Positions 1 through 64,000 of a stretch of DNA of 64,000 nt are shown here, piece by piece. Below the pieces are notes generated by a model, which saw only the letters and a list, made by a program, of their open reading frames with translations, ran no database searches and had not been told where the DNA came from. The translations under genes and the position numbers were made by a program. Source of the DNA: Tolypothrix sp. PCC 7910 (lineage in GTDB: Bacteria > Cyanobacteriota > Cyanobacteriia > Cyanobacteriales > Nostocaceae); NCBI RefSeq assembly GCF_011769525.1, contig NZ_CP050440.1, positions 7,007,501-7,071,500 on the forward strand, read 5' to 3'. Numbering within the stretch: position 1 is the stretch's first letter; every line of letters starts with the position of its first letter.

Positions 1-2
1 GA

Positions 3-1496
3 ATCCGTGAGACGCAAGTATACTCTGAAGTTCTGTCCTATCGTACTTCAGCTGAGCAGTTACGGCAACTTAATCCTAAAGGAATTATTCTCTCTGGTGG
101 CCCAAGTTCAGTTTATGGGGATAGAGCACCCCATTGTGACCCAGAAATTTGGAATTTAGGTGTTCCCATTTTGGGTGTCTGCTATGGAATGCAATTGATG
201 GTAAACCAGCTAGGTGGGTTGGTAGAAAAGGCTGATCGCGGTGAGTATGGCAAGGCATCATTATATATAGATGATCCCACAGATTTACTAACTAACGTCG
301 AAGATGGCACCACAATGTGGATGAGTCATGGCGACTCAGTCACAAAAATGCCTCCTGGATTTGAATTGCTAGCACATACAGAAAATACTCCTTGTGCTGC
401 TATTGCTGACCACGAAAGAAAACTTTATGGTGTCCAGTTCCATCCAGAAGTAGTGCATTCTTTAGGTGGGTTGGCATTAATTCGCAACTTTGTTTACCAT
501 ATCTGCGACTGTGAACCAACCTGGACTACAGCTGCTTTTGTGGAAGAGTCTGTACGCGAAATTCGTGCCAGAGTTGGTGATAAGCGAGTGCTGTTAGCGC
601 TTTCTGGTGGGGTTGATTCTTCTACCTTGGCTTTCTTATTACATAAAGCAATTGGCGATCAACTCACTTGTGTGTTTATCGATCAAGGCTTTATGCGGAA
701 GTATGAGCCAGAAAGGTTAGTGAAGCTATTCCAAGAGCAATTTCATATTCCTGTAGAGTATGTTAACGCTCGTGATCGCTTCTTGGAGATGATGGAAGGT
801 GTCACAGATCCCGAAGAAAAGCGTCGCCGCATTGGTCATGAATTCATTCGCGTATTTGAAGAAACATCCAAACGCCTCGGTCACTTTGATTATTTAGCTC
901 AAGGTACCCTGTATCCTGATGTAATTGAATCGGCTGATACCAACGTCGATCCCCACACTGGCGAACGAGTAGCCGTCAAAATCAAGAGTCATCACAATGT
1001 GGGCGGATTACCCAAAGATTTACGCTTCAAACTAGTAGAACCATTGCGGAAACTCTTTAAAGATGAAGTCCGCAAAGTTGGACGTTCTATTGGTTTACCA
1101 GAAGAAATCGTCCAACGCCAACCTTTCCCCGGCCCTGGTTTAGCAATTCGGATTCTTGGCGAAGTGACATCTGAAAGATTAAATATCTTGCGCGATGCTG
1201 ATTTGATTGTGCGGCAAGAAATTAATCAACGTGGCTTGTACAATCAAGTTTGGCAAGCATTTGCAGTGTTGCTACCAATTCGTAGCGTCGGCGTAATGGG
1301 CGATAAGCGTACCTACGCTTACCCCATCGTCTTACGGATTGTCACCAGCGAAGATGGAATGACAGCCGATTGGGCGCGCATACCTTACGATGTTTTGGAA
1401 GTAATTTCTAACCGCATTGTCAATGAAGTTAAAGGTGTTAACCGAGTGGTGTATGACATCACCTCCAAGCCACCTGGAACCATCGAATGGGAATAA
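3..1496 (+). CDS. guaA: GMP synthase (glutamine-hydrolysing), 5' end cut by window
   Basis: GuaA converts XMP to GMP in the cytoplasm with glutamine and ATP, the last step of de novo guanine nucleotide synthesis. The reading frame is open from the first complete codon at position 3, so the start lies upstream of the window; about 497 codons remain of a family norm near 540 residues. Visible parts are the class I glutamine amidotransferase nucleophile (GVCYGMQ), its His-Glu partners (QFHPEVVHS), the ATP-pyrophosphatase loop (LSGGVDSS) and the GMP synthase C-terminal dimerisation region ending in [10 protein letters not shown] strong intrinsic terminator follows. The identification is secure; only the N-terminus is missing. 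Confidence 0.97.
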
Positions 1497-1514
1497 GTCA
1501 GCGCTGAGTTGCAG

Positions 1515-1534
1515 AGACACGATTAATCGCGTCT
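1515..1534. repeat. Interspersed 20-bp palindrome, copy 1
   Basis: AGACACGATTAATCGCGTCT is a near-perfect palindrome centred on ATTAAT. Closely matching copies lie at 7652-7671, 35993-36012 and 43691-43709, all between genes. Copies 1 and 2 also share flanks (GAGTTGCAG before, GTACAA after), so the repeated unit is longer than the palindrome. Confidence 0.8.
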
Positions 1535-1543
1535 GTACAAGAG

Positions 1544-1588
1544 TGATGAGTTTGTAGCTATTTCAACTACAAACTCATCATTTTGTTT
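1544..1588 (+). terminator. Intrinsic terminator after guaA
   Basis: A perfect 14-bp stem, TGATGAGTTTGTAG (1544-1557) with CTACAAACTCATCA (1567-1580), closes a 9-nt loop and is followed by TTTTGTTT. It lies 48 bases after the guaA stop, in the convergent gap before the cation efflux gene. The T-rich side faces the + strand, so it should end guaA transcription. Confidence 0.88.
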
Positions 1589-1641
1589 GGGGAATTAATC
1601 AGCGCTTATCTGCGTGTATCAGCGGTTAATTTTCTCTACAT

Positions 1642-2547
1642 TCATCCCTTCACTTCAGATTCAAATGTAATTGTCTCAGACTGGTAAGCTGGGGGTTCAA
1701 CATGGATGAGAATCCTTACCGGACGGAAACGTTCTTCTAGTCGCTTTTCTACTTCTTCGGTGATGCGGTGGGCGGTTTCTACATCTGTAGCATCGACAAT
1801 TAAATGCATTTCCATAAAGACTTGACGACCGAGAACCCCACGAGAAGCGATGTCATGACAATTAATTACACCCGGAACCGAAAGCGCGATCGCATGGATT
1901 GCTTCTGGTGCGATCGCCATTTCATCCACTAAAGAAGGTAAATTATCTTTTAAAACTGACCAACCACTCCAAAAAACTAACAAAGCAACAGGAAAAGCTA
2001 AAACTACATCTAGCCATTGGTAACCTAACCACACGCCAATCAAACCGCCAATCACAGTAATTGTTACCCACACATCACTCATGGTATGTGTAGCATCGGC
2101 AATTAAAATTGGACTACCTACTCGCTTCCCTTCACTGCGTTCGTAGAAAGTCACAAAAATATTTATACCCAGCACAATGAGTAATAGCCATAATTCTCCT
2201 GCTGATATGGTTACAGGTTGACCACCTTTGAGAATTCTCTCAACTGCGCCTTGGAGAATTTCAAAACAAGCGATTCCCAAAAAAGCAGAAATTCCCAAAG
2301 CGCCTACAGCTTCAAACTTTTGGTGTCCATAGGGATGTTCGCGATCGGGTTTTGGAGAAGAAAACTTACTAGTCACCAATCCTAAAACATTGTTGGCACT
2401 ATCAGTCACACTATGTAAAGCATCAGCTAATAAGCTTAAAGAGCCTGTAGAGTAACCCACTACTGCTTTTAATGCCATCACAAACAGGTTTAACAGTAAG
2501 GTAATAATTAAAACCCTTCGCACCACTGCGCGGTTATCGTACGTCAT
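1642..2547 (-). CDS. Cation diffusion facilitator family metal exporter
   Basis: The 301-residue membrane protein has the CDF layout: about six transmembrane segments in residues 10-200 and a cytoplasmic ferredoxin-like C-terminal domain (about 210-290). The metal-site motifs in TM2 (LADALHSVTD) and TM5 (IADATHTMSD) are both HxxxD, the pattern usual for Zn2+-selective members, whereas Mn/Fe members usually carry DxxxD. It probably exports zinc or a similar divalent ion in exchange for protons. It is convergent with guaA and has a long AT-rich upstream gap, so it is probably monocistronic. The substrate is inferred from motifs only. Confidence 0.9.
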   Translation of the reverse strand: MTYDNRAVVRRVLIITLLLNLFVMALKAVVGYSTGSLSLLADALHSVTDSANNVLGLVTSKFSSPKPDREHPYGHQKFEAVGALGISAFLGIACFEILQGAVERILKGGQPVTISAGELWLLLIVLGINIFVTFYERSEGKRVGSPILIADATHTMSDVWVTITVIGGLIGVWLGYQWLDVVLAFPVALLVFWSGWSVLKDNLPSLVDEMAIAPEAIHAIALSVPGVINCHDIASRGVLGRQVFMEMHLIVDATDVETAHRITEEVEKRLEERFRPVRILIHVEPPAYQSETITFESEVKG

Positions 2548-3078
2548 AAATAATTTTTACATCAGATTATACGTTTTATCATTAAAACTTAAAACACAAG
2601 TAATAAGTATCAAACTATTACTCAGTAAGAAATACATCTCTCTATAGACTAAATTTTTCCAATAATTTTATTGAGATTCTTTCTAATTAAGATTTGCCAA
2701 AAGCTTGATATTTATGATGATTTTTTATTTGTTTAATAGCTAATTATTGGCATCTAAAAATTTTTATATTTTTTTCTTCTATGACTTTTTGAGTAGTCAA
2801 GAAATTTTGGATTTTGGATTAGCCCGACTAGTCGCTGATGGTAGGGTTACGCCACAATACAGTTTGATTGATTTGTCAGTTGTGGAAACAGCTAGCTTAA
2901 TTGGGGGAGAATCCCCCAAACCCCCTTTAAAATTATTGTTTTTGTTGCTAATTTATTTTTTAACTGAACTGTATTGGGTTTTGTCGTTGCACAAATGTCA
3001 ATCAATTTATAACTTTGACAGGTTAGCCAAGATTCCCGACTTTTTGCACAAGCCGAGAATCTGATTTTCACTCAGGTA
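2548..3078. other. Gene-free gap with a dispersed repeat at about 2875-2976
   Basis: The first 300 bases are AT-rich and presumably carry the promoter of the CDF gene. From about 2875 to 2976 lies a repeat (GTTGTGGAAACAGCTAGCT, then a GGGGGATT/AATCCCCC palindrome, then TTAACTGAACTGTATT) whose inverted copy sits at 18324-18452. An open frame at 2747-3064 is largely made of this repeat, so I do not call it a gene. Confidence 0.6.
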
Positions 3079-3621
3079 TCAAGAACAACTGGTCAAAGCT
3101 GCACCACATTGGTCTTCTCTAACCAACCAACCGTTAACACCTTTATATTGCACTAGTGCCCAGCCTCCCTGACAGCCTAATAATTTAACGCTGGTGTTAG
3201 GCGGGACTCTGGCTATGACTTGGCTCTTGGGACTAGTTTTGGCGTAAAGCTTCACGCCTTTAGTACCGTAACCTCTGGTTGATAAGCCTAACTTGGGCAA
3301 AGATACCCAACCAGTTCCTTTAAAACCGCTACTAGCATTGGTAATCTTAGCCCAATCTCCTAATACAGCCACAACCTGAACAGTTTCATTAACAGGCACT
3401 TGTCCTAAAATTTTATTGTTGGTGCTTGTTCCACTCCGCACGTTTAACGTTTGCCCATCTGAGACATCAACGTAGGCAAAGAGATTACACTTTGTCGGAT
3501 TTTTTGATTTAGCTAAGGCTATTTGATCAGCTATACCAGTATTGATAACTACAGTAGTACACATAAGTGCTAAACCTGTAGCTAGCTTCAAGACTTGATT
3601 TTTCACTTTATTTATCCTCAT
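3079..3621 (-). CDS. Exported bacterial SH3-domain protein
   Basis: The 180-residue protein begins with a basic stretch and a hydrophobic segment (about residues 10-37), consistent with a Sec signal peptide. Two SH3b-type domains follow (about 45-105 and 110-170), recognisable by DGQTLNVRSGTSTNNKILGQV and the repeated GWVSLP / GWLVRE strands. Such domains usually bind peptidoglycan or cell-wall peptides; no catalytic domain is attached. The C-terminus is cysteine-bearing (DQCGAALTSCS). A second two-SH3 exported protein occurs at 47749-48342, so these may be paralogues. It stands alone between two gaps. The specific role is unknown. Confidence 0.82.
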   Translation of the reverse strand: MRINKVKNQVLKLATGLALMCTTVVINTGIADQIALAKSKNPTKCNLFAYVDVSDGQTLNVRSGTSTNNKILGQVPVNETVQVVAVLGDWAKITNASSGFKGTGWVSLPKLGLSTRGYGTKGVKLYAKTSPKSQVIARVPPNTSVKLLGCQGGWALVQYKGVNGWLVREDQCGAALTSCS

Positions 3622-3879
3622 CTGCTTCAGTTTGAGGGCACCAATATTAACACGGGTGTCCTATTAATAGCTCACATCTTAACTGATAAATTTCAGATGT
3701 AATTAACGACTACAAACTTTAAATTAGAGTTAATTTCGCTAACTTTAATTTATATGAATTCTCCTTACTTCTTCACTAGTAAGTACAATAAGCTAGTTAA
3801 CTTTGAGCAAACCAATTCTGTTAGAAGCATAGTTTTTAGTGAAAATCAAGGACAGTTTACTCAAGTTTGATTAATTATT

Positions 3880-4791
3880 ATGAACATCAAAATCCAACCA
3901 ATCTCAAACAGCATAGGTCAACAAATTATTAATGCTGGCAATCACAGTATTTGGGAATTATCGCGGGAGGAAATTATTAGTTTATTTAAAGAGTATGGGG
4001 CGTTGCTGTTTAGAGGATTTTCAACTAATGTCGGAATTTTTAAAGAATTTAGCAACTCGTTAAGTACTGATTTTATGGATTATGCTGGCGGAGTATTCCA
4101 GCGCCGGATTATTAATGGTGACAAGACAGTTTTAAGCGTTAACAATTTTAAATCGGCGATTAAATTGCATGGTGAGATGTATTATCAAAAGAATATCCCA
4201 CTGATGTTGTGGTTTTTCTGCGCTCATCCAGCATCAGAAAAGGGAGAAACAACAATATGTGATGGTAGGCAATTCTATAATGAGTTTAGTAGCGCTACTA
4301 AAGATTTATTTAGCAAAAATCATATCAAGTTTACTGCTCATTTATCTGAAGCACAATGGCAGAAACAATACAAAACTCAGGATTTGAATCAAGTAGCAGC
4401 AATCTGTGAACTTAATGATACGCGTTTAACTATTTACCAAGATAATTCTATAGTAACTGAGTATATTCGTCCAGCCATTATACCGAGTAGCTGCGGTAAA
4501 TATCAGGTATTTATTAATAGCCTATTACCTGGTAAACATTTATATCCCGAACGGCTAAGATTTGCCGATGATTCAGATATATCCGATACAGTTATGTCTG
4601 AACTTAATGAAATAGCTGAGAGATTAACTACGGAAATTTCTTGGCAGAAAGGCGATATTTTAATGATTGATAATACAAGGATTCTTCATGGTAGAAGAGC
4701 TTTTGATGATGAGAAGCGAGATGTTTATGTGAGGCTATGTGCTCCAGCTTTTTCAATGTCAAGTCAAACTCTTCAGGAACTTACAAGTTAA
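3880..4791 (+). CDS. TauD/TfdA-family (SyrP-like) Fe(II)/2-oxoglutarate dioxygenase
   Basis: The 303 residues match the TauD/TfdA fold. After the N-terminal ALLFRGF strand, the facial-triad metal site is read as H97-x-E99 (LHGEMYYQ), with the distal histidine H270 (TRILHGRRAF) and a likely 2-oxoglutarate-binding arginine near R285 (YVRL). An HxE rather than HxD first motif plus HGRRxF is the pattern of the SyrP-like branch, whose known members hydroxylate amino acids, often bound to peptide synthetases. No biosynthetic genes adjoin it, and its DNA is more AT-rich than aspC next door, so recent gain is possible. No clear ribosome site precedes the ATG. The substrate is unknown. Confidence 0.82.
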   Translation: MNIKIQPISNSIGQQIINAGNHSIWELSREEIISLFKEYGALLFRGFSTNVGIFKEFSNSLSTDFMDYAGGVFQRRIINGDKTVLSVNNFKSAIKLHGEMYYQKNIPLMLWFFCAHPASEKGETTICDGRQFYNEFSSATKDLFSKNHIKFTAHLSEAQWQKQYKTQDLNQVAAICELNDTRLTIYQDNSIVTEYIRPAIIPSSCGKYQVFINSLLPGKHLYPERLRFADDSDISDTVMSELNEIAERLTTEISWQKGDILMIDNTRILHGRRAFDDEKRDVYVRLCAPAFSMSSQTLQELTS

Positions 4792-4941
4792 GTAAAAATA
4801 TTTACCTCATATACTCTCAACAAAATTCCTAGATGCAATAGTTTGTGAACTAGACAAGCTAAGGAATCTTGAAAAGTCAATTCTCGATCAAGATTGTGGG
4901 ATATTGTTAAATAGGTTAGAGATTCGCCAAATAAATTAAGA

Positions 4942-6108
4942 ATGAAGCTGGCAGCACGAGTAAGTCAGGTAACACCCTCTTTAACCTTAGCGATCGCAGC
5001 TAAAGCTAAGGCAATGAAAGCAGAGGGTGTGGACGTTTGTAGTTTTAGCGCTGGAGAACCAGATTTTGACACTCCAGCCCATATCAAAGCAGCAGCAGTA
5101 AAGGCTTTGGATGAAGGCAAAACCAAATATGGCCCAGCCGCAGGAGAACCAAAGTTAAGGGAAGCGATCGCCCATAAGCTGAAAGCTGATAATGGTCTAG
5201 ATTATAAAGCAGAAAATGTCATCGTCACCAATGGCGGTAAGCATTCTCTCTACAATTTGATTGTGGCTTTAATCGATCCGGGTGATGAAGTCATTATCCC
5301 GGCTCCCTACTGGCTAAGTTATCCCGAAATGGTAACTTTGGTAGGTGGGGTTCCGGTTATTGTGACCACAGATGCTTCGACGGGTTATAAAATTACGCCG
5401 GAACAACTGCGGAAATCAATTACTCCCAAGACAAAGTTATTTGTCCTCAACTCGCCATCTAACCCCACCGGGATGGTGTATACGCCGGCAGAAATTAAAG
5501 CATTGGCGGAAGTAGTAGTTGATGCAGATATCTTTGTTGTCTCCGACGAAATTTACGAAAAAATTCTCTACGACGGTGCAGAACATATCAGCATTGGTTC
5601 TTTAGGGAAGGAAATTTTTGCCCGTACCTTGATTAGTAACGGCTTTGCCAAAGCTTACTCTATGACAGGGTGGCGACTTGGCTATTTAGCGGGGCCAGTG
5701 GAAATCATCAAAGCCGCAAGCACCATCCAAGGGCATAGTACATCTAACGTTTGTACCTTTGCTCAATATGGTGCGATCGCAGCTTTAGAAAGTTCCCAAG
5801 ACTGTGTAGAAGAAATGCGCCAAGCCTTCGCCAAACGGCGACAGGTAATGTTAGACAGACTCAACGCTATTCCCGGTTTGAGTTGTCCTAAACCTGACGG
5901 TGCTTTTTATCTTTTCCCCGACATCAGCAAAACTGGTCTAAAATCTCTAGAATTCTGTGATGCGCTGATTGAAGAACATCAAGTTGCAGTAATTCCCGGT
6001 ATTGCCTTTGGTGCTGATAAAAACATTCGCCTTTCCTACGCCACTGACATGGCTACCATTGAAAAGGGAATGGACAGATTGGAGAAATTTGTACGGAGTC
6101 GGATTTAG
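4942..6108 (+). CDS. aspC: Class I pyridoxal-phosphate aminotransferase, aspartate type
   Basis: The enzyme probably interconverts aspartate and oxaloacetate with 2-oxoglutarate/glutamate. The 388-residue sequence carries the whole class I pattern: KYGPAAGEP near residue 62, NSPSNPTG (about 170-177), the PLP-contacting SDEIYE (201-206), the Schiff-base lysine K237 in [17 protein letters not shown] and the substrate-binding arginine in IRLSYAT near the C-terminus. Length and start ([18 protein letters not shown]) fit the family's 1-gamma group, which can also act on prephenate or other acidic substrates. Heptameric tandem repeats begin at its stop codon. Specificity within the family is inferred. 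Confidence 0.93.
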
Positions 6109-6139
6109 GATTGGGGACTGGGGACTGGGGACTGGGGAA
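6108..6139. repeat. Heptanucleotide tandem repeat (GGGGACT type)
   Basis: GGATT followed by about four GGGGACT units begins at the aspC stop codon. This is the short tandem repeat class typical of Nostocales. The rest of the gap to 6372 shows only low-complexity pyrimidine-rich sequence (TTTACCCTTTTACCC). Confidence 0.85.
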
Positions 6140-6372
6140 TAACCCTGTTTTGTCACTCTCGGAAAACAATAATCGAACCTAAATTCTGAAACCTGGAATT
6201 GATCAAGCTTTGAGACTTTATTTTTTAACAGTAACTAAAATTTATAGTTAAAAAGCGAAAATTCAAGCGCCAAAAGGGTTTCACCAATTGGGTTTTCCCA
6301 CTCTGACAAAAGAGGGATAATAATTTCGCCTTGTCACCTTTACCCTTTTACCCTTTACCCTTCATCCCCTAC

Positions 6373-7560
6373 TCAAATCAACCCCATCTCTTGCAAACCC
6401 TGGCGGAGTCTCTTGGCTTCTTCAGGGTTATGCTGTTGGTGTAGGGCGATCGCATTTTTAAATGCTGTGACGCTAGCTTGGACATTACCCACTTTGAGCT
6501 GCACTACTCCTAAATTTTGATAAGCTTCGGCATAGCTGGGGTTTAACTTGATGGCTTTTTGGTAACAGGCGATCGCATCTGTAAATAAGCCTAAAGCCTT
6601 AAATGTCATCCCTAAGTTGTAATGTCCGCTAGCAAAATTCGGGTCAATTTTTAAGGTTGTTTCGTAAGCTTTTCTGGCATTTTTTAAATCTCCTGCTGCT
6701 TTGAGTAAGTTACCAAGATTGTTGTATGCTCCCAATTTTAAAATCGGGTAAATCGGTAATTTGATTGCAGCTTGATAGTGGGCGCTAGCTTGTTGAAGAT
6801 TTTGCAAGCGATTGTAGGCAATGCCTAAATGATAATGGAGTTCGTATAAAATTTCGTAGTTTTCTTCACTCGCCCTCACGCCTCTTGTTAGCAGTTCTAT
6901 ACCTTCTTTAATTTTCCCAGTTTCTACATATAAAGCTCCCAACTTACTACAAACGTAAGGATCGTAAGGATGCGCTTTGAAAAACTGTTCCATTGCTGCT
7001 TGAGCTTTGGCGTGTTTATTACCTTGGGCGATCGCAGTTTTTTGATATCCTTTATGTAAAATTGCTACTCCTTGTAAATAGCCAATCTGCCAGTGAGGTT
7101 CTTTGTTGATAATTTCTGATACACTATCATCAACTAAGGCATGATAAGGACGGGAAAACTGAATATCTGGATGTTTACGAAAAAGTCTAGAAACTAAAGA
7201 ATAAGGGGACTGTTCTGCGCCTACTTCATGTCGCACAAGGTTGATTAATAAATATTCTTCACTTTGGATTGCTGAGTGAATTTGCGGTACAATTTCTGGA
7301 GTTAGTGTTTCATCTGCATCTAACACTAAAATCCAGTCGCCTGTGACATATTTTAAAGCTTCATTGCGGGCAATACTAAAGTTATTGTTCCATTGAAAAT
7401 GATGTACTGTTGCACCATGTGCTTTAGCGATTTCTGGAGTGCGATCGCTAGAACCTGTATCTAAAACTACAATTTCATTGACGACATTTTTCACACTGCT
7501 GAGGCATTTAGGCAGTGTTGCTGCTTCATTTTTGACGATCATGCACAGGCTCAAATTCAT
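6373..7560 (-). CDS. Family 2 glycosyltransferase fused to TPR repeats
   Basis: Residues 1 to about 170 form a GT-A glycosyltransferase domain: LCMIVKNEAATLPKCLSSV at the start, nucleotide-binding DTGSSDRT near 55 and the metal-binding DADE (LVLDADETL) near 95. From about 185 to 375 come tetratricopeptide repeats, several with the canonical xxAYNNLGNLLKAAGDLxxA spacing, probably for protein-protein docking. This architecture is common in cyanobacteria, where it is assigned to glycan or exopolysaccharide assembly. No other glycan genes are adjacent, so acceptor and sugar are unknown. The methionine at 7560 gives the family's usual start. Confidence 0.88.
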   Translation of the reverse strand: MNLSLCMIVKNEAATLPKCLSSVKNVVNEIVVLDTGSSDRTPEIAKAHGATVHHFQWNNNFSIARNEALKYVTGDWILVLDADETLTPEIVPQIHSAIQSEEYLLINLVRHEVGAEQSPYSLVSRLFRKHPDIQFSRPYHALVDDSVSEIINKEPHWQIGYLQGVAILHKGYQKTAIAQGNKHAKAQAAMEQFFKAHPYDPYVCSKLGALYVETGKIKEGIELLTRGVRASEENYEILYELHYHLGIAYNRLQNLQQASAHYQAAIKLPIYPILKLGAYNNLGNLLKAAGDLKNARKAYETTLKIDPNFASGHYNLGMTFKALGLFTDAIACYQKAIKLNPSYAEAYQNLGVVQLKVGNVQASVTAFKNAIALHQQHNPEEAKRLRQGLQEMGLI

Positions 7561-7651
7561 AATTCAAATTACAGCAGTCTAATGATTTCAGAATTTTGAC
7601 ATATCTTGCTAGCGACTGTGTAATTTTGAGAGTAAAAGTCAAGAGTTGCAG

Positions 7652-7733
7652 AGACGCGATTAATCGCGTCTGTACAAAAGGAGCCAGTGCGTTGCAGGGG
7701 TTCCCCCTGTTGTAGTAACTGGCGTTCAAAAGT
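7652..7733. repeat. 20-bp palindrome copy 2 plus GCCAGT-type palindrome
   Basis: AGACGCGATTAATCGCGTCT (7652-7671) is a perfect palindrome and the second copy of the family at 1515. About 10 bases on, an imperfect dyad begins GCCAGTGCGTTGC, passes through GGGGTTCCCC and closes with ACTGGC (to about 7723). Related dyads occur near 9812, 10021, 18080, 33760 and 40955. Confidence 0.7.
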
Positions 7734-7784
7734 TATTTATTCCTAGTCCCCAGTCCCTAGTTCCCAATCCCTAGTCCCTAATTT

Positions 7785-8351
7785 CTATACGAATAGTCGT
7801 GCTACAGGACAAACAAAATTTGGCAGCAGAGGTGAAGACAGGTCATCAGTTGTCAGTAATGTTGCTACTAATTTAAGAACAGCTTTTTCTCGGCGATACA
7901 CCTCAACCTGTTGTAATTGCCAATTCAAAATCCAATATTCTTGCACTCCTCTAGAAGCATATAATTTTAGTTTTACTTCGCGGTCTCTTCGTTCGTTCTC
8001 TGTTCCAGAAGAAAGAACTTCTACAACCAATTCTGGTGCGCCTGTTAAATGTCTTTGACTATCAAGTAAAATCGCTAGGCGTTCTTTACTAATCCAAACC
8101 ACATCAGGAATTACATTATCTGCATCGGTGAAAATAATCCCTGGAGTGGGGACAGCCTCACCAAGTCTAGTGGAGATTGACCAAGTTCTTAATTCTGCAC
8201 AGATATTACCACTAGCTTTTTGATGTCCCCAATGAGGTACCCTGGTTACAAATAATTCTCCATCGATAATTTCGTAGCGATTGCCGTTCTCTGGCAACAA
8301 CTCTAAGTCCGCGCTTGTCCAATGTACCCGTTCATCAATGGTTTGGCTCAT
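7785..8351 (-). CDS. Uma2-family (DUF820) putative endonuclease
   Basis: This is one of the many DUF820/Uma2 proteins of cyanobacteria, which have a PD-(D/E)xK nuclease fold but mostly unproven function. Visible core elements are YEIIDGELF near the N-terminus, VIPDVVWI (the PD aspartate), PELVVEVLSSGT (the ExE-like strand) and the following REVKLKLYASRGVQEYWI. I place the start at the ATG at 8351 (MSQTIDERVHWTSADLELLP), because the 19 residues upstream in the same frame (from 8408) do not look like the family. A second Uma2 gene lies at 59588-60229. These genes often spread singly and show no partner here. Confidence 0.85.
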   Translation of the reverse strand: MSQTIDERVHWTSADLELLPENGNRYEIIDGELFVTRVPHWGHQKASGNICAELRTWSISTRLGEAVPTPGIIFTDADNVIPDVVWISKERLAILLDSQRHLTGAPELVVEVLSSGTENERRDREVKLKLYASRGVQEYWILNWQLQQVEVYRREKAVLKLVATLLTTDDLSSPLLPNFVCPVARLFV

Positions 8352-8464
8352 ACGAACCCCGTAGAAATTACTACTATTATCATGAGGACGCGATCGCGCT
8401 TTTGTCACTCATAGCAAACAGCGATCGCTCATATATAGTATGACAAGATATTAAGTTGACATTT

Positions 8465-9034
8465 TTATAAATGAATGAAACCATCAGGCATGATAGTTCC
8501 TGTCAAAAATGTTTCGCTCATATCTGTAGCATAGAGATTAGCTCCGGTTAAATTTGCTTCACTCAAGTTTGCTTCGCTTAAATCGGCTCCTGTTAAATCC
8601 GCCCACTGCAAATCTGCTTTCCACATCCTCACTCCACCCATTTTAGCCCCACTCAAATTAGCACCTTGCAAATTTGCTGCACTCAGTGATGCCATGTGCA
8701 AAGTAGCATCACACAAGTCTGCATCATTAAGATATGCCCCACTGAGATCTGATTCATTTAAATTCGCAGTTGTCAGCGCGGCTTGGCTTAAGTCAGCGCC
8801 ACTGAGAATGACTTCCGATAAATTTGCTCTATGTAGTTTTGCTCCTCTAAGATTTGCCTGGCTTAAATTAGCCCCACTCAAAGATGCGCCTGTGAGGTTA
8901 GCACCTTTGAGGTTAACTCTGCCAAAGTCTACACCACCCAAGTTAGCTCCCCGCAGATCTGCTTCTGGCAATTCTATGCCGTGGAAGCTTCTTTCTCCTG
9001 CTGCATACCTAGCTAGAAGTTCTTTAACATCCAT
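8465..9034 (-). CDS. Pentapeptide-repeat protein
   Basis: After a short N-terminal lead (MDVKELLARYAAGERSFHG), nearly the whole protein is tandem A(D/N)LxG pentapeptides (for example LRGANLGGVDFGRVNLKGANL), about 30 units that should fold into a right-handed quadrilateral beta-helix. Cyanobacteria carry many such proteins; most have no known role, and a few mimic DNA or act as regulators. No signal peptide, membrane segment or fused domain is visible. I prefer the ATG at 9034; an upstream in-frame ATG at 9067 would add MFPLNYSKPKI. A long open frame on the opposite strand is a by-product of the repeat. Confidence 0.88.
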   Translation of the reverse strand: MDVKELLARYAAGERSFHGIELPEADLRGANLGGVDFGRVNLKGANLTGASLSGANLSQANLRGAKLHRANLSEVILSGADLSQAALTTANLNESDLSGAYLNDADLCDATLHMASLSAANLQGANLSGAKMGGVRMWKADLQWADLTGADLSEANLSEANLTGANLYATDMSETFLTGTIMPDGFIHL

Positions 9035-9772
9035 GATTTTCGGTTTTGAGTAATTTAATGGGAACACTTAGCTGATTAGCGAAAACCTTGTATTTTTACA
9101 ACTACCGTAAGGTTAAAATACGCAAAATAATCCACTTAATTATTGTTACCAAAAGTAGTTGGCAAATTTTATTTACCAGAGAAAATAAAGCTAATATGTG
9201 TAATTATTTTACAGCCATAAATTGTGCCTTAACATTGACAATTACCTGAAAACTAGTAGCTTAATATTCCTTAATAGCTCAACAATTACCTTGGTTTATG
9301 ATCCAAGTAATACAAGCAATTTGGTAACCAGAAGTTAATCAACATTAACTAAAAATTTCATATTCCGGTAATATGATTCGATGCACTGGCATATGTAATT
9401 AACTGAATAATAGCATTTTGCAATGGTTATCGAATAACTATGGAGAAGATGATACTAAATTATGATGATAGCTATTATCTAATTGCAATATTCCGTAAAA
9501 GATACCATTGCTAATCTCATAAATATACAAATTTATTAAATACGCTTGACAAGCAATCTGCTTTTTGTAGGTATTTTAAAAATTGGCAATACCAATATAT
9601 TTTTAATTAACAAATATTACACATTAACATTAGCCTTCCGGACGCTAAATACACTTATGTCACAGTATTGACACAGTATTTGTACATAATATACATAAGA
9701 TTGTCATACAAATTTAATGGGTATCAAAGCTAACAAAAAAACTTAGGTGACATTTATTAATGCTTTATTGGA
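9035..9772. other. AT-rich gap with an orphan promoter-like pair
   Basis: No convincing gene is present. The DNA is AT-rich with short direct repeats. At 9668-9673 TTGACA and at 9690-9695 TATACA stand 16 bases apart, a consensus-like -35/-10 pair reading toward pxcA but 685 bases upstream of it. It could drive a long leader or an untranslated RNA, or be chance. Confidence 0.4.
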
Positions 9773-9922
9773 GTATAGGATTCATATTTGATTTTTGAAA
9801 TTGAGGTAGGAGAGCCAGTGCGTTGCGTTAGCGCTAGCGTAACGCATCAGCACTAAAGCTTTTTGTGCTTTACGTTTACGGCTTACGGAGATTTTTTTAG
9901 CAATCAAATCGCATTCTCATAC
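9773..9922. mobile_element. MITE-like element 1 with terminal inverted repeats
   Basis: The left end GTATAGGATTCATATTTGAT (9773-9792) and the inverse of the right end, GTATGAGAATGCGATTTGAT, match imperfectly, giving a non-coding element of about 150 bp. Inside is a palindromic stretch (GCGTTAGCGCTAGCGTAACGC). Related ends flank the element at 9991-10179. Confidence 0.6.
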
Positions 9923-9990
9923 AAGTAAAGTAATTTCTGAGCATCTACCTTGAGAAATGGCTATTAATACAAAATTCAGAATATTGGTAA

Positions 9991-10179
9991 AATCATATTT
10001 GATTTTTGAAGTATACGTAGGGAAGCCACTCCCGTGGGGGGTTTCCCGGCTTGAGTTAATTGGCGGTGTGTTGTCGCGTAGCGCAACGCACTGCATTCTA
10101 GACCTTGGTGCGTTACACTGCGTGATAACACACCCTACACATCCTTAGATTTTTTCAATAATCAAATCGGATTCCTATA
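9991..10179. mobile_element. MITE-like element 2, related to element 1
   Basis: The left end shares CATATTTGATTTTTGAA with element 1. The right end (AATCAAATCGGATTCCTAT) is its inverse. The right half, from GTGTGTTG through CATTCTAGACCTTGGTGCG, recurs at 11779-11892, so elements of this family flank pxcA on both sides. A 63-codon frame inside is made of repeat sequence and is not called. Confidence 0.6.
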
Positions 10180-10380
10180 AAACTCAATCAGCTATTGTCA
10201 ACAATGCCAACACAAGTAGATTATCAATCTTCATATGAACCTTTAATAGGTGTAAACTCAGAATGAATAGTTCATGTAATCAGCCACAATAATTATTCAT
10301 TTTGGTTCTCACTTAGCTATCGCTATAGTTGGTAGTTAATCTTAGTAACTTGATTAAATAAATCCCTATAAATATCTGCA

Positions 10381-11667
10381 ATGAAATCCTCATTCATCAC
10401 AAAAAATGCAGGTTTATTACGCCAAAAAGTTAGAGACTACATACTCACCGTAAAGCAATGGTTTGTCTCTACACCTGAAAGGTCGCTTTTAGAAGCTTAC
10501 GAAGCTGCTCAAATAATTAGAAATATTGAAATTGAACATTTTGGTAATCAAAAAATTTCTGCTTCATCAGCAGATTATACCGAAAATGTCATGTCTTATT
10601 GGGAAGGTTACCTAAATAAAAATTTAACTATTATTAATATCAAACTAGCAGAGTTCCGCGTCAGCCGTTCAATGTTGGAGTCTTCTAACAGTGATATATT
10701 AGAAAAGCTGCAATTTATTGATGATGTTATATCTCAGTATCTTCCTAGAAGGACTCAAATTAATAATGGTTCACCCATCCAAATTTCTGAGCCGCTAGCA
10801 ATTGATAATCACAGAGCAAATCAACCAGCAAATGCATCTCCCCCCAGAGTTAATAAAGTTCCTAAGTTGAATCAAAAGACAGGTGTATTACCAAGGTCTT
10901 TGGGCAGAACAATTAATAGAATCAAGGCTGATTTATCTCCAGAAGCAGAAGAACAATTTGTCAGAAATTATCAAATCTCGAGAAATAGAACAAGAATTGC
11001 ACTGAGATTTTTTCTACTTTTAATTCTTGTCCCACTGTTAACTCAGCATTTTTCCAAGCATTTATTAATCAATCCCATAGTAGACAAAGCTAGAGGAGAA
11101 AGCGCAACTCAATTATTTCTTAATTCCGAAATGGAAGAGAAAGCTTTAACTAAATTGAGAAATTTTGAAAACAAGCTTAAGTTTGAAAGTTTACTGCAGG
11201 AAGCACCTACACTCTCGGCTGAAGATAGACGAGAGAAAATTCAAGAAAAGGCTATTGAAATAGCAGGTGAATTTTACTATGAAAGTAATAGCGCTATCAG
11301 TAATATTTTTGCTGATTTAATTTCCTTGGTGGCTTTTGGTATTGTAGTCGCTATGAGCAAAAAGGAAATTGTAATAATCAAAGCTTTTCTAGACGAGATA
11401 GTTTATGGACTGAGCGATAGTGCTAAGGCATTTATAATTATTTTATTCACAGACATATTTGTTGGCTTTCACTCACCGCATGGGTGGGATGTCCTTTTAG
11501 AAGGTTTAGCAGAACATTTAGGGTTACCAGCTAATAGAAGTGCAATATATTTGTTTATTGCTACATTCCCGGTCATTTTAGATACGATATTCAAATACTG
11601 GATCTTCCGCTATCTCAGTCGCTTGTCTCCTTCTGCATTAGCTACAATGAAAGAAATGAATGAGTAA
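10381..11667 (+). CDS. pxcA: Proton extrusion protein PxcA (CemA family)
   Basis: The C-terminal half is the conserved CemA/PxcA membrane domain: a first hydrophobic segment after SRNRTRIALRFFLLLILVPLL (about residue 205), the family signature FHSPHGWDVLLEGLAEHLGLP (about 360) and the final pair of membrane helices through LSRLSPSALATMKEMNE. The N-terminal 190 residues are soluble and variable, as in other cyanobacterial members. The chloroplast counterpart CemA sits in the envelope, and PxcA mutants of Synechocystis fail in light-induced proton extrusion, so a role in pH homeostasis and, indirectly, inorganic carbon uptake is expected. It is a single gene flanked by MITE-like repeats. Length (428) fits the family. 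Confidence 0.93.
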   Translation: MKSSFITKNAGLLRQKVRDYILTVKQWFVSTPERSLLEAYEAAQIIRNIEIEHFGNQKISASSADYTENVMSYWEGYLNKNLTIINIKLAEFRVSRSMLESSNSDILEKLQFIDDVISQYLPRRTQINNGSPIQISEPLAIDNHRANQPANASPPRVNKVPKLNQKTGVLPRSLGRTINRIKADLSPEAEEQFVRNYQISRNRTRIALRFFLLLILVPLLTQHFSKHLLINPIVDKARGESATQLFLNSEMEEKALTKLRNFENKLKFESLLQEAPTLSAEDRREKIQEKAIEIAGEFYYESNSAISNIFADLISLVAFGIVVAMSKKEIVIIKAFLDEIVYGLSDSAKAFIIILFTDIFVGFHSPHGWDVLLEGLAEHLGLPANRSAIYLFIATFPVILDTIFKYWIFRYLSRLSPSALATMKEMNE

Positions 11668-12317
11668 TATTTACCAATCAACTTTAAGTGCTGAAATGGC
11701 TGGTTGGTTAGATAGACAGTTGCATAGGTAGGTTGCTAACTTGAGCAAACTGGCGTTAGACATCTTGAATTGTTAACAGTGTGTTGGTGCATTACCCTAC
11801 CCACCGCATTCTAGACCTTGGTGCGCTACCACGAACTGTAACGCACCCTATACATACTTAGATTCTTTTAATAATCCAATGGGATTCCTATATCTCCGTT
11901 GAACTTAGTTACGGATGCCGTACTCTCACTGCTAACGCATCTTACGTGAACTACTGAATTTCCTTGCGGTACAAAGGCTTCACATTAAGTTGGCACCTAT
12001 GGACACTAGCTTACCCTGAAGCGCGTACTCATTTAGCTGAAATACGCTGTATATCCCTGGGGTAGATACAAAATTAAAACAGCTAAAATTAAGATAAATT
12101 GCTAAATTGTCAACTTCTAACTGCAATCATCAAAAAATGAAAAATGTTGATATTTGTTGCTTCCAACTAAATACTTAGCAATTTATCGCTTAATATGCAT
12201 AAAGCTAAAGATGACAAATAAATTCTTAAAAAATAATTAAACTTAAAATATTTATTTTAAATTAAACTTTTTTGTTGGTTATATATCAAGATTAGCGACC
12301 TCAAGAAAGCTTTTGAT
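11668..12317. other. Gap with a third MITE-like copy (11779-11892)
   Basis: 11779-11892 repeats the right half of the element at 9991-10179 (shared core ATTCTAGACCTTGGTGCG, right end GGGATTCCTAT); its left end is not recognisable. From about 12060 to 12317 the DNA is very AT-rich and is the likely promoter region of the large regulator that follows. No gene seen. Confidence 0.55.
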
Positions 12318-15300
12318 ATGAAAATTTTAGTTGTAGAAGATGACGAGCTACTTGTACATGTGCTGAGCGAAATTCTTGCTAGCCTGAACTATGCTGTTGA
12401 GGTTGCTCACGATGGAGATACAGCGCGGGATTTAATTGAAACTTATGATTATGATTTAGTGCTCTTGGATGTGATGCTGCCAAAAATGGACGGCATTAGT
12501 CTTTGTCGTCATATCCGATCGCGTGGTTTGCAAATGCCTGTTTTGTTATTAACAGGGTGTGATAGCAGCCATGAAAAAGCGATTGGCCTAGATGCAGGAG
12601 CAGATGATTATGTCGTTAAACCTTTTGACCAAGAAGAATTAGTGGCGCGGGTACGGGCTTTATTACGTCGAGGTGGAACAACCTCACAACCTGTATTGGA
12701 ATGGGGTAATTTAAAGCTCGATCCCATTAGCTGCGAAGTCACCTACAACCACGATTTGCTGTCATTAACCCCGAAAGAATATGCATTATTAGAACTTTTC
12801 TTGCGTAACAGTCGCCGGGTATTTAGTTGCGGCATGATTTTAGAGCATCTTTGGTCTTACGAAGATACCCCCGGTGAAGAAGCTGTGCGTACCCATATTA
12901 AGGGCTTGCGGATGAAGCTACGAAGTGTGGGGGCGGCGAGCGATTTAATTGAAACAGTTTATGGAATTGGCTATCGACTTAAACCCCAAACACCAGAAGA
13001 ACAGGGTAATAAAGCAGAATTAGACGCAAAAAAATCCGCTAATTTACATCAACAATCACAACAACAAACACTTGTCGCAGTTGCGGGGATTTGGCAAAAA
13101 TTTCAAGGGCGAGTTAATCAGCAATTACAGATACTAGAACAAGCAGCTGTTAGCCAAAAAACCTTAAATCCAGAATTGCGATCGCAAGCTGCTCAAGAAG
13201 CTCATACTTTAGCAGGTTCCTTGGGTACTTTTGGTTTACCTCATGGTTCCAAATTGGCACGAAAAATTGAGCAATTGCTGAAATCTGACAAAATTTTGAC
13301 GCAATCGGAGAATAGCAAATTACAAAATTGGGTGCAGCGATTACGGCAAGAAATTGAAAGCAAACAGCAAGAATCGACATCTCCTCCACCTCATACTGAT
13401 GACAATCCCTTGGTTTTGCTAGTTGATGGCAATGGTAAATTAGCGGAACAATTAAAAGTAGAGTCGGCTAATTGGAATGTCAAAGTTACAGATGCTAACA
13501 GTATTGAATCTGCTAGACATTTCATTTACCGGGAGCATCCTAGTGTAGTATTACTCGATCCCAATGTCGCTCCCAATCCCCAAGAAAGTTTCAGCCTACT
13601 CACCGAACTTTCTCAAAATAAACCACCCATCCCCGTGCTAGTTTTTACCGAGCAAAGCGATTTTAGCAACCGCTTGCAAATAGCACGCAACGGCGGACAT
13701 AGATTTTTGCAAAAGCCGATGCCGGCGGCGCAGGTGTTAGAAGCTGTTACCCAAGTATTGCAACAAGCGCCCCATGCGGAAGCCAAAATCTTAGCTGTAG
13801 ACGACGATCCTCATATTCTGGCATTGTTAGAAACTTTACTCAGTCCTTGGGGGCTGAAAGTAATAGGTTTGCAAGACCCGCGACAGTTCTGGACAACGCT
13901 AGAAACCGTCGCTCCAGATATGTTGATTTTAGATGTGGAAATGCCCCATACCAACGGTATCGAACTATGCCAAGTAGTCCGGAACGATGCCCGATGGAGT
14001 GAGTTGCCGATTTTATTCCTAACAGTTCACAGCGATGCCGAAATTGTCAATCAGGTATTTAGTGCTGGTGCTGATGATTTTGTGAGTAAACCGATTGTTG
14101 GGCCAGAATTGGTGAATCGGATTATTAATCGCTTAGAACGCATCAAACTATTGCGGCGTGTCACCAAATGCCAGAGTCGGGAAGTAACTACATCAGAAAA
14201 TCGCTGGCGATCGCTTTTTGATAGTAAGCATGAATGTATCACTGTGATTGCCGCCGATGGTACGTTGTTGGAAATTAACCCCGCTTGTCTTGCCATGTTG
14301 GAGGCCAATAACAATGCGGCGGTGATTGGTAAGTCAATTTACGAGCTCATTTCCCCTGAATATCAGCAGCAGTTCCGCCAATTCCACGCCAGTATTTGTC
14401 AAGGTAACCAAGGAACTCTTCAATTTGAAATTGTCAGTTCTAAAGGGCATCGACGCTGGCTAGAAACCCACGCTGTACCTCTGCGCTATGAAGCAGATGG
14501 CACAACTGTGCAGTTGGCGATCATGCAGGATATTACTGAATACAAACAAGCAGAACTCGAAATTCGTCGGGTAAATCGCACGCTGCAAGCTTTAACTAAT
14601 TGCAGTCAGGTACTTGTACGGGCTAAAGACGAGTTAGATTTACTGCAAAGAATTTGCCAAATGATCGTCGAAGTTGGCGGTTATCGTTTAGCTTGGGTGG
14701 GTTTAGCAGAACATGATCCCCAAAGCACAATCAGTCCCGTCGCCCAAGCTGGTTACGAAGATGGATATTTGCAATCTCTCAACCTCAATTGGGCAGATAA
14801 TCCCGCAGGATTGGGGCCAGTCGGGACAGCAATTCGCACAGGTCAAACCTGTATTATTCAAAATATTTTAACTGACCCCCATTATGAAATTTGGCGTTGT
14901 CAGGCGATTAAGCAAGGCTATGCCTCATCCATTGCTTTACCCTTAACAGCCGATGGGCAAGTTTTGGGCGCATTGAATATCTACGCCACCGAACCAGAAG
15001 CTTTTGATGCTGATGAGGTGAAACTTTTAGAAGCCCTAGCCATAGACCTAGCTTACGGGATGATGGCATTACGCAATCAACGCGATCGCCAAATTGCTGA
15101 AGCTGCATTACAAAAAAGTCAGCAAAGTTACCAACAGCTAGTAGAACTTTGCCCAGAAGCAATTTTTATTGAAAGCGAAGGTAATTTTGTCTTTGTCAAC
15201 AGCGCCGCAGTGCAGTTGTTTGGTGCTACCCAACCGCAAGAATTACTCGGTAAACAGGTATTAGGGTTAGTTCATCCCGATTCGCAACCAGCAGTGGGCG

Positions 15301-17489
15301 AACAACTGCAACTGCTGAAAACCTCCACCCAGCCAGTAACCCTAGAAGAAGCCCAATTTCTGCGCTTAGATGGCCAAGCGATCGCGCTGGAAATCGCCGC
15401 CGCTGCTTTTACCTACCAAAATCAACCCGCATCGCAAGTTGTCGCCCGTGATATCACTGCGCGTAAACAAACGGAAGCATTACTACATCAAGTCAACAAT
15501 GAATTGGAATTAAGAGTTGCAGAACGGACGGCGGAGTTAATTAGTCTGAATCTGAAATTACAAACAGAACTCGATGAACGTCAGTCAATCCAAGAACAAC
15601 TACGCATTTCCCAGGCGAAATTTGCCCGAATTTTAGATATTGCTGATGATGCCATTATTTCCATCGATGCTACCCAAAAAATAACCTTATTTAACCAAGG
15701 TGCAGAGAAGATTTTTGGTTATCAGGCTGAAGAAGTACTGGGGCAGCAGTTAGATATACTCTTACCATTACGCTTTGCCTCAGCCCATCGTCACCATGTC
15801 GGCGACTTTGGCAAATCTCCCAGCCCTGCCCGGAGAATGGGCGAACGCCGAGAAATCTATGGTATGCGTCGGGATGGCACAGAATTTCCGGCAGAAGCCT
15901 CGATTTCTAAATTAGATATGGGAGGCGATACTTATTATACGGTAATTCTCAGGGATATTACAGAGCGCAAGCTAGTGGAGCGGATGAAAGACGAGTTTGT
16001 CTCCGTTGTCAGTCACGAACTCCGCACCCCCCTGACTTCCATTCACGGCTCCCTAGGAATGTTAGTTAGTGGCTTACTCCCAGCCAACTCAGAACAGGGA
16101 AAACGCCTGCTGCAAATTGCTACAGATAGTACTGAGCGCCTAGTCCGCCTGATCAATGACATCTTAGACATTGAGCGCATCGAGTCGGGTAGGGTGAAAA
16201 TGGAACGGGAAATCTGTAATGTCGCAGATTTGATTAAATCCGCCGTCAATGTCATCCAACCACTAGCAGATAAACTCGGGGTGCAACTTTCTATTGCTGA
16301 CGTGTCAATTCAACTCTGGGCAGATCCTGACAGAATTGTGCAAACCCTCACTAATTTACTGAGTAACGCCATTAAATTTTCCCATACTGGGGAAACAGTG
16401 TGCTTGACAGCCAAAACCCAAGGCAATGAAGTATTATTCGCCGTCAAAGATACCGGACGCGGAATCCCTGCCAACAAACTCGACAGTATCTTTGAGCGCT
16501 TTCAACAAGTGGATTCCTCTGATTCCCGTAACCATGATGGTACAGGTTTAGGTTTAGCGATTTGTAAAAGTATTGTGCAACAGCATAGCGGGCGAATTTG
16601 GGTAGAAAGTACCTTAGATGAAGGTAGTACTTTTTACTTCACATTACCAATTCTTTCGGCTCGGCAAACGCCTGAGCCAGTTCAGGCGATCGCACCCGAG
16701 TCAGGATACATGACTCAGCACTCCCCCCTAGTCTTAGTGTGCGATGATGACCCAGCAATCAGTCATGAATTACAAACCGTACTAAAAAAAGGCGGATATC
16801 AAGTCGTCACCGTAGCCAACGGACAAGAAGCGATCGCCGCCGCCGCCAGCCAAAATCCCGACGTAATTTTATTAGATTTACTCATGCCAGGGATGAATGG
16901 TTGGGAAACAATGGCAGTATTAAAAGAACGAGCTGATACCAAAGATATTCCGATTGTGATTTGTAGTGTCTACAAACAAACTAGCAGTAGTCAAGCCACC
17001 GCCGACTTTGTTGATTGGGTGAGTAAACCAGTTCAGGAAAGTAACCTGCTAAAATCACTGAGACAAGCAGTAGCAACAGCTTCTAAGCGAGTCAAAATTC
17101 TGATTGTGGAAGACGACAACGACTTAGCGCAACTACTCATAACCCTGTTTGAAAGGCATGATATTGACACCTACCTCGCCAAAACTGGCAGAGAAGCCAT
17201 CCGCCTGAGTCAACAAGTCAACCCCGACTTACTAATTCTCGACTTAATTTTGCCAGAAAGCGACGGTTTTGCCGTTGTCGATTGGCTACAGAAACACAAT
17301 CAACTATGTAGCACTCCTGTGGTAGTTTACTCCGCCACAGACTTAGACGAATCAGAACGCGATCGCCTGAAATTAGGACATACTGAATTTTTAACCAAAG
17401 GACGTGTCACCACTCAAGAATTTGAACAACGGGTAATGGAATTACTACAGCGAATTACACACAATAAACAAGAAGGAGAGCAATTTTAG
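12318..17489 (+). CDS. Giant phosphorelay protein: OmpR-type regulator - Hpt - REC - REC - PAS - GAF - PAS - PAS - histidine kinase - REC - REC
   Basis: The 1723 residues combine a full DNA-binding response regulator with a hybrid kinase. Order: receiver 1 (1-120, phospho-acceptor D51, K101) with an OmpR/PhoB winged helix (125-225, LTPKEYALLELF); Hpt-like domain with H296 (AHTLAGSLGTFG); a degenerate receiver (363-485, LLDPN, D414); receiver 3 (490-610, D539); PAS (629-750); GAF (756-925); PAS (937-1055); coiled coil; PAS (1101-1220); HisKA with H1233 (VVSHELRTPL); HATPase ([17 protein letters not shown]); receivers 4 (D1520) and 5 (D1642). No membrane segment is seen, so it is cytoplasmic. 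A promoter-binding output and its own kinase on one chain are unusual. The ligand and target genes are unknown. A single-receiver gene follows at 17652. Confidence 0.9.
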   Translation: MKILVVEDDELLVHVLSEILASLNYAVEVAHDGDTARDLIETYDYDLVLLDVMLPKMDGISLCRHIRSRGLQMPVLLLTGCDSSHEKAIGLDAGADDYVVKPFDQEELVARVRALLRRGGTTSQPVLEWGNLKLDPISCEVTYNHDLLSLTPKEYALLELFLRNSRRVFSCGMILEHLWSYEDTPGEEAVRTHIKGLRMKLRSVGAASDLIETVYGIGYRLKPQTPEEQGNKAELDAKKSANLHQQSQQQTLVAVAGIWQKFQGRVNQQLQILEQAAVSQKTLNPELRSQAAQEAHTLAGSLGTFGLPHGSKLARKIEQLLKSDKILTQSENSKLQNWVQRLRQEIESKQQESTSPPPHTDDNPLVLLVDGNGKLAEQLKVESANWNVKVTDANSIESARHFIYREHPSVVLLDPNVAPNPQESFSLLTELSQNKPPIPVLVFTEQSDFSNRLQIARNGGHRFLQKPMPAAQVLEAVTQVLQQAPHAEAKILAVDDDPHILALLETLLSPWGLKVIGLQDPRQFWTTLETVAPDMLILDVEMPHTNGIELCQVVRNDARWSELPILFLTVHSDAEIVNQVFSAGADDFVSKPIVGPELVNRIINRLERIKLLRRVTKCQSREVTTSENRWRSLFDSKHECITVIAADGTLLEINPACLAMLEANNNAAVIGKSIYELISPEYQQQFRQFHASICQGNQGTLQFEIVSSKGHRRWLETHAVPLRYEADGTTVQLAIMQDITEYKQAELEIRRVNRTLQALTNCSQVLVRAKDELDLLQRICQMIVEVGGYRLAWVGLAEHDPQSTISPVAQAGYEDGYLQSLNLNWADNPAGLGPVGTAIRTGQTCIIQNILTDPHYEIWRCQAIKQGYASSIALPLTADGQVLGALNIYATEPEAFDADEVKLLEALAIDLAYGMMALRNQRDRQIAEAALQKSQQSYQQLVELCPEAIFIESEGNFVFVNSAAVQLFGATQPQELLGKQVLGLVHPDSQPAVGEQLQLLKTSTQPVTLEEAQFLRLDGQAIALEIAAAAFTYQNQPASQVVARDITARKQTEALLHQVNNELELRVAERTAELISLNLKLQTELDERQSIQEQLRISQAKFARILDIADDAIISIDATQKITLFNQGAEKIFGYQAEEVLGQQLDILLPLRFASAHRHHVGDFGKSPSPARRMGERREIYGMRRDGTEFPAEASISKLDMGGDTYYTVILRDITERKLVERMKDEFVSVVSHELRTPLTSIHGSLGMLVSGLLPANSEQGKRLLQIATDSTERLVRLINDILDIERIESGRVKMEREICNVADLIKSAVNVIQPLADKLGVQLSIADVSIQLWADPDRIVQTLTNLLSNAIKFSHTGETVCLTAKTQGNEVLFAVKDTGRGIPANKLDSIFERFQQVDSSDSRNHDGTGLGLAICKSIVQQHSGRIWVESTLDEGSTFYFTLPILSARQTPEPVQAIAPESGYMTQHSPLVLVCDDDPAISHELQTVLKKGGYQVVTVANGQEAIAAAASQNPDVILLDLLMPGMNGWETMAVLKERADTKDIPIVICSVYKQTSSSQATADFVDWVSKPVQESNLLKSLRQAVATASKRVKILIVEDDNDLAQLLITLFERHDIDTYLAKTGREAIRLSQQVNPDLLILDLILPESDGFAVVDWLQKHNQLCSTPVVVYSATDLDESERDRLKLGHTEFLTKGRVTTQEFEQRVMELLQRITHNKQEGEQF

Positions 17490-17521
17490 ATTTTAGATTT
17501 TGGATTTTGGATTTTGGATTG
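17487..17521. repeat. Tandem repeat of GGATTTT type
   Basis: About five units of (T/G)GATTTT follow directly on the stop codon of the large regulator. The sequence continues into AAAATTCAAAATTT low-complexity DNA before the next gene. Confidence 0.75.
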
Positions 17522-17651
17522 AAAAATGCAAAATTCAAAATTTAAACCTGGTTTCCAAGTCACCGCAGTTTCAATTCATCGGGCCAAATCTTATACTCTT
17601 CCCTGTTCTCTTTTAGAAAACTCCATATCTCAACTTGGACGAGGTTTAGCA

Positions 17652-18038
17652 ATGACAACAAAGCGAATTTTAGTAGTTGATAACGAAGAGTACATTCAAG
17701 AAGTTGCCAAAATTTGCTTGGAAACCGTTGCCCGTTGGGAAGTGATGACGGTAAGCTCTGGTAAAGACGGCATCATTAAAGCCGAAGCTTGGCAACCAGA
17801 TGCCATCCTTTTAGATGTAATGATGCCTGATATGGATGGCATAACTACCTTTGAAAAACTCCAAGCCAATCCAGCCACCAAAGAGATTCCCGTAATTTTA
17901 TTAACAGCCAAAATCCAAGCCACTGACCGCCGCCGCTATGCTCAAATGGGAATGGCAACTGCGATCGCCAAACCTTTCAATCCCCTAGAATTAGCTGGAC
18001 AAATAGCTACAGCGTTAGGCTGGACTTTGGATAGTTAG
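17652..18038 (+). CDS. Stand-alone response regulator receiver protein
   Basis: I place the start at the ATG at 17652 (MTTKRILVVDNEEYIQEVAK), giving 128 residues, exactly one receiver domain. The acidic pair is D10/N11-E12, the phospho-acceptor lies in ILLDVMMPDMDG (about D56), the conserved threonine in LLTAK and the lysine in IAKPFNP. An open stretch upstream to 17526 encodes low-complexity repeat sequence and is unlikely to be translated. It follows the giant hybrid kinase by 160 bases on the same strand, so it may be a CheY-like phosphate shuttle or sink for that protein. It has no output domain. Confidence 0.88.
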   Translation: MTTKRILVVDNEEYIQEVAKICLETVARWEVMTVSSGKDGIIKAEAWQPDAILLDVMMPDMDGITTFEKLQANPATKEIPVILLTAKIQATDRRRYAQMGMATAIAKPFNPLELAGQIATALGWTLDS

Positions 18039-18039
18039 G

Positions 18040-18137
18040 GATTGGGGACAAATCAATTCAAAATTCGTCTTGAAAAGTTTGCTCAACGGGGGGAACCCCC
18101 GCACGCAACTTTTCACAAAATTCAAAATTCAAAATTA
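18040..18137. repeat. Repeat cassette, copy A (partner at 33691-33814)
   Basis: The unit starts GATTGGGGACAAATCAATTC, contains the palindromic CAACGGGGGGAACCCCCGC and ends in AAATTCAAAATTC units. Copy B at 33691-33814 is nearly identical but carries about 27 extra bases (CTCCCAAAGGGAGAGGCTAC...). Both begin at the stop codon of a two-component gene. The small frame across this copy is not called as a gene. Confidence 0.8.
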
Positions 18138-18454
18138 CAGAACTATTGGGGATTGGGGAGACGAGGAAGCAGCAGAATTAAAAATTGCTTTACACAGTCC
18201 AATTTTCTAAAACTAAATTGGGTACTTGAGAAAAGTCTCGATAGTTTCTTGTTACCAAAATTCCATTTACAGAAAGTGCGTTAGCGAAGCTTACCGAAGG
18301 TATCGCGGCAATGTGTAAATCCTAATACAGTTCAGTTAAAAAAATAAATTGACAACAAAACAATAATTTTGGAGGGGGTTTGGGGGACGCAACCGTCCCC
18401 CAATCGGGGGTTTGGGGGAGAATCCCCCAATTGAGCTAGCTGTTTCCACAACGT
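18138..18454. repeat. Gap with inverted copy (18324-18452) of the repeat at 2875
   Basis: 18324-18452, read on the minus strand, matches 2875-2976: GTTGTGGAAACAGCTAGCT, GGGGGATTCTCCCCC, CCAAAATTATTG and TTAACTGAACTGTATT. Here it has an extra GGGGGACGGTTGCGTCCCCC palindrome. The unit ends only a few bases past the stop codon of the oxygenase gene. No gene is seen in the remainder. Confidence 0.75.
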
Positions 18455-19093
18455 TCAATACACTCTCGACAGTTGACGGTACATCACATCTGAGCGTAAA
18501 ACATACTTTCGTCCTTGGATCACAGGAGCGCCTTCATGTACTAGTTCGTGAACAAAACACAAGGCCATACCTATAACAGGAACAACATCCATAGTAGGTA
18601 AATGTTCATAATATCGGCGTGGAAGATGAAACCGGGTTGCGCCGCCTTCAAAACCTTCATTCAAGTAAATCATGAAAGTCAATAAACTTTCCTCTCCGTT
18701 GGGTCGCCGATACGAACCATCATGATGAAGCGCAAACCTTTGACCTGGATCGTAGCGATAGAAACGAAAACGCTCATTCAGCCCGACAGCTTGCCATCTG
18801 CCCATAGTATTAGGTATATAATTTGACACTCGCTGCCATAAATCAAAAGCTCGTTCGGGGACATCTAAAATTACACGCTGATTATTGCGGATGTCAGGAC
18901 GTATTTGAAAACCTTGCATCGTAGTAATCGGAGCATCTGTATAACCAATATTTTCAGTTACAGTAATATACTCAGCGCATTCTTTTGGCGTGAGAATATT
19001 ATCCAATGTGAAAATTTCGTTACCAAGCAAATTTTTCTTGGTCATATTTGAATGATGAGCGCATTTTGAATAATGACGCACATCATTAATCAT
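18455..19093 (-). CDS. 2OG-Fe(II) oxygenase, prolyl-4-hydroxylase-like
   Basis: A jelly-roll oxygenase domain fills the protein. Counting from an in-frame TTG at 19105, the metal-binding triad is H127-x-D129 in FALHHDGSYRR and H190 in LVHEGAPV, followed by the 2-oxoglutarate-binding basic residue in GRKYVLRSDVMYR. GGATRFH between them is the usual P4H-like strand. Possible starts are that TTG, the ATG at 19093 used here and an ATG at 19045 (MTKKNLLGNEIF), with no ribosome site to choose between them. The gene lies 70 bases downstream of yifB on the same strand, possibly as an operon. The substrate is unknown; cyanobacterial relatives are mostly uncharacterised. Confidence 0.82.
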   Translation of the reverse strand: MINDVRHYSKCAHHSNMTKKNLLGNEIFTLDNILTPKECAEYITVTENIGYTDAPITTMQGFQIRPDIRNNQRVILDVPERAFDLWQRVSNYIPNTMGRWQAVGLNERFRFYRYDPGQRFALHHDGSYRRPNGEESLLTFMIYLNEGFEGGATRFHLPRRYYEHLPTMDVVPVIGMALCFVHELVHEGAPVIQGRKYVLRSDVMYRQLSRVY

Positions 19094-19163
19094 AGTTTCA
19101 ATCAAAATCTCGCCAAATCGAGTTGATCAGCCAAGAATTTGCGGTATTTAGTTCTCTGCGATA

Positions 19164-20699
19164 CTATTGCATCCGATCAATTGTCCGATACTGTATCGCT
19201 TCAGCTACATGATTGGGTTTTAATTCATCCTCACCAGCTAAATCTGCAATGGTGCGTGCTACTTTGAGAATGCGATCGCTAGCTCTGGCTGATAAACCTA
19301 ATTTTCTAATTGCGGCTTCTAATAAATTACGACTGGCATCATCTAGCTGACACCATTTTTGCAGATGACGACTCAGCATCTGAGCGTTGCAACGCAAATT
19401 TTGTTGTCCTTGGAAGCGGCTACTAGCGCGATCGCGTGCTTGTTGTACTCGTTTAGCTACGGATTGCGAGGTTTCGCCTGTTGGTTGTTGAGTAATTTCC
19501 TCTGGTTTGAGGCGATTTACAGCTACTTGCAAATCAATTCTGTCAAGTAACGGCCCAGAAAGCTTTGCCCAATAATGTTCCCTTTGTCTGGGAGAACAGG
19601 TACATTGTTGGATAGTATCGCCATAGTAACCACAAGGACAGGGATTAGTACTCGCCACTAAGGTAAACTGCGCGGGAAAAAGCACTGATTGCTTGGTGCG
19701 AGAAATAGTGACGTAGCCATCTTCTAAAGGTTGGCGCAGAAATTCCAAAACATCACGTTTAAATTCCGTTAATTCATCAAGAAAAAGCACACCTCTGTGT
19801 GATAAAGAAATTTCTCCCGGACGCGGAAAACTACCACCACCAACCAAAGAAGGGCCAGAAGCCGAATGATGCGGGCTGCGGAAAGGGCGATCGCGTACCA
19901 AAGAACCACGATTTTTTAATAAACCTGCTACCGAGTGAATTTGAGTCACTTCTAAAGCTTCAGCAAAACTTAGCGGTGGTAAAATACCTGGTAAGCGACG
20001 CGCTAGCATGGTTTTTCCACTACCTGGCGGCCCGACAAAAATTAAATTATGTCCTCCAGCCGCGGCAATTTCCAACGCCCGACGCGCATGAGCTTGTCCT
20101 TTGACATCCTTCAAATCTATACTGCCAGAAAAAGATGCAGCATAATCAGTCTCTACAGTTTGATTTAATTGCACTGGCTTGTAGCGTGCGGGATTATTTA
20201 ATAAATCTGCCACCTCAAACAGATTTTTACAGCCGTAAACCGCTAAACCTTCTACCACAGCAGCTTCTTGGGCATTATCCATCGGCACAACTAAACCAGC
20301 AATTCCCATCTTTTGAGCAGTCGCCGCAATGGGGAGAACGCCAGCCACAGCGCGTAAGCTACCATCTAAAGAAACTTCCCCGATGAATAAATAATCACCT
20401 AATAAGTCAGCACTTACTTGCTCAGAAGCGGCTAAAATTCCCACACTGATAGGTAAATCAAAACTTGGCCCTTCCTTACGCAAATCAGCAGGAGTTAAAT
20501 TAATTACTATTTTCCGCATCGGAAAAGCAAAACCCGCATTTTTCAGCGTTGCTTTCACTCGTTCTTTAGATTCTTGAACTGCTGAATCTGGTAATCCCAA
20601 TACCACAATTCCTGGTAATCCCCCGGATACATCGACTTCCACACCTACTTTTATGGCATCGATGCCGACAATTGATGCACTCCAGACTCTAGCAAGCAT
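19164..20699 (-). CDS. comM: YifB/ComM-family Mg-chelatase-like AAA+ ATPase
   Basis: The 511 residues show the N-terminal Lon-protease-like ChlI domain (VEVDVSGGLPGIVVLGLPDSAVQESKERV), the AAA+ core with Walker A VGPPGSGKT (about 220) and Walker B GVLFLDELTEF, the cysteine-bearing STNPCPCGYYGD segment and the C-terminal ChlI lid domain. Family members called ComM are hexameric helicases that promote branch migration during natural transformation. Length and domain order are standard. It is divergent from the HIT gene across a 55-base gap and may share transcription with the downstream oxygenase gene. Confidence 0.93.
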   Translation of the reverse strand: MLARVWSASIVGIDAIKVGVEVDVSGGLPGIVVLGLPDSAVQESKERVKATLKNAGFAFPMRKIVINLTPADLRKEGPSFDLPISVGILAASEQVSADLLGDYLFIGEVSLDGSLRAVAGVLPIAATAQKMGIAGLVVPMDNAQEAAVVEGLAVYGCKNLFEVADLLNNPARYKPVQLNQTVETDYAASFSGSIDLKDVKGQAHARRALEIAAAGGHNLIFVGPPGSGKTMLARRLPGILPPLSFAEALEVTQIHSVAGLLKNRGSLVRDRPFRSPHHSASGPSLVGGGSFPRPGEISLSHRGVLFLDELTEFKRDVLEFLRQPLEDGYVTISRTKQSVLFPAQFTLVASTNPCPCGYYGDTIQQCTCSPRQREHYWAKLSGPLLDRIDLQVAVNRLKPEEITQQPTGETSQSVAKRVQQARDRASSRFQGQQNLRCNAQMLSRHLQKWCQLDDASRNLLEAAIRKLGLSARASDRILKVARTIADLAGEDELKPNHVAEAIQYRTIDRMQ

Positions 20700-20748
20700 T
20701 TTTTATCTAACAATAACCCTTTAAAATCTCTAGCAGATGAGTAAGTAA

Positions 20749-21105
<357 letters not shown>

Positions 21106-21297
21106 TGAGTAATCTTTAAGCTAAAACGCAACCACTTATCAAGGTCGTCCTTTGTCAACGCAAATGACAAAGGACGAATGACAAATGACAGTCTCAACTA
21201 GAAAATATGCAACGCCAAATATTCTTTCTCACTGAACTCATCTAAAATCTCGGAAGATTGCTAACATAACTCTGTATATATATAGTGAAAACGGATT

Positions 21298-22176
21298 GTG
21301 ACTGTAAAACCAGACTGGTTGCGGGTAAAAGCGCCTCAGTGGGAGCGCGTTGGGAACGTTAAAGAAATTTTGCGGGATTTAGCGCTCAATACGGTTTGTG
21401 AGGAAGCGTCCTGTCCGAATATTGGCGAGTGTTTTCAAGCTGGTACTGCCACATTTTTGATTATGGGCCCTGCTTGCACTCGTGCTTGTCCCTACTGTGA
21501 TATCGATTTTGAAAAAAAGCCTAAACCTTTAGATCCTACAGAACCCGCACGTTTGGCAGAAGCCGTGCGCCGGATGCAACTCAATCATGTAGTGATCACC
21601 TCTGTAAACCGGGATGATTTACCTGATGGTGGTGCATCGCAGTTTGTGCAATGCATCGCCGCAGTTCGGGATGTTTCACCCAAAACTACAATTGAGGTGT
21701 TAATTCCAGATTTGTGCGGTAATTGGGAAGCTTTGGAAATAATTCTCCAAGCTGCACCCGAAGTATTAAACCACAATACAGAAACCATTCCCCGTCTGTA
21801 TCGTCGTGTCCGTCCCCAAGGTAACTACGATCGCACTTTGGAATTACTCTCGCGATCGCGTCAACTTGCTCCTTGGGTCTACACAAAATCCGGCATCATG
21901 GTGGGACTTGGCGAAACTGATGCCGAAATTCGTCAGGTCATGCAAGACCTACGTGCCGTAGATTGCGATATCTTAACAATTGGGCAATATCTCCAACCCA
22001 GCCAAAAACATTTACAAGTCAATGATTTTGTCACCCCAGAACAATTTGCCACTTGGCAGGCCTTCGGGGAAGAACTGGGATTTTTACAAGTTGTCTCTTC
22101 TCCCTTGACAAGAAGCTCCTACCATGCAGAGCAAGTACGCGAATTAATGCTGCGTTACCCCAGGAGTCAGGGATAA
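21298..22176 (+). CDS. lipA: Lipoyl synthase
   Basis: LipA is a radical-SAM enzyme that inserts two sulfur atoms into octanoyl groups on carrier proteins such as the E2 subunit of pyruvate dehydrogenase and the glycine cleavage H protein. Both iron-sulfur sites are visible: the auxiliary cluster motif [12 protein letters not shown] and the radical-SAM CTRACPYC, plus the C-terminal RSSY serine motif ([10 protein letters not shown]). The start is GTG at 21298; an in-frame stop at 21286-21288 excludes any longer form. Length 292 is typical. It is upstream of gpsA on the same strand with repeat-rich DNA between. Confidence 0.96.
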
Positions 22177-22185
22177 GGGAGATGA

Positions 22186-22295
22186 GGCAAGGGGGCAGGG
22201 AGCTGGGGAGAAAAACTGGTTCAATTCTCAATTCTCAATGCCCAATGCCCAATGCCCAATGACCAACACCAAATGACCAATGACCAATGACAATC
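22186..22295. repeat. Heptanucleotide repeat tract overlapping the gpsA start
   Basis: The tract has a G-rich part, then CAATTCT units, then four ATGCCCA-type units (ATGs at 22238, 22245, 22252 and 22259) and ATGACCA units (22273, 22280, 22287). The gpsA start codon is the ATG at 22280, one unit of this array. Confidence 0.82.
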
Positions 22296-23227
22296 AACAA
22301 TCAGTAGCAATTTTGGGAGCAGGTGCGTGGGGAACAGCACTGGCGAATTTGGCTGCGGCTAATGGTCATCGGGTGCGGGTTTGGTCACGTTGGGGAGAGG
22401 AAACACTGGAAACAGTTTTAGAAGATGCCCAAATAATACTTTCTGCTATTTCAATGAAAGGTGTCAGGGATGTAGCGGCTCAAGTCAAGTCTTTACCTGT
22501 CTCTCCTGACACAATTTTTGTGACTGCTACCAAGGGTTTAGAACCAGAAACAACCTGTACGCCGTCGCAAATTTGGCAATCTGCTTTCCCTGACAATGCG
22601 GTTGTGGTTTTATCTGGCCCCAATTTATCGAAAGAAATTGAAATGGAATTACCAGCTGCAACTGTAGTCGCTAGCAATATTTTTGCAGCAGCGCAAATAG
22701 TGCAGCTGGTGTTTTCTTCTAATCGCTTTCGGGTATATACCAATCCCGATCCGGTGGGAGTGGAATTAGGCGGAACACTCAAGAATGTAATTGCGATCGC
22801 AGCTGGTGTATGCGACGGTTTACAATTGGGAACCAATGCCAAAGCTGGTTTAGTCACCCGTGGACTTACAGAAATGGTTCGCATCGGTAATTTCTGGGGT
22901 GCGAAAACGGAAACATTTTATGGTTTATCAGGCTTAGGGGATTTGCTCGCAACTTGCAATAGTCCCCTAAGCCGTAATTATCAAGTTGGTTACCAGCTAG
23001 CTGCTGGCAAAACACTCCAAGAAGTCCTCTCCCATCTCCAAGGAACTGCTGAAGGTGTCAACACCTGTCGAGTGTTGATGGAACGAGCCAGACAGCAGAA
23101 TATTCCTGTACCAATTACCGAGCAAGTCGATAGATTACTTCAAGGTAAAATCACACCCCAACAAGCCCTTGATGAATTAATGCTACGTGACATCAAGCCT
23201 GAGTATCATTTTGAGGATGGGAATTAG
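22280..23227 (+). CDS. gpsA: Glycerol-3-phosphate dehydrogenase [NAD(P)+]
   Basis: GpsA reduces dihydroxyacetone phosphate to sn-glycerol 3-phosphate for phospholipid synthesis. The N-terminal Rossmann motif is VAILGAGAWGTALA (about residues 9-22), followed by LSGPNLSKEI, the catalytic-lysine region LGGTLKNVIAIAAG and LSGLGDLLATCNSPLSRNYQVG. Length 315 is normal. The start codon belongs to an ATGACCA heptamer array: other ATGs 7 bases on either side are out of frame, and the one 21 bases upstream in frame hits a stop after five codons. The first five residues (MTNDN) are therefore repeat-encoded and could vary between strains. Confidence 0.95.
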   Translation: MTNDNQQSVAILGAGAWGTALANLAAANGHRVRVWSRWGEETLETVLEDAQIILSAISMKGVRDVAAQVKSLPVSPDTIFVTATKGLEPETTCTPSQIWQSAFPDNAVVVLSGPNLSKEIEMELPAATVVASNIFAAAQIVQLVFSSNRFRVYTNPDPVGVELGGTLKNVIAIAAGVCDGLQLGTNAKAGLVTRGLTEMVRIGNFWGAKTETFYGLSGLGDLLATCNSPLSRNYQVGYQLAAGKTLQEVLSHLQGTAEGVNTCRVLMERARQQNIPVPITEQVDRLLQGKITPQQALDELMLRDIKPEYHFEDGN

Positions 23228-23231
23228 GGAT

Positions 23232-23396
23232 TGGGTGCTGGGGATTGGGGAACTCGGGGCCCCCTCTGGGGATAAGGGGTAATGGGGACTGGGGACTAGG
23301 AGAAAAGGGGACAAGGGGAAACACCAAACACCCAATTACCCATTACCAATTACCAATTACCCAATGCCCAATGCCCCATGCCCCATGCCCTACTCC
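23232..23396. repeat. Composite heptanucleotide cassette after gpsA
   Basis: Three modules follow in order: G-rich (GGGGATT, GGGGACT and a unique CTCGGGGCCCCCTCTGGGG stretch), AATTACC units, and ATGCCCC units. The same modules, including the unique stretch, appear inside cobN at 30724-30905 on the opposite strand, so both derive from one copied cassette. Confidence 0.85.
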
Positions 23397-23909
23397 TTAT
23401 AAATACTGAACTGGTAATTGCTAGGTATTAGCACTTCAGCATTCTTACTAACGCATTGCCGATGACAATTACCTCAATACTTACCAAATATTCCCTAGAG
23501 AAAAATTCGTAATTTGTCAGGATACAACGTTTTTAGTGGTGTAGATATGACTATGCCGATTATGAACATCATTTTTACTGAAATATGTTTATACATTGTT
23601 ACTTTTGTAACAGTAAAATCTCATCAAATTTGAAATGTTGAAAAGCTAATTCAAAACTTAAAAGCTAGCTGTAGAAATGAATAGCTATTGGTTCAATGAA
23701 AGAACTACAGCAGCCTACTATTCGGTAGTTATGTAACAAAAACAACTATCACAGTTTTTTTGAAAAAAAATTCAAAAAAAACCGTAATAGAATCCTCAAC
23801 CGTGTTAGTTCTTCGTAAATCACGGGAACAATAGCAACAGTTGAATAGCTGACCATTAATTTTAGCTGACCGTAATCTATTGTTACCTGGAGCCATTGAG
23901 ACGATATTT
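23397..23909. other. sigC upstream region with a dyad
   Basis: No gene is visible. The region is AT-rich, as expected for a promoter and leader, and contains the perfect dyad at 23597-23612 (listed separately). A poly-A/T stretch (TTTTTTTGAAAAAAAATTC) lies near 23757. Confidence 0.5.
23597..23612. promoter_or_regulatory. Perfect dyad TGTTAC-TTTT-GTAACA upstream of sigC
   Basis: TGTTACTTTTGTAACA has two perfect 6-bp arms around TTTT, a form expected of a dimeric repressor or activator site. It lies 298 bases before the sigma factor start. It does not fit the NtcA consensus GTA-N8-TAC. The binding protein is unknown. Confidence 0.4.
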
Positions 23910-25160
23910 ATGCCAGCAACATCTTTTTACGCAGATGCCCCCTACAACGCACAAAAATCTCAGCAAATCTTAGACCAAGATCTTACGGTTGACGATCATG
24001 AGTTGCCTTTAGATGATTTGCAAGATTTAGAGTTGGCTTCTGTTGATCCCGCGAGTTTCGCTGCTAGCACCAACCGTCGGAGTACAGATTTAGTACGCCT
24101 CTATCTTCAAGAAATTGGTCGGGTACGCTTATTAGGGCGAGACGAAGAGGTTTCAGAAGCTCAGAAAGTCCAACGTTATTTGCGGATGCGGATAGTACTT
24201 GCTAATGCTGCTAAGCAAGGGGATGCAGTCATTGAGCCTTATCTGCGATTGATTGAAGTCCAAGAACGTTTAGCATCTGAACTGGGACATCGTCCGTCTT
24301 TAGAAAGATGGGCTGCTACTGCTGGTATCAACTTGTGCGATCTCAAGCCTACTTTATCTGAAGGTAAACGTCGCTGGGCGGAAATTGCCAAAATTACAGT
24401 GGAAGAATTAGAACAAATTCAGTCCCAAGGACTCCAGTCTAAAGAACACATGATCAAGGCGAATCTGCGCTTGGTTGTGTCTGTTGCTAAGAAATATCAA
24501 AATCGCGGATTAGAATTGTTGGATTTAGTCCAAGAAGGCACACTTGGCTTAGAACGTGCTGTAGAAAAATTTGACCCAACTAAGGGTTATCGCTTTAGTA
24601 CTTACGCTTACTGGTGGATTCGTCAAGGTATTACCAGAGCGATCGCTACTTCTAGCCGGACAATTCGCCTTCCTGTCCACATTACTGAAAAGCTCAACAA
24701 AATTAAAAAAGCTCAACGCAAAATTGCTCAAGAAAAAGGTCGGACTCCGACTTTGGAAGATTTGGCTGTTGAGCTAGAAATGACGCCAACTCAAGTTAGA
24801 GAAGTATTGTTACGGGTTCCTCGCTCTGTTTCTCTAGAAACCAAAGTAGGGAAAGATAAAGACACTGAGTTAGGCGAATTGCTCGAAACTGATAGTGTTA
24901 CTCCAGAAGAATTATTAATGCGTGAATCTTTGCAAAGAGATTTACAGCATTTGTTAGCAGATTTAACTAGCCGCGAGCGTGATGTAATTCTGATGCGGTT
25001 TGGTTTAGCAGATGGTCATCCCTACTCTTTAGCAGAAATCGGACGTGCGCTGGATTTATCACGGGAACGTGTACGCCAAATCGAATCTAAAGCTTTACAA
25101 AAGCTACGCCAACCAAAGCGCCGTAATTTGATCCGCGACTATCTGGAATCCTTGAGTTAG
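23910..25160 (+). CDS. sigC: Group 2 sigma-70 factor, SigC type
   Basis: The ATG at 23910 (MPATSFYADAPYN) gives 416 residues, the length I recall for Anabaena SigC. Sigma regions are all present: 1.2 (DLVRLYLQEIGRVRLL), 2 (LVQEGTLGLERAVEKFDP, then YRFSTYAYWWIRQGITRAI), 3, and 4.2 helix-turn-helix (YSLAEIGRALDLSRERVRQIESKALQKLR). Region 1.1 of the primary sigma factor is absent, so it is a non-essential group 2 factor. Its position just before furA supports the SigC name. Upstream in-frame codons from 23880 are probably untranslated. SigC has been linked to carbon/nitrogen stress and heterocyst gene expression in Anabaena. Confidence 0.85.
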   Translation: MPATSFYADAPYNAQKSQQILDQDLTVDDHELPLDDLQDLELASVDPASFAASTNRRSTDLVRLYLQEIGRVRLLGRDEEVSEAQKVQRYLRMRIVLANAAKQGDAVIEPYLRLIEVQERLASELGHRPSLERWAATAGINLCDLKPTLSEGKRRWAEIAKITVEELEQIQSQGLQSKEHMIKANLRLVVSVAKKYQNRGLELLDLVQEGTLGLERAVEKFDPTKGYRFSTYAYWWIRQGITRAIATSSRTIRLPVHITEKLNKIKKAQRKIAQEKGRTPTLEDLAVELEMTPTQVREVLLRVPRSVSLETKVGKDKDTELGELLETDSVTPEELLMRESLQRDLQHLLADLTSRERDVILMRFGLADGHPYSLAEIGRALDLSRERVRQIESKALQKLRQPKRRNLIRDYLESLS

Positions 25161-25650
25161 TTAATGTTCAGCAGTCAATTAATTTTAGATTTTAGATTGA
25201 CCACCATCACTGTTGGTATTTAGCACAAGGATTTTAAATTTTGGATTTACTCCGCCTACTAAGGGCGGGATATAAACTAAAAAAAATCTAAAATTGGCAA
25301 TCTAAAATCTAATCTTGGCATAGTCAATAATCAATAGTGACTATCACAAAATTCAATCTAGAGATTGTTGACTCTGAACTCTTTATTAGTCACAAATTTG
25401 TTCGATCCTCGTGCCAAAATCTCTTTTTTAGGTTATGGCAAATAATTTTCATCTAAATAGCTTTGAGTTTTGTAAACTCTATATACATAAGATTGTATGG
25501 GCGGGGATCGCCTATTATTTTTGGCGCGTTAAATTCTCATGAATTCTTCTTTAGTCTTTAGTAAATATTCTCAATAAGCAACGATTGTTGCAAATACCTC
25601 AAAATATTTGCTATATTCTCAACTATGAGGCTTTATTGAGAAAAATTAGT
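25161..25650. other. sigC-furA intergenic region
   Basis: The first 150 bases contain imperfect TTTTAGATT repeats in both orientations that could pair into a long hairpin (near 25185 and 25285-25315). The final 200 bases are AT-rich, with AAATATTCTCAATA-like stretches that are candidates for autoregulatory Fur sites; I cannot define a box with confidence. No gene seen. Confidence 0.45.
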
Positions 25651-26106
25651 ATGACTGTTTACACTTCTACTTCACTAAAAGCGGAATTAAATGACCGGGG
25701 TTGGCGTTTAACTCCCCAACGTGAAACAATTCTACACATTTTCCAAGAGCTTCCGCAAGGCGAACATCTCAGTGCTGAGGATCTTTATCATCGCTTAGAA
25801 ACTGATGGTGAAGGAATTAGTCTCTCAACTATTTATCGAACTTTAAAGTTGATGGCTAGAATGGGGATTTTGCGGGAATTGGAACTGGGGGAAGGACATA
25901 AACATTACGAACTTAATCAGCCCTACCCCCATCACCACCATCACCTCATCTGTGTGAGATGTAACAGTACAATTGAGTTCAAAAACGACTCAATTTTGAA
26001 AATTGGGGCAAAAACTGCCCAGAAAGAAGGTTTCCATCTGCTTGACTGTCAAATGACTATTCATGCAGTTTGTCCCAAGTGCCAAAGAGCTTTGATGCCT
26101 TTATAG
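25651..26106 (+). CDS. furA: Ferric uptake regulator FurA
   Basis: FurA is the iron- and redox-responsive repressor. The ATG at 25651 gives 151 residues: winged helix (about 1-85, LSTIYRTLKLMARMGILREL), the histidine-rich metal site HHHHHLICVRC, and cysteines C101, C104, C133, C141 and C144. Five cysteines with two CxxC motifs is the FurA pattern of Anabaena PCC 7120, where they serve redox and heme functions; Zur and PerR paralogues differ. A longer frame from 25585 is unlikely. It is convergent with a peptidoglycan-binding gene whose read-through would make antisense RNA across it. Confidence 0.92.
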   Translation: MTVYTSTSLKAELNDRGWRLTPQRETILHIFQELPQGEHLSAEDLYHRLETDGEGISLSTIYRTLKLMARMGILRELELGEGHKHYELNQPYPHHHHHLICVRCNSTIEFKNDSILKIGAKTAQKEGFHLLDCQMTIHAVCPKCQRALMPL

Positions 26107-26239
26107 CACTTGGTTGAGATAACAAAGCGGAGTCTGAAATAAACCAAATCAATAATGGAATTTTGAGCTATTTCTCATTCGCTGTTATCGGAGGTAAGGA
26201 ATCAGTTGGGGACTCTTAGTGTTAATACCTAAGCGGATG
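25651..26239 (-). ncRNA. Predicted antisense transcript over furA (alpha-furA type)
   Basis: In Anabaena PCC 7120 the gene convergent to furA is co-transcribed with an antisense RNA covering furA, which lowers FurA levels. The same arrangement is seen here: the convergent peptidoglycan-binding gene stops 133 bases from furA. Its only 3' hairpin (26231-26255) lacks a T-tract in that direction, so read-through is plausible. The RNA itself is inferred and its 3' end unknown. Confidence 0.45.
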
Positions 26240-26255
26240 CTAAAAGCGTCCGCTT
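26231..26255. promoter_or_regulatory. Hairpin across the stop codon of the furA-convergent gene
   Basis: AAGCGGATGC (26231-26240) and GCGTCCGCTT (26246-26255) form a 10-bp stem with one G-T pair around TAAAA. No run of T follows on either strand, so it is a poor intrinsic terminator. It may instead stabilise 3' ends or be only partly effective. Confidence 0.55.
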
Positions 26256-27430
26256 CTAATATCCTTGAGACTGATACCGTAAAACTCTTGGGCTTGTTTA
26301 ATGGCTTTTTTGGTGTCATCTGCCATTACACCATTGAGTTGACCTTTGTAGAAACCTTTTTCTTGTAGTCTTCTTTGAATTTCCAAAACACTAAATTCAC
26401 TCTTAGAAGTATTAGTCACTAAGCTATATAACTTGGCTCTGGTAGTTGGGCCAGCTATACCACTAGGTGCTAAATAATTAGCCGCTTGAAATCGGCGCAC
26501 AGCATCTGCAGTATTGGGGCCAAAGTAGCCATTTGGTTCTCCCTGTAAATAACCAGCTTTGATCAAGTGATCTTGCAGAATCCGAACTGGTTCACCGCGA
26601 TCGCCCATCCGCAATTTATCGCGATCGGCTACTGCTTTGGGAGCATCCTCTCCATCACCAACACCAATCGGTGGCAATTTCCTCGCTGTTGCTGGGCCCA
26701 CAACACCATCAGTATCTAGGTTATAAGCTGCTTGGAATCTTTTGACAGCGTCTTCTGTAATCGGGCCAAAGATACCAGTGGCGTTACCGTAATAAAAGCC
26801 AGCAACTCGTAATCTTTCTTGTAAAACTCTGACAGATTCACCTTCATCACCTTTCACAAGGTAATTGGGATTGCTGCGCTTATTGGTTGTTGCAGTTGTT
26901 GGAACAACAGTAGGTTTTTTAGCTGCTGTATTGGTGGTAGCTGTTTTTTTCGGTTGTGTACTGACAGCAGTTGCTCTAGCAGTATTTGTACTAGTACTAG
27001 TCTTCTTCGCTGGTGTGGTTGTACTTGCAACTCTGGGCCGCCAGTTGTCTAATTTTTGTAAAGTGGTTGTACCGACGATTCCGTCTACTGGTAAGCCGGC
27101 AGCTTTTTGAAAGCGGCGTACAGCGTCTTCAGTAGGGAAGTCATAAATTTGTGTAATGGGAGCTTGATAAAAGCCTACTTGTTTCAACTTTTGTTGTAGA
27201 TTCCTGACAGAAGGGCCTTGATCGCCCCGTTCAAGTGCCAAGGCACTACTAACAGCACTGAGAATCGACAAAGTGAGGGCAAGAGGTAACATATATCGCC
27301 AAGCCCTGCTAGAAAGCCGTTTCCAGTCTGGTGTTGCTGCTGTGTTAAAAAAATCTTTCAGAGAAACCAATTCACTGGATTGGCTATCTTCATAGGCAAA
27401 AGCTAGGTGGAAATACGCGAGGTTGTCCAT
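26240..27430 (-). CDS. Exported protein with four peptidoglycan-binding (PG_binding_1) repeats
   Basis: After a 40-residue cytoplasmic lead there is one hydrophobic segment (MLPLALTLSILSAVSSALA, about 46-64) that may anchor or be cleaved. Four PG_binding_1 modules follow at about 68-128, 190-250, 270-330 and 345-390, each with the VRxLQxxL...GxFGxxTxxAVxxFQ pattern. A Thr/Lys/Ala-rich linker (130-190) separates the first from the rest. It is the positional counterpart of Anabaena alr1690, a cell-wall-linked protein whose loss is reported to alter thylakoid arrangement. cobN lies only 18 bases upstream on the same strand. There is no catalytic domain. Confidence 0.88.
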   Translation of the reverse strand: MDNLAYFHLAFAYEDSQSSELVSLKDFFNTAATPDWKRLSSRAWRYMLPLALTLSILSAVSSALALERGDQGPSVRNLQQKLKQVGFYQAPITQIYDFPTEDAVRRFQKAAGLPVDGIVGTTTLQKLDNWRPRVASTTTPAKKTSTSTNTARATAVSTQPKKTATTNTAAKKPTVVPTTATTNKRSNPNYLVKGDEGESVRVLQERLRVAGFYYGNATGIFGPITEDAVKRFQAAYNLDTDGVVGPATARKLPPIGVGDGEDAPKAVADRDKLRMGDRGEPVRILQDHLIKAGYLQGEPNGYFGPNTADAVRRFQAANYLAPSGIAGPTTRAKLYSLVTNTSKSEFSVLEIQRRLQEKGFYKGQLNGVMADDTKKAIKQAQEFYGISLKDIRSGRF

Positions 27431-27448
27431 ATGGGGTTCCTACACCAC

Positions 27449-30400
27449 TTATTTTTCTTCAATTGCTGCTTCAGCTTGATGTACTAAGGCTCGTAACATT
27501 TCCAATGTTTGTGTATTTACATCCTGCCATAAACTGCGCTTATGTGCCTCCAATAATTTCTCAGCAATATCACGCAAAGCCCACGGATTTTTTTGGTGAA
27601 TAAATTCCTCCACCGCAGGATCGAGCAAATAAGTATTTACTATACCCTGATACATATAATCTTCGACACATTGAGTTGTGGCATCGTAGGCAAAAAGAAA
27701 ATCTACTGTCGCCGCCATTTCAAATGCTCCTTTGTAGCCGTGACGCATTACCCCAGCAATCCACTTGGGATTAATGACGCGAGAACGATATACCCGGGCA
27801 ATTTCCTCTTTGAGTTGGCTGACTTTTGGTTGGGCGGTATTGGAATTATCACCAAAATAAATTTGCGGATTCTGTCCTTGAAGAGAACGGACTGCAGTGG
27901 TTAAACCACCTTGAAATTGGTAATAATCATCAGAATCGAGTAAGTCATGTTCGCGGTTATCTTGGTTGTGCAGCACAACTTGCGTTTGCATCAAGCGTTG
28001 CTGTAAGGCTTCGGGGGCGGAGATGGGGGACTGGGTATTGGGGACTGGGGATTGGGTATTGGGGAGTATACTGCCTGAAGTATAGGCATAAGAACTCCAG
28101 TTAATGTAAGCGCGGGCTAAATCTTGGTCATCTGTCCAATTTTGCGATTCCATTAAGCCTTGGAGTCCAGCACCGTAAGCGCCTGGTTTAGAACCAAATA
28201 TGCGATAACGCGATCGCATTTGTGCTTCCTCTGAAGTTAATCCTTCTGCTTGCCAAAAATCAGTATCTTGCTTCACTTGTGCTGCTAGGGGATTTTGTTC
28301 TTGTGGTTCATCTAAGGCGGCTACTGCTTGCACGGCTGAGTCAAATAAATCAATCATGTTGGGGAATGCATCTCGGAAAAATCCCGAAATTCGCAATGTG
28401 ACATCAACGCGAGGTCTTCCTAAAACCGACAACGGTAAAATTTCAAAATCTACTACTCGCCGCGCTGCACCATCCCATACAGGCCGCACGCCTAACAGTG
28501 CTAAGGCTTCAGCAATATCATCACCACCAGTTCGCATTGTTGCTGTGCCCCACACTGATAATGCCAGTGTTTTGGGATACTCGCCATTATCTTGGGTGTA
28601 GCGCTCAATAAGTGTTTCAGCCGCTTTCCTGCCAATATCCCAGGCTGTTTCTGTGGGTAGGGCACGAATATCTACAGAGTAAAAGTTTTTACCTGTAGGC
28701 AATACTTCCGGGCGACCGCGTGTAGGTGCGCCAGAAGCAGCACTCTGGACATATCTGCCATCTAGTCCCCGTAACAAGTTGGTGATTTCTTGCTGGGTTT
28801 GTTGCAATGCGGGGAGGAGTTTGAGGGCGATCCAGTTGAGGATAGTGGGGATTGGGGATTGGGGATTGGGGATTGGGGAATAGGATAATATGAGTTGTTC
28901 GACTAGGTAAGCGGCGTGTTCTTCGAGGATTTCTACAGCATCGCCGATAGTGTGGCAAGATTTCAGCTTGGCGACAAGATGTAAAGGCGCGAGGGTAGAT
29001 TCTGGTAGGGTAAATTTGTCGCTGAAATTGGCGGTGAGGGGGTCGAAATCTAAACTCCATTCTTCAGCTAAGGCGCGAGTAATACCGATGGAATAGCGAT
29101 TAGGGATGCGCGCGATCGCTACTATTAAATCGCGTAATTGTTGCCCTTGGGGACATTGCCCAAAAATGTGTAAGCCATCACGAATTTGGGCTTCTTTTAA
29201 TTCACAAAGATAGCCGTTGATGGAATTTAAAATTAAATTTTCAAAGTTTAAAACATCTTGTTCATTAGTAATCCCTAAGTCTTGATGTAAATTCTCTTGC
29301 AGAATTAGTTCGCGGATGCGATCGCGAATCATTGGTAATCGCACCGGATCTAAACTTTCTGCTTCGTAATACTCATCAATTAAATTCTCTAATTGTTGCA
29401 GCGAACCATAGAGTTCCGCCCGTGTCATTGGGGGTGTTAAATGGTCGATAATTACGGCTTGACTGCGACGTTTAGCTTGGGAACCCTCACCCGGATCGTT
29501 GACGATAAACGGGTAGAGGTGAGGCATTGGCCCCAAAGCCACTTCCGGATAACAATTACTGGATAAAGCTAAACTTTTACCGGGAAGCCATTCTAGATTC
29601 CCGTGTTTTCCCACATGAACTACAGCATCTGCACCAAAACATTCCCTTACCCAATAATAAAAAGCTAAATAATTATGGGTTGGTTCTAAATCCGGTGCAT
29701 GATAATTCAAACTAGGGTCAAGGTCATAACCTCGTGATGGCTGAATGCCTACGAAAATGTTACCGAGTTGAATGCCGGGAATTGGGAATTGGGTGTTTGG
29801 TAATTGGTAATTGGTAATTGGTAATGGGACATTTTTTATTTCTTCCTTATCCCCAATCCCCAATCCCCAGTCCCCCCATCGCTGAGTAATACCTTGCTGT
29901 ACGGCTGATGGTAAGGTGGCGAAATAGTTTTGGTATTCTTCCTGAGAAAGGCTTTGGTTGACTGCGCGCCAATCTCTGCCTTCTGGATCGTTGGTTACGC
30001 CAGCGGTGAGGCGTTGAATTAATTCCTCGCTATTAGCAGGTAAATTTTCTACGTGATAGCCAGCTAATTGCAAAGCCTTGAGAATTTCTACACAACTCGC
30101 TGGGGTATCTAATCCCACGCCATTAGCGAGTCGTCCATCGCGGTTAGGATAATTGGCGACAATTACGGCAATACGCCTTTCTTGGGGTGGCTTGGAACGT
30201 AAGCGTACCCAATTAGCTGCTAGTTGAGTCACAAACTCAATGCGATCGCTTATTGGTTCATAAACTACCACATCGGTTTCTAAATCCTGATTGCGCGTTT
30301 GCACTGTTTTAAAAGACACAGCGCGGCTAATAATCCGCCCATCTACCTCTGGTAGTGCCACATTCATCGCAATATCACGGGGAGAAAGCCCTGCCATTTG

Positions 30401-31447
30401 TGATTCCCACTGCTCAACTCCTCCGCCACTGAGAATCACTTGTAACACTGGCACATCCAATTTTTCCCAAAGTTCAATTTGGGGTGTTTCTGTTTCTAAC
30501 CGCGCCAGAGAAAAGCTAGTGGTATTAAGCAGTACTGCAATTTGTTCTGATTCCTTGGGTTGGAAAAACTCGCTCAATTCCTCTTGAATATCCGGTTCGC
30601 GCAATGAAGAAACAAACACAGGCACAGGCTGTAAATTTTTCTGTACCAAAGCTTGACATAAACTATCAATTACTCTTGTATTGCCAGAAAGATAGTGAGC
30701 GCGGTAGAACAGAATGCCAACTTTGGGCATGGGGCATGGGGCATGGGGGATTGGGCATTGGTAATTGGTAATTGGTAATTGGTAATTGGTAATTGGAATT
30801 TCTCCCTGTCCCCTTGTCCCCTTGTCCCCCTCATCCCCAATCCCCAGTCCCCAGTCCCCATTACCCCTTATCCCCAGAGGGGGCCCCGAGTTCCCCAATC
30901 CCCACTCATAAAACCCAATTCGCGGTACTAATTCCGGTGCTGGGGGATTAAATGAAGTTGAAAGGCAAGTATCAGAAATAAACTGGAGTGCATTAACAAA
31001 ATTTTTTACACCACCTTGGCTAAAGTATTGCCATACTTGGTTCACAATATCTAAAGGCACGCTAGACTGAGAAACTAAATGGGGATCAAAAGCATCATCC
31101 CCTGGCATTACAATGAGGTTTATACTATTGCGTTGAACAATTTCTTGTACTACTTCTAAACCGTAAGCCCAATAGGAACGTCCTCCTAATAGGCGCACAA
31201 TAATTACTTGAGCAAGTTCTAAAACTTCCTCGCCATAACTGTCTATACTTATTTGTTGTTGTAACTGCAACAGGTTGGCAACTCTTAATGCAGGAAACGT
31301 CGCAGGTAATTGAGGAACCGCAGCTGCCAGGGTTTGAATGTCTGTATCAGCAGCCGTAATAAACACAAAGGGAGCTGGAGTTTGTTCTATAAAAATCAAG
31401 TCTTCTGACTGATTCCATCCTCCGGATGTGGCACTTACACGATGCAT
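27449..31447 (-). CDS. cobN: Cobaltochelatase subunit CobN with four repeat-derived insertions
   Basis: CobN is the large subunit of the ATP-dependent enzyme that inserts cobalt into the corrin ring. Family segments include KVGILFYRAHYLSGNTRVID, HVGKHGNLEWLPGKSLALS, MPHLYPFIVNDPGEGSQAKRR (each within the conserved core), ALSVWGTATMRTGGDD and MRHGYKGAFEMAATVDFLF. At 1332 residues it is longer than usual for CobN. The excess is four in-frame peptides encoded by heptanucleotide repeats, at about residues 182-240 (GDWGLGIGD, PITNYQLPITNYQ), 524-559, 854-868 and 1127-1141 (LPNTQSPVPNTQSP). The frame stays open through all four. ChlH, the magnesium counterpart, is related, but the N-terminal sequence is CobN-like. 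It diverges from a sensor kinase gene by 88 bases. Confidence 0.9.
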   Translation of the reverse strand: MHRVSATSGGWNQSEDLIFIEQTPAPFVFITAADTDIQTLAAAVPQLPATFPALRVANLLQLQQQISIDSYGEEVLELAQVIIVRLLGGRSYWAYGLEVVQEIVQRNSINLIVMPGDDAFDPHLVSQSSVPLDIVNQVWQYFSQGGVKNFVNALQFISDTCLSTSFNPPAPELVPRIGFYEWGLGNSGPPLGIRGNGDWGLGIGDEGDKGTRGQGEIPITNYQLPITNYQCPIPHAPCPMPKVGILFYRAHYLSGNTRVIDSLCQALVQKNLQPVPVFVSSLREPDIQEELSEFFQPKESEQIAVLLNTTSFSLARLETETPQIELWEKLDVPVLQVILSGGGVEQWESQMAGLSPRDIAMNVALPEVDGRIISRAVSFKTVQTRNQDLETDVVVYEPISDRIEFVTQLAANWVRLRSKPPQERRIAVIVANYPNRDGRLANGVGLDTPASCVEILKALQLAGYHVENLPANSEELIQRLTAGVTNDPEGRDWRAVNQSLSQEEYQNYFATLPSAVQQGITQRWGDWGLGIGDKEEIKNVPLPITNYQLPNTQFPIPGIQLGNIFVGIQPSRGYDLDPSLNYHAPDLEPTHNYLAFYYWVRECFGADAVVHVGKHGNLEWLPGKSLALSSNCYPEVALGPMPHLYPFIVNDPGEGSQAKRRSQAVIIDHLTPPMTRAELYGSLQQLENLIDEYYEAESLDPVRLPMIRDRIRELILQENLHQDLGITNEQDVLNFENLILNSINGYLCELKEAQIRDGLHIFGQCPQGQQLRDLIVAIARIPNRYSIGITRALAEEWSLDFDPLTANFSDKFTLPESTLAPLHLVAKLKSCHTIGDAVEILEEHAAYLVEQLILSYSPIPNPQSPIPTILNWIALKLLPALQQTQQEITNLLRGLDGRYVQSAASGAPTRGRPEVLPTGKNFYSVDIRALPTETAWDIGRKAAETLIERYTQDNGEYPKTLALSVWGTATMRTGGDDIAEALALLGVRPVWDGAARRVVDFEILPLSVLGRPRVDVTLRISGFFRDAFPNMIDLFDSAVQAVAALDEPQEQNPLAAQVKQDTDFWQAEGLTSEEAQMRSRYRIFGSKPGAYGAGLQGLMESQNWTDDQDLARAYINWSSYAYTSGSILPNTQSPVPNTQSPISAPEALQQRLMQTQVVLHNQDNREHDLLDSDDYYQFQGGLTTAVRSLQGQNPQIYFGDNSNTAQPKVSQLKEEIARVYRSRVINPKWIAGVMRHGYKGAFEMAATVDFLFAYDATTQCVEDYMYQGIVNTYLLDPAVEEFIHQKNPWALRDIAEKLLEAHKRSLWQDVNTQTLEMLRALVHQAEAAIEEK
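28025..28070. repeat. In-frame heptanucleotide insertion 4 in cobN
   Basis: GGGTATTGGGGACTGGGGAT-type units lie inside cobN and encode the SILPNTQSPVPNTQSPIS stretch on the minus strand. The surrounding CobN sequence resumes in frame on both sides. Confidence 0.8.
28845..28888. repeat. In-frame heptanucleotide insertion 3 in cobN
   Basis: About five GGGGATT units encode SPIPNPQSPIPT on the minus strand. This is the shortest of the four insertions and has only the G-rich module. Confidence 0.8.
29771..29878. repeat. In-frame heptanucleotide insertion 2 in cobN
   Basis: On the minus strand it runs GGGGATT units, then ATTACCA units, the same module order as the cassette at 23232. It encodes GDWGLGIGDKEEIKN and PITNYQLPNTQFPIPG within CobN. 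Confidence 0.82.
30724..30905. repeat. In-frame composite heptanucleotide cassette 1 in cobN
   Basis: On the minus strand it carries the G-rich module with the unique CTCGGGGCCCCCTCTGGGG stretch, five AATTACC units and ATGCCCC units, in the same order as at 23232-23396. It encodes about 59 residues of CobN (182-240) without a stop. Confidence 0.88.
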
Positions 31448-31535
31448 AATTCTGTATTACCGTCTTAAACTGTTGATTAGAACACAAAAAACCTTTGAGC
31501 GTTAGCAGCTAGCCTCTCACACCAGACTTTTAACA

Positions 31536-33692
31536 ATGCTTAGTTCTCCTGATTTGAGCTTCTCCCGAACCTTACCCTTAGATACATTTAATCAGCTTGG
31601 GGAATTGTTACAACAGATGGCTCAAGCAGTTGGAAGTGCAGCTTTGGTATTGACAGAAGCGGTGCTGGCAAGGATTCGCGTCCCTGCTGAGTGGCAAGAG
31701 CAACGTTTTACATTGCTGGTTTCTGAGGGGTTTAGTGCGCTGTTAATGGGAAATTTTACCCGGAGGGAACAGCAGTCATTAGGTACGGAGGCAATAGGAG
31801 TTAACTTTGTAACAGGGACAAATTCCACTAATAGTTTCTCCAACTCTGGTAACCAACCCAAGCAACCTTCCTCTACATCGCAGCTTAACAGTATTTCCTA
31901 TTCTCAGGATGCCGCAGAGCTTAATACTAGGTTGACATTTAATTGCGAAGCGATCGCATCTTTCTTGGTGAAATTGCGAGATTTGTTTGGCGCTGATTCC
32001 TATACTCACCAAAATCTGCAACGTTATAGTCAAATTCTCCGTACTAATGATGCTACGCTCCAAAGTCAATTTACGCTGTTGTTATTAGAATATCTCTTGC
32101 CGCAGCTCAATCAGCAGGTAGATTTAACACAAACTTTGAATGAGCCTCATGCTTATATTTGTCAGCCTGTGGAAGATGCGCTGAAAAAACAGGTTGCTCA
32201 AGAACGACTGTTAAATCGAGTCACAAACCAAATTCGTAGAAGCCTAGATTTATCTGTCATCATGACAACGGCGCTAACACAAGTGCGTGAGTTTTTAGAA
32301 TTAGATAGATTAATAATTTATAAATTTGAGAATGCAAGTTCGACAAATCCCTCATACAACTTTGATGCTGCGTACTTAAATAGTGATAATTACCGTACCT
32401 GGTTTGGTAATCAACCAGGAGAACCTCCTCATCAACTCAACGGACAATATGCACCGCCAGCACCAATCAATCCCCAACCCCCACTACAAGATTATCAACT
32501 ACATGGGGGTTGTATAGTCTATGAAGTCCGCGCTACAGAAACAATTCCCTCAGTTTTAAATTATCGGGAAGAAACTTGCTTTGTACATCACTCCCAATGC
32601 TGGGAGAAATATCGCCAAGGTTTTACCTTAGCGGTGGTTGATGTGGAAAAGACTTATCATCTAGAACAGTGTTTGTTAAATTTTTTAAGGGAAGTACAAG
32701 TACGTGCTAAGGTAGCTGCCCCCATTATGTTTGAAGAAAAACTTTGGGGACTGCTAATTGCACATCAATGTCACGATCCACGAGAATGGACTGAAAACGA
32801 GAAAAGTTTGCTGACTGCGATCGCAGAACAATTAGCGATCGCGATTCACCAAACAGAGTTAATGCGATCGCTGCGAGATGCTGCCAGCACTCTCACTCAA
32901 GAAAAGCATACCCTGGAACAACGAGTAGCTGAACGCACACTAGAGCTACGCGATGCTTTACTCGCCGCAGAAGCCGCTAGCCGCCTGAGAAATGAATTTT
33001 TAGCCACGATTAGCCATGAATTGCTTACGCCTTTAACTTATGTCATCGGTATGTCTTCAACTTTGTTACGCTGGCCTTTAGGTGAATTGAGCCAACGTCA
33101 ACGAGATTATCTCCAAACCATCCATGACAGCGGCGAACATTTATTAGAAATGATTAATGACATCCTCGATTTATCCCAAATTGAGGCAGGCAAAGCAGTT
33201 TTAAATATTACAGAATTTTCCTTAAGAGATATAGCAGAAAGTACGCTAAAAACCTTAGAAGACAGAGCCAATCAGGTACAACTGCAGCTGACACTGGATT
33301 TGCAAATAGATCCCAGACGCGATCGCTTTACTGCCGATGCTACCAGAATCGAGCAAATTATTTCTAATTTATTAACAAATGCCATTAAATTTACCCCAAA
33401 AGGCGGCAATGTGACGTTACGGTTGTGGGTAGAAGAGGACACTGCCATCTTTCAAGTAGAAGATACAGGTATTGGCATTCCTGAAGAACAGTTACCCCTA
33501 CTTTTTGAAAAATTTCAGCAACTCGATACACCCTATCGCCGACGCTACGAAGGTACAGGATTAGGTTTAGCCTTAACTAAACAATTAGTAGAACTGCATC
33601 GCGGGCGCATTGAAGTAGAGTCTACTGTAGGCATCGGTTCAATTTTCACCGTCTGGATACCAGCCCAGCCAATGACGGCGTGTAAGTCGTGA
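31536..33692 (+). CDS. Sensor histidine kinase with a cyanobacteriochrome-like GAF domain
   Basis: Residues 1-215 are an unassigned N-terminal region (LPLDTFNQLGELLQQMAQAV). A GAF domain follows at about 230-450, then a coiled coil, HisKA with H494 (ATISHELLTPL) and a HATPase domain (NLLTNAIKF, DTGIGIP, GTGLGLAL). The GAF domain aligns with bilin-binding domains: ETCF (C348) sits where DxCF cysteines lie, YRQGFTLAVVDVE follows, and HLEQCLLNFL places C379 at the canonical chromophore cysteine, though the usual next histidine is leucine. The later AHQCHDPREW is also typical of phytochrome-like GAF domains. Bilin binding is therefore possible but unproven. There is no receiver domain and no membrane segment. 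It is divergent from cobN. Confidence 0.88.
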   Translation: MLSSPDLSFSRTLPLDTFNQLGELLQQMAQAVGSAALVLTEAVLARIRVPAEWQEQRFTLLVSEGFSALLMGNFTRREQQSLGTEAIGVNFVTGTNSTNSFSNSGNQPKQPSSTSQLNSISYSQDAAELNTRLTFNCEAIASFLVKLRDLFGADSYTHQNLQRYSQILRTNDATLQSQFTLLLLEYLLPQLNQQVDLTQTLNEPHAYICQPVEDALKKQVAQERLLNRVTNQIRRSLDLSVIMTTALTQVREFLELDRLIIYKFENASSTNPSYNFDAAYLNSDNYRTWFGNQPGEPPHQLNGQYAPPAPINPQPPLQDYQLHGGCIVYEVRATETIPSVLNYREETCFVHHSQCWEKYRQGFTLAVVDVEKTYHLEQCLLNFLREVQVRAKVAAPIMFEEKLWGLLIAHQCHDPREWTENEKSLLTAIAEQLAIAIHQTELMRSLRDAASTLTQEKHTLEQRVAERTLELRDALLAAEAASRLRNEFLATISHELLTPLTYVIGMSSTLLRWPLGELSQRQRDYLQTIHDSGEHLLEMINDILDLSQIEAGKAVLNITEFSLRDIAESTLKTLEDRANQVQLQLTLDLQIDPRRDRFTADATRIEQIISNLLTNAIKFTPKGGNVTLRLWVEEDTAIFQVEDTGIGIPEEQLPLLFEKFQQLDTPYRRRYEGTGLGLALTKQLVELHRGRIEVESTVGIGSIFTVWIPAQPMTACKS

Positions 33693-33814
33693 TTGGGGAC
33701 AAATCAATTCAAAATTCGTCTTCTCCCAAAGGGAGAGGCTACGCCAAGGAAAGTTTGCTCAACGGGGGGAACCCCCGCACGCAACTTTCCGCAAAATTCA
33801 AAATTCAAAATTAA
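33691..33814. repeat. Repeat cassette, copy B (partner at 18040-18137)
   Basis: It is nearly identical to copy A, including CAACGGGGGGAACCCCCGC and terminal AAATTCAAAATTC units, but with about 27 extra bases starting CTCCCAAAGGGAG. It begins inside the stop codon of the sensor kinase. Confidence 0.8.
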
Positions 33815-33857
33815 ATAACTCTTAGGGATTGAGATGAGGAGGATGAGGGAAATGAGG

Positions 33858-33945
33858 GGATCAATTACCAATTACCAATTACCAATTACCAATTACCAAT
33901 TACCCTATGCCCCATGCCCTATGCCCCATGCCCCATTCCCAAAAG
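33858..33945. repeat. AATTACC / ATGCCCC heptamer array at the NanE-like start
   Basis: Six or more AATTACC units are followed by ATGCCC(C/T) units. The array has the same module order as the cassettes at 23232 and in cobN. The likely start codon of the next gene (33921) is one of its ATGCCCC units. Confidence 0.82.
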
Positions 33946-34604
33946 GTTTAATTGTCTCTTGCCAAGCCCCTGTTGATTCACCGTTGCATCAACCGCTAGT
34001 AATTGCGGCGATGGCACAAGCTGCGGTGAATAATGGTGCTGTTGGGGTGCGGATAGATACCCCCAATCACATTCAAGCTGTGCGTGCTTGTGTGGATGCG
34101 CCAATTATTGGGCTGTGGAAGCAAGTTATCGCTGGCTACGATGTCTACATTACCCCTCAGTTTCACCATGCTGTAGCTGTGGCGGCTGCTGGGGCTGATA
34201 TTATTGCCATTGATGCCACCATGAGAAGCCGCCCTGGTGATGAGCAATTAGCAACGATGATTGCCAGAATTCATCAAGAATTAAATAAACCAGTTATGGC
34301 AGATGTCGATACAATTGAGGCGGCAAAAGCAGCAGTCAATGCTGGAGCAGATATTGTGGGAACAACTCTTTTTGGTTACACAGCTTCAACCAAAGATTTT
34401 ACGCCTCCTGGTTGGGAACTCCTCAGCCAGATGGTAGAACAGCTAAATATTCCCGTGATTTGTGAAGGTGGGATAGCTTCACCCCAAATGGCTCGTCAAG
34501 CCTTAGCTTTAGGGGCTGATGCTGTTGTCGTTGGTACTGCTATTACTGGGATTGACATTCAAGTCAGAGCCTATAAATCAATGATGAGTTCTGAAGAATT
34601 ATGA
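33921..34604 (+). CDS. nanE: NanE-like putative N-acetylmannosamine-6-phosphate 2-epimerase
   Basis: This is a TIM-barrel protein of the NanE family, which converts ManNAc-6-P to GlcNAc-6-P in amino-sugar catabolism. Visible family segments are GLIVSCQAPVDSPLH near the start, GVRIDTPNHIQAV, IIGLWKQVI, ADIIAIDATMRSRPG, VMADVDTIEAAKAA, ADIVGTTLFGYT and the phosphate-binding VICEGGIASP...ADAVVVGTAIT. I prefer the ATG at 33921 (MPHAPFPKGLIVS). The same frame is open back to 33834, but those residues (ITNYQLPITNYQLP) are pure heptamer-repeat translation. The stop overlaps the ackA start as ATGA, so the two are translationally coupled. No other sialic-acid genes are nearby, so the true substrate is uncertain. 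Confidence 0.85.
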   Translation: MPHAPFPKGLIVSCQAPVDSPLHQPLVIAAMAQAAVNNGAVGVRIDTPNHIQAVRACVDAPIIGLWKQVIAGYDVYITPQFHHAVAVAAAGADIIAIDATMRSRPGDEQLATMIARIHQELNKPVMADVDTIEAAKAAVNAGADIVGTTLFGYTASTKDFTPPGWELLSQMVEQLNIPVICEGGIASPQMARQALALGADAVVVGTAITGIDIQVRAYKSMMSSEEL

Positions 34605-35818
34605 AAATACTTGTACTGAATGCCGGATCTAGTAGTCAAAAAAGTTGTCTTTATGAAATCAAAGATGATTTTCTCCCCAAACAAGCACCTCAACCGCTTT
34701 GGGAAGGTAAAGTCAACTGGACGAAAGAGCAAGGTGTAGCAGAAATTCAGGTGAAAACCGCTACAGGTGAAGTGCTGGAAGAATCAATCTATGCGGACTC
34801 GCGACAAGCACATGTCACCTATATGCTTTACACTCTGACTCGCGGTGCTACCAAGGTAATTGGTAATCTGTCAGAAATCGATGTGGTAGGTCATCGTGTA
34901 GTACATGGGGGAGAAGATTACCGTAAAAGTACGGTGATTAACGAAGATGTAAAAAAAGCGATCGCCGAACTTGCTACTCTAGCACCTGTACATAATCCGG
35001 CGGCTGTGGAAGGTATAGAAGCTATCGAGCAAAGCTTGGGTGATGTGAAGCAGGTAGCAGTATTTGATACTGGATTTCATGCAACTATCCCTGATGCTAC
35101 GGCAATTTATCCCGGCCCTTATGAGTGGGTAGAGCAAGGTATCCGCCGCTATGGGTTTCATGGTATCAGTCACCAATACTGCGCTCAACGTGCGGCTGAT
35201 ATCCTGGGGCGAGATTTAGCATCGCTGAAATTAATTAATTGTCATTTAGGTAACGGCTGTTCTTTAGCAGCAATCCAAAATGGACGTAGCATTGATACGA
35301 CTATGGGCTTTACACCCTTAGATGGCTTAATGATGGGTAGTCGTTCAGGTTCCATCGATCCAGGGATTTTAATTTACCTGCTACGACAATCTAATTATTC
35401 TGCCGAAAGCCTTGATTATGTACTAAATAAAGCTTCCGGCTTACGTGGTATCTCTGGCATATCTAGTGATTTACCAGAAGTAATCGCTGCGATCGCTCAA
35501 GGTAATTATCGCGCCCAGCTGGCTTGGGATATGTACGTGCATCGCTTGCGTTCTAGCATTGGTTCTATGCTTGCCAGTTTAGGGGGGTTAGATGTCTTAG
35601 TATTTACCGCAGGTGTTGGTGAAAAATCCCCTGGAATTCGCCAAGCTGTGTCCGAAGGCTTTGGGTTTTTAGGGCTGAAAATCGACCCACAGAAAAATCA
35701 ACAAAACCCTGTTGATATAGACATTGCCACCCCAGAATCAACCGTACGGGTCTTAGTCATCCATACTCAAGAAGACTGGGCGATCGCACAACAATGTTGG
35801 TTGCTTTTCAAGCAGTAA
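34601..35818 (+). CDS. ackA: Acetate kinase
   Basis: AckA interconverts acetyl phosphate plus ADP and acetate plus ATP. The N-terminal MKILVLNAGSSSQK phosphate-binding signature, VVGHRVVHGGE, FDTGFHATIPD, YGFHGISHQYC, NCHLGNGCSLAAI and FTAGVGEKSPGIR are all present, and 405 residues is standard. The start overlaps the NanE-like stop by four bases. No phosphotransacetylase gene (pta) is in the window. Coupling of an amino-sugar-type epimerase to acetate kinase could channel acetate released by deacetylation, but that is inference. Confidence 0.95.
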   Translation: MKILVLNAGSSSQKSCLYEIKDDFLPKQAPQPLWEGKVNWTKEQGVAEIQVKTATGEVLEESIYADSRQAHVTYMLYTLTRGATKVIGNLSEIDVVGHRVVHGGEDYRKSTVINEDVKKAIAELATLAPVHNPAAVEGIEAIEQSLGDVKQVAVFDTGFHATIPDATAIYPGPYEWVEQGIRRYGFHGISHQYCAQRAADILGRDLASLKLINCHLGNGCSLAAIQNGRSIDTTMGFTPLDGLMMGSRSGSIDPGILIYLLRQSNYSAESLDYVLNKASGLRGISGISSDLPEVIAAIAQGNYRAQLAWDMYVHRLRSSIGSMLASLGGLDVLVFTAGVGEKSPGIRQAVSEGFGFLGLKIDPQKNQQNPVDIDIATPESTVRVLVIHTQEDWAIAQQCWLLFKQ

Positions 35819-35921
35819 AAAATAGCACTTATAATCTTCACGCAATTATTTCTCTGCATTGCCATGAGCCTTGGCTGTTGATTTTTGTTGTGCTGTAATT
35901 ATATATACTAGCCAATGCGCT

Positions 35922-36053
35922 GAGAGATTGCAGTTTTTTGGTGGAGGTTGTCAATTGGAATCGGGGATAGGAAATTCAAAAATATTGTGTAAAGACGCGA
36001 TTAATTGCGTCTGTGCAAATCTTGACAACCCCCACCAATCAATATGCAATTTC
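35922..36053. repeat. Long inverted repeat enclosing the 20-bp palindrome, copy 3
   Basis: The left arm contains GCAG...GGTGGAGGTTGTCAA (35926-35953) and the right arm TTGACAACCCCCACC (36021-36035) with matching outer parts. They enclose AGACGCGATTAATTGCGTCT (35993-36012). The unit could fold as a cruciform or be a small non-autonomous element. The rest of the 35819-36105 gap shows no gene. Confidence 0.6.
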
Positions 36054-36105
36054 CATGCGTCACATCTGACGAATAATCCCCAGCTAATAAGGTCAGTCAA
36101 TCACA

Positions 36106-36894
36106 ATGTTTGCTTTATATCGTGAAACTATAAGTACATTTTTGACAATTAGTATCTGTATTCTAGGAATTGGCTTCATGCAATTTCCTCGAATGCAAAA
36201 CTTTCTAAATAATAAACAAGCAGCTTCTAAGGAAGCTGCAGAAAGAGAAATTAAAGTAGAACAAGCACGACTCAATTTTTTAAAACAAACTCCCAGTTTT
36301 GGCTATGAAAACTTGATTGCCGATTGGGTATACTTAAGCTTTCTCCAATATTTTGGAGATGAAGAAGCGCGTGATAAAACAGGTTACACAGCCAGCCCTA
36401 AATATTTTGAAGTTATTCTTGGACACAATCCCAGATTCTTAGATGCTTATCTAGGTTTATCAGTTAGTACTTCTCTGTATGCAGGTTTACCTGAACGTTC
36501 TATAGAATTAATGGCACAAAGTTTACAGTTTTTATCGCCTAAAGTGCCGGAGAGGTCTTATTATGTATGGCGTTATAAAGCTATTGATGAATTATTATTT
36601 TTAGGTAATGCTCAAGCATCTAAAAAGTCTTTGACTAAAGCTGTCGATTGGGCTAGCACTTATGATGATGAAGAAAGCAGAAATTTAGCTAAAATATCTC
36701 AAAAAACTGCTAACTTCCTCAGCAATAATCCTAATAGCAAACATGCTAGGATTTCTACATGGGTAATGGTGTTAAATAACGGAGTTGATAAAAACACTCA
36801 AAAAAGAGCAATTAGAGAAATCGAGGCGTTAGGTGGCAAGGTAGTTAAGACTCCAGAAGGTAACAATCAAATTCTATTTCCGCCAAAAGATTAA
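36106..36894 (+). CDS. Conserved cyanobacterial membrane-anchored protein, function unknown
   Basis: I do not recognise a named family. The 262 residues begin with one hydrophobic segment (TISTFLTISICILGIGFMQF, about 8-27), which looks like an uncleaved anchor or signal sequence. A charged helical stretch follows (NNKQAASKEAAEREIKVEQARL), then a mostly helical region with TPR-like features (ENLIADWVYLSFLQYFGDEEAR, FLDAYLGLSVSTSLYAGLPERSIELMAQSL). The C-terminal part ends in KVVKTPEGNNQILFPPKD. It lies just upstream of the class IV aminotransferase on the same strand. A structural or assembly role outside the cytoplasmic face is only a guess. Confidence 0.72.
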   Translation: MFALYRETISTFLTISICILGIGFMQFPRMQNFLNNKQAASKEAAEREIKVEQARLNFLKQTPSFGYENLIADWVYLSFLQYFGDEEARDKTGYTASPKYFEVILGHNPRFLDAYLGLSVSTSLYAGLPERSIELMAQSLQFLSPKVPERSYYVWRYKAIDELLFLGNAQASKKSLTKAVDWASTYDDEESRNLAKISQKTANFLSNNPNSKHARISTWVMVLNNGVDKNTQKRAIREIEALGGKVVKTPEGNNQILFPPKD

Positions 36895-36925
36895 ATTTGG
36901 GGTTTGGTAATGGTAATTTCTCACC

Positions 36926-37762
36926 TTGTCTCTTTGTCCCCCAATCTCCAGTCCCCAATCTCTGAGGTGCATTATTTACTGGTACAACGGTCAATTAATT
37001 GAATCCCAAACCCTAGAATTAAGCATTAACGATCCAGGGTTGCTTTATGGAGCAACAATTTTTACTACGGTGCGGGTTTATGAGAATTCTTTGGATAGCA
37101 GGTTAACTCACTGGGCTTTACACTGCGATCGCTTACTATTGTCGCTCAAAACTTTTGGTTGGCAGCAACCAGACTGGAATCGGGTACGTCAAGGTGCGGA
37201 AATCCTACTGCAACATTTTCCGATTCTCAGAATTACCCTGTTTCCAGATGGACGGGAATGGATAACGGGTAGGTTATTACCAGAAAATTTAAGCGAAAAA
37301 CAAGCAAATGGCATAGTTTGCGCCATTGTTAATGCAGAATACGATCGCACTCTGGCTTCTCATAAAACTGGTAATTACTTAAGCCCTTGGTTAGCTAGAA
37401 ATATCAGCCTACAGTCAACTGCTCAAGAAGCGATTTTAGTCGATCAAGCGGGAAATTGGCTAGAAACCAGTACTGGGAACCTTTGGGGTTGGCGAGATGG
37501 TTGTTGGTGGACACCGCCTTTAACTGGGGGAATTTTGCCAGGAATTATGCGATCACAACTTGTAAAATGGCTGCAATCCCAGCAGCAACAAGTAAAAGAG
37601 GAACCCTGGACAATGGAGTTAGTCAAGGGATTTACAGCGATCGCCTACACTAACTGTGTAGTGGAAATCCTCCCTATCCATACCGTCCACCAGCCTGCTG
37701 GGTCGCTACAATATAATCCTCACCATTCAAGTTTTCAATTGCTCAGGAGTTTTTTAGCATGA
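36926..37762 (+). CDS. pabC: Class IV aminotransferase, probable 4-amino-4-deoxychorismate lyase; start uncertain
   Basis: The fold is that of BCAT/PabC enzymes: YWYNGQLIES at the N-terminus, DPGLLYGATIFTTVRVYE, the PLP lysine in SHKTGNYLSPWLA and WLETSTGNLWGW with the conserved Glu and Gly. The short length, about 260 residues in the core, fits PabC, which makes 4-aminobenzoate for folate, better than branched-chain aminotransferase. No in-frame ATG precedes the domain. The coordinates use a TTG at 36926, giving an N-terminus read from heptamer repeats; CTG at 36962 or ATT at 36974, just before YWYNG, are alternatives. D-amino acid aminotransferase is the other possible identity. Confidence 0.75.
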   Translation: MSLCPPISSPQSLRCIIYWYNGQLIESQTLELSINDPGLLYGATIFTTVRVYENSLDSRLTHWALHCDRLLLSLKTFGWQQPDWNRVRQGAEILLQHFPILRITLFPDGREWITGRLLPENLSEKQANGIVCAIVNAEYDRTLASHKTGNYLSPWLARNISLQSTAQEAILVDQAGNWLETSTGNLWGWRDGCWWTPPLTGGILPGIMRSQLVKWLQSQQQQVKEEPWTMELVKGFTAIAYTNCVVEILPIHTVHQPAGSLQYNPHHSSFQLLRSFLA

Positions 37763-37985
37763 CAACGTCACCATTTTGGTATACGTTAAGATAAGTTAAC
37801 ATAATTCTTAAAAACACCATCTCGTCTAGAGACGTTACCAAAAGGTGGCAAAACAGCCCAATTCTGCTCAGAATGGGTCGTAAAGTTACCTAAAAGGGAA
37901 ACCCCTGCTTGCCACAGTCATAAATTATTGTGTCAGTGTCATTCATAAAACAAATGACAAAGGACAAATAACAAATGACAAATAG

Positions 37986-38015
37986 AAGCGAACTGCCGTA
38001 GGCGGCAGCGCTTCG
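37986..38015. promoter_or_regulatory. Interrupted hairpin in the ftsH leader
   Basis: GAAGCG (37985-37990) pairs with CGCTTC and, inside it, CTGCC pairs with GGCAG, giving a two-tier stem that ends about 36 bases before the ftsH start codon. An AGGAGG ribosome-binding site (38035-38040) follows, unusually strong for this window. The dyad may be a dispersed repeat or a leader structure. Confidence 0.45.
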
Positions 38016-38050
38016 CTATCGCACGAAAAATATTAGGAGGATTTACCTCA

Positions 38051-39889
38051 GTGAATAAAAGATGGAGAAACGCGGGGCTGTACGCACTGCTTTTTATAGT
38101 TGTAATTGCTTTAGGGACAGCATTTTTTGATAAGCAACCCCAAAGCCGAGAACCATTACGTTACAGCCAATTTATTCAAGAAGTTGAAAAAGGCAGAATA
38201 GATAAAGTCAGTTTAAGTGCAGACCGTTCTACAGCCCTGGTTACATCTAGAGACGGTAATAAAAAAGTAGTCACATTAGTCAATGACCCTGACTTAATTA
38301 ATACTCTTACTGCCAAAGGCGTTGATATTTCTGTTTTGCCTCAAACCGACGAAGGATTTTGGTTTAAGGCATTAAGTAGCTTATTTTTCCCAGTATTGCT
38401 TCTAGTAGGTTTATTTTTCTTACTACGTCGTGCTCAGAGTGGCCCTGGTAGCCAAGCCATGAACTTTGGTAAGTCTAAAGCCAGAGTGCAAATGGAACCC
38501 CAAACCCAGGTGACTTTTGGTGATGTTGCTGGTATTGACCAAGCCAAGCTGGAATTAAATGAAGTCGTAGACTTTTTGAAAAACGCCGATCGCTTTACCG
38601 CCGTTGGTGCCAAAATTCCTAAAGGTGTATTACTCGTTGGGCCTCCAGGGACAGGTAAAACCCTCCTAGCTCGTGCGGTTGCTGGGGAAGCTGGTGTACC
38701 TTTCTTCTCCATCTCTGGTTCTGAGTTCGTAGAAATGTTTGTGGGTGTGGGTGCTTCCCGCGTCCGTGACTTGTTCGAGCAAGCTAAATCCAATGCTCCC
38801 TGTATCGTCTTTATCGATGAAATTGACGCGGTAGGTCGTCAACGGGGTGCAGGTTTAGGCGGTGGTAACGATGAACGGGAACAAACCCTCAACCAGCTGC
38901 TCACAGAAATGGATGGCTTTGAAGGTAACACCGGTATCATCATTATCGCTGCTACCAACCGTCCTGATGTACTAGATGCAGCGCTGTTGCGTCCCGGTCG
39001 TTTTGACCGTCAAGTAGTGGTAGACCGTCCCGACTATGCTGGACGTAGCGAAATCCTCAAAGTTCACGCTCGTGGTAAGACCTTAGCTAAGGATGTGGAC
39101 TTAGATAGAATTGCTCGTCGTACCCCTGGTTTCACTGGTGCAGATTTATCTAACTTGTTAAATGAAGCCGCCATTTTAGCAGCACGGCGGAATTTAACTG
39201 AAATTTCGATGGATGAAATCAACGACGCAATTGACCGCGTGTTAGCTGGCCCAGAGAAGAAAGACCGCGTCATGAGTGAAAAGCGCAAGACTTTGGTTGC
39301 ATACCACGAAGCAGGTCACGCTTTAGTCGGTGCGTTAATGCCAGACTATGACCCAGTACAAAAAATTAGCATCATTCCTCGCGGTCGTGCTGGTGGTTTA
39401 ACTTGGTTTACTCCTAGCGAAGACCGGATGGACACTGGCTTATACAGCCGCGCTTATTTGGAAAACCAAATGGCAGTAGCTTTAGGTGGCCGGATTGCTG
39501 AAGAATTAATCTTTGGGGAAGAAGAAGTTACCACTGGTGCTTCTAATGACCTACAACAAGTAGCCCGTGTTGCCCGTCAAATGATCACTCGCTTTGGGAT
39601 GAGTGACAAACTAGGGCCCGTAGCTCTTGGTCGCCAGCAAGGTAATATGTTCCTCGGTCGCGATATCATGTCAGAGCGTGACTTCTCTGAGGAAACAGCT
39701 GCGGCAATTGATGAAGAAGTCCGCAAACTGGTAGATGTAGCTTATGCTCGCGCCAAAGAAGTATTAGTCAATAACCGCCACATCCTCGACCAAATCGCGG
39801 ATATGCTGGTTGATAAAGAAACAGTAGATGCCGATGAATTGCAAGAAATTTTGGCAAACAACGATGTCAAAACTGCCGCTTTTGCATAA
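38051..39889 (+). CDS. ftsH: ATP-dependent zinc metalloprotease FtsH
   Basis: FtsH is a membrane-bound AAA+ protease; in cyanobacteria family members degrade damaged D1 protein of photosystem II. The 612 residues have two membrane helices (about 9-27 and 110-132) around a lumenal/periplasmic FtsH_ext domain, Walker A GPPGTGKT (about 197), Walker [16 protein letters not shown], the SRH region [21 protein letters not shown] and the zinc site H419-E420-x-x-H423 ([10 protein letters not shown]). The GTG start at 38051 is supported by AGGAGG ten bases upstream. A strong terminator follows. Which of the several cyanobacterial FtsH paralogues this is cannot be decided here. Confidence 0.96.
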
Positions 39890-39922
39890 GCGATCGCTTC
39901 TATAAATTTAAAATTTAAATTC

Positions 39923-39961
39923 GGGGTAATTCTGGAGTCTCCAGAGTTACCCCAATTTTTT
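39923..39961 (+). terminator. Intrinsic terminator after ftsH
   Basis: GGGGTAATTCTGGAG and CTCCAGAGTTACCCC form a stem of about 14 bp with one T-G pair, followed by AATTTTTT. It lies 34 bases after the ftsH stop and overlaps the last codons of the convergent ATP-grasp gene. Confidence 0.88.
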
Positions 39962-40810
39962 GTTACCAAATAATTCTTTCTCCTTAGTAATCAGATTTTG
40001 CCATAATGTAAACGGAGAAATAGCTGCATATCCGCTCTCTTGTCCATCATTACACTCAATCACAATCCACTCACCAGTGATTGTTTGTGCAACATCAATT
40101 ACCACAAATGGTAGATTGAGGCGCAGTGCAGCCTCACTAGCAACCAAGAGAGCTGCTTTCTGTTCTTGTTGATTCCAATCATAAGAGGTTGACCAGTATT
40201 GTGCTGCTCCAACACATTGCCCTCGCCACCAAAATGAGCGGAACTCGAAAGATGAAGGGATTTTCTCAGTCAACTCTGATGGTACAGGTCGTAGTTGGAC
40301 AAATTCTCTGCACACAAGGTCTTGGTAATGGAAAATCGGATTTTCTTTGTAAGCCTTAATCGCTCGGTAGTAATCCTCAGACGAACGAATGATTGAAAGT
40401 GCGGCTTTGTGACGGCTGGTTTGACGACTACCTTTGAGAAAAAGCGGTAGTCCAATTGTCTGTTCTAGAATTGCAATATCAGGTGGTTCCGAAAACCAGA
40501 AACTTTTGGGTGTTAGTCCTTCCAGCAGAGGATACCAACGCGGTAACTCGCTAGCAAGAAGATGTTGTTCCGCTGAGTGAACTAAGAATATACCATCTGC
40601 TGCCAATTGTTGATATAGCTCATCGTAATTAGTTACTGCCCCAAATCGCCCAATTGCTGTAATTTGCTCAGGGCGATTCCACGGGCGACGACAAGCAAAG
40701 AATTGAGAGAGAGAAAAGTCGTAACTCGGTAGATTGACTTCTCCAACCAAAACCCAAACTGCTTCTTCAAGCAGAATGAGATCGAGATTGTCTGGATTTA
40801 CACGAAACAT
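39947..40810 (-). CDS. ATP-grasp domain protein (DUF4343/R2K type)
   Basis: The 287 residues resemble the R2K branch of ATP-grasp proteins. Visible pieces are LPLFLKGSRQTSRHK (nucleotide-binding lysine strand), CREFVQLRPVP, FEFRSFWWRGQCVGAAQYW, LNLPFVVIDVAQTITGEWIVIECNDGQESGY (the metal-binding Glu-x-Asn-Asp strand) and a C-terminal helix. ATP-grasp enzymes join a carboxylate to an amine or thiol through an acyl phosphate; R2K members have been proposed to modify peptides or proteins, but no substrate is established. The gene is convergent with ftsH and no biosynthetic partner is adjacent. Confidence 0.75.
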   Translation of the reverse strand: MFRVNPDNLDLILLEEAVWVLVGEVNLPSYDFSLSQFFACRRPWNRPEQITAIGRFGAVTNYDELYQQLAADGIFLVHSAEQHLLASELPRWYPLLEGLTPKSFWFSEPPDIAILEQTIGLPLFLKGSRQTSRHKAALSIIRSSEDYYRAIKAYKENPIFHYQDLVCREFVQLRPVPSELTEKIPSSFEFRSFWWRGQCVGAAQYWSTSYDWNQQEQKAALLVASEAALRLNLPFVVIDVAQTITGEWIVIECNDGQESGYAAISPFTLWQNLITKEKELFGNKKLG

Positions 40811-41380
40811 TAATACTTACTGTAGAGATAAATGTACGGGTCACTTGAGGATCATGTAGCGAAATATAAGGGATTCTACATCTTATTTTTACCAAATATT
40901 TTTCGGCAATGTAAGTAGCTCGGTGTTAAAAATTATCGCTATGGCAAGGCAGGAGGTGAGCCACTGCAGTGGACGGGTTCCCCGGCATAAAGCAAGTGGC
41001 GAACCCGAAGGGCAGAAGGGAGAACAAGAATTTTTATCTTTAATTCTTTGGTTGTGTACCTCATTTAGTTGCAAATTGCTGTAATTCTTCCCCTGCTCTC
41101 TGCTCCTTGTTCCGTAATTGTATGTGATATTTTGCGAGTTTTTAGTAATCTCAGTTTACGAAAATAACCTGTATATCTATGTTCCTGAAATAGTACAAAT
41201 ACCAAGCCTAGAATTTATTTTTTGGTTGATTGCTTAACGAATTTAACCTAGGTATATATCGCAATTTATTTTTTAATAAGTATCAGGCAATTTTTTTTAC
41301 AATTTATACTTATCTCTTATGGCAGAAGTCACTTTAGACTGTAATCAATAACCTAGTAGTTACATTTGGTACAGAATATT
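40811..41380. other. Gene-free gap with a GCCACT-type palindrome
   Basis: Around 40957-41005 lies a dyad of the GCCA(C/G)TGC...GGGTTCCCCGG...AGTGGC family also seen at 7678. The rest is AT-rich and shows no gene. The last 100 bases probably hold the promoter of the GlsB-type gene. Confidence 0.5.
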
Positions 41381-41653
41381 ATGAACCTTCTTGCTTGGGT
41401 TGTTCTTGGTATTATTGCTGGTGCTATAGCTAAAGCTATTTACCCAGGTCGTCAAGGTGGCGGACTTCTTTCGACAATGGTTTTAGGTATAATTGGTGCT
41501 TTGCTTGGGGGAACTTTAGTTTCTTTCTTGAGTCCACCAGGAGCCACATTTGCTGCTGCTACTCTCAGTATTCCTAGCCTAATTATCGCTGTCATTGGCG
41601 CAATAATTGCTATTTTCTTATGGGGCTTATTAACTGGTCGTAGAAGTTATTAA
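41381..41653 (+). CDS. GlsB/YeaQ/YmgE-family small membrane protein
   Basis: The 90-residue protein is almost entirely hydrophobic, with three membrane segments (WVVLGIIAGAIAKAIYPG, a central GGLLSTMVLGIIGALLGG and a C-terminal LIIAVIGAIIAIFLWGLL). It has the family's conserved GxxxGxxAkxxxPG and GxxGaxxGG turns. Such transglycosylase-associated proteins are induced by osmotic or envelope stress in many bacteria, with no proven biochemical activity. The ATG at 41381 is preferred over an in-frame TTG at 41366. It opens a cluster of stress-type genes. Confidence 0.9.
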   Translation: MNLLAWVVLGIIAGAIAKAIYPGRQGGGLLSTMVLGIIGALLGGTLVSFLSPPGATFAAATLSIPSLIIAVIGAIIAIFLWGLLTGRRSY

Positions 41654-41710
41654 GCGCATAATATCAGGCTCATGGCTAGAGTTAATCTATTACCTTTCTT
41701 AAAAACAATA

Positions 41711-41742
41711 GAACTCCACTTTCTTTACAGAAATGGAGTTCT
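41711..41742. terminator. Hairpin after the GlsB-type gene
   Basis: AGAACTCCA and TGGAGTTCT form a 9-bp stem that can extend inward with TTTC/GAAA. No clear T-tract follows on the + strand, so terminator function is uncertain. It lies about 60 bases after the GlsB stop. Confidence 0.55.
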
Positions 41743-41919
41743 AGAATTTATACCAATTCTCGCTAATTCAGTAACCGATTCAAAGCTAGAAACCTAGATT
41801 TTGTCAGACTTCTGTAATTACGTAGCGCTTTGCGCTACTCTTCGAGAACGCTTTCAGCGAACCCGTAGGGTATTACGAATTAGTATCAAAGGTTGCACCC
41901 TACATTGTGGACTGGAGAA

Positions 41920-42102
41920 CTAATCTATCGCCTTTTTGAGTTCATCTTTAATGTTTTCGGTGGTGTGTGTAACTTGGGCTTCAGCTTGCTTTGCTTTACC
42001 TTCAGCTTTATCTGCTGGGTTACCAGTTACTTCTCCCATGATTTCTTGAACTTTACCTTCAATATTTTTGGAGGTAGCTTCCACTCTTTTTTCAATACTC
42101 AT
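41920..42102 (-). CDS. CsbD-family stress protein
   Basis: The 60-residue hydrophilic protein shows the CsbD pattern: SIEKRVEATSKNIEGKVQEIMGEVTGNPADKAEGKAKQAE, rich in Lys, Glu and Ala with a GK(V/A)QE...GE(V/L)TG core. CsbD proteins belong to general-stress regulons in many bacteria; their function is unknown. A longer open frame on the other strand over the same DNA is a shadow. The gene is convergent with the GlsB-type gene. Confidence 0.88.
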   Translation of the reverse strand: MSIEKRVEATSKNIEGKVQEIMGEVTGNPADKAEGKAKQAEAQVTHTTENIKDELKKAID

Positions 42103-42412
42103 AAGTTTTTACCTGCACTCTTAGTAAGTTGAATTATTAGTAACAAGAATAATTTAGAATATAAAACAAAATCTTTGCATCTATCAGGAGAAAGTTAATT
42201 AATTTCTGAATTTATCAACCTAAGATAGATGCAAAATTAAAAGTTTCTATAATAAATAATAAAAATATTCCTAAATCCTAAATCAAATAAGGCTTTGGGC
42301 GTAGCTTAGGCACATGCTTGAATAAGCGATCGCTCCTGCTTACAACCCAATTAATTACTTATTTTAGACTAACAATAACTCAGTAAGTAATAACTGAAAG
42401 GAAAATTTAGTA
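42103..42412. other. Divergent promoter region between CsbD and TIGR02587 genes
   Basis: 310 bases of AT-rich DNA lie between two divergent genes, presumably holding both promoters. One HIP1 octamer (GCGATCGC) lies near 42328. No other structure is recognised. Confidence 0.5.
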
Positions 42413-43282
42413 GTGCCCAAAAAATATCGTCAAAAAAATATATGGAAAAGTGAAATTAATGACATCATTAGGGGTACTTGTGGCGGCTTTTTGTTTGGAA
42501 TTCCCTTGTTGTATACAATGGAAGTATGGTGGATTGGCTCGTTAGCAAAACCACCCATGATGATGTTAGCGATCGCCTTGATGTTTATTGGCGTGTTCTT
42601 AGTTAACCAAGCAGAAGGCTTCCGCAAACGCAGACATAGTAGACGAGCTTACGAAGATATAATAGATACTATAGAAGCAATGGCGATCGGGCTAGCTTGC
42701 TCTAGCTTTATGCTCTTTTTGTTACAGGAACTAACACCGCAAACTTCTCTGAGAGAAGCACTAGGCAAAATCATCTTTGAAAGTGTACCATTTACTCTTG
42801 GTGTAGCATTAGCTAATCAATTTTTAGGGGATACTGATAGTATCAATACTGAAAGGCAAATAACTAAAAAACAACGGAGTAACTTACACGCCACCCTCTC
42901 CGATTTAGGTGCCACTCTTATTGGTGCGACTGTAATTGCATTTAACATTGCCCCCACAGATGAAATTCCCATGCTAGCAGCCACAGTATCACCTCCGTGG
43001 TTACTAGCAATAATCGCTACATCACTGGTGATTTCCTATGGCATAGTGTTTCAGGCAGGTTTTTCCGACCAGCAAAAGCGCAGACAGCAAAAAGGAATTT
43101 TTCAACGCCCATCAAGCGAAACCATTATGTCTTATTTAGTTTCATTGTTAGCCGCTGCGTTGATGCTGTGGTTTTTTCAAAAGTTGAGTTTGAGTGACCC
43201 CTGGACAATGTGGTTAGATCACACTTTAATGTTAGGGTTACCTGCAACCATTGGTGGTGCAGCTGGCAGGTTAGCGATATGA
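42413..43282 (+). CDS. TIGR02587-family integral membrane protein
   Basis: The 289 residues contain about seven hydrophobic segments and match the TIGR02587 (DUF2391) pattern: IIRGTCGGFLFGIPLLYTMEVWW at the N-terminus, RRAYEDIIDTIEAMAIGL, IIFESVPFTLGVALANQFLG and a C-terminal LGLPATIGGAAGRLAI. The start is GTG at 42413 with a weak AAAGGAAAA upstream. Function is unknown. The stop overlaps the next start (ATGA), and TIGR02588 proteins are the usual neighbour, so the pair probably forms one complex. Confidence 0.85.
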   Translation: MPKKYRQKNIWKSEINDIIRGTCGGFLFGIPLLYTMEVWWIGSLAKPPMMMLAIALMFIGVFLVNQAEGFRKRRHSRRAYEDIIDTIEAMAIGLACSSFMLFLLQELTPQTSLREALGKIIFESVPFTLGVALANQFLGDTDSINTERQITKKQRSNLHATLSDLGATLIGATVIAFNIAPTDEIPMLAATVSPPWLLAIIATSLVISYGIVFQAGFSDQQKRRQQKGIFQRPSSETIMSYLVSLLAAALMLWFFQKLSLSDPWTMWLDHTLMLGLPATIGGAAGRLAI

Positions 43283-43680
43283 ATAATCAAGATAACCAGC
43301 ATGAAGAGCGATCGCTTGCTGAATGGATCACATTTACTGCTGCCTCATTTATCCTCACAGTAATTATCGGGATGGTGGGATTCACTTGGCTAAATGACAA
43401 AAATCAACCGCCCATAGTATCCATCATTAACAAACAAAGAACGCGAGAAATTAATGGACAATTTTATGTCCCTTTTGAAGTGATCAATAAAGGTGGAGAT
43501 ACAGCCGAATCAGTGCAAATCATGGCTGAGTTAGAAATTAACGGCAAAGTTACAGAAACCGGGGAACAACAGATAGACTTCTTATCTGGCGGGGAAACGG
43601 AAGAAGGGGCATTTGTATTTAGCCAAGACCCTAACAAAGGTAAGTTAACTATCCGCGTTGCTAGCTATAAATTGCCTTAG
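43279..43680 (+). CDS. TIGR02588-family membrane-anchored protein
   Basis: I start this at the ATG at 43279 (MNNQDNQHEERSLAEWITFT), which overlaps the TIGR02587 stop by four bases. The 133 residues have one membrane helix (FTAASFILTVIIGMVGFTWL, about 19-38) and then an extracytoplasmic beta-rich domain (NGQFYVPFEVINKGGDTAESVQIMAEL...) resembling an Ig-like or CARDB-like fold. Translational coupling with the partner suggests a fixed stoichiometry. Function unknown. Confidence 0.85.
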   Translation: MNNQDNQHEERSLAEWITFTAASFILTVIIGMVGFTWLNDKNQPPIVSIINKQRTREINGQFYVPFEVINKGGDTAESVQIMAELEINGKVTETGEQQIDFLSGGETEEGAFVFSQDPNKGKLTIRVASYKLP

Positions 43681-43690
43681 CACTTGAAAA

Positions 43691-43709
43691 AACGCGATTA
43701 ATCGCGTCT
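43691..43709. repeat. 20-bp palindrome, copy 4
   Basis: AACGCGATTAATCGCGTCT, a fourth copy of the dispersed palindrome, follows 11 bases after the TIGR02588 stop. It could form a stem at the transcript 3' end. Confidence 0.75.
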
Positions 43710-43842
43710 GAACAAAATTAAAATACATTAATATATTCTTTAGCCTGTATTAGCGCTTAATTATTTTTACTCCAATTGCAGGCAAAAACAGATAAATCTG
43801 CATTCATCTGTTTTTATCTGGATTTATAGTTAGTTTTCAAAA

Positions 43843-44610
43843 TCAAACTTTTATCTTAGACTTTGACCAAACACCATTTTCATCTTCATCAAATTGCTGA
43901 CGCACTGCATCCCAAGCAGCTTGCTCAGATGTGAACTCGTCGCTAGTTTCCGCTAAGGTGACGTTATAGCGTTCAATAAATGTGCGTTGTGCTTCATTCG
44001 ATAAATGAGAGCGAACTTCTGGCGATAAGTCTTCTGGGCGGTTGCAAGGGCCAGGACAAGGACGAGCCAATATTTTCTCATTGCTGTGAATTTCTTCACC
44101 GCCAGCACTTTCTAATAATAATTGAAATTCGCCAGTGTGATCGCTTGGGACTTCTGCCATTAATAAAAACTCACCAGCTTGTAAGCGGGTTTGGTAAATC
44201 GTAGCCTTATCTTCCGGCATTCCTAATGCCGTGAGGACTGATACTAATCCCGCACCAGCACTACCTGCGATCGCACCTGTTGCAGCCCCCAGCAACACCG
44301 CACTAATAGGGCCTGCTGCGACAATTGGCCCAACAAAGGGAATGAAGAGTACGCCTACACCTGTAAGCAAGCTGAGAAAGGAACCGAACAAGGAACCAAA
44401 AATTGCTCCTGTTCTTAAACCCCCTAAAATCACATCTCTTTTGGTAATAAACCCAGCAATTCGAGTTTCTGATTGAAAGTTTCTGCCCAAAACAGAAATA
44501 TGATCTCTTGGTACGTCTCGATCTAACAAACGCCGAATTACATCATCAACTTGCTTCTGTTCTTTAAATACAGATGAAATAGTACGTTCTGCTATATAGG
44601 TTTCTGCCAC
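43843..44610 (-). CDS. Glycine-zipper stress protein with a C-terminal ChaB-like domain
   Basis: Residues 1-65 resemble the N-terminal domain of general stress protein 17M-like proteins ([30 protein letters not shown]). Residues 80-150 are a long hydrophobic, Gly/Ala-rich segment ([40 protein letters not shown]) that could insert in a membrane as paired helices. About 185-240 resembles a ChaB domain ([26 protein letters not shown]), usually linked to cation-transport regulation. It sits between the TIGR02587/02588 pair and dps. The combination suggests stress-induced envelope protection, but the molecular role is not known. Confidence 0.78.
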
Positions 44611-44777
44611 TTGAATCTCCTTAAATCATTTAATTGCAACTTTTTATCTGTTTATATTTGGGTAAAAGTAAAGGTTAAAAAGGGTAAAGGATGAATTGCA
44701 ACCTTTACCCTTCCAAATCTTTTCAATTAAAAGAAAACTTGTCGCCCTTATCCCTTATCCTGAAGCAACTTTATTGC

Positions 44778-45317
44778 CTATACACCTACAGGAGTTTGAG
44801 TATCAGCGGCTGAAGGTTTAGTGGTTGGCTCCAATGCTTGTCCTTCAATAAAGGAGCGCAGCATCCAAGCGATCTGCTCATGTTCTTCCATCAATCCAGT
44901 TAAAAAGTCAGCAGTTCCTTCATCATTGAAATCTTCGCTAGAGCTATTCACGTGTTCCCTGAGGTTACGAATTACCTGCTCATGATCTTCTACTAGTTGA
45001 GCTACCATTCCTGTAGCTGTCGGAATTTGGCCAGCTTTTTCTTTAAGGGTAGCAATCTTTAAAAATCCCTCTAATGTACCTACAGGGTAACCGCCTAAAG
45101 TCCGAATCCGCTCTGCGATCGCATCGATATTTTCAGTCAGTTTCTCGTAGTGTTCTTCCCATAATTGGTGCAAGGTGCGAAACTGAGGCCCGACAACATC
45201 CCAGTGATACTTTTTCGTTCTAACTAACAGCACATAAGAATCGGCTAAATCTTGATTTAGTAAATCAATTACACCTTGACGCTGTTGTTCTGTTAATCCA
45301 ATGTTTGGCTTAGGCAT
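44778..45317 (-). CDS. dps: Dps-family DNA-protecting ferritin-like protein
   Basis: Dps proteins form dodecameric shells that oxidise Fe(II) with peroxide and store the iron, protecting DNA. The ferroxidase site is visible as H38 in KKYHWDVVGPQF and D65/E69 in ENIDAIAERI, with H50 between. The core is four helices (about 15-155); the C-terminal 20 residues (TTKPSAADTQTPVGV) are a disordered tail. The 179-residue length fits the larger cyanobacterial members. It lies in the stress cluster on the same strand as the ChaB-like gene downstream. Iron-related control by Fur or PerR is plausible but no box was identified. Confidence 0.93.
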   Translation of the reverse strand: MPKPNIGLTEQQRQGVIDLLNQDLADSYVLLVRTKKYHWDVVGPQFRTLHQLWEEHYEKLTENIDAIAERIRTLGGYPVGTLEGFLKIATLKEKAGQIPTATGMVAQLVEDHEQVIRNLREHVNSSSEDFNDEGTADFLTGLMEEHEQIAWMLRSFIEGQALEPTTKPSAADTQTPVGV

Positions 45318-45611
45318 GACTTTCTCTCTTTTGGCGAACTTATTTATTAAGTGTCCAAATTTCAGCCTTAAACTACATCAGCCTACAGAAATAATGTTAA
45401 TTATCTTAAAGATAAACTAAATAATTATTTTTTATGCTAATCGACAGATGCTTAAATATTAAAATTTGAACTATATATTATTGTTTATCAATTGTAATAA
45501 GCATCTTGAATATTTATAGTTATCAAGATGCTTTTACATTAAGAGATTATAAACTATTTTGGAAGATAACCTGATGCTAACTTAGAGGTAGAATTAAGCG
45601 AAAATCAAAAC
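45318..45611. other. AT-rich upstream region of dps
   Basis: About 290 bases of AT-rich DNA separate dps from the exported small protein gene upstream, with no gene or clear repeat. The dps promoter should lie here. Confidence 0.4.
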
Positions 45612-45641
45612 ATAGCCTCAGACTATTAGTCTGAGGGCTAT
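45612..45641 (-). terminator. Intrinsic terminator after the small exported protein gene
   Basis: ATAGCC-TCAGACT, loop ATT, AGTCTGA-GGGCTAT form a 13-bp stem with one bulged G. On the minus strand it is followed by ATGTTTTGATTTT. It lies just past the stop of the gene at 45649-46008. Confidence 0.8.
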
Positions 45642-45648
45642 TCGTGGC

Positions 45649-46008
45649 TTACTTCTTGCCTGTTACTTTTTCCAAAAAGTTTTCGATATTATCTTCTACT
45701 GAGGTTGAACTAGTGGAATTTTCAGGACGTTTCATTTTGTCGATATCTGCATCACCCTGAACTTCGTTGAGTCCCTCATTTGATTTCTTTTGAACTTCTT
45801 TCAGTCCTGGGGGGTTAGATCTGCCTACTTCGTCAGTCTTGCGTTGAGTTTCCAAAAGTTGTGTAGTGGCTTCTTCTGGATTGCTTTGATAGCTATCAAT
45901 TGCAAAAGCAGGGAATGCATTAGACACAAAGAGCAGTGTGCAGGTAAAAGCGAGAACTAAAAAACGTACTGGACGTAAGATGGATGAAACCAAAGCAATA
46001 ATTTTCAT
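45649..46008 (-). CDS. Small exported stress-type protein, function unknown
   Basis: The 119 residues begin with a typical signal peptide (FLVLAFTCTLLFVSNAFPAFA, cleavage likely near residue 36). A hydrophilic, probably disordered mature part follows (SYQSNPEEATTQLLETQRKTDEVGRSNPPGLKEVQKKSNEG). It resembles small secreted proteins annotated as low-temperature-induced in cyanobacteria, which I infer from the lead and the SNPPGLKEVQ-type segment; this is not certain. It belongs to the stress-gene cluster and has its own terminator. A lumenal or periplasmic location is expected. Confidence 0.7.
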   Translation of the reverse strand: MKIIALVSSILRPVRFLVLAFTCTLLFVSNAFPAFAIDSYQSNPEEATTQLLETQRKTDEVGRSNPPGLKEVQKKSNEGLNEVQGDADIDKMKRPENSTSSTSVEDNIENFLEKVTGKK

Positions 46009-46466
46009 TTGTATTCCTCAATAACAGCGCCAAAAACGCATAACTTGTACTTCAACACAAAAGCATCTGCCTAAATCGGTTAATTGAAAACTCCCTTCTT
46101 TTAGGTGTGCTTCTATCTCGATTTTTGCTCATAAACCTAGCGAAGTAATTAACTTCTCTATAACTTGAATAACAAATTAATTTATAATAATTATTATTCA
46201 ACTGTTATATGATATTTGAAGTTGTAAACTCTTCATCTGAGGTTCGATAATTTATTTTTATCTTGATTTCTTAAAGCTCGCATCAATCTGGAGAATGAAA
46301 AGGATTTGGCGGATTTTAGCGATAAAATCACTCTCTGGGCAGAGCTAGCTAATTTATTCAATTGATTCACTTAATTAGTTGAGAAATTATTTAATCTCGG
46401 ATAATCATCAATTAATATTATTTAGATTCTAAGTATTAACATTCTAAATTATCAAATAAATAAATA

Positions 46467-46593
46467 CAGAACTTACGCAATAACTATGATTTTACGTCAT
46501 TACGAGTGGAGCGAAGTAATCGCCAAAAACTCTGGGATTGCTTCCCTACGCTACGTTTCGGTCGCAATGACAAAATGGGGCTTGCGTAAATCC
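46467..46593. mobile_element. MITE-like element with ACTTACGCAA ends
   Basis: The ends ACTTACGCAA (46471-46480) and TTGCGTAAAT (46582-46591) are inverted. Inside, GTCATTACGAGTGGAGCGAAG and the later CGGTCGCAATGAC form a second imperfect dyad. This CATTACGAG...AATGAC type of element is common in cyanobacterial genomes. Confidence 0.65.
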
Positions 46594-46758
46594 TAAACTA
46601 ATTGACGTTTGGTGTTTGATATTTGGGATTTGCTGTTACTACCATACTGTCCCATTACCCAGACTCTAGTATGGGAACATACAACTTCTAAATTTTTTCC
46701 GGAATGAATCAAAAGCATCTTGTATACACATACATACAGAACCTCTTATACAGAAACC

Positions 46759-46833
46759 GGGGCAATAAAGCTATAAAGCCCCATGTACAATTCTTCTCTC
46801 AAAGCCGCCCTATAGTTAGTTTAGGGCGGTTTT
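46759..46833 (+). ncRNA. Candidate small RNA or leader attenuator with two hairpins
   Basis: Hairpin 1 is GGGGC (46759-46763) with GCCCC (46778-46782). Hairpin 2 is CCGCCCTA (46805-46812) with TAGGGCGG (46822-46829), followed by TTTT, as in an intrinsic terminator. A TATACA lies at 46747-46752, about seven bases before hairpin 1. No gene upstream on the + strand needs a terminator, which suggests a short independent transcript. Weak evidence. Confidence 0.35.
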
Positions 46834-46965
46834 GATATATGTAGGGAGCTATGGTTAGATTTTCAGTTGTGCAAGCAAGCTGGGAGTTTAATTAATTATT
46901 CTTAGCTAAGTTGTTACGCGGTTAAGAAACGGAAACCTCATCTGTAAAACTGAATGAAGGTGACT

Positions 46966-47490
46966 ATGCGAAAAATACGGTTATTTATCGCCTCTAGCCT
47001 CGATGGATATATTGCGAGAACATCAGGCGAAGTAGATTGGCTATTTACAGATCAAGATTATGGTTACGCTAAGTTTTTTGACCAAATTGACACAGTACTT
47101 ATGGGTAGTAAAACCTATCACCAACTACTTGGATTTGGCGAATATCCATACAAAGGTAAGCAAGGTTTTGTTTTTTCCAATACTCTCCAAGGTCAAGTAG
47201 ACAATAACGTAGAATTTATCGGCGGTGATTTGAAGGATTTCATCAACAGGTTGCGTCAATTACCTGGGCGGGATATCTGGTTGGTTGGGGGAGGAGAGAT
47301 CATCCATTATTTTTTGAGCCACAGTCTGCTTGATCAATTGATTCTCTCCATCCACCCGATTATTTTGGGTGATGGAATTCCCCTAATCTGTAAAGATGCC
47401 AGTTTAGAAACATTACTGGTATTGAAAAATGTTGAAACCTATGAATCTGGCTTATTGCAATTAACTTATGATTTGAAACATCATAAGTAG
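46966..47490 (+). CDS. Dihydrofolate reductase/RibD C-terminal family protein
   Basis: The protein has the DHFR-like RibD_C fold: MRKIRLFIASSLDGYIARTSGEVDWL at the N-terminus, DTVLMGSKTYHQL, GFVFSNT and IWLVGGGEIIHYFL for NADPH contact, then LILSIHPIILGDGIPL. Such YwjB/YyaP-like proteins probably reduce a small pterin or other substrate, but the substrate is unknown; FolA activity should not be assumed. I choose the ATG at 46966 because GAAGG lies five bases upstream. The ATG at 46954 would add four residues. Confidence 0.86.
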   Translation: MRKIRLFIASSLDGYIARTSGEVDWLFTDQDYGYAKFFDQIDTVLMGSKTYHQLLGFGEYPYKGKQGFVFSNTLQGQVDNNVEFIGGDLKDFINRLRQLPGRDIWLVGGGEIIHYFLSHSLLDQLILSIHPIILGDGIPLICKDASLETLLVLKNVETYESGLLQLTYDLKHHK

Positions 47491-47748
47491 GTTGGCGAAA
47501 TTAAAGATAACTGGCTGAGGCTGTCATTTGTCATTTGTCATCGGTAAGGATTTTAAACCTATTTACGTTTATTAACATAGTTGGGTTTATTTTTACCAAC
47601 TTACTTACCTAATCTCTAGAAAGCTTTTTCTTGCCATTCACCATCATTAGGGTGTACAGATGTATGTCCCTACAGTCAAGTCATGTGTTGTATTCTTTTT
47701 TCAAATTGGTATGAGATTGAAGAATCTGGCGATTCCATAAGTCCCCGT
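47491..47748. other. Short gap with CATTTGT repeats
   Basis: The gap contains two CATTTGT units (near 47524) and, at about 47690, TTCTTTTTTCAAATTGGTAT, which recurs at 48851. Nothing gene-like. Confidence 0.4.
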
Positions 47749-48342
47749 TTATGGTGTTTTTGGACAATAAGCCAGGTATCTTGATTGTGCATAACCCATG
47801 AAAGGTGATGAAATCGGAACCCAACCATTTTCTCCTCGCGCAATGACAACATTTCCACCATTAGGGACAACTCCCACCCTAACTGAGTTATTAGAAGGTG
47901 CTGTTCGCACCACCAACCCACCATCAGCAGCTACCTTGCGACAAAAATTTAACTCAGGAGGTGTTGCAGCTTTTGAGGCTTGGCATGAACTCAGGAAATT
48001 AGTATGTAAGATGTAGCCATTTACAGGCGATGTAATTGGAACCCAGCCATTTTTGCCGCGATCGCTAATTGTCACATTTGTGCCATAGTCTAAAAGTGCA
48101 ACCACTTGACTATCTACTGTTGGCTTTTGCAAAACGTAAAGGCCATTCCTAGCCATGATCCGACGACAACTGCTTGTATATTGTGCGAGTAAATTTTCAC
48201 CTGGGTGATTTTGTAATCCTGTTGCTGGGGTAGAGGATTGCATACCCTGATGGTTAAATGTCTTCAAGGCGAGAGACGGAGTTATAAAAACCGTGGCAGT
48301 TAACAATAATGAAGTTATACCAATTGGTAATGGGTAATTCAT
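47749..48342 (-). CDS. Exported protein with two SH3b domains; start encoded by a repeat
   Basis: The 197-residue protein has a signal peptide (ITSLLLTATVFITPSLA, about 9-26) and two SH3b domains (about 58-118 and 130-193). These share the GWVPI(T/S)SPxxGY strand and paired cysteines (SSCRRIMARNGLYV, NFCRKVAADGGLVV; SSC and AYC at the domain ends). They are probably cell-wall-binding modules. The first seven residues (MNYPLPI) are the translation of ATTACCA-type heptamers around the ATG, so the start lies inside a tandem repeat. It resembles the SH3 protein at 3079-3621. Confidence 0.82.
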   Translation of the reverse strand: MNYPLPIGITSLLLTATVFITPSLALKTFNHQGMQSSTPATGLQNHPGENLLAQYTSSCRRIMARNGLYVLQKPTVDSQVVALLDYGTNVTISDRGKNGWVPITSPVNGYILHTNFLSSCQASKAATPPELNFCRKVAADGGLVVRTAPSNNSVRVGVVPNGGNVVIARGENGWVPISSPFMGYAQSRYLAYCPKTP

Positions 48343-48873
48343 AATTCCTCATTAAGACAGTTGAGTTTAATCTAGGTTGCCAGTGGGAATCTTTTACTAA
48401 ATTAAAAACTTTGATTTATCAGTTAATACCGTTCAGTTAGTGGCGAAAACCTGAAAATGCGTAGGTTGGTTTGAGGAACGAAACCTAACATTTCTGGCGC
48501 AACATTTCCGGGTGCTTGTTGGATCTCGCAAAGCTTCAACCCAACCTACAATTTATCTCTCCTTAACTTAACCGTATTGATTTATTAGTTGCTTATTGAA
48601 CTGCTTGCAAAAAATTTAACCAAAGTTTTATCAAAATACATCTTATTTAGGAAAGATAAACTATTCATCCAAATGGCGTAAGTTTTAAAACTTTAAAGCG
48701 ATCGCATTGAGCCAAGAGTACTCAAAAAAATTATTATTCTGTTTTTTTATTGAGTAACTAGTTTTTTGGTTTTGTTATCAAGTAATTTTCTTAACTGAAC
48801 TGTATTTTATTCTAGAGGGAAAGGCACTGTTACCCTACAATCTGTCGCATTCTTTTTTCAAATTGGTATTACT
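48343..48873. other. Gap with a GTAGGTTGG inverted repeat (48461-48549)
   Basis: GTAGGTTGGTTTGA (48461-48474) and TTCAACCCAACCTAC (48535-48549) are inverted ends of an 89-base element of a type dispersed in cyanobacteria. CTTAACTGAACTGTATT near 48789 matches the end of the repeat at 2875/18324. No gene. Confidence 0.6.
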
Positions 48874-50112
48874 TTATAAATCATCTCTTAAACCTGCGAT
48901 CGCACTACTATAAAGATTCAAAAAGCGAGATTCTTCTAAGGGTGCATCGTTGTTCCAGGTAGCCGCAACACAATATTGCTTGCCGTTCTTCGCTTTTAAC
49001 CAAGTTGTCAGATTTAAAACCCCTGATTCCGATCCACCTTTAAATGCAACTCTTTCCCAATCTTCGGCTTTGGCAACTCCTGGATTGATACTCATTAAAG
49101 GTAAATCGGTAACTTGTGTCATCAATTCACACAGTTCTTTAGCTGTAAAAAACCACTCAACATCAAGGATAGGTTGGTTCCCCGCAAATTCCCTTACATC
49201 AGGTAAAGGTTGTGACACTAGTGATTTTAAGATTGCTCTTTTCTGGGATTCATTACTACTACGATAGCGTTTTAATAAGTCTTGATTTTTAGCACTTTTA
49301 AGTAAAAATAATTCACGAGTAGTCAAAAAAGGACGGTTGCGGGGTGTGAGAGATTCAATAGCCTGTCGTCCCACAATGTTAATTAAGCTATCTGTGGCGG
49401 TATTATCACTTTGAGAAATCATCAACGCCGCTAAAGTCTGCAAAGTTAAAAGTGAGCGATCAGGCCAGGTTTGCAAAATCCCTGATGGTAAACTCTTCCA
49501 AGCTGGTTGTAACTCGACAACATCCTGCCACGATCGCTTACCTGTGGCAATTTGAGATTTGAGTGTTTGCAGTACTGCTAATTTAAAAGCAGAACCAACT
49601 GCTAGCAGTGTGGTAGTATTTAAAGCTGCTCGTTCTGATTTACCTTCGAGAACTAGAAAGCTGACTTTTCCCGGGAAAGTTTTAAATTGAGCGATCGCCT
49701 CTTCTAAACTCTTAGCCTGAGCAACAGGTGGTTGAAAAAAGAGTGTGGCAATTTTACCATTGGCATCTAAAGCAATTTGTGCAGGTACGTAACCACGCGC
49801 AAACACAACTTTGTAATTTTTGCCTTCCTCTTCCACTCTTTGATAATTGCCTAGTCCTTGTTTCAAGCTGGCAATAATTTTTTGAATTTGAGCTATTGGT
49901 ACTTGAGCCACAAACTCAGAAGTAAACCATTGAGTTTTTATAGGTTCAGTAGTTAATAGCCTTTCCAAAGCAGCTTTTGGCATAATCGACTGTTTAGGTA
50001 ACTGCGCTTGCACAACTGATGATAAGTTTTGCTGATTTGTTTTCGCTAACGCCTGATTTGGTAACAGCAAACTTGTTGTTAATAATAAAGTTTCTAACCA
50101 CATATTTATCAA
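48874..50112 (-). CDS. Class A beta-lactamase-fold serine hydrolase with an N-terminal extra domain
   Basis: A signal peptide (about 1-23) is followed by an extra domain (45-135) resembling the DUF3887-type domain found in some penicillin-interacting proteins. A class A beta-lactamase-like domain follows, with the nucleophile motif S174-A-F-K177, S235-D-N237 (SQSDNTATD) and K-G-G (VAFKGGSESG). All three active-site motifs are intact. It could be a beta-lactamase, a D,D-peptidase or an esterase-like enzyme of cell-wall metabolism; the glutamate of the omega loop is not clearly placed, so true beta-lactamase activity is uncertain. It is flanked by large gaps. Confidence 0.82.
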   Translation of the reverse strand: MINMWLETLLLTTSLLLPNQALAKTNQQNLSSVVQAQLPKQSIMPKAALERLLTTEPIKTQWFTSEFVAQVPIAQIQKIIASLKQGLGNYQRVEEEGKNYKVVFARGYVPAQIALDANGKIATLFFQPPVAQAKSLEEAIAQFKTFPGKVSFLVLEGKSERAALNTTTLLAVGSAFKLAVLQTLKSQIATGKRSWQDVVELQPAWKSLPSGILQTWPDRSLLTLQTLAALMISQSDNTATDSLINIVGRQAIESLTPRNRPFLTTRELFLLKSAKNQDLLKRYRSSNESQKRAILKSLVSQPLPDVREFAGNQPILDVEWFFTAKELCELMTQVTDLPLMSINPGVAKAEDWERVAFKGGSESGVLNLTTWLKAKNGKQYCVAATWNNDAPLEESRFLNLYSSAIAGLRDDL

Positions 50113-50681
50113 TTTATAAATATTTATATATAAATATTGAGTTATTAATTTATCTGTTGTAAAAGTTTTCTTTTTATTTTCCTGTACCTAAGAGCAATGG
50201 CAAGGTAGTTGCTATCAGATGAGGAGATATTGGCGTAGTTATTGTGAGGTAACGGCTTTTGCTACCAACTATCTGACTAATAGACAAATTGATGAAAACT
50301 GATGATGGTGATTATTGTTAGCACAGCCACCTCTTTTGTTTACAGTGAGATATTCTTAACTTTACTACATCTATATGCATTTACTCCGTAATTGTACTAT
50401 TACTATTCGTCAGTTCCATAATTAAAACTAAAACTGATGAGAGCTAACATCTTTTAGCATTCTCAATCATCAAAGAGTTGGCAGTACCAGATTTATCAAA
50501 AGAAGCATCTCCTACCTCAATACTTGTTGGTTAAGGGAGAAAAGGCCAAGGGGAAGTCAAGAAAATACTTTCAAACCTTGCTCTGTAAGCCTTTCTCTAA
50601 ACCAAATTATCAGTTCAAAATGCTACCCCTTGTAGTATTGGCTTCTACTCTATTCTTGATGTTCCAGAGGACGATTAATTA
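50113..50681. other. Gene-free leader of the CHASE hybrid kinase
   Basis: 569 bases with no gene or recognised repeat. Mixed composition, with pyrimidine-rich tracts. The promoter of the + strand kinase and that of the minus-strand hydrolase gene must both lie here. Confidence 0.4.
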
Positions 50682-53600
50682 ATGAGGCAGCAAGGTTATC
50701 ATTGGTTAAAATCAGCGAAAATTTACAGCAAACAAGTTCTGCTGTCATTGTTAGTTGGTATTGTGGTCTCAGTTGCGGTTCTCATACTCTGGCAAAAATT
50801 ATTAACTCAAGAAAAGACCAATGTCGAGCAACTGATTCAACAGCAGGCGATCACAATCCAAACTGAAGTGACTAACCAGCTACAAAGTCGCATTCAAGCA
50901 TTGCATCGCATGAGAAAGCGCTGGGAAATAGATGGCGGAACTCCGCAATATGGATGGGGAATCGATGCAGCCAGCTATGTGGAAGATTTTATAGGGTATC
51001 AAGCGATCGCATGGGTTGACTCATCATTTCAGGTACAGAGAATTGTGCCATTGGCTGGTAATGAAGCTTTACAAAATCTTGATCTCAGCCAGCAACCCCA
51101 ACAACTAACTGCACTGAAAACTGCTCGCGATCGCCGTCAAACTATTTTAACTAACACTGTCAATCTTGCCTCAGGTAAGAAGGGATTTTTTATATACATA
51201 CCTGTATTTCAAGCAGATAAGTTTGATGGCTTACTTGTGGGAGTTGTTCAAATTCAACCTTTTTTAGAATCAATTGTAAATTTGCCATCAGGTTACAAAC
51301 TGAGGGTATTTGATGGTAAGGAGTTGATTTACAGCCACGATTTACAAATACCAGAGCTATTCTCTCGGCAAACAGAACAGCAGGTAGAATTTGATGGATT
51401 GAACTGGCGAATCAAGGTTGATCCTACTTCTGACTTATTAACCAACTTGCATTCGCCAATCCCAGAAATTCTTTTGTTTGCTGGCTTATGGCTAGCTGGC
51501 TCAATGAGCTTATTAGTTTATTTTGCTCAAGTTGCTATGTTGAGCAATCGCCAGATTGCAATCATCAATCAGGAACTAGCGCTGAAAATTCTGGAGCAAA
51601 ATCAAGCAAAAGCAATTCTCAAAGAAAAAGAAGAACGTTGGCAATTAGCGTTGCAAGGAAATAATGATGGTATTTGGGACTGGAACCTGAAAACCAATGA
51701 AGTCTTTTTCTCTTTGCGCTGGAAAGAAATGTTGGGGTATCAAGACCATGAAATTTCTCATAATCTGGATGAATGGTCAAAACGAGTTCATACCGAAGAT
51801 TTGGAATGGGTGATGCAGGTTGTCCAAGACCATTTTGCGAAGAAAACTCCTTTTTACATTAGCGAATATCGGATGCTGTGTAAGGACGGGAGTTATAAAT
51901 GGATTCTGGATCGGGGAAAAGCGCTTTGGGATGAAGCAGGAAACTTGCTGCGGATGGTGGGATCTCACACCGACATTAGCGATCGCAAACAAATCGAAGC
52001 CGCCTTAAAAGAAAGCGAAGGGCGATTTCGCATTATGGCAGATAGTGCGCCTGTGTTGTTATGGGTAGCTGATGCTGAGGGAAGTTGGAACTTTTTTAAC
52101 CAAACTTGGCTAAATTTTACTGGACGCACTTTGGAAGAGGAACTCGAGGATGGGTGGGTAAAGGGAGTACATCCTGATGACTTAAAAAAGACCCTCAATA
52201 CCTATTGGACTGCATTTAATGCTCGCCAACCCTTGAAGATGGAGTACCGTTTGCGTCGTGCTGACGGTGAGTACCGTTGGATTTTAGACACAGGTATACC
52301 CAGGTTCCATGCTGATGGTAGCTTTGCTGGATATATCGGTTCTTGTGTAGATATTAGCGATGTTTACAACGAATTACGCTTACGCAAACTTGCAGAAGAA
52401 GCTCTGCAAGAACAATTACAACACACCCTGCTGCTGGAAAAAATCACCCAGGAAATTCGCCATAGTCTAGATAGCCAAGAAATATTTGAAACAGCTGCTA
52501 CTCAGATTGGCAAAGTATTTGTTGTTGATCGTTGTTTGATTCACTCTTACATTAGTGAGCCTGTACCACAAATTCCCGTAGTAGCAGAGTATGTTGTGGC
52601 TGATTACACATCAATGCTAACAACGGAGATTCCCATTGATGATAATCCTTATATTCAGCAAATCATTGCTCAGGATCGAGCGATCGCTTCTCCTAATGTC
52701 TACAAAGATCCGTTAATTCAAGCCTCTAACCTCAACTACGAAGCAACAGGCTTAAAATCCCTGCTTTCTGTCCGCACTTCCTATCAAGGACAACCGAACG
52801 GTGGTATTAGCTTATACCAATACAGCCATATTCGCCAGTGGACTAAAGAAGAGATTGAATTATTTGAAGCTGTTGCAGCACAACTAGGTATTGCTTTAGC
52901 ACAGGCTCACCTTTTAGAACAAGAAACCCGCCAGCGAGAAGAATTGACGTTAAAAAACTTTGCCCTAGAGCAAGCAAAACGACAAGCAGAAGCCGCGAAC
53001 CGTTCCAAGAGCGAGTTTTTAGCGATGATGAGTCACGAAATTCGCACGCCAATGAATGCCGTGATTGGCTTGACAGGCTTGCTGCTAGATATGACAATTA
53101 CTCCCCAGCAACGAGAATTTTTAGAAATTATTCGCAGCAGCAGTGATACTTTACTTGCCATTATCAATGATATTTTGGATTTCTCGAAGATTGAATCTGG
53201 AAACTTGGACTTGGAGAGACATCCTTTCAATTTAGATAAATGTATCGAAGAAGCTTTAGATTTACTCGCGCCTCAAGCTAATGCTAAAGGAATCAATTTA
53301 GCTTATTTGATGGAAAGGCGCACCCCAAACACAATTATGGGGGATATTATTAGAGTCAGACAAACTTTAATCAATCTGTTGGGTAATGCAGTCAAATTTA
53401 CAGAAACAGGGGAAGTTGTAGTTTATGTCACAGCCCAACAGTTAATCAGTCCCCAAGAATACCAAATTCAATTTGCCGTTAAAGATACAGGCATTGGCAT
53501 TCCCCAAGATAGAATGGAGAGACTGTTTAAGCCTTTTAGCCAAGTTGATGCATCTATGACTCGCCAATATGGGGGTACCGGATTAGGTTTAGCTATCAGC

Positions 53601-54986
53601 AAGCGCTTAAGTGAATTTATGGGCGGTACCATGTGGGTAGAAAGCGACGTGGGAGTCGGCTCGACATTTTATTTCACCATAGTGGCGCAAGCAGTTTCCA
53701 GTCCTGAAAAATTTGAAATTGATATTTTACAGCCAAATTTATCAGGCAAAAAACTGTTAATAGTTGATGACAACGCCACCAATCGCCAAATTATCACCCT
53801 ACAAGCCTCAAGTTGGGGTATGGAGGTACGTGCAGCCACTTCAGGCTGGCAAGCTTTGGAATATATCACCTCTGGGGAAAAATTTGATTTAGCTATTTTG
53901 GATATACAGCTGCCACAAATGAATGCTTTAACTCTGGCAGCAAAAATTCACTCTTTACCAAGCTGTCAAGATTTACCCTTAGTATTGCTCAGTTCTGTGG
54001 GAGAATTAGCAAACCCAGAACAGACAACCACATCAAATTTTATCGGTATTCTGAATAAACCAATTAAGCGATCGCATCTTTTAGATCTCTGCATTCGCAT
54101 CTTCGCTGGACAAAAAGCTTGTGTCTTACCTGTGCAATCGTCGCTACCGCCAGTATTTGATTCTAAATTGAGCCAACAACTACCCTTAAGTATTTTGTTA
54201 GTCGAAGATATTACTTTTAACCAAAAGGTAGCTGTAAAAATGTTAGAGCGCTTGGGTTATCAGGCTGATGTCGTCAATAATGGACTAGAAGCACTCTCAG
54301 CTTTGCGCCGACAATCTTACGATCTAGTCTTTATGGATGTACAAATGCCAGAAATGGATGGACTAGAAACAACACGCCAGATTCGTCAAGAATGCGTCGA
54401 GCAAAGCCAACCTTGGATTATTGCCATGACAGCCCATGCTATGCAAGGCGACAAAGAAGAGTGTATCAGCGCCGGAATGAATGACTACATTACTAAACCT
54501 ATCCGATCTGAAGCTCTTGTCCAGGCTTTTAACAATTATAAAGCTTTGCATTCATCGAATAATAACCAAGATATTGAGCATTCAGAATTAAAGACCTTTT
54601 CTCAACTAGAAATTAATTCTCAGATAAGTTTGCCACCTGCTATTGATGCTGCAACTTTTCAATCTTTAAAAGATTTAGCAATTGATGAAACTGACCTTTT
54701 AGCAGAGATAATTGAATGTTATTTGGATGACACACCAAAAAAACTACTAGCAATTTCTCAAGCCGTTGAACAAAAAGATGCTGTAGGAATTTGCCAAATT
54801 ACTCATTCTTTAATCTCATCGAGCCTGACAATTGGTGCTGTGGTTTTCGCTCAATTATGCAGAAAAATAGAAACAATAGGGAGGGCTGGTAGTACAGATA
54901 ATGCCGCTCAATTAGTTGAGCAACTTCAAATAGAGCATCAAAGGGTAAGAGATGTTTTGCAATTAGAAATAATAGGTAATAGGTAA
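50682..54986 (+). CDS. Membrane hybrid histidine kinase: CHASE - PAS - PAS - GAF - HK - REC - REC - Hpt
   Basis: Two membrane helices ([18 protein letters not shown], about 18-36; [19 protein letters not shown], about 264-284) bracket an extracytoplasmic CHASE-type sensor domain. Then come PAS/PAC domains (about 320-440 and 450-570), GAF (about 590-745), HisKA with H785 ([15 protein letters not shown]), HATPase ([24 protein letters not shown]), receiver 1 (D1074), receiver 2 (D1219, [11 protein letters not shown]) and Hpt with H1375 ([14 protein letters not shown]). The Hpt motif lacks the usual Lys-Gly after HSL. Start context is weak. The last codons (GNR) and stop fall in a heptamer repeat. 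The ligand is unknown. Confidence 0.9.
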
Positions 54987-55028
54987 TGGGTAATTGGTAA
55001 TGGGTAATTGGTAATTGATAATTGGTGT
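54972..55028. repeat. GGTAATT heptamer array at the kinase stop
   Basis: Units of TAATGGG/TAATTGG follow each other from inside the kinase stop codon to just before the IS left end. Confidence 0.8.
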
Positions 55029-55036
55029 TTCTTACT

Positions 55037-56935
55037 CTGCGTTCGCTCATTTTGAGTAAGTAAAAAGAATTAATGGCTTTATCAGTAAGAGTTAAGACGA
55101 TTTTTCAAGCAAAGGTAATATGAAAGAGGATTTGAAGGTAGTGTGAAGTCAGGATTGTGTTGGAATGGGGTGCATCGATGACGGAGACAGAAGTAAAAAT
55201 AAGCTCCGAGCGGATAGACGATATTCCATTGATAGTTGAATGGCTCAAGCAAATTGAGATAGCCAAATATATAGACCAAAAATTGAAGAAACCGCACGGA
55301 AACCACCAAGGAATGAGCTATGGGCAGTTGAGTGTATTATTGCTAACATACATAATCACTCAATCAGACCATCGATTGTGTGCAGTAGAAGCATGGGTAG
55401 AAACACACCGAAGAATATTGGAATTAACTACGGGATGGTCGATAGGAGAAAAAGATGCTAGTGATGACCGATTGGCAAGAGTTGTAGAAGAATTAGGAAA
55501 GCAATCACTTGCAAGGCAGGAAATAGAAATTAAATTAGGAAGACAGATTATTAGAGCCTATGAGTTACCAACGAAAATAGCACGCACGGACACAACAAGT
55601 TTTAGTGTAAACCATGAGCGTCAAAGCGATATGCAAGAGAATCTATTGCGTTATGGTTATTCCAAAGACAAACGCCCAGACTTATTGCAATATCGTCAGT
55701 TGTTAGCAACGCTTGACCCAATGGGAATGCCGTTAGTTAGCGCTACTCTCGAAGGAAATGGAGCCGATGACCCGTTATATTTCCCCACCTGGCAAAAGAT
55801 ACAAAAAGTAATTGGACACAAAAATTTTGTCTTTATTGCTGACTGCAAAGCAGGTTCTATAGCAACCCGTGCCAATATCGCAGCAAATCGAGGCATTTAC
55901 TGTGTTCCCTTACCCCGGAGTGGACAAAACCCCCAATTTCTCAAACAATGGGTACTAGAAGCGCCAACCGAAAGTGTTGATATTCGTTTACCTCAACAGT
56001 CAGAACAAGAAGCTGCTGTTGGCATGGGCTTTGAGGTTGAATTGGGTAAGTTTTGGTTCAATCCAGAAACGAATAAATGGGTGCGCTGGCACGAACGCTA
56101 CTTGGTCATACGTTCGCACAAACTTGCTAATGCCGCAATTGATAGTCAAAACAAACGCATCAATCAAGCTCAAGTTGCCTTGGAGAAATTAGCCAGTAAA
56201 CCGGGAACTGAACTAGATGTACTTGGGTATAAGGTTGAGAATATCCTCAAACGCTATCGTGTGACTGAGTTTTTCTCAACTACGATTACACAAGAAACGC
56301 AAATAGAAACTCGCCATCTTGGACGAGGAAGACCCTCGAAAAATTCTCCGCAACAACAAGTTACTTCCATACAACTTCAACTTTGTATCGAACAAATTGA
56401 GAGTGCGATTGTTGAAGCAGAAACTTTGGCTGGTTGGCGATTGTATGTAACCAATGCCCCCATTGAGCAGCTAACCCTAACAGAATCAGTTATGTATTAC
56501 CGTGATGAATGGCTTCTTGAACGCGGTTTCCATCGTTTCAAGAGGGGTTCGTTGCCTGCCTTACCTATTTATTTCCAAAATCAAAACCGAATTACTGGCT
56601 TGATGTTTTTTTTAAACATTGCTTTGCGAGTTTTTACTCTCATGGAGTTTGTAGTCAGACAGGCACTCCAACAAACTCAAGAATCTTTCCAAGGTCTTTA
56701 TGACGGTAATCCCAAGCGAAAAACTGACCGCCCTTCTGCTGAACAAATGCTTAAGGCTTTTTGCAACCTAACTCTTTATTTCCTCCCTGATTCTACTGTC
56801 TTTATTACCCCCATCAACCAGCTTCAAAAACAGATTCTTTCTGCAATGAAAATGCCTGAATTCCTTTATGAACTGGAACTTAGGCTGTGTAAGACATAAT
56901 TCCCCATCGCAAGTTCAAAATCGGCGAACGTACAG
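55037..56935 (+). mobile_element. IS1634-type insertion sequence, about 1.9 kb
   Basis: The direct repeat TTCTTACT flanks the element at 55029-55036 and 56936-56943. The ends are inverted: CTGCGTTCGCTCATTTTGA on the left and, inverted, CTGTACGTTCGCCGATTTTG on the right, differing by a 2-base indel and few substitutions. One intact transposase gene fills it. An 8-bp duplication is longer than I expect for this family, so the exact ends are provisional. Confidence 0.75.
55178..56899 (+). CDS. IS1634-family DDE transposase
   Basis: The protein has the IS4-superfamily RNase H-like transposase layout: the first acid in ARTDTTSFSV, the second in FVFIADCKAGSIATR (about 225) and the Y-x2-R-x3-E-like final motif in YYRDEWLLERGFHRFKRG (about 450). 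A GRGRPSKNSPQQQ linker precedes the third motif region. An in-frame start upstream at 55157 would add seven residues (MLEWGAS); the ATG at 55178 (MTETEVKISSERIDDIPL) looks like the family start. There are no frameshifts or stops, so the element may still be active. Confidence 0.9.
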   Translation: MTETEVKISSERIDDIPLIVEWLKQIEIAKYIDQKLKKPHGNHQGMSYGQLSVLLLTYIITQSDHRLCAVEAWVETHRRILELTTGWSIGEKDASDDRLARVVEELGKQSLARQEIEIKLGRQIIRAYELPTKIARTDTTSFSVNHERQSDMQENLLRYGYSKDKRPDLLQYRQLLATLDPMGMPLVSATLEGNGADDPLYFPTWQKIQKVIGHKNFVFIADCKAGSIATRANIAANRGIYCVPLPRSGQNPQFLKQWVLEAPTESVDIRLPQQSEQEAAVGMGFEVELGKFWFNPETNKWVRWHERYLVIRSHKLANAAIDSQNKRINQAQVALEKLASKPGTELDVLGYKVENILKRYRVTEFFSTTITQETQIETRHLGRGRPSKNSPQQQVTSIQLQLCIEQIESAIVEAETLAGWRLYVTNAPIEQLTLTESVMYYRDEWLLERGFHRFKRGSLPALPIYFQNQNRITGLMFFLNIALRVFTLMEFVVRQALQQTQESFQGLYDGNPKRKTDRPSAEQMLKAFCNLTLYFLPDSTVFITPINQLQKQILSAMKMPEFLYELELRLCKT

Positions 56936-56938
56936 TTC

Positions 56939-57322
56939 TTACTTCTCCTGTGCTCCCTGCTCCCTGCCACTCTGCTTTTTATCTCCCCCATTCTCCTTTT
57001 TCCCTAACAAAGGTAGTACTTTCTTTTTTAATAACTCAATTAAAGCGGGTTCCATATATTCATATTCATCGGGAATATCTAAACAAATGACTCGCTTATC
57101 TTTGAGAAAAGGCTGGAAATTCTTGGCTAGCTTTTGTTTATGTGATTTTTCCATCACAAAAATTATATCTGCCCAGGCGATCGCTTCTGTGGAAACTGGG
57201 ACTTCAGCATAACGATCCAATCCTGCGGAATCAGTTTCCAGCCCTTCATACTCCGCAAAAACAACTTCGGCGGTAGGGCTTCGCAGTCTATTCTGGCTAC
57301 ATAAAAATAAAAGTTTTTGCAT
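56939..57322 (-). CDS. Low-molecular-weight protein tyrosine phosphatase-like protein
   Basis: The N-terminus MQKLLFLCSQNRLRSPTAEVVF contains the CX5R phosphatase loop (C8...R14-S). DIIFVMEKSHKQKL and ICLDIPDEYEYM resemble the family's metal-free core and general-acid region, though the usual DP dipeptide reads DIPDE. The body ends near residue 105. The remaining 20 residues (ENGGDKKQSGREQGAQEK) look like translated low-complexity intergenic repeat. The stop codon lies in the direct repeat made by the adjacent IS, whose end is three bases away, so the insertion left the frame intact. It may act on tyrosine-phosphorylated proteins. Confidence 0.82.
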   Translation of the reverse strand: MQKLLFLCSQNRLRSPTAEVVFAEYEGLETDSAGLDRYAEVPVSTEAIAWADIIFVMEKSHKQKLAKNFQPFLKDKRVICLDIPDEYEYMEPALIELLKKKVLPLLGKKENGGDKKQSGREQGAQEK

Positions 57323-57521
57323 TATTAATTAATATTTATAACAACAAAAGTGTGCTTAGTAGATTGAGCGATCGCACTCAGTTTCAGGATTACAAAACTA
57401 GCTCCTTATACCCAATTGACATAGGGTAGCAATACACGATACATCATGAGTCAATCGTTAAATTATTACAAATGCAAAGTTCCTTTAATTGCCAGTTTTA
57501 TCAGCATCAGGGGGGATGAAT

Positions 57522-58490
57522 ATGGATACTAGTTTGATCATATCCAACATTTTAAATCCACCCATCCTCTTCTTCTTTTTGGGGATGACAGCTGTTTTTG
57601 TGAAGTCGGATTTAGAAATTCCTCCGCCTGTACCCAAACTATTTTCGCTTTATCTGCTGTTTGCGATTGGTTTTAAAGGCGGGGTAGAATTGATTAAAAG
57701 TGGCATCACTCAAGAAGTCGTTTTGACGCTCTTGGCAGCGATGTTGATGGCTTGTTTTGTGCCGATTTATACTTTTTTTATTCTCAAACTCAAGCTGGAT
57801 ACTTACGATGCTGCCGCGATCGCCGCAACTTATGGTTCTATTAGTGCTGTCACCTTCATCACCGCTAGTGCCTTTTTAAGCGAGCTTGGTATTACTTTTG
57901 ATGGCTACATGGTAGCAGCTTTAGCTCTCATGGAATCTCCGGCCATCATTGTGGGTCTGATCCTGGTGAATATATTTACAGTAGATGAAAAGCGGGAATT
58001 TTCTTGGACAGAAGTGCTACAAGAAGCATTTCTCAATAGTTCCGTTTTTCTGTTGGTAGGTAGCTTGGTGATTGGCGTTTTGACAGGAGAACATGGTTGG
58101 CAAGTTTTAGAACCTTTCACTCAAGGGATGTTTTATGGCGTTCTCACCTTCTTTTTATTAGATATGGGATTAGTCGCCGCCAGAAGAATTAAAGACTTGC
58201 AAAAAACCGGACTTTTTCTGATCTTATTTGCCATACTAATTCCCATAGTTAATGCAGGCATTGGATTGGCAATTTCCAAATTCATCGGTATGCCTCGAGG
58301 AGATGCCTTACTGTTTGCTGTTTTGTGTGCCAGTGCTTCTTATATAGCTGTTCCTGCAGCTATGCGGATGACTGTTCCAGAGGCTAACCCTAGTCTGTAC
58401 GTTTCTACAGCTTTAGCAGTCACATTCCCGTTCAATATTATTGTGGGTATTCCGTTATACCTGTACGGAATTAACCTGTTGTGGAGGTAA
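57522..58490 (+). CDS. sbtA: SbtA-type sodium-dependent bicarbonate transporter
   Basis: SbtA takes up HCO3- with Na+ across the plasma membrane as part of the carbon-concentrating mechanism. The 322 residues show two inverted halves of about five membrane segments with family stretches PPILFFFLGMTAVFVKSDLEIP, FAIGFKGGVELIKSG, AATYGSISAVTFITASAFL and GDALLFAVLCASASYIAVPAAMR. I choose the ATG at 57522, five bases after GGGGGA; the ATG at 57516 is also possible. It is shorter than the 374-residue Synechocystis protein, lacking part of the central loop. sbtB starts five bases after the stop. Confidence 0.92.
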   Translation: MDTSLIISNILNPPILFFFLGMTAVFVKSDLEIPPPVPKLFSLYLLFAIGFKGGVELIKSGITQEVVLTLLAAMLMACFVPIYTFFILKLKLDTYDAAAIAATYGSISAVTFITASAFLSELGITFDGYMVAALALMESPAIIVGLILVNIFTVDEKREFSWTEVLQEAFLNSSVFLLVGSLVIGVLTGEHGWQVLEPFTQGMFYGVLTFFLLDMGLVAARRIKDLQKTGLFLILFAILIPIVNAGIGLAISKFIGMPRGDALLFAVLCASASYIAVPAAMRMTVPEANPSLYVSTALAVTFPFNIIVGIPLYLYGINLLWR

Positions 58491-58495
58491 TAATT

Positions 58496-58807
58496 ATGCA
58501 CCTAGTTAAAAAAATAGAAATTATCGCCAACTCCGTTGAACTTGCCAAAATATTAGATGGTTTAGACAAGTCAGGTGTACATGGTCATGCTGTAATTCGA
58601 GGAGTGGCTGGCAAAGGATTACGAGGGGGAGCAGAAGATTTAGATATGACGATGCTAGATAATGTCTATATCATCGCCTTTTGTATGCCCGAGCAACTCA
58701 AGCCTGTAGTGGAAAACATTAGACCACTACTCAACAAATTTGGTGGGACTTGTTACATCTCCGATGTCATGGAAATTCGCTCCATGAAATGTGTTGCGTC
58801 GTTATGA
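58496..58807 (+). CDS. sbtB: SbtB, PII-like regulator of SbtA
   Basis: SbtB is a trimeric PII-like protein that binds adenyl nucleotides including cAMP and inhibits SbtA. The 103-residue protein has the PII core: LVKKIEIIANSVELAKILDGLDKSGVHGHAVI, a T-loop region (GVAGKGLRGGAEDLDMTMLDNVYII) and the closing CYISDVMEIRSMK. The redox CGPxGC C-terminal loop known in some SbtB proteins is absent; the end is MKCVASL. GGAGG lies eight bases before the ATG. The stop overlaps the carbonic anhydrase start (ATGA), making translational coupling likely. Confidence 0.92.
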   Translation: MHLVKKIEIIANSVELAKILDGLDKSGVHGHAVIRGVAGKGLRGGAEDLDMTMLDNVYIIAFCMPEQLKPVVENIRPLLNKFGGTCYISDVMEIRSMKCVASL

Positions 58808-59505
58808 AATATTCTCTACAACGTCGTGATGTTTTGCGGTTGGGAATCACTGGTACATTGGGGATGATGGTAACTACCAGTGATTTACTTTGGCGAGTTC
58901 AACAGGCTCAAGCCGCAGAAAAGCCTCAACCCCTCAGCCCCGATGAAGCATTGCAAAAGCTACTTGAGGGAAATCACCGCTTTATCGAACATCAACCCCA
59001 ATACCCCGATCAATCAGCAGCGCGGTTACAGGAAGTAGCGCAAGCACAAAATCCCTTTGCAACCATCCTCACTTGTGCAGATTCACGAGTACCTGTAGAA
59101 ATTCTGTTCGATCAAGGTGTCGGAGATATCTTTGATATCCGGATTGCGGGGAATATTGCCACACCAGAAGCCCGTGGCAGTATTGAATATGCTGTAACGC
59201 TGTTAGGCTCCCCTTTACTGATGGTACTCGGCCATGAGCGTTGCGGAGCCGTCACCGCCGCCGTGCAAAATGAAGTACTACTAGGTGATATTAGTACCTT
59301 TGTCAAAGCCATTAAGCCAGCCGTCGCCAGAGTGAAAAATCAGCCAGGTGACGCAGTGGAGAACGCTGTCGTCGCCAATGTGCAATATCAAATTGAACGC
59401 TTACAGCGATCGCGTCTTTTAACTGAACGCTTACAATCTGGCAAACTCAAAATTGTGGGAGGTCGTTACGATTTAGATACAGGCAAGGTAAGTATTATCG
59501 CTTAG
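58804..59505 (+). CDS. Exported (Tat-type signal) beta-class carbonic anhydrase
   Basis: The ATG at 58804 overlaps the sbtB stop. The N-terminus SLQRRDVLRLGITGTLG has a twin-arginine pattern followed by a hydrophobic stretch and a likely cleavage after AQA (about residue 37), so export to the periplasm is predicted. The beta-CA active site is complete: C91-A-D93-S-R95 (zinc and Asp-Arg dyad), H144 and C147 in GHERCGAV. The 233-residue length fits EcaB-like enzymes. In the operon with sbtA and sbtB it would supply HCO3- from CO2 outside the membrane for SbtA uptake; this division of labour is inference. Confidence 0.92.
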   Translation: MKYSLQRRDVLRLGITGTLGMMVTTSDLLWRVQQAQAAEKPQPLSPDEALQKLLEGNHRFIEHQPQYPDQSAARLQEVAQAQNPFATILTCADSRVPVEILFDQGVGDIFDIRIAGNIATPEARGSIEYAVTLLGSPLLMVLGHERCGAVTAAVQNEVLLGDISTFVKAIKPAVARVKNQPGDAVENAVVANVQYQIERLQRSRLLTERLQSGKLKIVGGRYDLDTGKVSIIA

Positions 59506-59587
59506 AGATAAAATTTGCCGTCTGGTACAGCGTGGAAGCACTACAATCGATAAAAGGACATTGTTCACTAGCTACCCCACTTTACCC

Positions 59588-60229
59588 ATGACGGCAACAT
59601 TAATTCAGAGTCCCGATCTGGTGATACTCCGTAATATTAGCTGGCAGACTTATCAGTTTTTAGTCAAAGACTTTGAGCAACAACCAGCGATGCGGTTAAC
59701 CTATGACCGGGGTTTATTAGAAATCAGAATGCCGTTAGACCCACATGAAACTTACAGAAAACTTCTAGGGCGTTTAGTTGAAGCCTTAAGCGAAGAGTTA
59801 GAAATTGAAATTCGGAGTTTGGGGTCGAGAACCTGCGATCGCGAAGATTTAGGGCGAGGATTAGAACCAGACCAATGTTACTATATCCAAAATGAACAGG
59901 CTGTCTGGGACAAAGAACAAATTGACTTGAGTAAAGATCCACCACCAGATTTAGCGATTGAAGTGGATATTACCAGTAGTTCGATTAATCGACTGGATAT
60001 TTATACAGATCTAGGTGTACCTGAAGTATGGCGCTACGATGGACAGAATTTAATCATGTATCACCTAGAAAATCAGCAATATCAAAATTGTAGTCGTAGT
60101 ATCGCTTTTCCATTACTCACTTCATCAGAGATTGAAAGATTTTTAAATTTGAAGAAAACGACTAAAGAAAATGCTCTGATTCGTTTGTTTCGAGAATGGG
60201 TAAGAGAAAATTTAGCAACCAATGAGTAG
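59588..60229 (+). CDS. Uma2-family (DUF820) putative endonuclease
   Basis: The second DUF820 protein of the window. The start is the ATG at 59588 (MTATLIQSPDLVILRNISWQTYQFLVKDFEQQ), giving 213 residues. Family core: LTYDRGLLEIRMPLDPHE, LEPDQCYYIQNE, PPPDLAIEVDITSSSINRLDIY (PD and ExD acids) and LGVPEVWRYDGQNL. The fold is PD-(D/E)xK, activity unproven. It lies 82 bases after the carbonic anhydrase gene on the same strand but is probably a separate unit. Confidence 0.86.
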   Translation: MTATLIQSPDLVILRNISWQTYQFLVKDFEQQPAMRLTYDRGLLEIRMPLDPHETYRKLLGRLVEALSEELEIEIRSLGSRTCDREDLGRGLEPDQCYYIQNEQAVWDKEQIDLSKDPPPDLAIEVDITSSSINRLDIYTDLGVPEVWRYDGQNLIMYHLENQQYQNCSRSIAFPLLTSSEIERFLNLKKTTKENALIRLFREWVRENLATNE

Positions 60230-60277
60230 CGAACATTTTGAATACTGAATGTAAGCTGATGGTGATGTATGCCAAAA

Positions 60278-60315
60278 CAAAGACGCAAAGCCATCTTAGA
60301 GCCTTTGCGTCTTTG
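60278..60315 (-). terminator. Intrinsic terminator between Uma2 and secA
   Basis: CAAAGACGCAAAG (60278-60290) pairs perfectly with CTTTGCGTCTTTG (60303-60315), a 13-bp stem. On the minus strand GTTTTGG follows, so it suits secA; on the + strand only ATATTTTCTT follows. It may work both ways. Confidence 0.75.
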
Positions 60316-60337
60316 CGTGAAATATTTTCTTAACCGA

Positions 60338-63130
60338 CTACACCATCTCAGATGATGTTTGCACTACAGGCTGCGGCTGTGGCTGGAACATGAACAAGGA
60401 GTAAACCACATCTCGGCGGATGTTGACCATCATATCCAAGAAGAGTTCATAACCTTCGCTCTTGTACTCAATTAATGGGTCTTTTTGACCATAACCACGC
60501 AATCCTACAGATTCACGCAGTGCATCCATTTGTTGCAGGTGTTCCCGCCACAGGGTATCGATGCGTTGCAAAATAAAGAAGCGTTCGGCTTGGCGCATTA
60601 ATCCTGGCTGAATTTGGTCAATTTGCGCTTCTTTGAGGTCGTAGGCAATTCTTACCTGTTCGTGGAGGAAGGCTTTAATTTCAGCTACCGCCATATCTTC
60701 TAACTGATTTGGCTGCATATCTCCCAACAAGTAAACAAATTCCTTGACTTTATCCACCAACTTTTCTAATTCCCACTCTTCTGAGGGCAAATCGGCGTTG
60801 ATGTAATAGTCAACGATTTCGCTCATTGTTTTTTCGGCGTAGGTAATCACCTGTTCTTTCAGGTCTTGTCCTTCTAGTACCCGGCGACGTTCGGCGTAGA
60901 TGGCGCGACGTTGGTTGTTCATCACTTCGTCGTACTCAAATACCTGCTTGCGGATGTCGTAGTAGTAGGTTTCAACTTTTTTCTGTGCGCCTTCCAAACT
61001 GCGAGTCAGCATCCCGGATTCAATGGGCATATCTTCTTCGACGTTGAAGGCGTTCATTAAACCAGCAACGCGATCGCCACCAAAAATCCGTAGTAAGTTA
61101 TCTTCTAAACTGAGGAAGAATCTGGTAGAACCAGGGTCACCTTGTCTACCTGCACGTCCGCGCAATTGGTTGTCAATCCGGCGTGATTCGTGACGTTCTG
61201 TACCAATTACGTGCAATCCACCTAATTCCACCACTTCTTCATGTTCACGGTTAGTGAATTGTTCGTATTCGTGCTTCACAAGATTGTATGCTGCCCGCAA
61301 TTTTTGAATTACCGGGTCATCAATAGGGGCTTTTTCGGCGGCGACAGCTACTTTTTCTTCGGCTTCTAATTCCGGTAAACTGCGATCGCCATATTCCCTC
61401 ACTGCCAAATCTACAGCTTCTTTTAATTGCTGTTCAGCTTCTTTAGACAACTGCGTGGGGAAAATTTCTGGGGAAGCGCGCCAGGTTTTGACTTTTTTCC
61501 CAGGAACAAAGCCTTGTCCGCCACCGCTTCCTGTGGGTAAACCAGATGCCCTTTGTACGCCAAAGGTGTCTTCATCTTCTGGCTGCACAATCCTGGGCAT
61601 AAAATATTCCCGCAGCTTCAGACGAGCCATGTATTCGGAGTTACCACCCAGGATGATATCTGTACCTCTACCAGCCATGTTGGTGGCGATAGTTACAGCG
61701 CCTCTGCGTCCTGCCTGAGCCACAATTTCCGCTTCCCGTTCCACGTTTTCGGGGCGTGCGTTGAGTAACTCGTGGGGGATTTCCATCTGCTTCAGCAGTT
61801 GGCTGAGATACTCAGATTTTTCTACACTGGTGGTGCCGACTAATACAGGCCTACCCAGTTCGTGCATTTCTCCACATTCGCGGGCGATCGCTTGCCATTT
61901 GCCTGCTTCTGTCTTAAAGACCATGTCAGACAAATCTTGCCGTCTTCTGATCCGGTTGGTAGGAATAATGGTGACTTCAAGCTTGTAAATTTTTTCAAAC
62001 TCAGCTTCTTCTGTCTTAGCTGTTCCGGTCATTCCTCCTAACTTAGGATACAGCAAGAACAGGTTTTGATAGGTAATTGTTGCCAAAGTTTGAGTTTCTG
62101 GCTGAATTTCTACATGTTCTTTAGCTTCAATAGCTTGGTGCAGACCGTCACTCCAACGCCTTCCCGGAAGCACCCGTCCGGTAAATTCATCAACAATCAC
62201 GACTTCGCCGTTGCGGACAATATAGTTGACATCCTTAAGGAACAGTTCTTTGGCTTTAATTGCATTAAACACAAAGTGCGCCCAAGGGTCTTCTGGGTCA
62301 AATAAATCGGTTACACCCAAAAGGTTTTCGGCTTCCGCAAAGCCTTCATCAGTTAATAGCACGTTCCGCGCTTTTTCATCTACTTCATAATGCTCATCTT
62401 TTTTGAGAGCAAAGGAGATTTCAGCTGCTTGTAAATACTTTTCTGTAGGTCTTTCCACCTGTCCAGAAATAATTAGCGGTGTCCGTGCTTCATCAACTAA
62501 AATCGAGTCTACTTCGTCGATAACGCAGTAATTGAATGGGCGTTGCACCACATCTGCCATTGACGTGGCCATATTATCCCGGAGGTAATCAAAACCTATC
62601 TCACTATTAGTGACATAAGTAATATCACAGTCATAATTTTTCTGACGCTCACTGGGAATCATGTTCGCCTGAATTAGACCTACACTCAATCCCAGAAAGC
62701 GATGCACCTGACCCATCCATTCCGCGTCCCGACGCGCCAGGTAATCATTCACGGTAATAACATGTACACCTTTACCAGTGAGGGCATTTAAATAACTTGG
62801 CAATGTCGCCACCAGGGTTTTACCTTCCCCAGTTTTCATTTCTGCGATTTGCCCACTGTGCAAAATAATACCACCCAACATTTGCACATCAAAGTGCCGC
62901 AGGCCTAAGACTCGCCGTCCCGCTTCCCGAACCACCGCAAAAGCTTCTGGCAGAATATCATCCAGAGTTTCACCTTTGGCAAGCCGCTGTTTAAACTCGC
63001 TTGTTTTGCCTTTTAACTCCTCATCGGAAAGCGCTTTAATATCTTCCTCTAAGAGGTTAATTTCCGTAATGTAAGGTTGGTATTTTTTAAGTTTACGAGC
63101 GTTGGGATCGCCCAACAAAGTTTTTAGCAT
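60338..63130 (-). CDS. secA: Preprotein translocase ATPase SecA
   Basis: SecA drives Sec-dependent export through SecYEG. The 930 residues include Walker [12 protein letters not shown] (about 97-107), DEAD-like [17 protein letters not shown], the second motor domain with [46 protein letters not shown] and the helical scaffold. The C-terminus ([15 protein letters not shown]) lacks the zinc-binding SEC-C motif, as is usual in cyanobacteria. An extra proline/glycine-rich segment ([19 protein letters not shown], about 530) sits in the second nucleotide-binding domain. Length is typical for cyanobacterial SecA. Confidence 0.97.
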
Positions 63131-63460
63131 GGCAGGTTATGACACTAAATAGAGGGGGATGGGAATTAAAGTTTCGGCAATAGATTATAAAAATTTAACC
63201 CAACCCAGCGATTTTGGTTGTTGATGGGTATGAAATGAGAATTAACTCACAAACAGCAAAAACGCTGGCCAATCAGTTTACTAAATGATTGGTTTTATTT
63301 CATATCTTATTGTTAGAACTCTATTAATAGTATCATTTCACCCCTGACTGAGGCAGAGAACGCCCACCATGCTCAAGTAGCGATTTCACCCAATGTTGGG
63401 GATTGGGTAATTGGTAATTAGTAATTGGTAATTGTTCTTTTTCCCTCATCTCCTAACGCT
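63131..63460. other. secA upstream gap with a hairpin and heptamer repeat
   Basis: A hairpin CCAATCA...TGATTGG followed by TTTTATTT (about 63270-63298) resembles an intrinsic terminator, though oriented to the + strand, where no gene precedes. A GGTAATT/GGGATTG heptamer array lies at 63399-63441. The secA promoter should lie here. Confidence 0.5.
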
Positions 63461-63823
63461 TCAGCCGTCCTCTGTATCAAAATCAGCTAGAATATTGCGG
63501 ATTTCATTTGCAGCAATATCTTCTTGGTCAGATTTGGAATAAATCGTTAATAGCAAAATACTTGTGGGTGACTCAAGTTGATAGATGAGGCGGTATCCAG
63601 CGCTTTTACCCTTTTGAATATTGCTGTTGCGAACTCTCACTTTGTAAACAATATACTCCTCACCAAGACCGCTAATCCTGTCTCCTACAATATTTCCTTG
63701 TTGTAGTTGCTCGATAATTGGTTGAACATCAGAGCGAATATTGCGAAATCTTTTCGAGAGTCTGTAGAGTTTCTCCTCAAACTCATCAGCAAATCGAATT
63801 GAAACCCTGTTATCACTCTGCAT
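63461..63823 (-). CDS. RelE/ParE-superfamily toxin
   Basis: The 120 residues (from the ATG at 63823) resemble RelE-type mRNA interferases: FADEFEEKLYRLSKRFRNI near the start, then EEYIVYKVRVRNSNIQKGKSAGYRLIYQLE with the conserved Arg/Lys-rich strands, SPTSILLLTIYSKSDQEDI and a C-terminal helix. The start overlaps the end of an upstream reading frame that looks like its antitoxin by 11 bases, the typical order antitoxin then toxin. Such modules inhibit translation when the antitoxin is lost. Catalytic residues in this divergent branch cannot be pinned down. Confidence 0.8.
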   Translation of the reverse strand: MQSDNRVSIRFADEFEEKLYRLSKRFRNIRSDVQPIIEQLQQGNIVGDRISGLGEEYIVYKVRVRNSNIQKGKSAGYRLIYQLESPTSILLLTIYSKSDQEDIAANEIRNILADFDTEDG

Positions 63824-64000
63824 CAATTCTGTCCCATAACTCGCTAATTGGTCGAGTTTGTCCCATTTTTGCTTGCTTTAAGGCTCTCCTCAAGCTGGCT
63901 TTAATTTCCTCAACTGGTGTATCATCTGGGTCGAGTTCTTCTGATTCTGCTGGTTCTGGAACCAATACAATCACTCGCACCTGATGAGGATAGGTTGTTC
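63813..64000 (-). CDS. Antitoxin partner of the RelE-type toxin, cut by the window edge
   Basis: The minus-strand frame ending at TGA (63815-63813) is open to the end of the window and encodes about 61 residues, including VRVIVLVPEPAESEELD, DDTPVEEIKASLRRALKQAK and the C-terminal TRPISELWDRIDAE. A short VRVIVL strand followed by an acidic linker and a C-terminal amphipathic helix is the common pattern of cyanobacterial RelN/RelB-like antitoxins. The N-terminal DNA-binding part lies beyond the window. The 11-base overlap with the toxin start supports the pairing. Confidence 0.75.
   Translation of the reverse strand, partial: TTYPHQVRVIVLVPEPAESEELDPDDTPVEEIKASLRRALKQAKMGQTRPISELWDRIDAE

Follow-up and report, generated by a model that had tools for sequence, protein, structure and literature searches.

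The STRR heptanucleotide repeats of heterocystous cyanobacteria are usually called intergenic and are used for fingerprinting. Nostoc punctiforme reportedly carries very short dispersed elements, the SDR of Elhai and co-workers in 2008, which are said to be 21–27 nt long, to lie often within heptamer arrays, to be confined to a group of relatives and, in three families, to share a secondary structure; entry into core genes in frame is not known from that study. STRR fingerprinting also appears in one report (PMC5088731). In Nostoc sp. PCC 7120, quadruplex-forming GGGGA(C/T)T heptamers occur genome-wide, 68 percent of them intergenic and with a notable intragenic share, according to passages of Rehm et al., 2015 (PMC4692102) that give counts and positions and contain no protein-loop mapping, frame arithmetic or embedded element. 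The Rickettsia palindromic elements (RPE), as summarized in part of a review (PMC10969869), measure ~150 bp and each encode a conserved peptide.

In Tolypothrix sp. PCC 7910, tandem GGGGA(C/T)T units are dispersed through the genome and heptamers lie within cobN, the gene of a cobaltochelatase subunit, in the window, i.e., the whole stretch of 64,000 nucleotides analyzed. As tandem heptanucleotides of the Nostocales they resemble the STRR, which are usually described as intergenic, whereas here heptamers also lie inside genes. They are accompanied by a 37-nt repeat with a 24-nt core, which is like the SDR, as these are said to be, in having dispersed copies within heptamer arrays (70 copies) and differs from them in length. 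The units and their genome-wide dispersal are those of the passages in Rehm et al., 2015. As in the review passages on RPE, small repeats have entered coding genes in frame and added peptide, here in cobN, cysS, nirA, cbiA/cobB and mutS2. However, whereas RPE are ~150 bp, palindromic by name and encode a conserved peptide of their own, the element described here shows no stable hairpin in single-sequence folding (z-scores of +1.77 and 0.0 on the two strands of a 41-nt stretch, no better than shuffled sequence), needs heptamers for frame and is read inside genes in several frames and on both strands. Heptamers within genes were already known; the frame arithmetic and the repeated entry into core genes look new. 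Very probably, a repeat family of a known kind has invaded permissive loops, where it is kept open by purifying selection.

The features concerned are as follows.
27449..31447, minus strand: cobN, cobaltochelatase subunit, 1332 aa (ORF and TIGR02257 match)
30725..30916, minus strand: variable site S1, residues 178-241 (sequence comparison; predicted disordered)
30860..30896, minus strand: exact copy of the 37-nt element within S1, 24-nt core at 30864-30887 (sequence match)
29783..29878, minus strand: variable site S2, residues 524-555 (sequence comparison; low pLDDT)
28838..28891, minus strand: variable site S3, residues 853-870 (sequence comparison; helix-helix loop in the model)
28016..28087, minus strand: variable site S4, residues 1121-1144 (sequence comparison; low pLDDT)
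23247..23283, plus strand: the window's other exact 37-nt copy, located between the ORFs at 22280-23227 and 23880-25160

The cobN ORF has zero internal stops, and its product belongs to the CobN family by a full-length match to TIGR02257 (1657 bits; cut-off 822). The nearest solved sequences are CobN 9uk9 and 7c6o, and the predicted model superposes on 7c6o with a TM of 0.73. Relaxed constraint through a second CobN copy was considered and rejected: one CobN was found in the genome, and separate genes encode the remaining strong homologues, ChlH and a BchH-like paralogue. The dN/dS of cobN is 0.06-0.11 in eight pairs (seven within the genus, one outside), and purifying selection acts on the cobN core.

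The four heptamer tracts that the initial annotation had placed inside cobN are real. Tandem Repeats Finder returned rows of period 7 (or 14, 21) at 28022-28065, 28846-28879, 29780-29829 and, overlapping one another, at 30723-30800. Such tracts are beyond chance, since 864 kb of the genome contain 184 of period 7 (173 after merging), at most five for each of the periods 5, 6 and 8-11, and none of period 7 after 50-bp block shuffling. The further claim that each tract keeps the reading frame failed: the tracts as drawn measure 46, 44, 108 and 182 nt, only one of which is a multiple of three, and it is each variable segment as a whole, rather than the single tract, that preserves the frame. The composition of S1 also proved more mixed than proposed. 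It does contain heptamers (GGGGATT/GGGGACT, AATTACC and CATGCCC), together with the 37-nt dispersed element and GGGGACAA-type units, and S2 combines GGGGATT-type heptamers, a purine-rich linker and AATTACC plus AATTCCC heptamers. S3, made of AATCCCC heptamers, is a length-neutral replacement within the genus and no net insertion, its segment measuring 18 aa in five of the eight genus genomes (the present one included), some of them built from other repeats or from no clear ones. S4, with degenerate AGTCCCC/AATACCC heptamers, is the weakest site, falling below the strict tract threshold and passing the lenient one.

The structure model of CobN, built from 58 sequences and covering only residues 139-1332 (mean pLDDT 72.5), has pLDDT <50 at model residues 46-99 (S1), 391-412 (S2) and 988-1000 (S4); S1, S2 and S4 are thus predicted to be disordered and S3 to be a helix-helix loop. 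The sites are also the most length-variable places among 81 cyanobacterial CobN, which agrees with the earlier suggestion of surface loops that tolerate insertion. These 81 sequences have one full-length ORF and come from 95 genomes with a CobN locus, the other 14, mostly cut at contig ends, having no single full-length ORF; 80 further loci were used only for names and element copies, and three of 98 genomes (G030, G070 and G086) were excluded, their best matches being taken as paralogues. Inserts of at least 8 aa occur at S1, S2, S3 and S4 in 45, 43, 27 and 38 of the 81 CobN, respectively, and 91 of the 99 strict period-7 tracts in CobN genes fall within S1-S4. At the lenient threshold, tracts at all four sites are found in 3/81, which upholds the rarity of the combination, although the sites themselves are usual places for length variation and such tracts, or the element, are also present here in further conserved genes, namely nifJ, hypF, a cobT-like gene, cysS and nirA. 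Non-repeat sequence at these positions in most CobN, an observation that would speak against insertion, was partly encountered, as 39/81 have no period-7 tract at any site (lenient threshold) and unrelated variable sequence occupies S1-S4 in many.

Outside the genus, "in frame" is partly true by construction, given the full-length-ORF filter. Within it, all eight genomes keep the cobN segments open and in one frame despite 8, 6, 3 and 5 distinct lengths at S1, S2, S3 and S4, respectively. Together with the comparison of non-coding arrays given below, this favors the selection for open copies that had been offered as an alternative to tolerant loops; as the sites are tolerant and the segments open and in frame, both alternatives hold together. 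Breaks do occur among the 14 genomes left out: besides those within repeats of G035 and G058 that are taken up below, G063 has cobN split at S1, G087 (61 percent complete) has a frame change at S1 and G067 (86 percent complete) has several breaks.

The core of the 37-nt element is present in 62 exact and 70 near copies in the genome, in which a control search with the reversed pattern returned 0 copies. A heptamer flanks it on the right side in 66/70 and on the left side in 56/70 copies, and other genus genomes contain 0 to 211 copies of this putatively mobile element. Besides the copy at S1 of cobN, in-frame copies occur in cysS and nirA of this genome; relatives have them in cbiA/cobB, mutS2 and other cobN sites. 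Two copies, those in cysS and nirA, lie in genes in the frame in which the element reads TAA, and among the 70 copies these two alone have CAA instead. In G002, six of nine CAA copies examined are outside sizeable ORFs, and CAA is therefore a standing variant that does not prove post-insertion repair; taken by itself, the change from TAA to CAA was rejected as proof of selection, both for these copies and because an open ORF has no stop by definition. A Fisher test on element copies included four intragenic ones; excluded were a fifth, doubtful one within a 129-aa ORF, copies close to the start of an ORF, and the relatives' loci L345-L350 because these had been chosen for an open frame.

How such DNA can remain open follows from arithmetic. 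Whichever of the three frames is used, a tandem heptamer gives one and the same heptapeptide; a stop-free unit is hence open in every frame, and each unit moves the frame by one. Only the total length is therefore of importance. Because of this one-step shift, the 37-nt element (1 mod 3) can regain frame via gain or loss of units, 37 + 7k being divisible by 3 when k = 2 mod 3. Between filled and empty versions of a gene the difference is a multiple of three, in most cases 30 or 51 nt (the element's 37 nt plus units of the heptamer), e.g., 67 vs 37 nt in the left half of cobN S1, 78 vs 48 nt in cobN S3 (compared without G002, locus L008, where the pattern failed), 497 vs 487 aa in the cysS open frame (G000 and G003) and 31 vs 14 aa in the nirA loop (three empty relatives; the loop was located by its motif in six of 11 loci, five being without it). 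Some multiples of three form no simple filled/empty pair, as the filled S3 of G004 differs from G007 by 24 nt rather than 30, and the filled nirA loop differs from G003 by 30 nt rather than 51. G009 has an unrelated 47-aa nirA loop, and tandem element copies in cbiA lie 51 and 72 nt apart. The net +30 could be a fixed insertion property rather than a result of selection.

Arrays differ in length by a multiple of three in 62/63 coding vs 7/17 edge or intergenic comparisons (p = 1.2e-7, as a guide only because compared pairs share ancestry), the non-coding control being small and weak, with all six intergenic comparisons from the nifJ flank and those at edges drawn from cysS and nifJ. For hypF and nifJ, 29 genomes each were searched and loops were compared among five. 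The lone coding non-multiple (cysS, 7 nt) is read as an element that in G003 lies earlier by one unit than it does in G000, the offset being balanced on the opposite side.

In the proposed mechanism, the genome hosts heptanucleotide arrays (GGGGAYT and relatives) that spread as a family, and the 37-nt element is usually embedded in them. Copies would land in, or swap between, many genomic places, and within coding genes their survival would require both a permissive surface loop or linker and a whole segment that is open and in frame, the element being brought into frame through heptamer gain or loss. The loop peptides are probably translated, near-neutral passengers. A bolder version, to which we give somewhat less than an even chance, makes the arrays frame-adjusting landing pads, through which the element enters essential genes and is retuned to frame by gain or loss of units; if so, the arrays would be a standing route from non-coding repeat DNA to cyanobacterial protein.

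A different role, contingency switches in which slippage toggles the CobN frame or expression is tuned by mRNA quadruplexes of GGGGAYT, would fit the near-perfect arrays of 4.9 and 6.4 units in cobN, the frame change with every unit, the frame breaks within repeats at S3 in G035 and at S2 in G058, and the quadruplexes that Nostoc GGGGA(C/T)T oligonucleotides form in vitro according to the passages cited (PMC4692102). This role is nevertheless improbable, as one full-length frame is open in 8/8 genus genomes and 81/95 overall, the G-rich strand is the template at S3 and S4, these repeats are, in the same passages, reportedly under-represented on coding strands (PMC4692102), and close relatives have unrelated sequence in place of the arrays, which a conserved switch would forbid. 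Positive selection for useful peptides, suggested by persistence in core genes such as cysS and by inserts rich in Pro, Gly and Asn that may serve as linkers, is improbable as well: site fillings turn over within the genus with free changes in composition and length, other CobN can have whole segments of as little as 8-11 aa, and unrelated enzymes share identical peptides because the DNA unit dictates them.

That bypass, splicing or cleavage takes the segments out of the product has nothing specific in its favor and is very unlikely, since bypass or splicing would need neither a length in multiples of three nor stop-free sequence, yet both are kept. An assembly artefact, to which contig ends near residues 842-876 in G016, G021 and G074 might point, is hardly credible, because dozens of independent assemblies, some with only a few contigs, have such tracts at these very sites. 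With entry seen in other core genes too, proteins that function seem to go on gaining peptide from repeat DNA. Since close relatives hold filled and empty versions of core genes, they offer a natural experiment in the conversion of junk repeats into bacterial protein sequence, with insertion, correction of the frame and tolerance open to direct reading. The insertions also mark natural permissive loops in CobN, CysS, NirA and HypF, and annotators meeting GDWGLGI, PITNYQL, SPIPNPQ or HAPCPMP in proteins of cyanobacteria are likely to be looking at signatures of a DNA repeat rather than at domains.

The window spans positions 7007501-7071500 of contig C1 in the 8.76-Mb genome of Tolypothrix sp. 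PCC 7910 (G000), in which cobN, identified by profile matches to TIGR02257 and PF02514, was found as a single copy; a second copy was considered and rejected, the other homologues being the paralogues ChlH and a BchH-like gene. The four heptanucleotide tracts that the initial annotation had described inside this gene are present and free of stops in the reading frame, and this finding is real. The tracts are best explained as a genome-wide repeat family that is tolerated in permissive loops. The core codons of cobN have dN/dS values of 0.06-0.11 (8 pairs). The features concerned are:

27449..31447, minus strand: cobN, with variable sites S1 (residues 178-241), S2 (524-555), S3 (853-870) and S4 (1121-1144)
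30860..30896, minus strand: copy, in S1, of a dispersed 37-nt element with a 24-nt core

CobN was searched for in 98 genomes, of which 95 yielded loci and 81 one full-length ORF. Relative to the core shared by these 81 proteins, inserts of at least 8 aa are most frequent at query residues 186 (45/81), 531 (43/81), 1126 (38/81) and 857 (27/81), followed by places with inserts in 13, 9 and 6 sequences, and the four main clusters coincide with the four tracts of the G000 gene. By the strict criterion, S1 bears a period-7 tract in 26, S2 in 17, S3 in 17 and S4 in 9 of the 81 genomes, and 8 of 99 such tracts in cobN fall outside these sites; at a lenient threshold, all four sites bear tracts in 3/81 genomes (G000, G007 and G037) and none does in 39/81. 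Heptamers are not the sole repeat used, since 25 period-8 and 16 period-9 tracts are also present in the 81 CobN. In an AlphaFold model of residues 139-1332, which resembles the solved CobN 7c6o and ChlH structures, S1, S2 and S4 each include stretches with pLDDT below 50, and S3 is a predicted loop joining two helices. In G063 (locus L070) an ArsR-like gene, as read from the frame, stands between a separate CobN N-terminal part (1-184) and the remainder (from 242), a position that fits S1 being a domain junction. The frame is broken within the S3 repeat in G035 (L081) and within the S2 repeat in G058 (L101), which may come from genes that are truly split, from off alleles or from errors.

The abundance of heptamers was surveyed in 864 kb, comprising the window and 40 evenly spaced 20-kb pieces (about one tenth of the genome). 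This sample holds 184 raw period-7 tracts, at most 5 for each of periods 5, 6 and 8-11, and no period-7 tracts after block shuffling; period-7 tracts exceed chance. After merging, 26 of 173 tracts lie entirely within ORFs of at least 100 aa (a greedy set covering 77 percent of the sample), many of them adjoining ORF starts or ends or falling in doubtful ORFs. The most tract-rich gene of the sample is cobN, and interior tracts elsewhere were taken as clear in nifJ, a cobT-like gene, hypF and a DUF2157-like membrane protein, at one place each. Three ORFs (6108, 17489 and 54986) end in a stop codon where a heptamer array starts or with which it overlaps (arrays 6108-6138, 17483-17520 and 54970-55026). 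A NanE-like ORF (33834-34604) has a heptamer-coded N-terminus (33862-33940) and a Pfam domain from residue 57, and its true start codon may lie further downstream.

Within the genus, the cobN frame is intact in 8/8 genomes, among which 8, 6, 3 and 5 distinct lengths are found at S1, S2, S3 and S4, respectively, and heptamer families are swapped for one another. S3 is 18 aa long in five of the eight, with a content that varies between AATCCCC units, CTCAGCA units and degenerate sequence. When tract-bearing blocks of cobN, nifJ, cysS and hypF were compared among five genus genomes, nonzero length differences were multiples of three in 62/63 intragenic cases, 5/11 at gene edges and 2/6 in intergenic regions (38/39, 3/8 and 2/6 when each place and size is counted once). 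A tandem 7-mer cycles through the three frames in 21 nt and therefore encodes one heptapeptide in every phase (GGGGATT, GDWGLGI; AATTACC, NYQLPIT; AATCCCC, NPQSPIP; CATGCCC, HAPCPMP), so that openness is set by unit and strand. Of those tested, a single unit is closed, GGTAATT (AATTACC in reverse), and both AATTACC arrays of cobN lie in the open orientation, as required. Because the frame shifts by one per unit, any frame can be regained by adding or dropping one or two units.

The 37-nt element occurs as an exact GGGGAACTCGGGGCCCCCTCTGGGGATAAGGGGTAAT within S1 of the G000 cobN. Searching this genome for the core gives 62 exact and 70 near copies, and a reversed control gives none. The left end GGGGAACTC is found in 67/70 copies and the right end TAAT in 68/70, and heptamers flank the right side of 66/70 and the left side of 56/70. 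Other genus genomes contain 0 to 211 copies, and the element is present in 16 of the 58 genomes searched, G000 included. In cobN it occurs as follows:

S1, coding strand: G000 and G007
S1, opposite strand: L028 and L279
S1, different frame: L308
S3, reversed: G004
S4, reversed: L317

Further G000 genes containing the element are cysS and nirA, and one copy lies reversed in a reading frame that stays open for at least 400 aa and matches a helicase weakly. It is also found within cysS of G003, within cbiA/cobB of G002 (three copies) and G003 (named because its translation resembles the G002 one), and within mutS2 of G007 (L345, about residues 448-485), where element and AATGCCC-type heptamers directly precede the LVLLDEVGAGTDP stretch, which we take to be Walker B-like. 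A diverged copy lies in a polyketide-synthase-like gene of G011.

Orthologues with the element (filled) and without it (empty) differ in length. The left half of S1 measures 67 nt when filled (G000, G007) and 37 nt when empty (G002, G003), and S3 78 nt when filled (G004) and 48 nt when empty (G000, G003; 54 nt in G007). The cysS frame has 497 aa when filled (G000, G003, the latter with the element one unit earlier) and 487 aa when empty (G002, G004, G007). The nirA loop has 31 aa in G000 versus 14 aa in G002, G004 and G007, where the DNA holds only a short G-rich seed; that of G003 (21 aa) is built from another heptamer. The plain filled and empty lengths thus give net gains of 30 (37 - 7) or 51 (37 + 14) nt. 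The three tandem copies in G002 cbiA are spaced by 51 and 72 nt. Among 16 other G002 spacings (from the listed part of the copies, genic contexts unsorted) 44 and 51 occur five times each, 58 three times, 72 twice and 77 once, and therefore no restriction to multiples of three exists outside cbiA.

On its own strand the element has TAA in one frame and TGA or TAG-type stops in another. Two G000 genic copies, those of cysS and nirA, are in the TAA frame, and exactly these two of the 70 copies carry CAA instead (Fisher p 0.0025, based on 4 intragenic copies). Stop avoidance by CAA is suggestive only, because 6/9 CAA copies examined in G002 lie outside sizeable ORFs and G024 has 22 CAA versus 8 TAA copies, the reverse of the genus of the window.

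Heptamer repeats are already described in PMC4692102, in-frame Rickettsia elements are covered in a review (PMC10969869), and other papers name the work on small dispersed repeats (SDR). Our literature search found no mapping of heptamers or of a small element to protein loops and no frame rule, which is weak evidence of novelty since subscription papers lay mostly outside its scope. Two points go beyond the descriptions found: the arithmetic of heptamers, covering frame invariance and frame tuning, and a 37-nt element repeatedly in frame in core genes that close relatives also have in empty form. Repeat segments are also seen in three cobalamin-pathway genes: cobT-like, cbiA/cobB and cobN (L120, L346, L347 and the window cobN).
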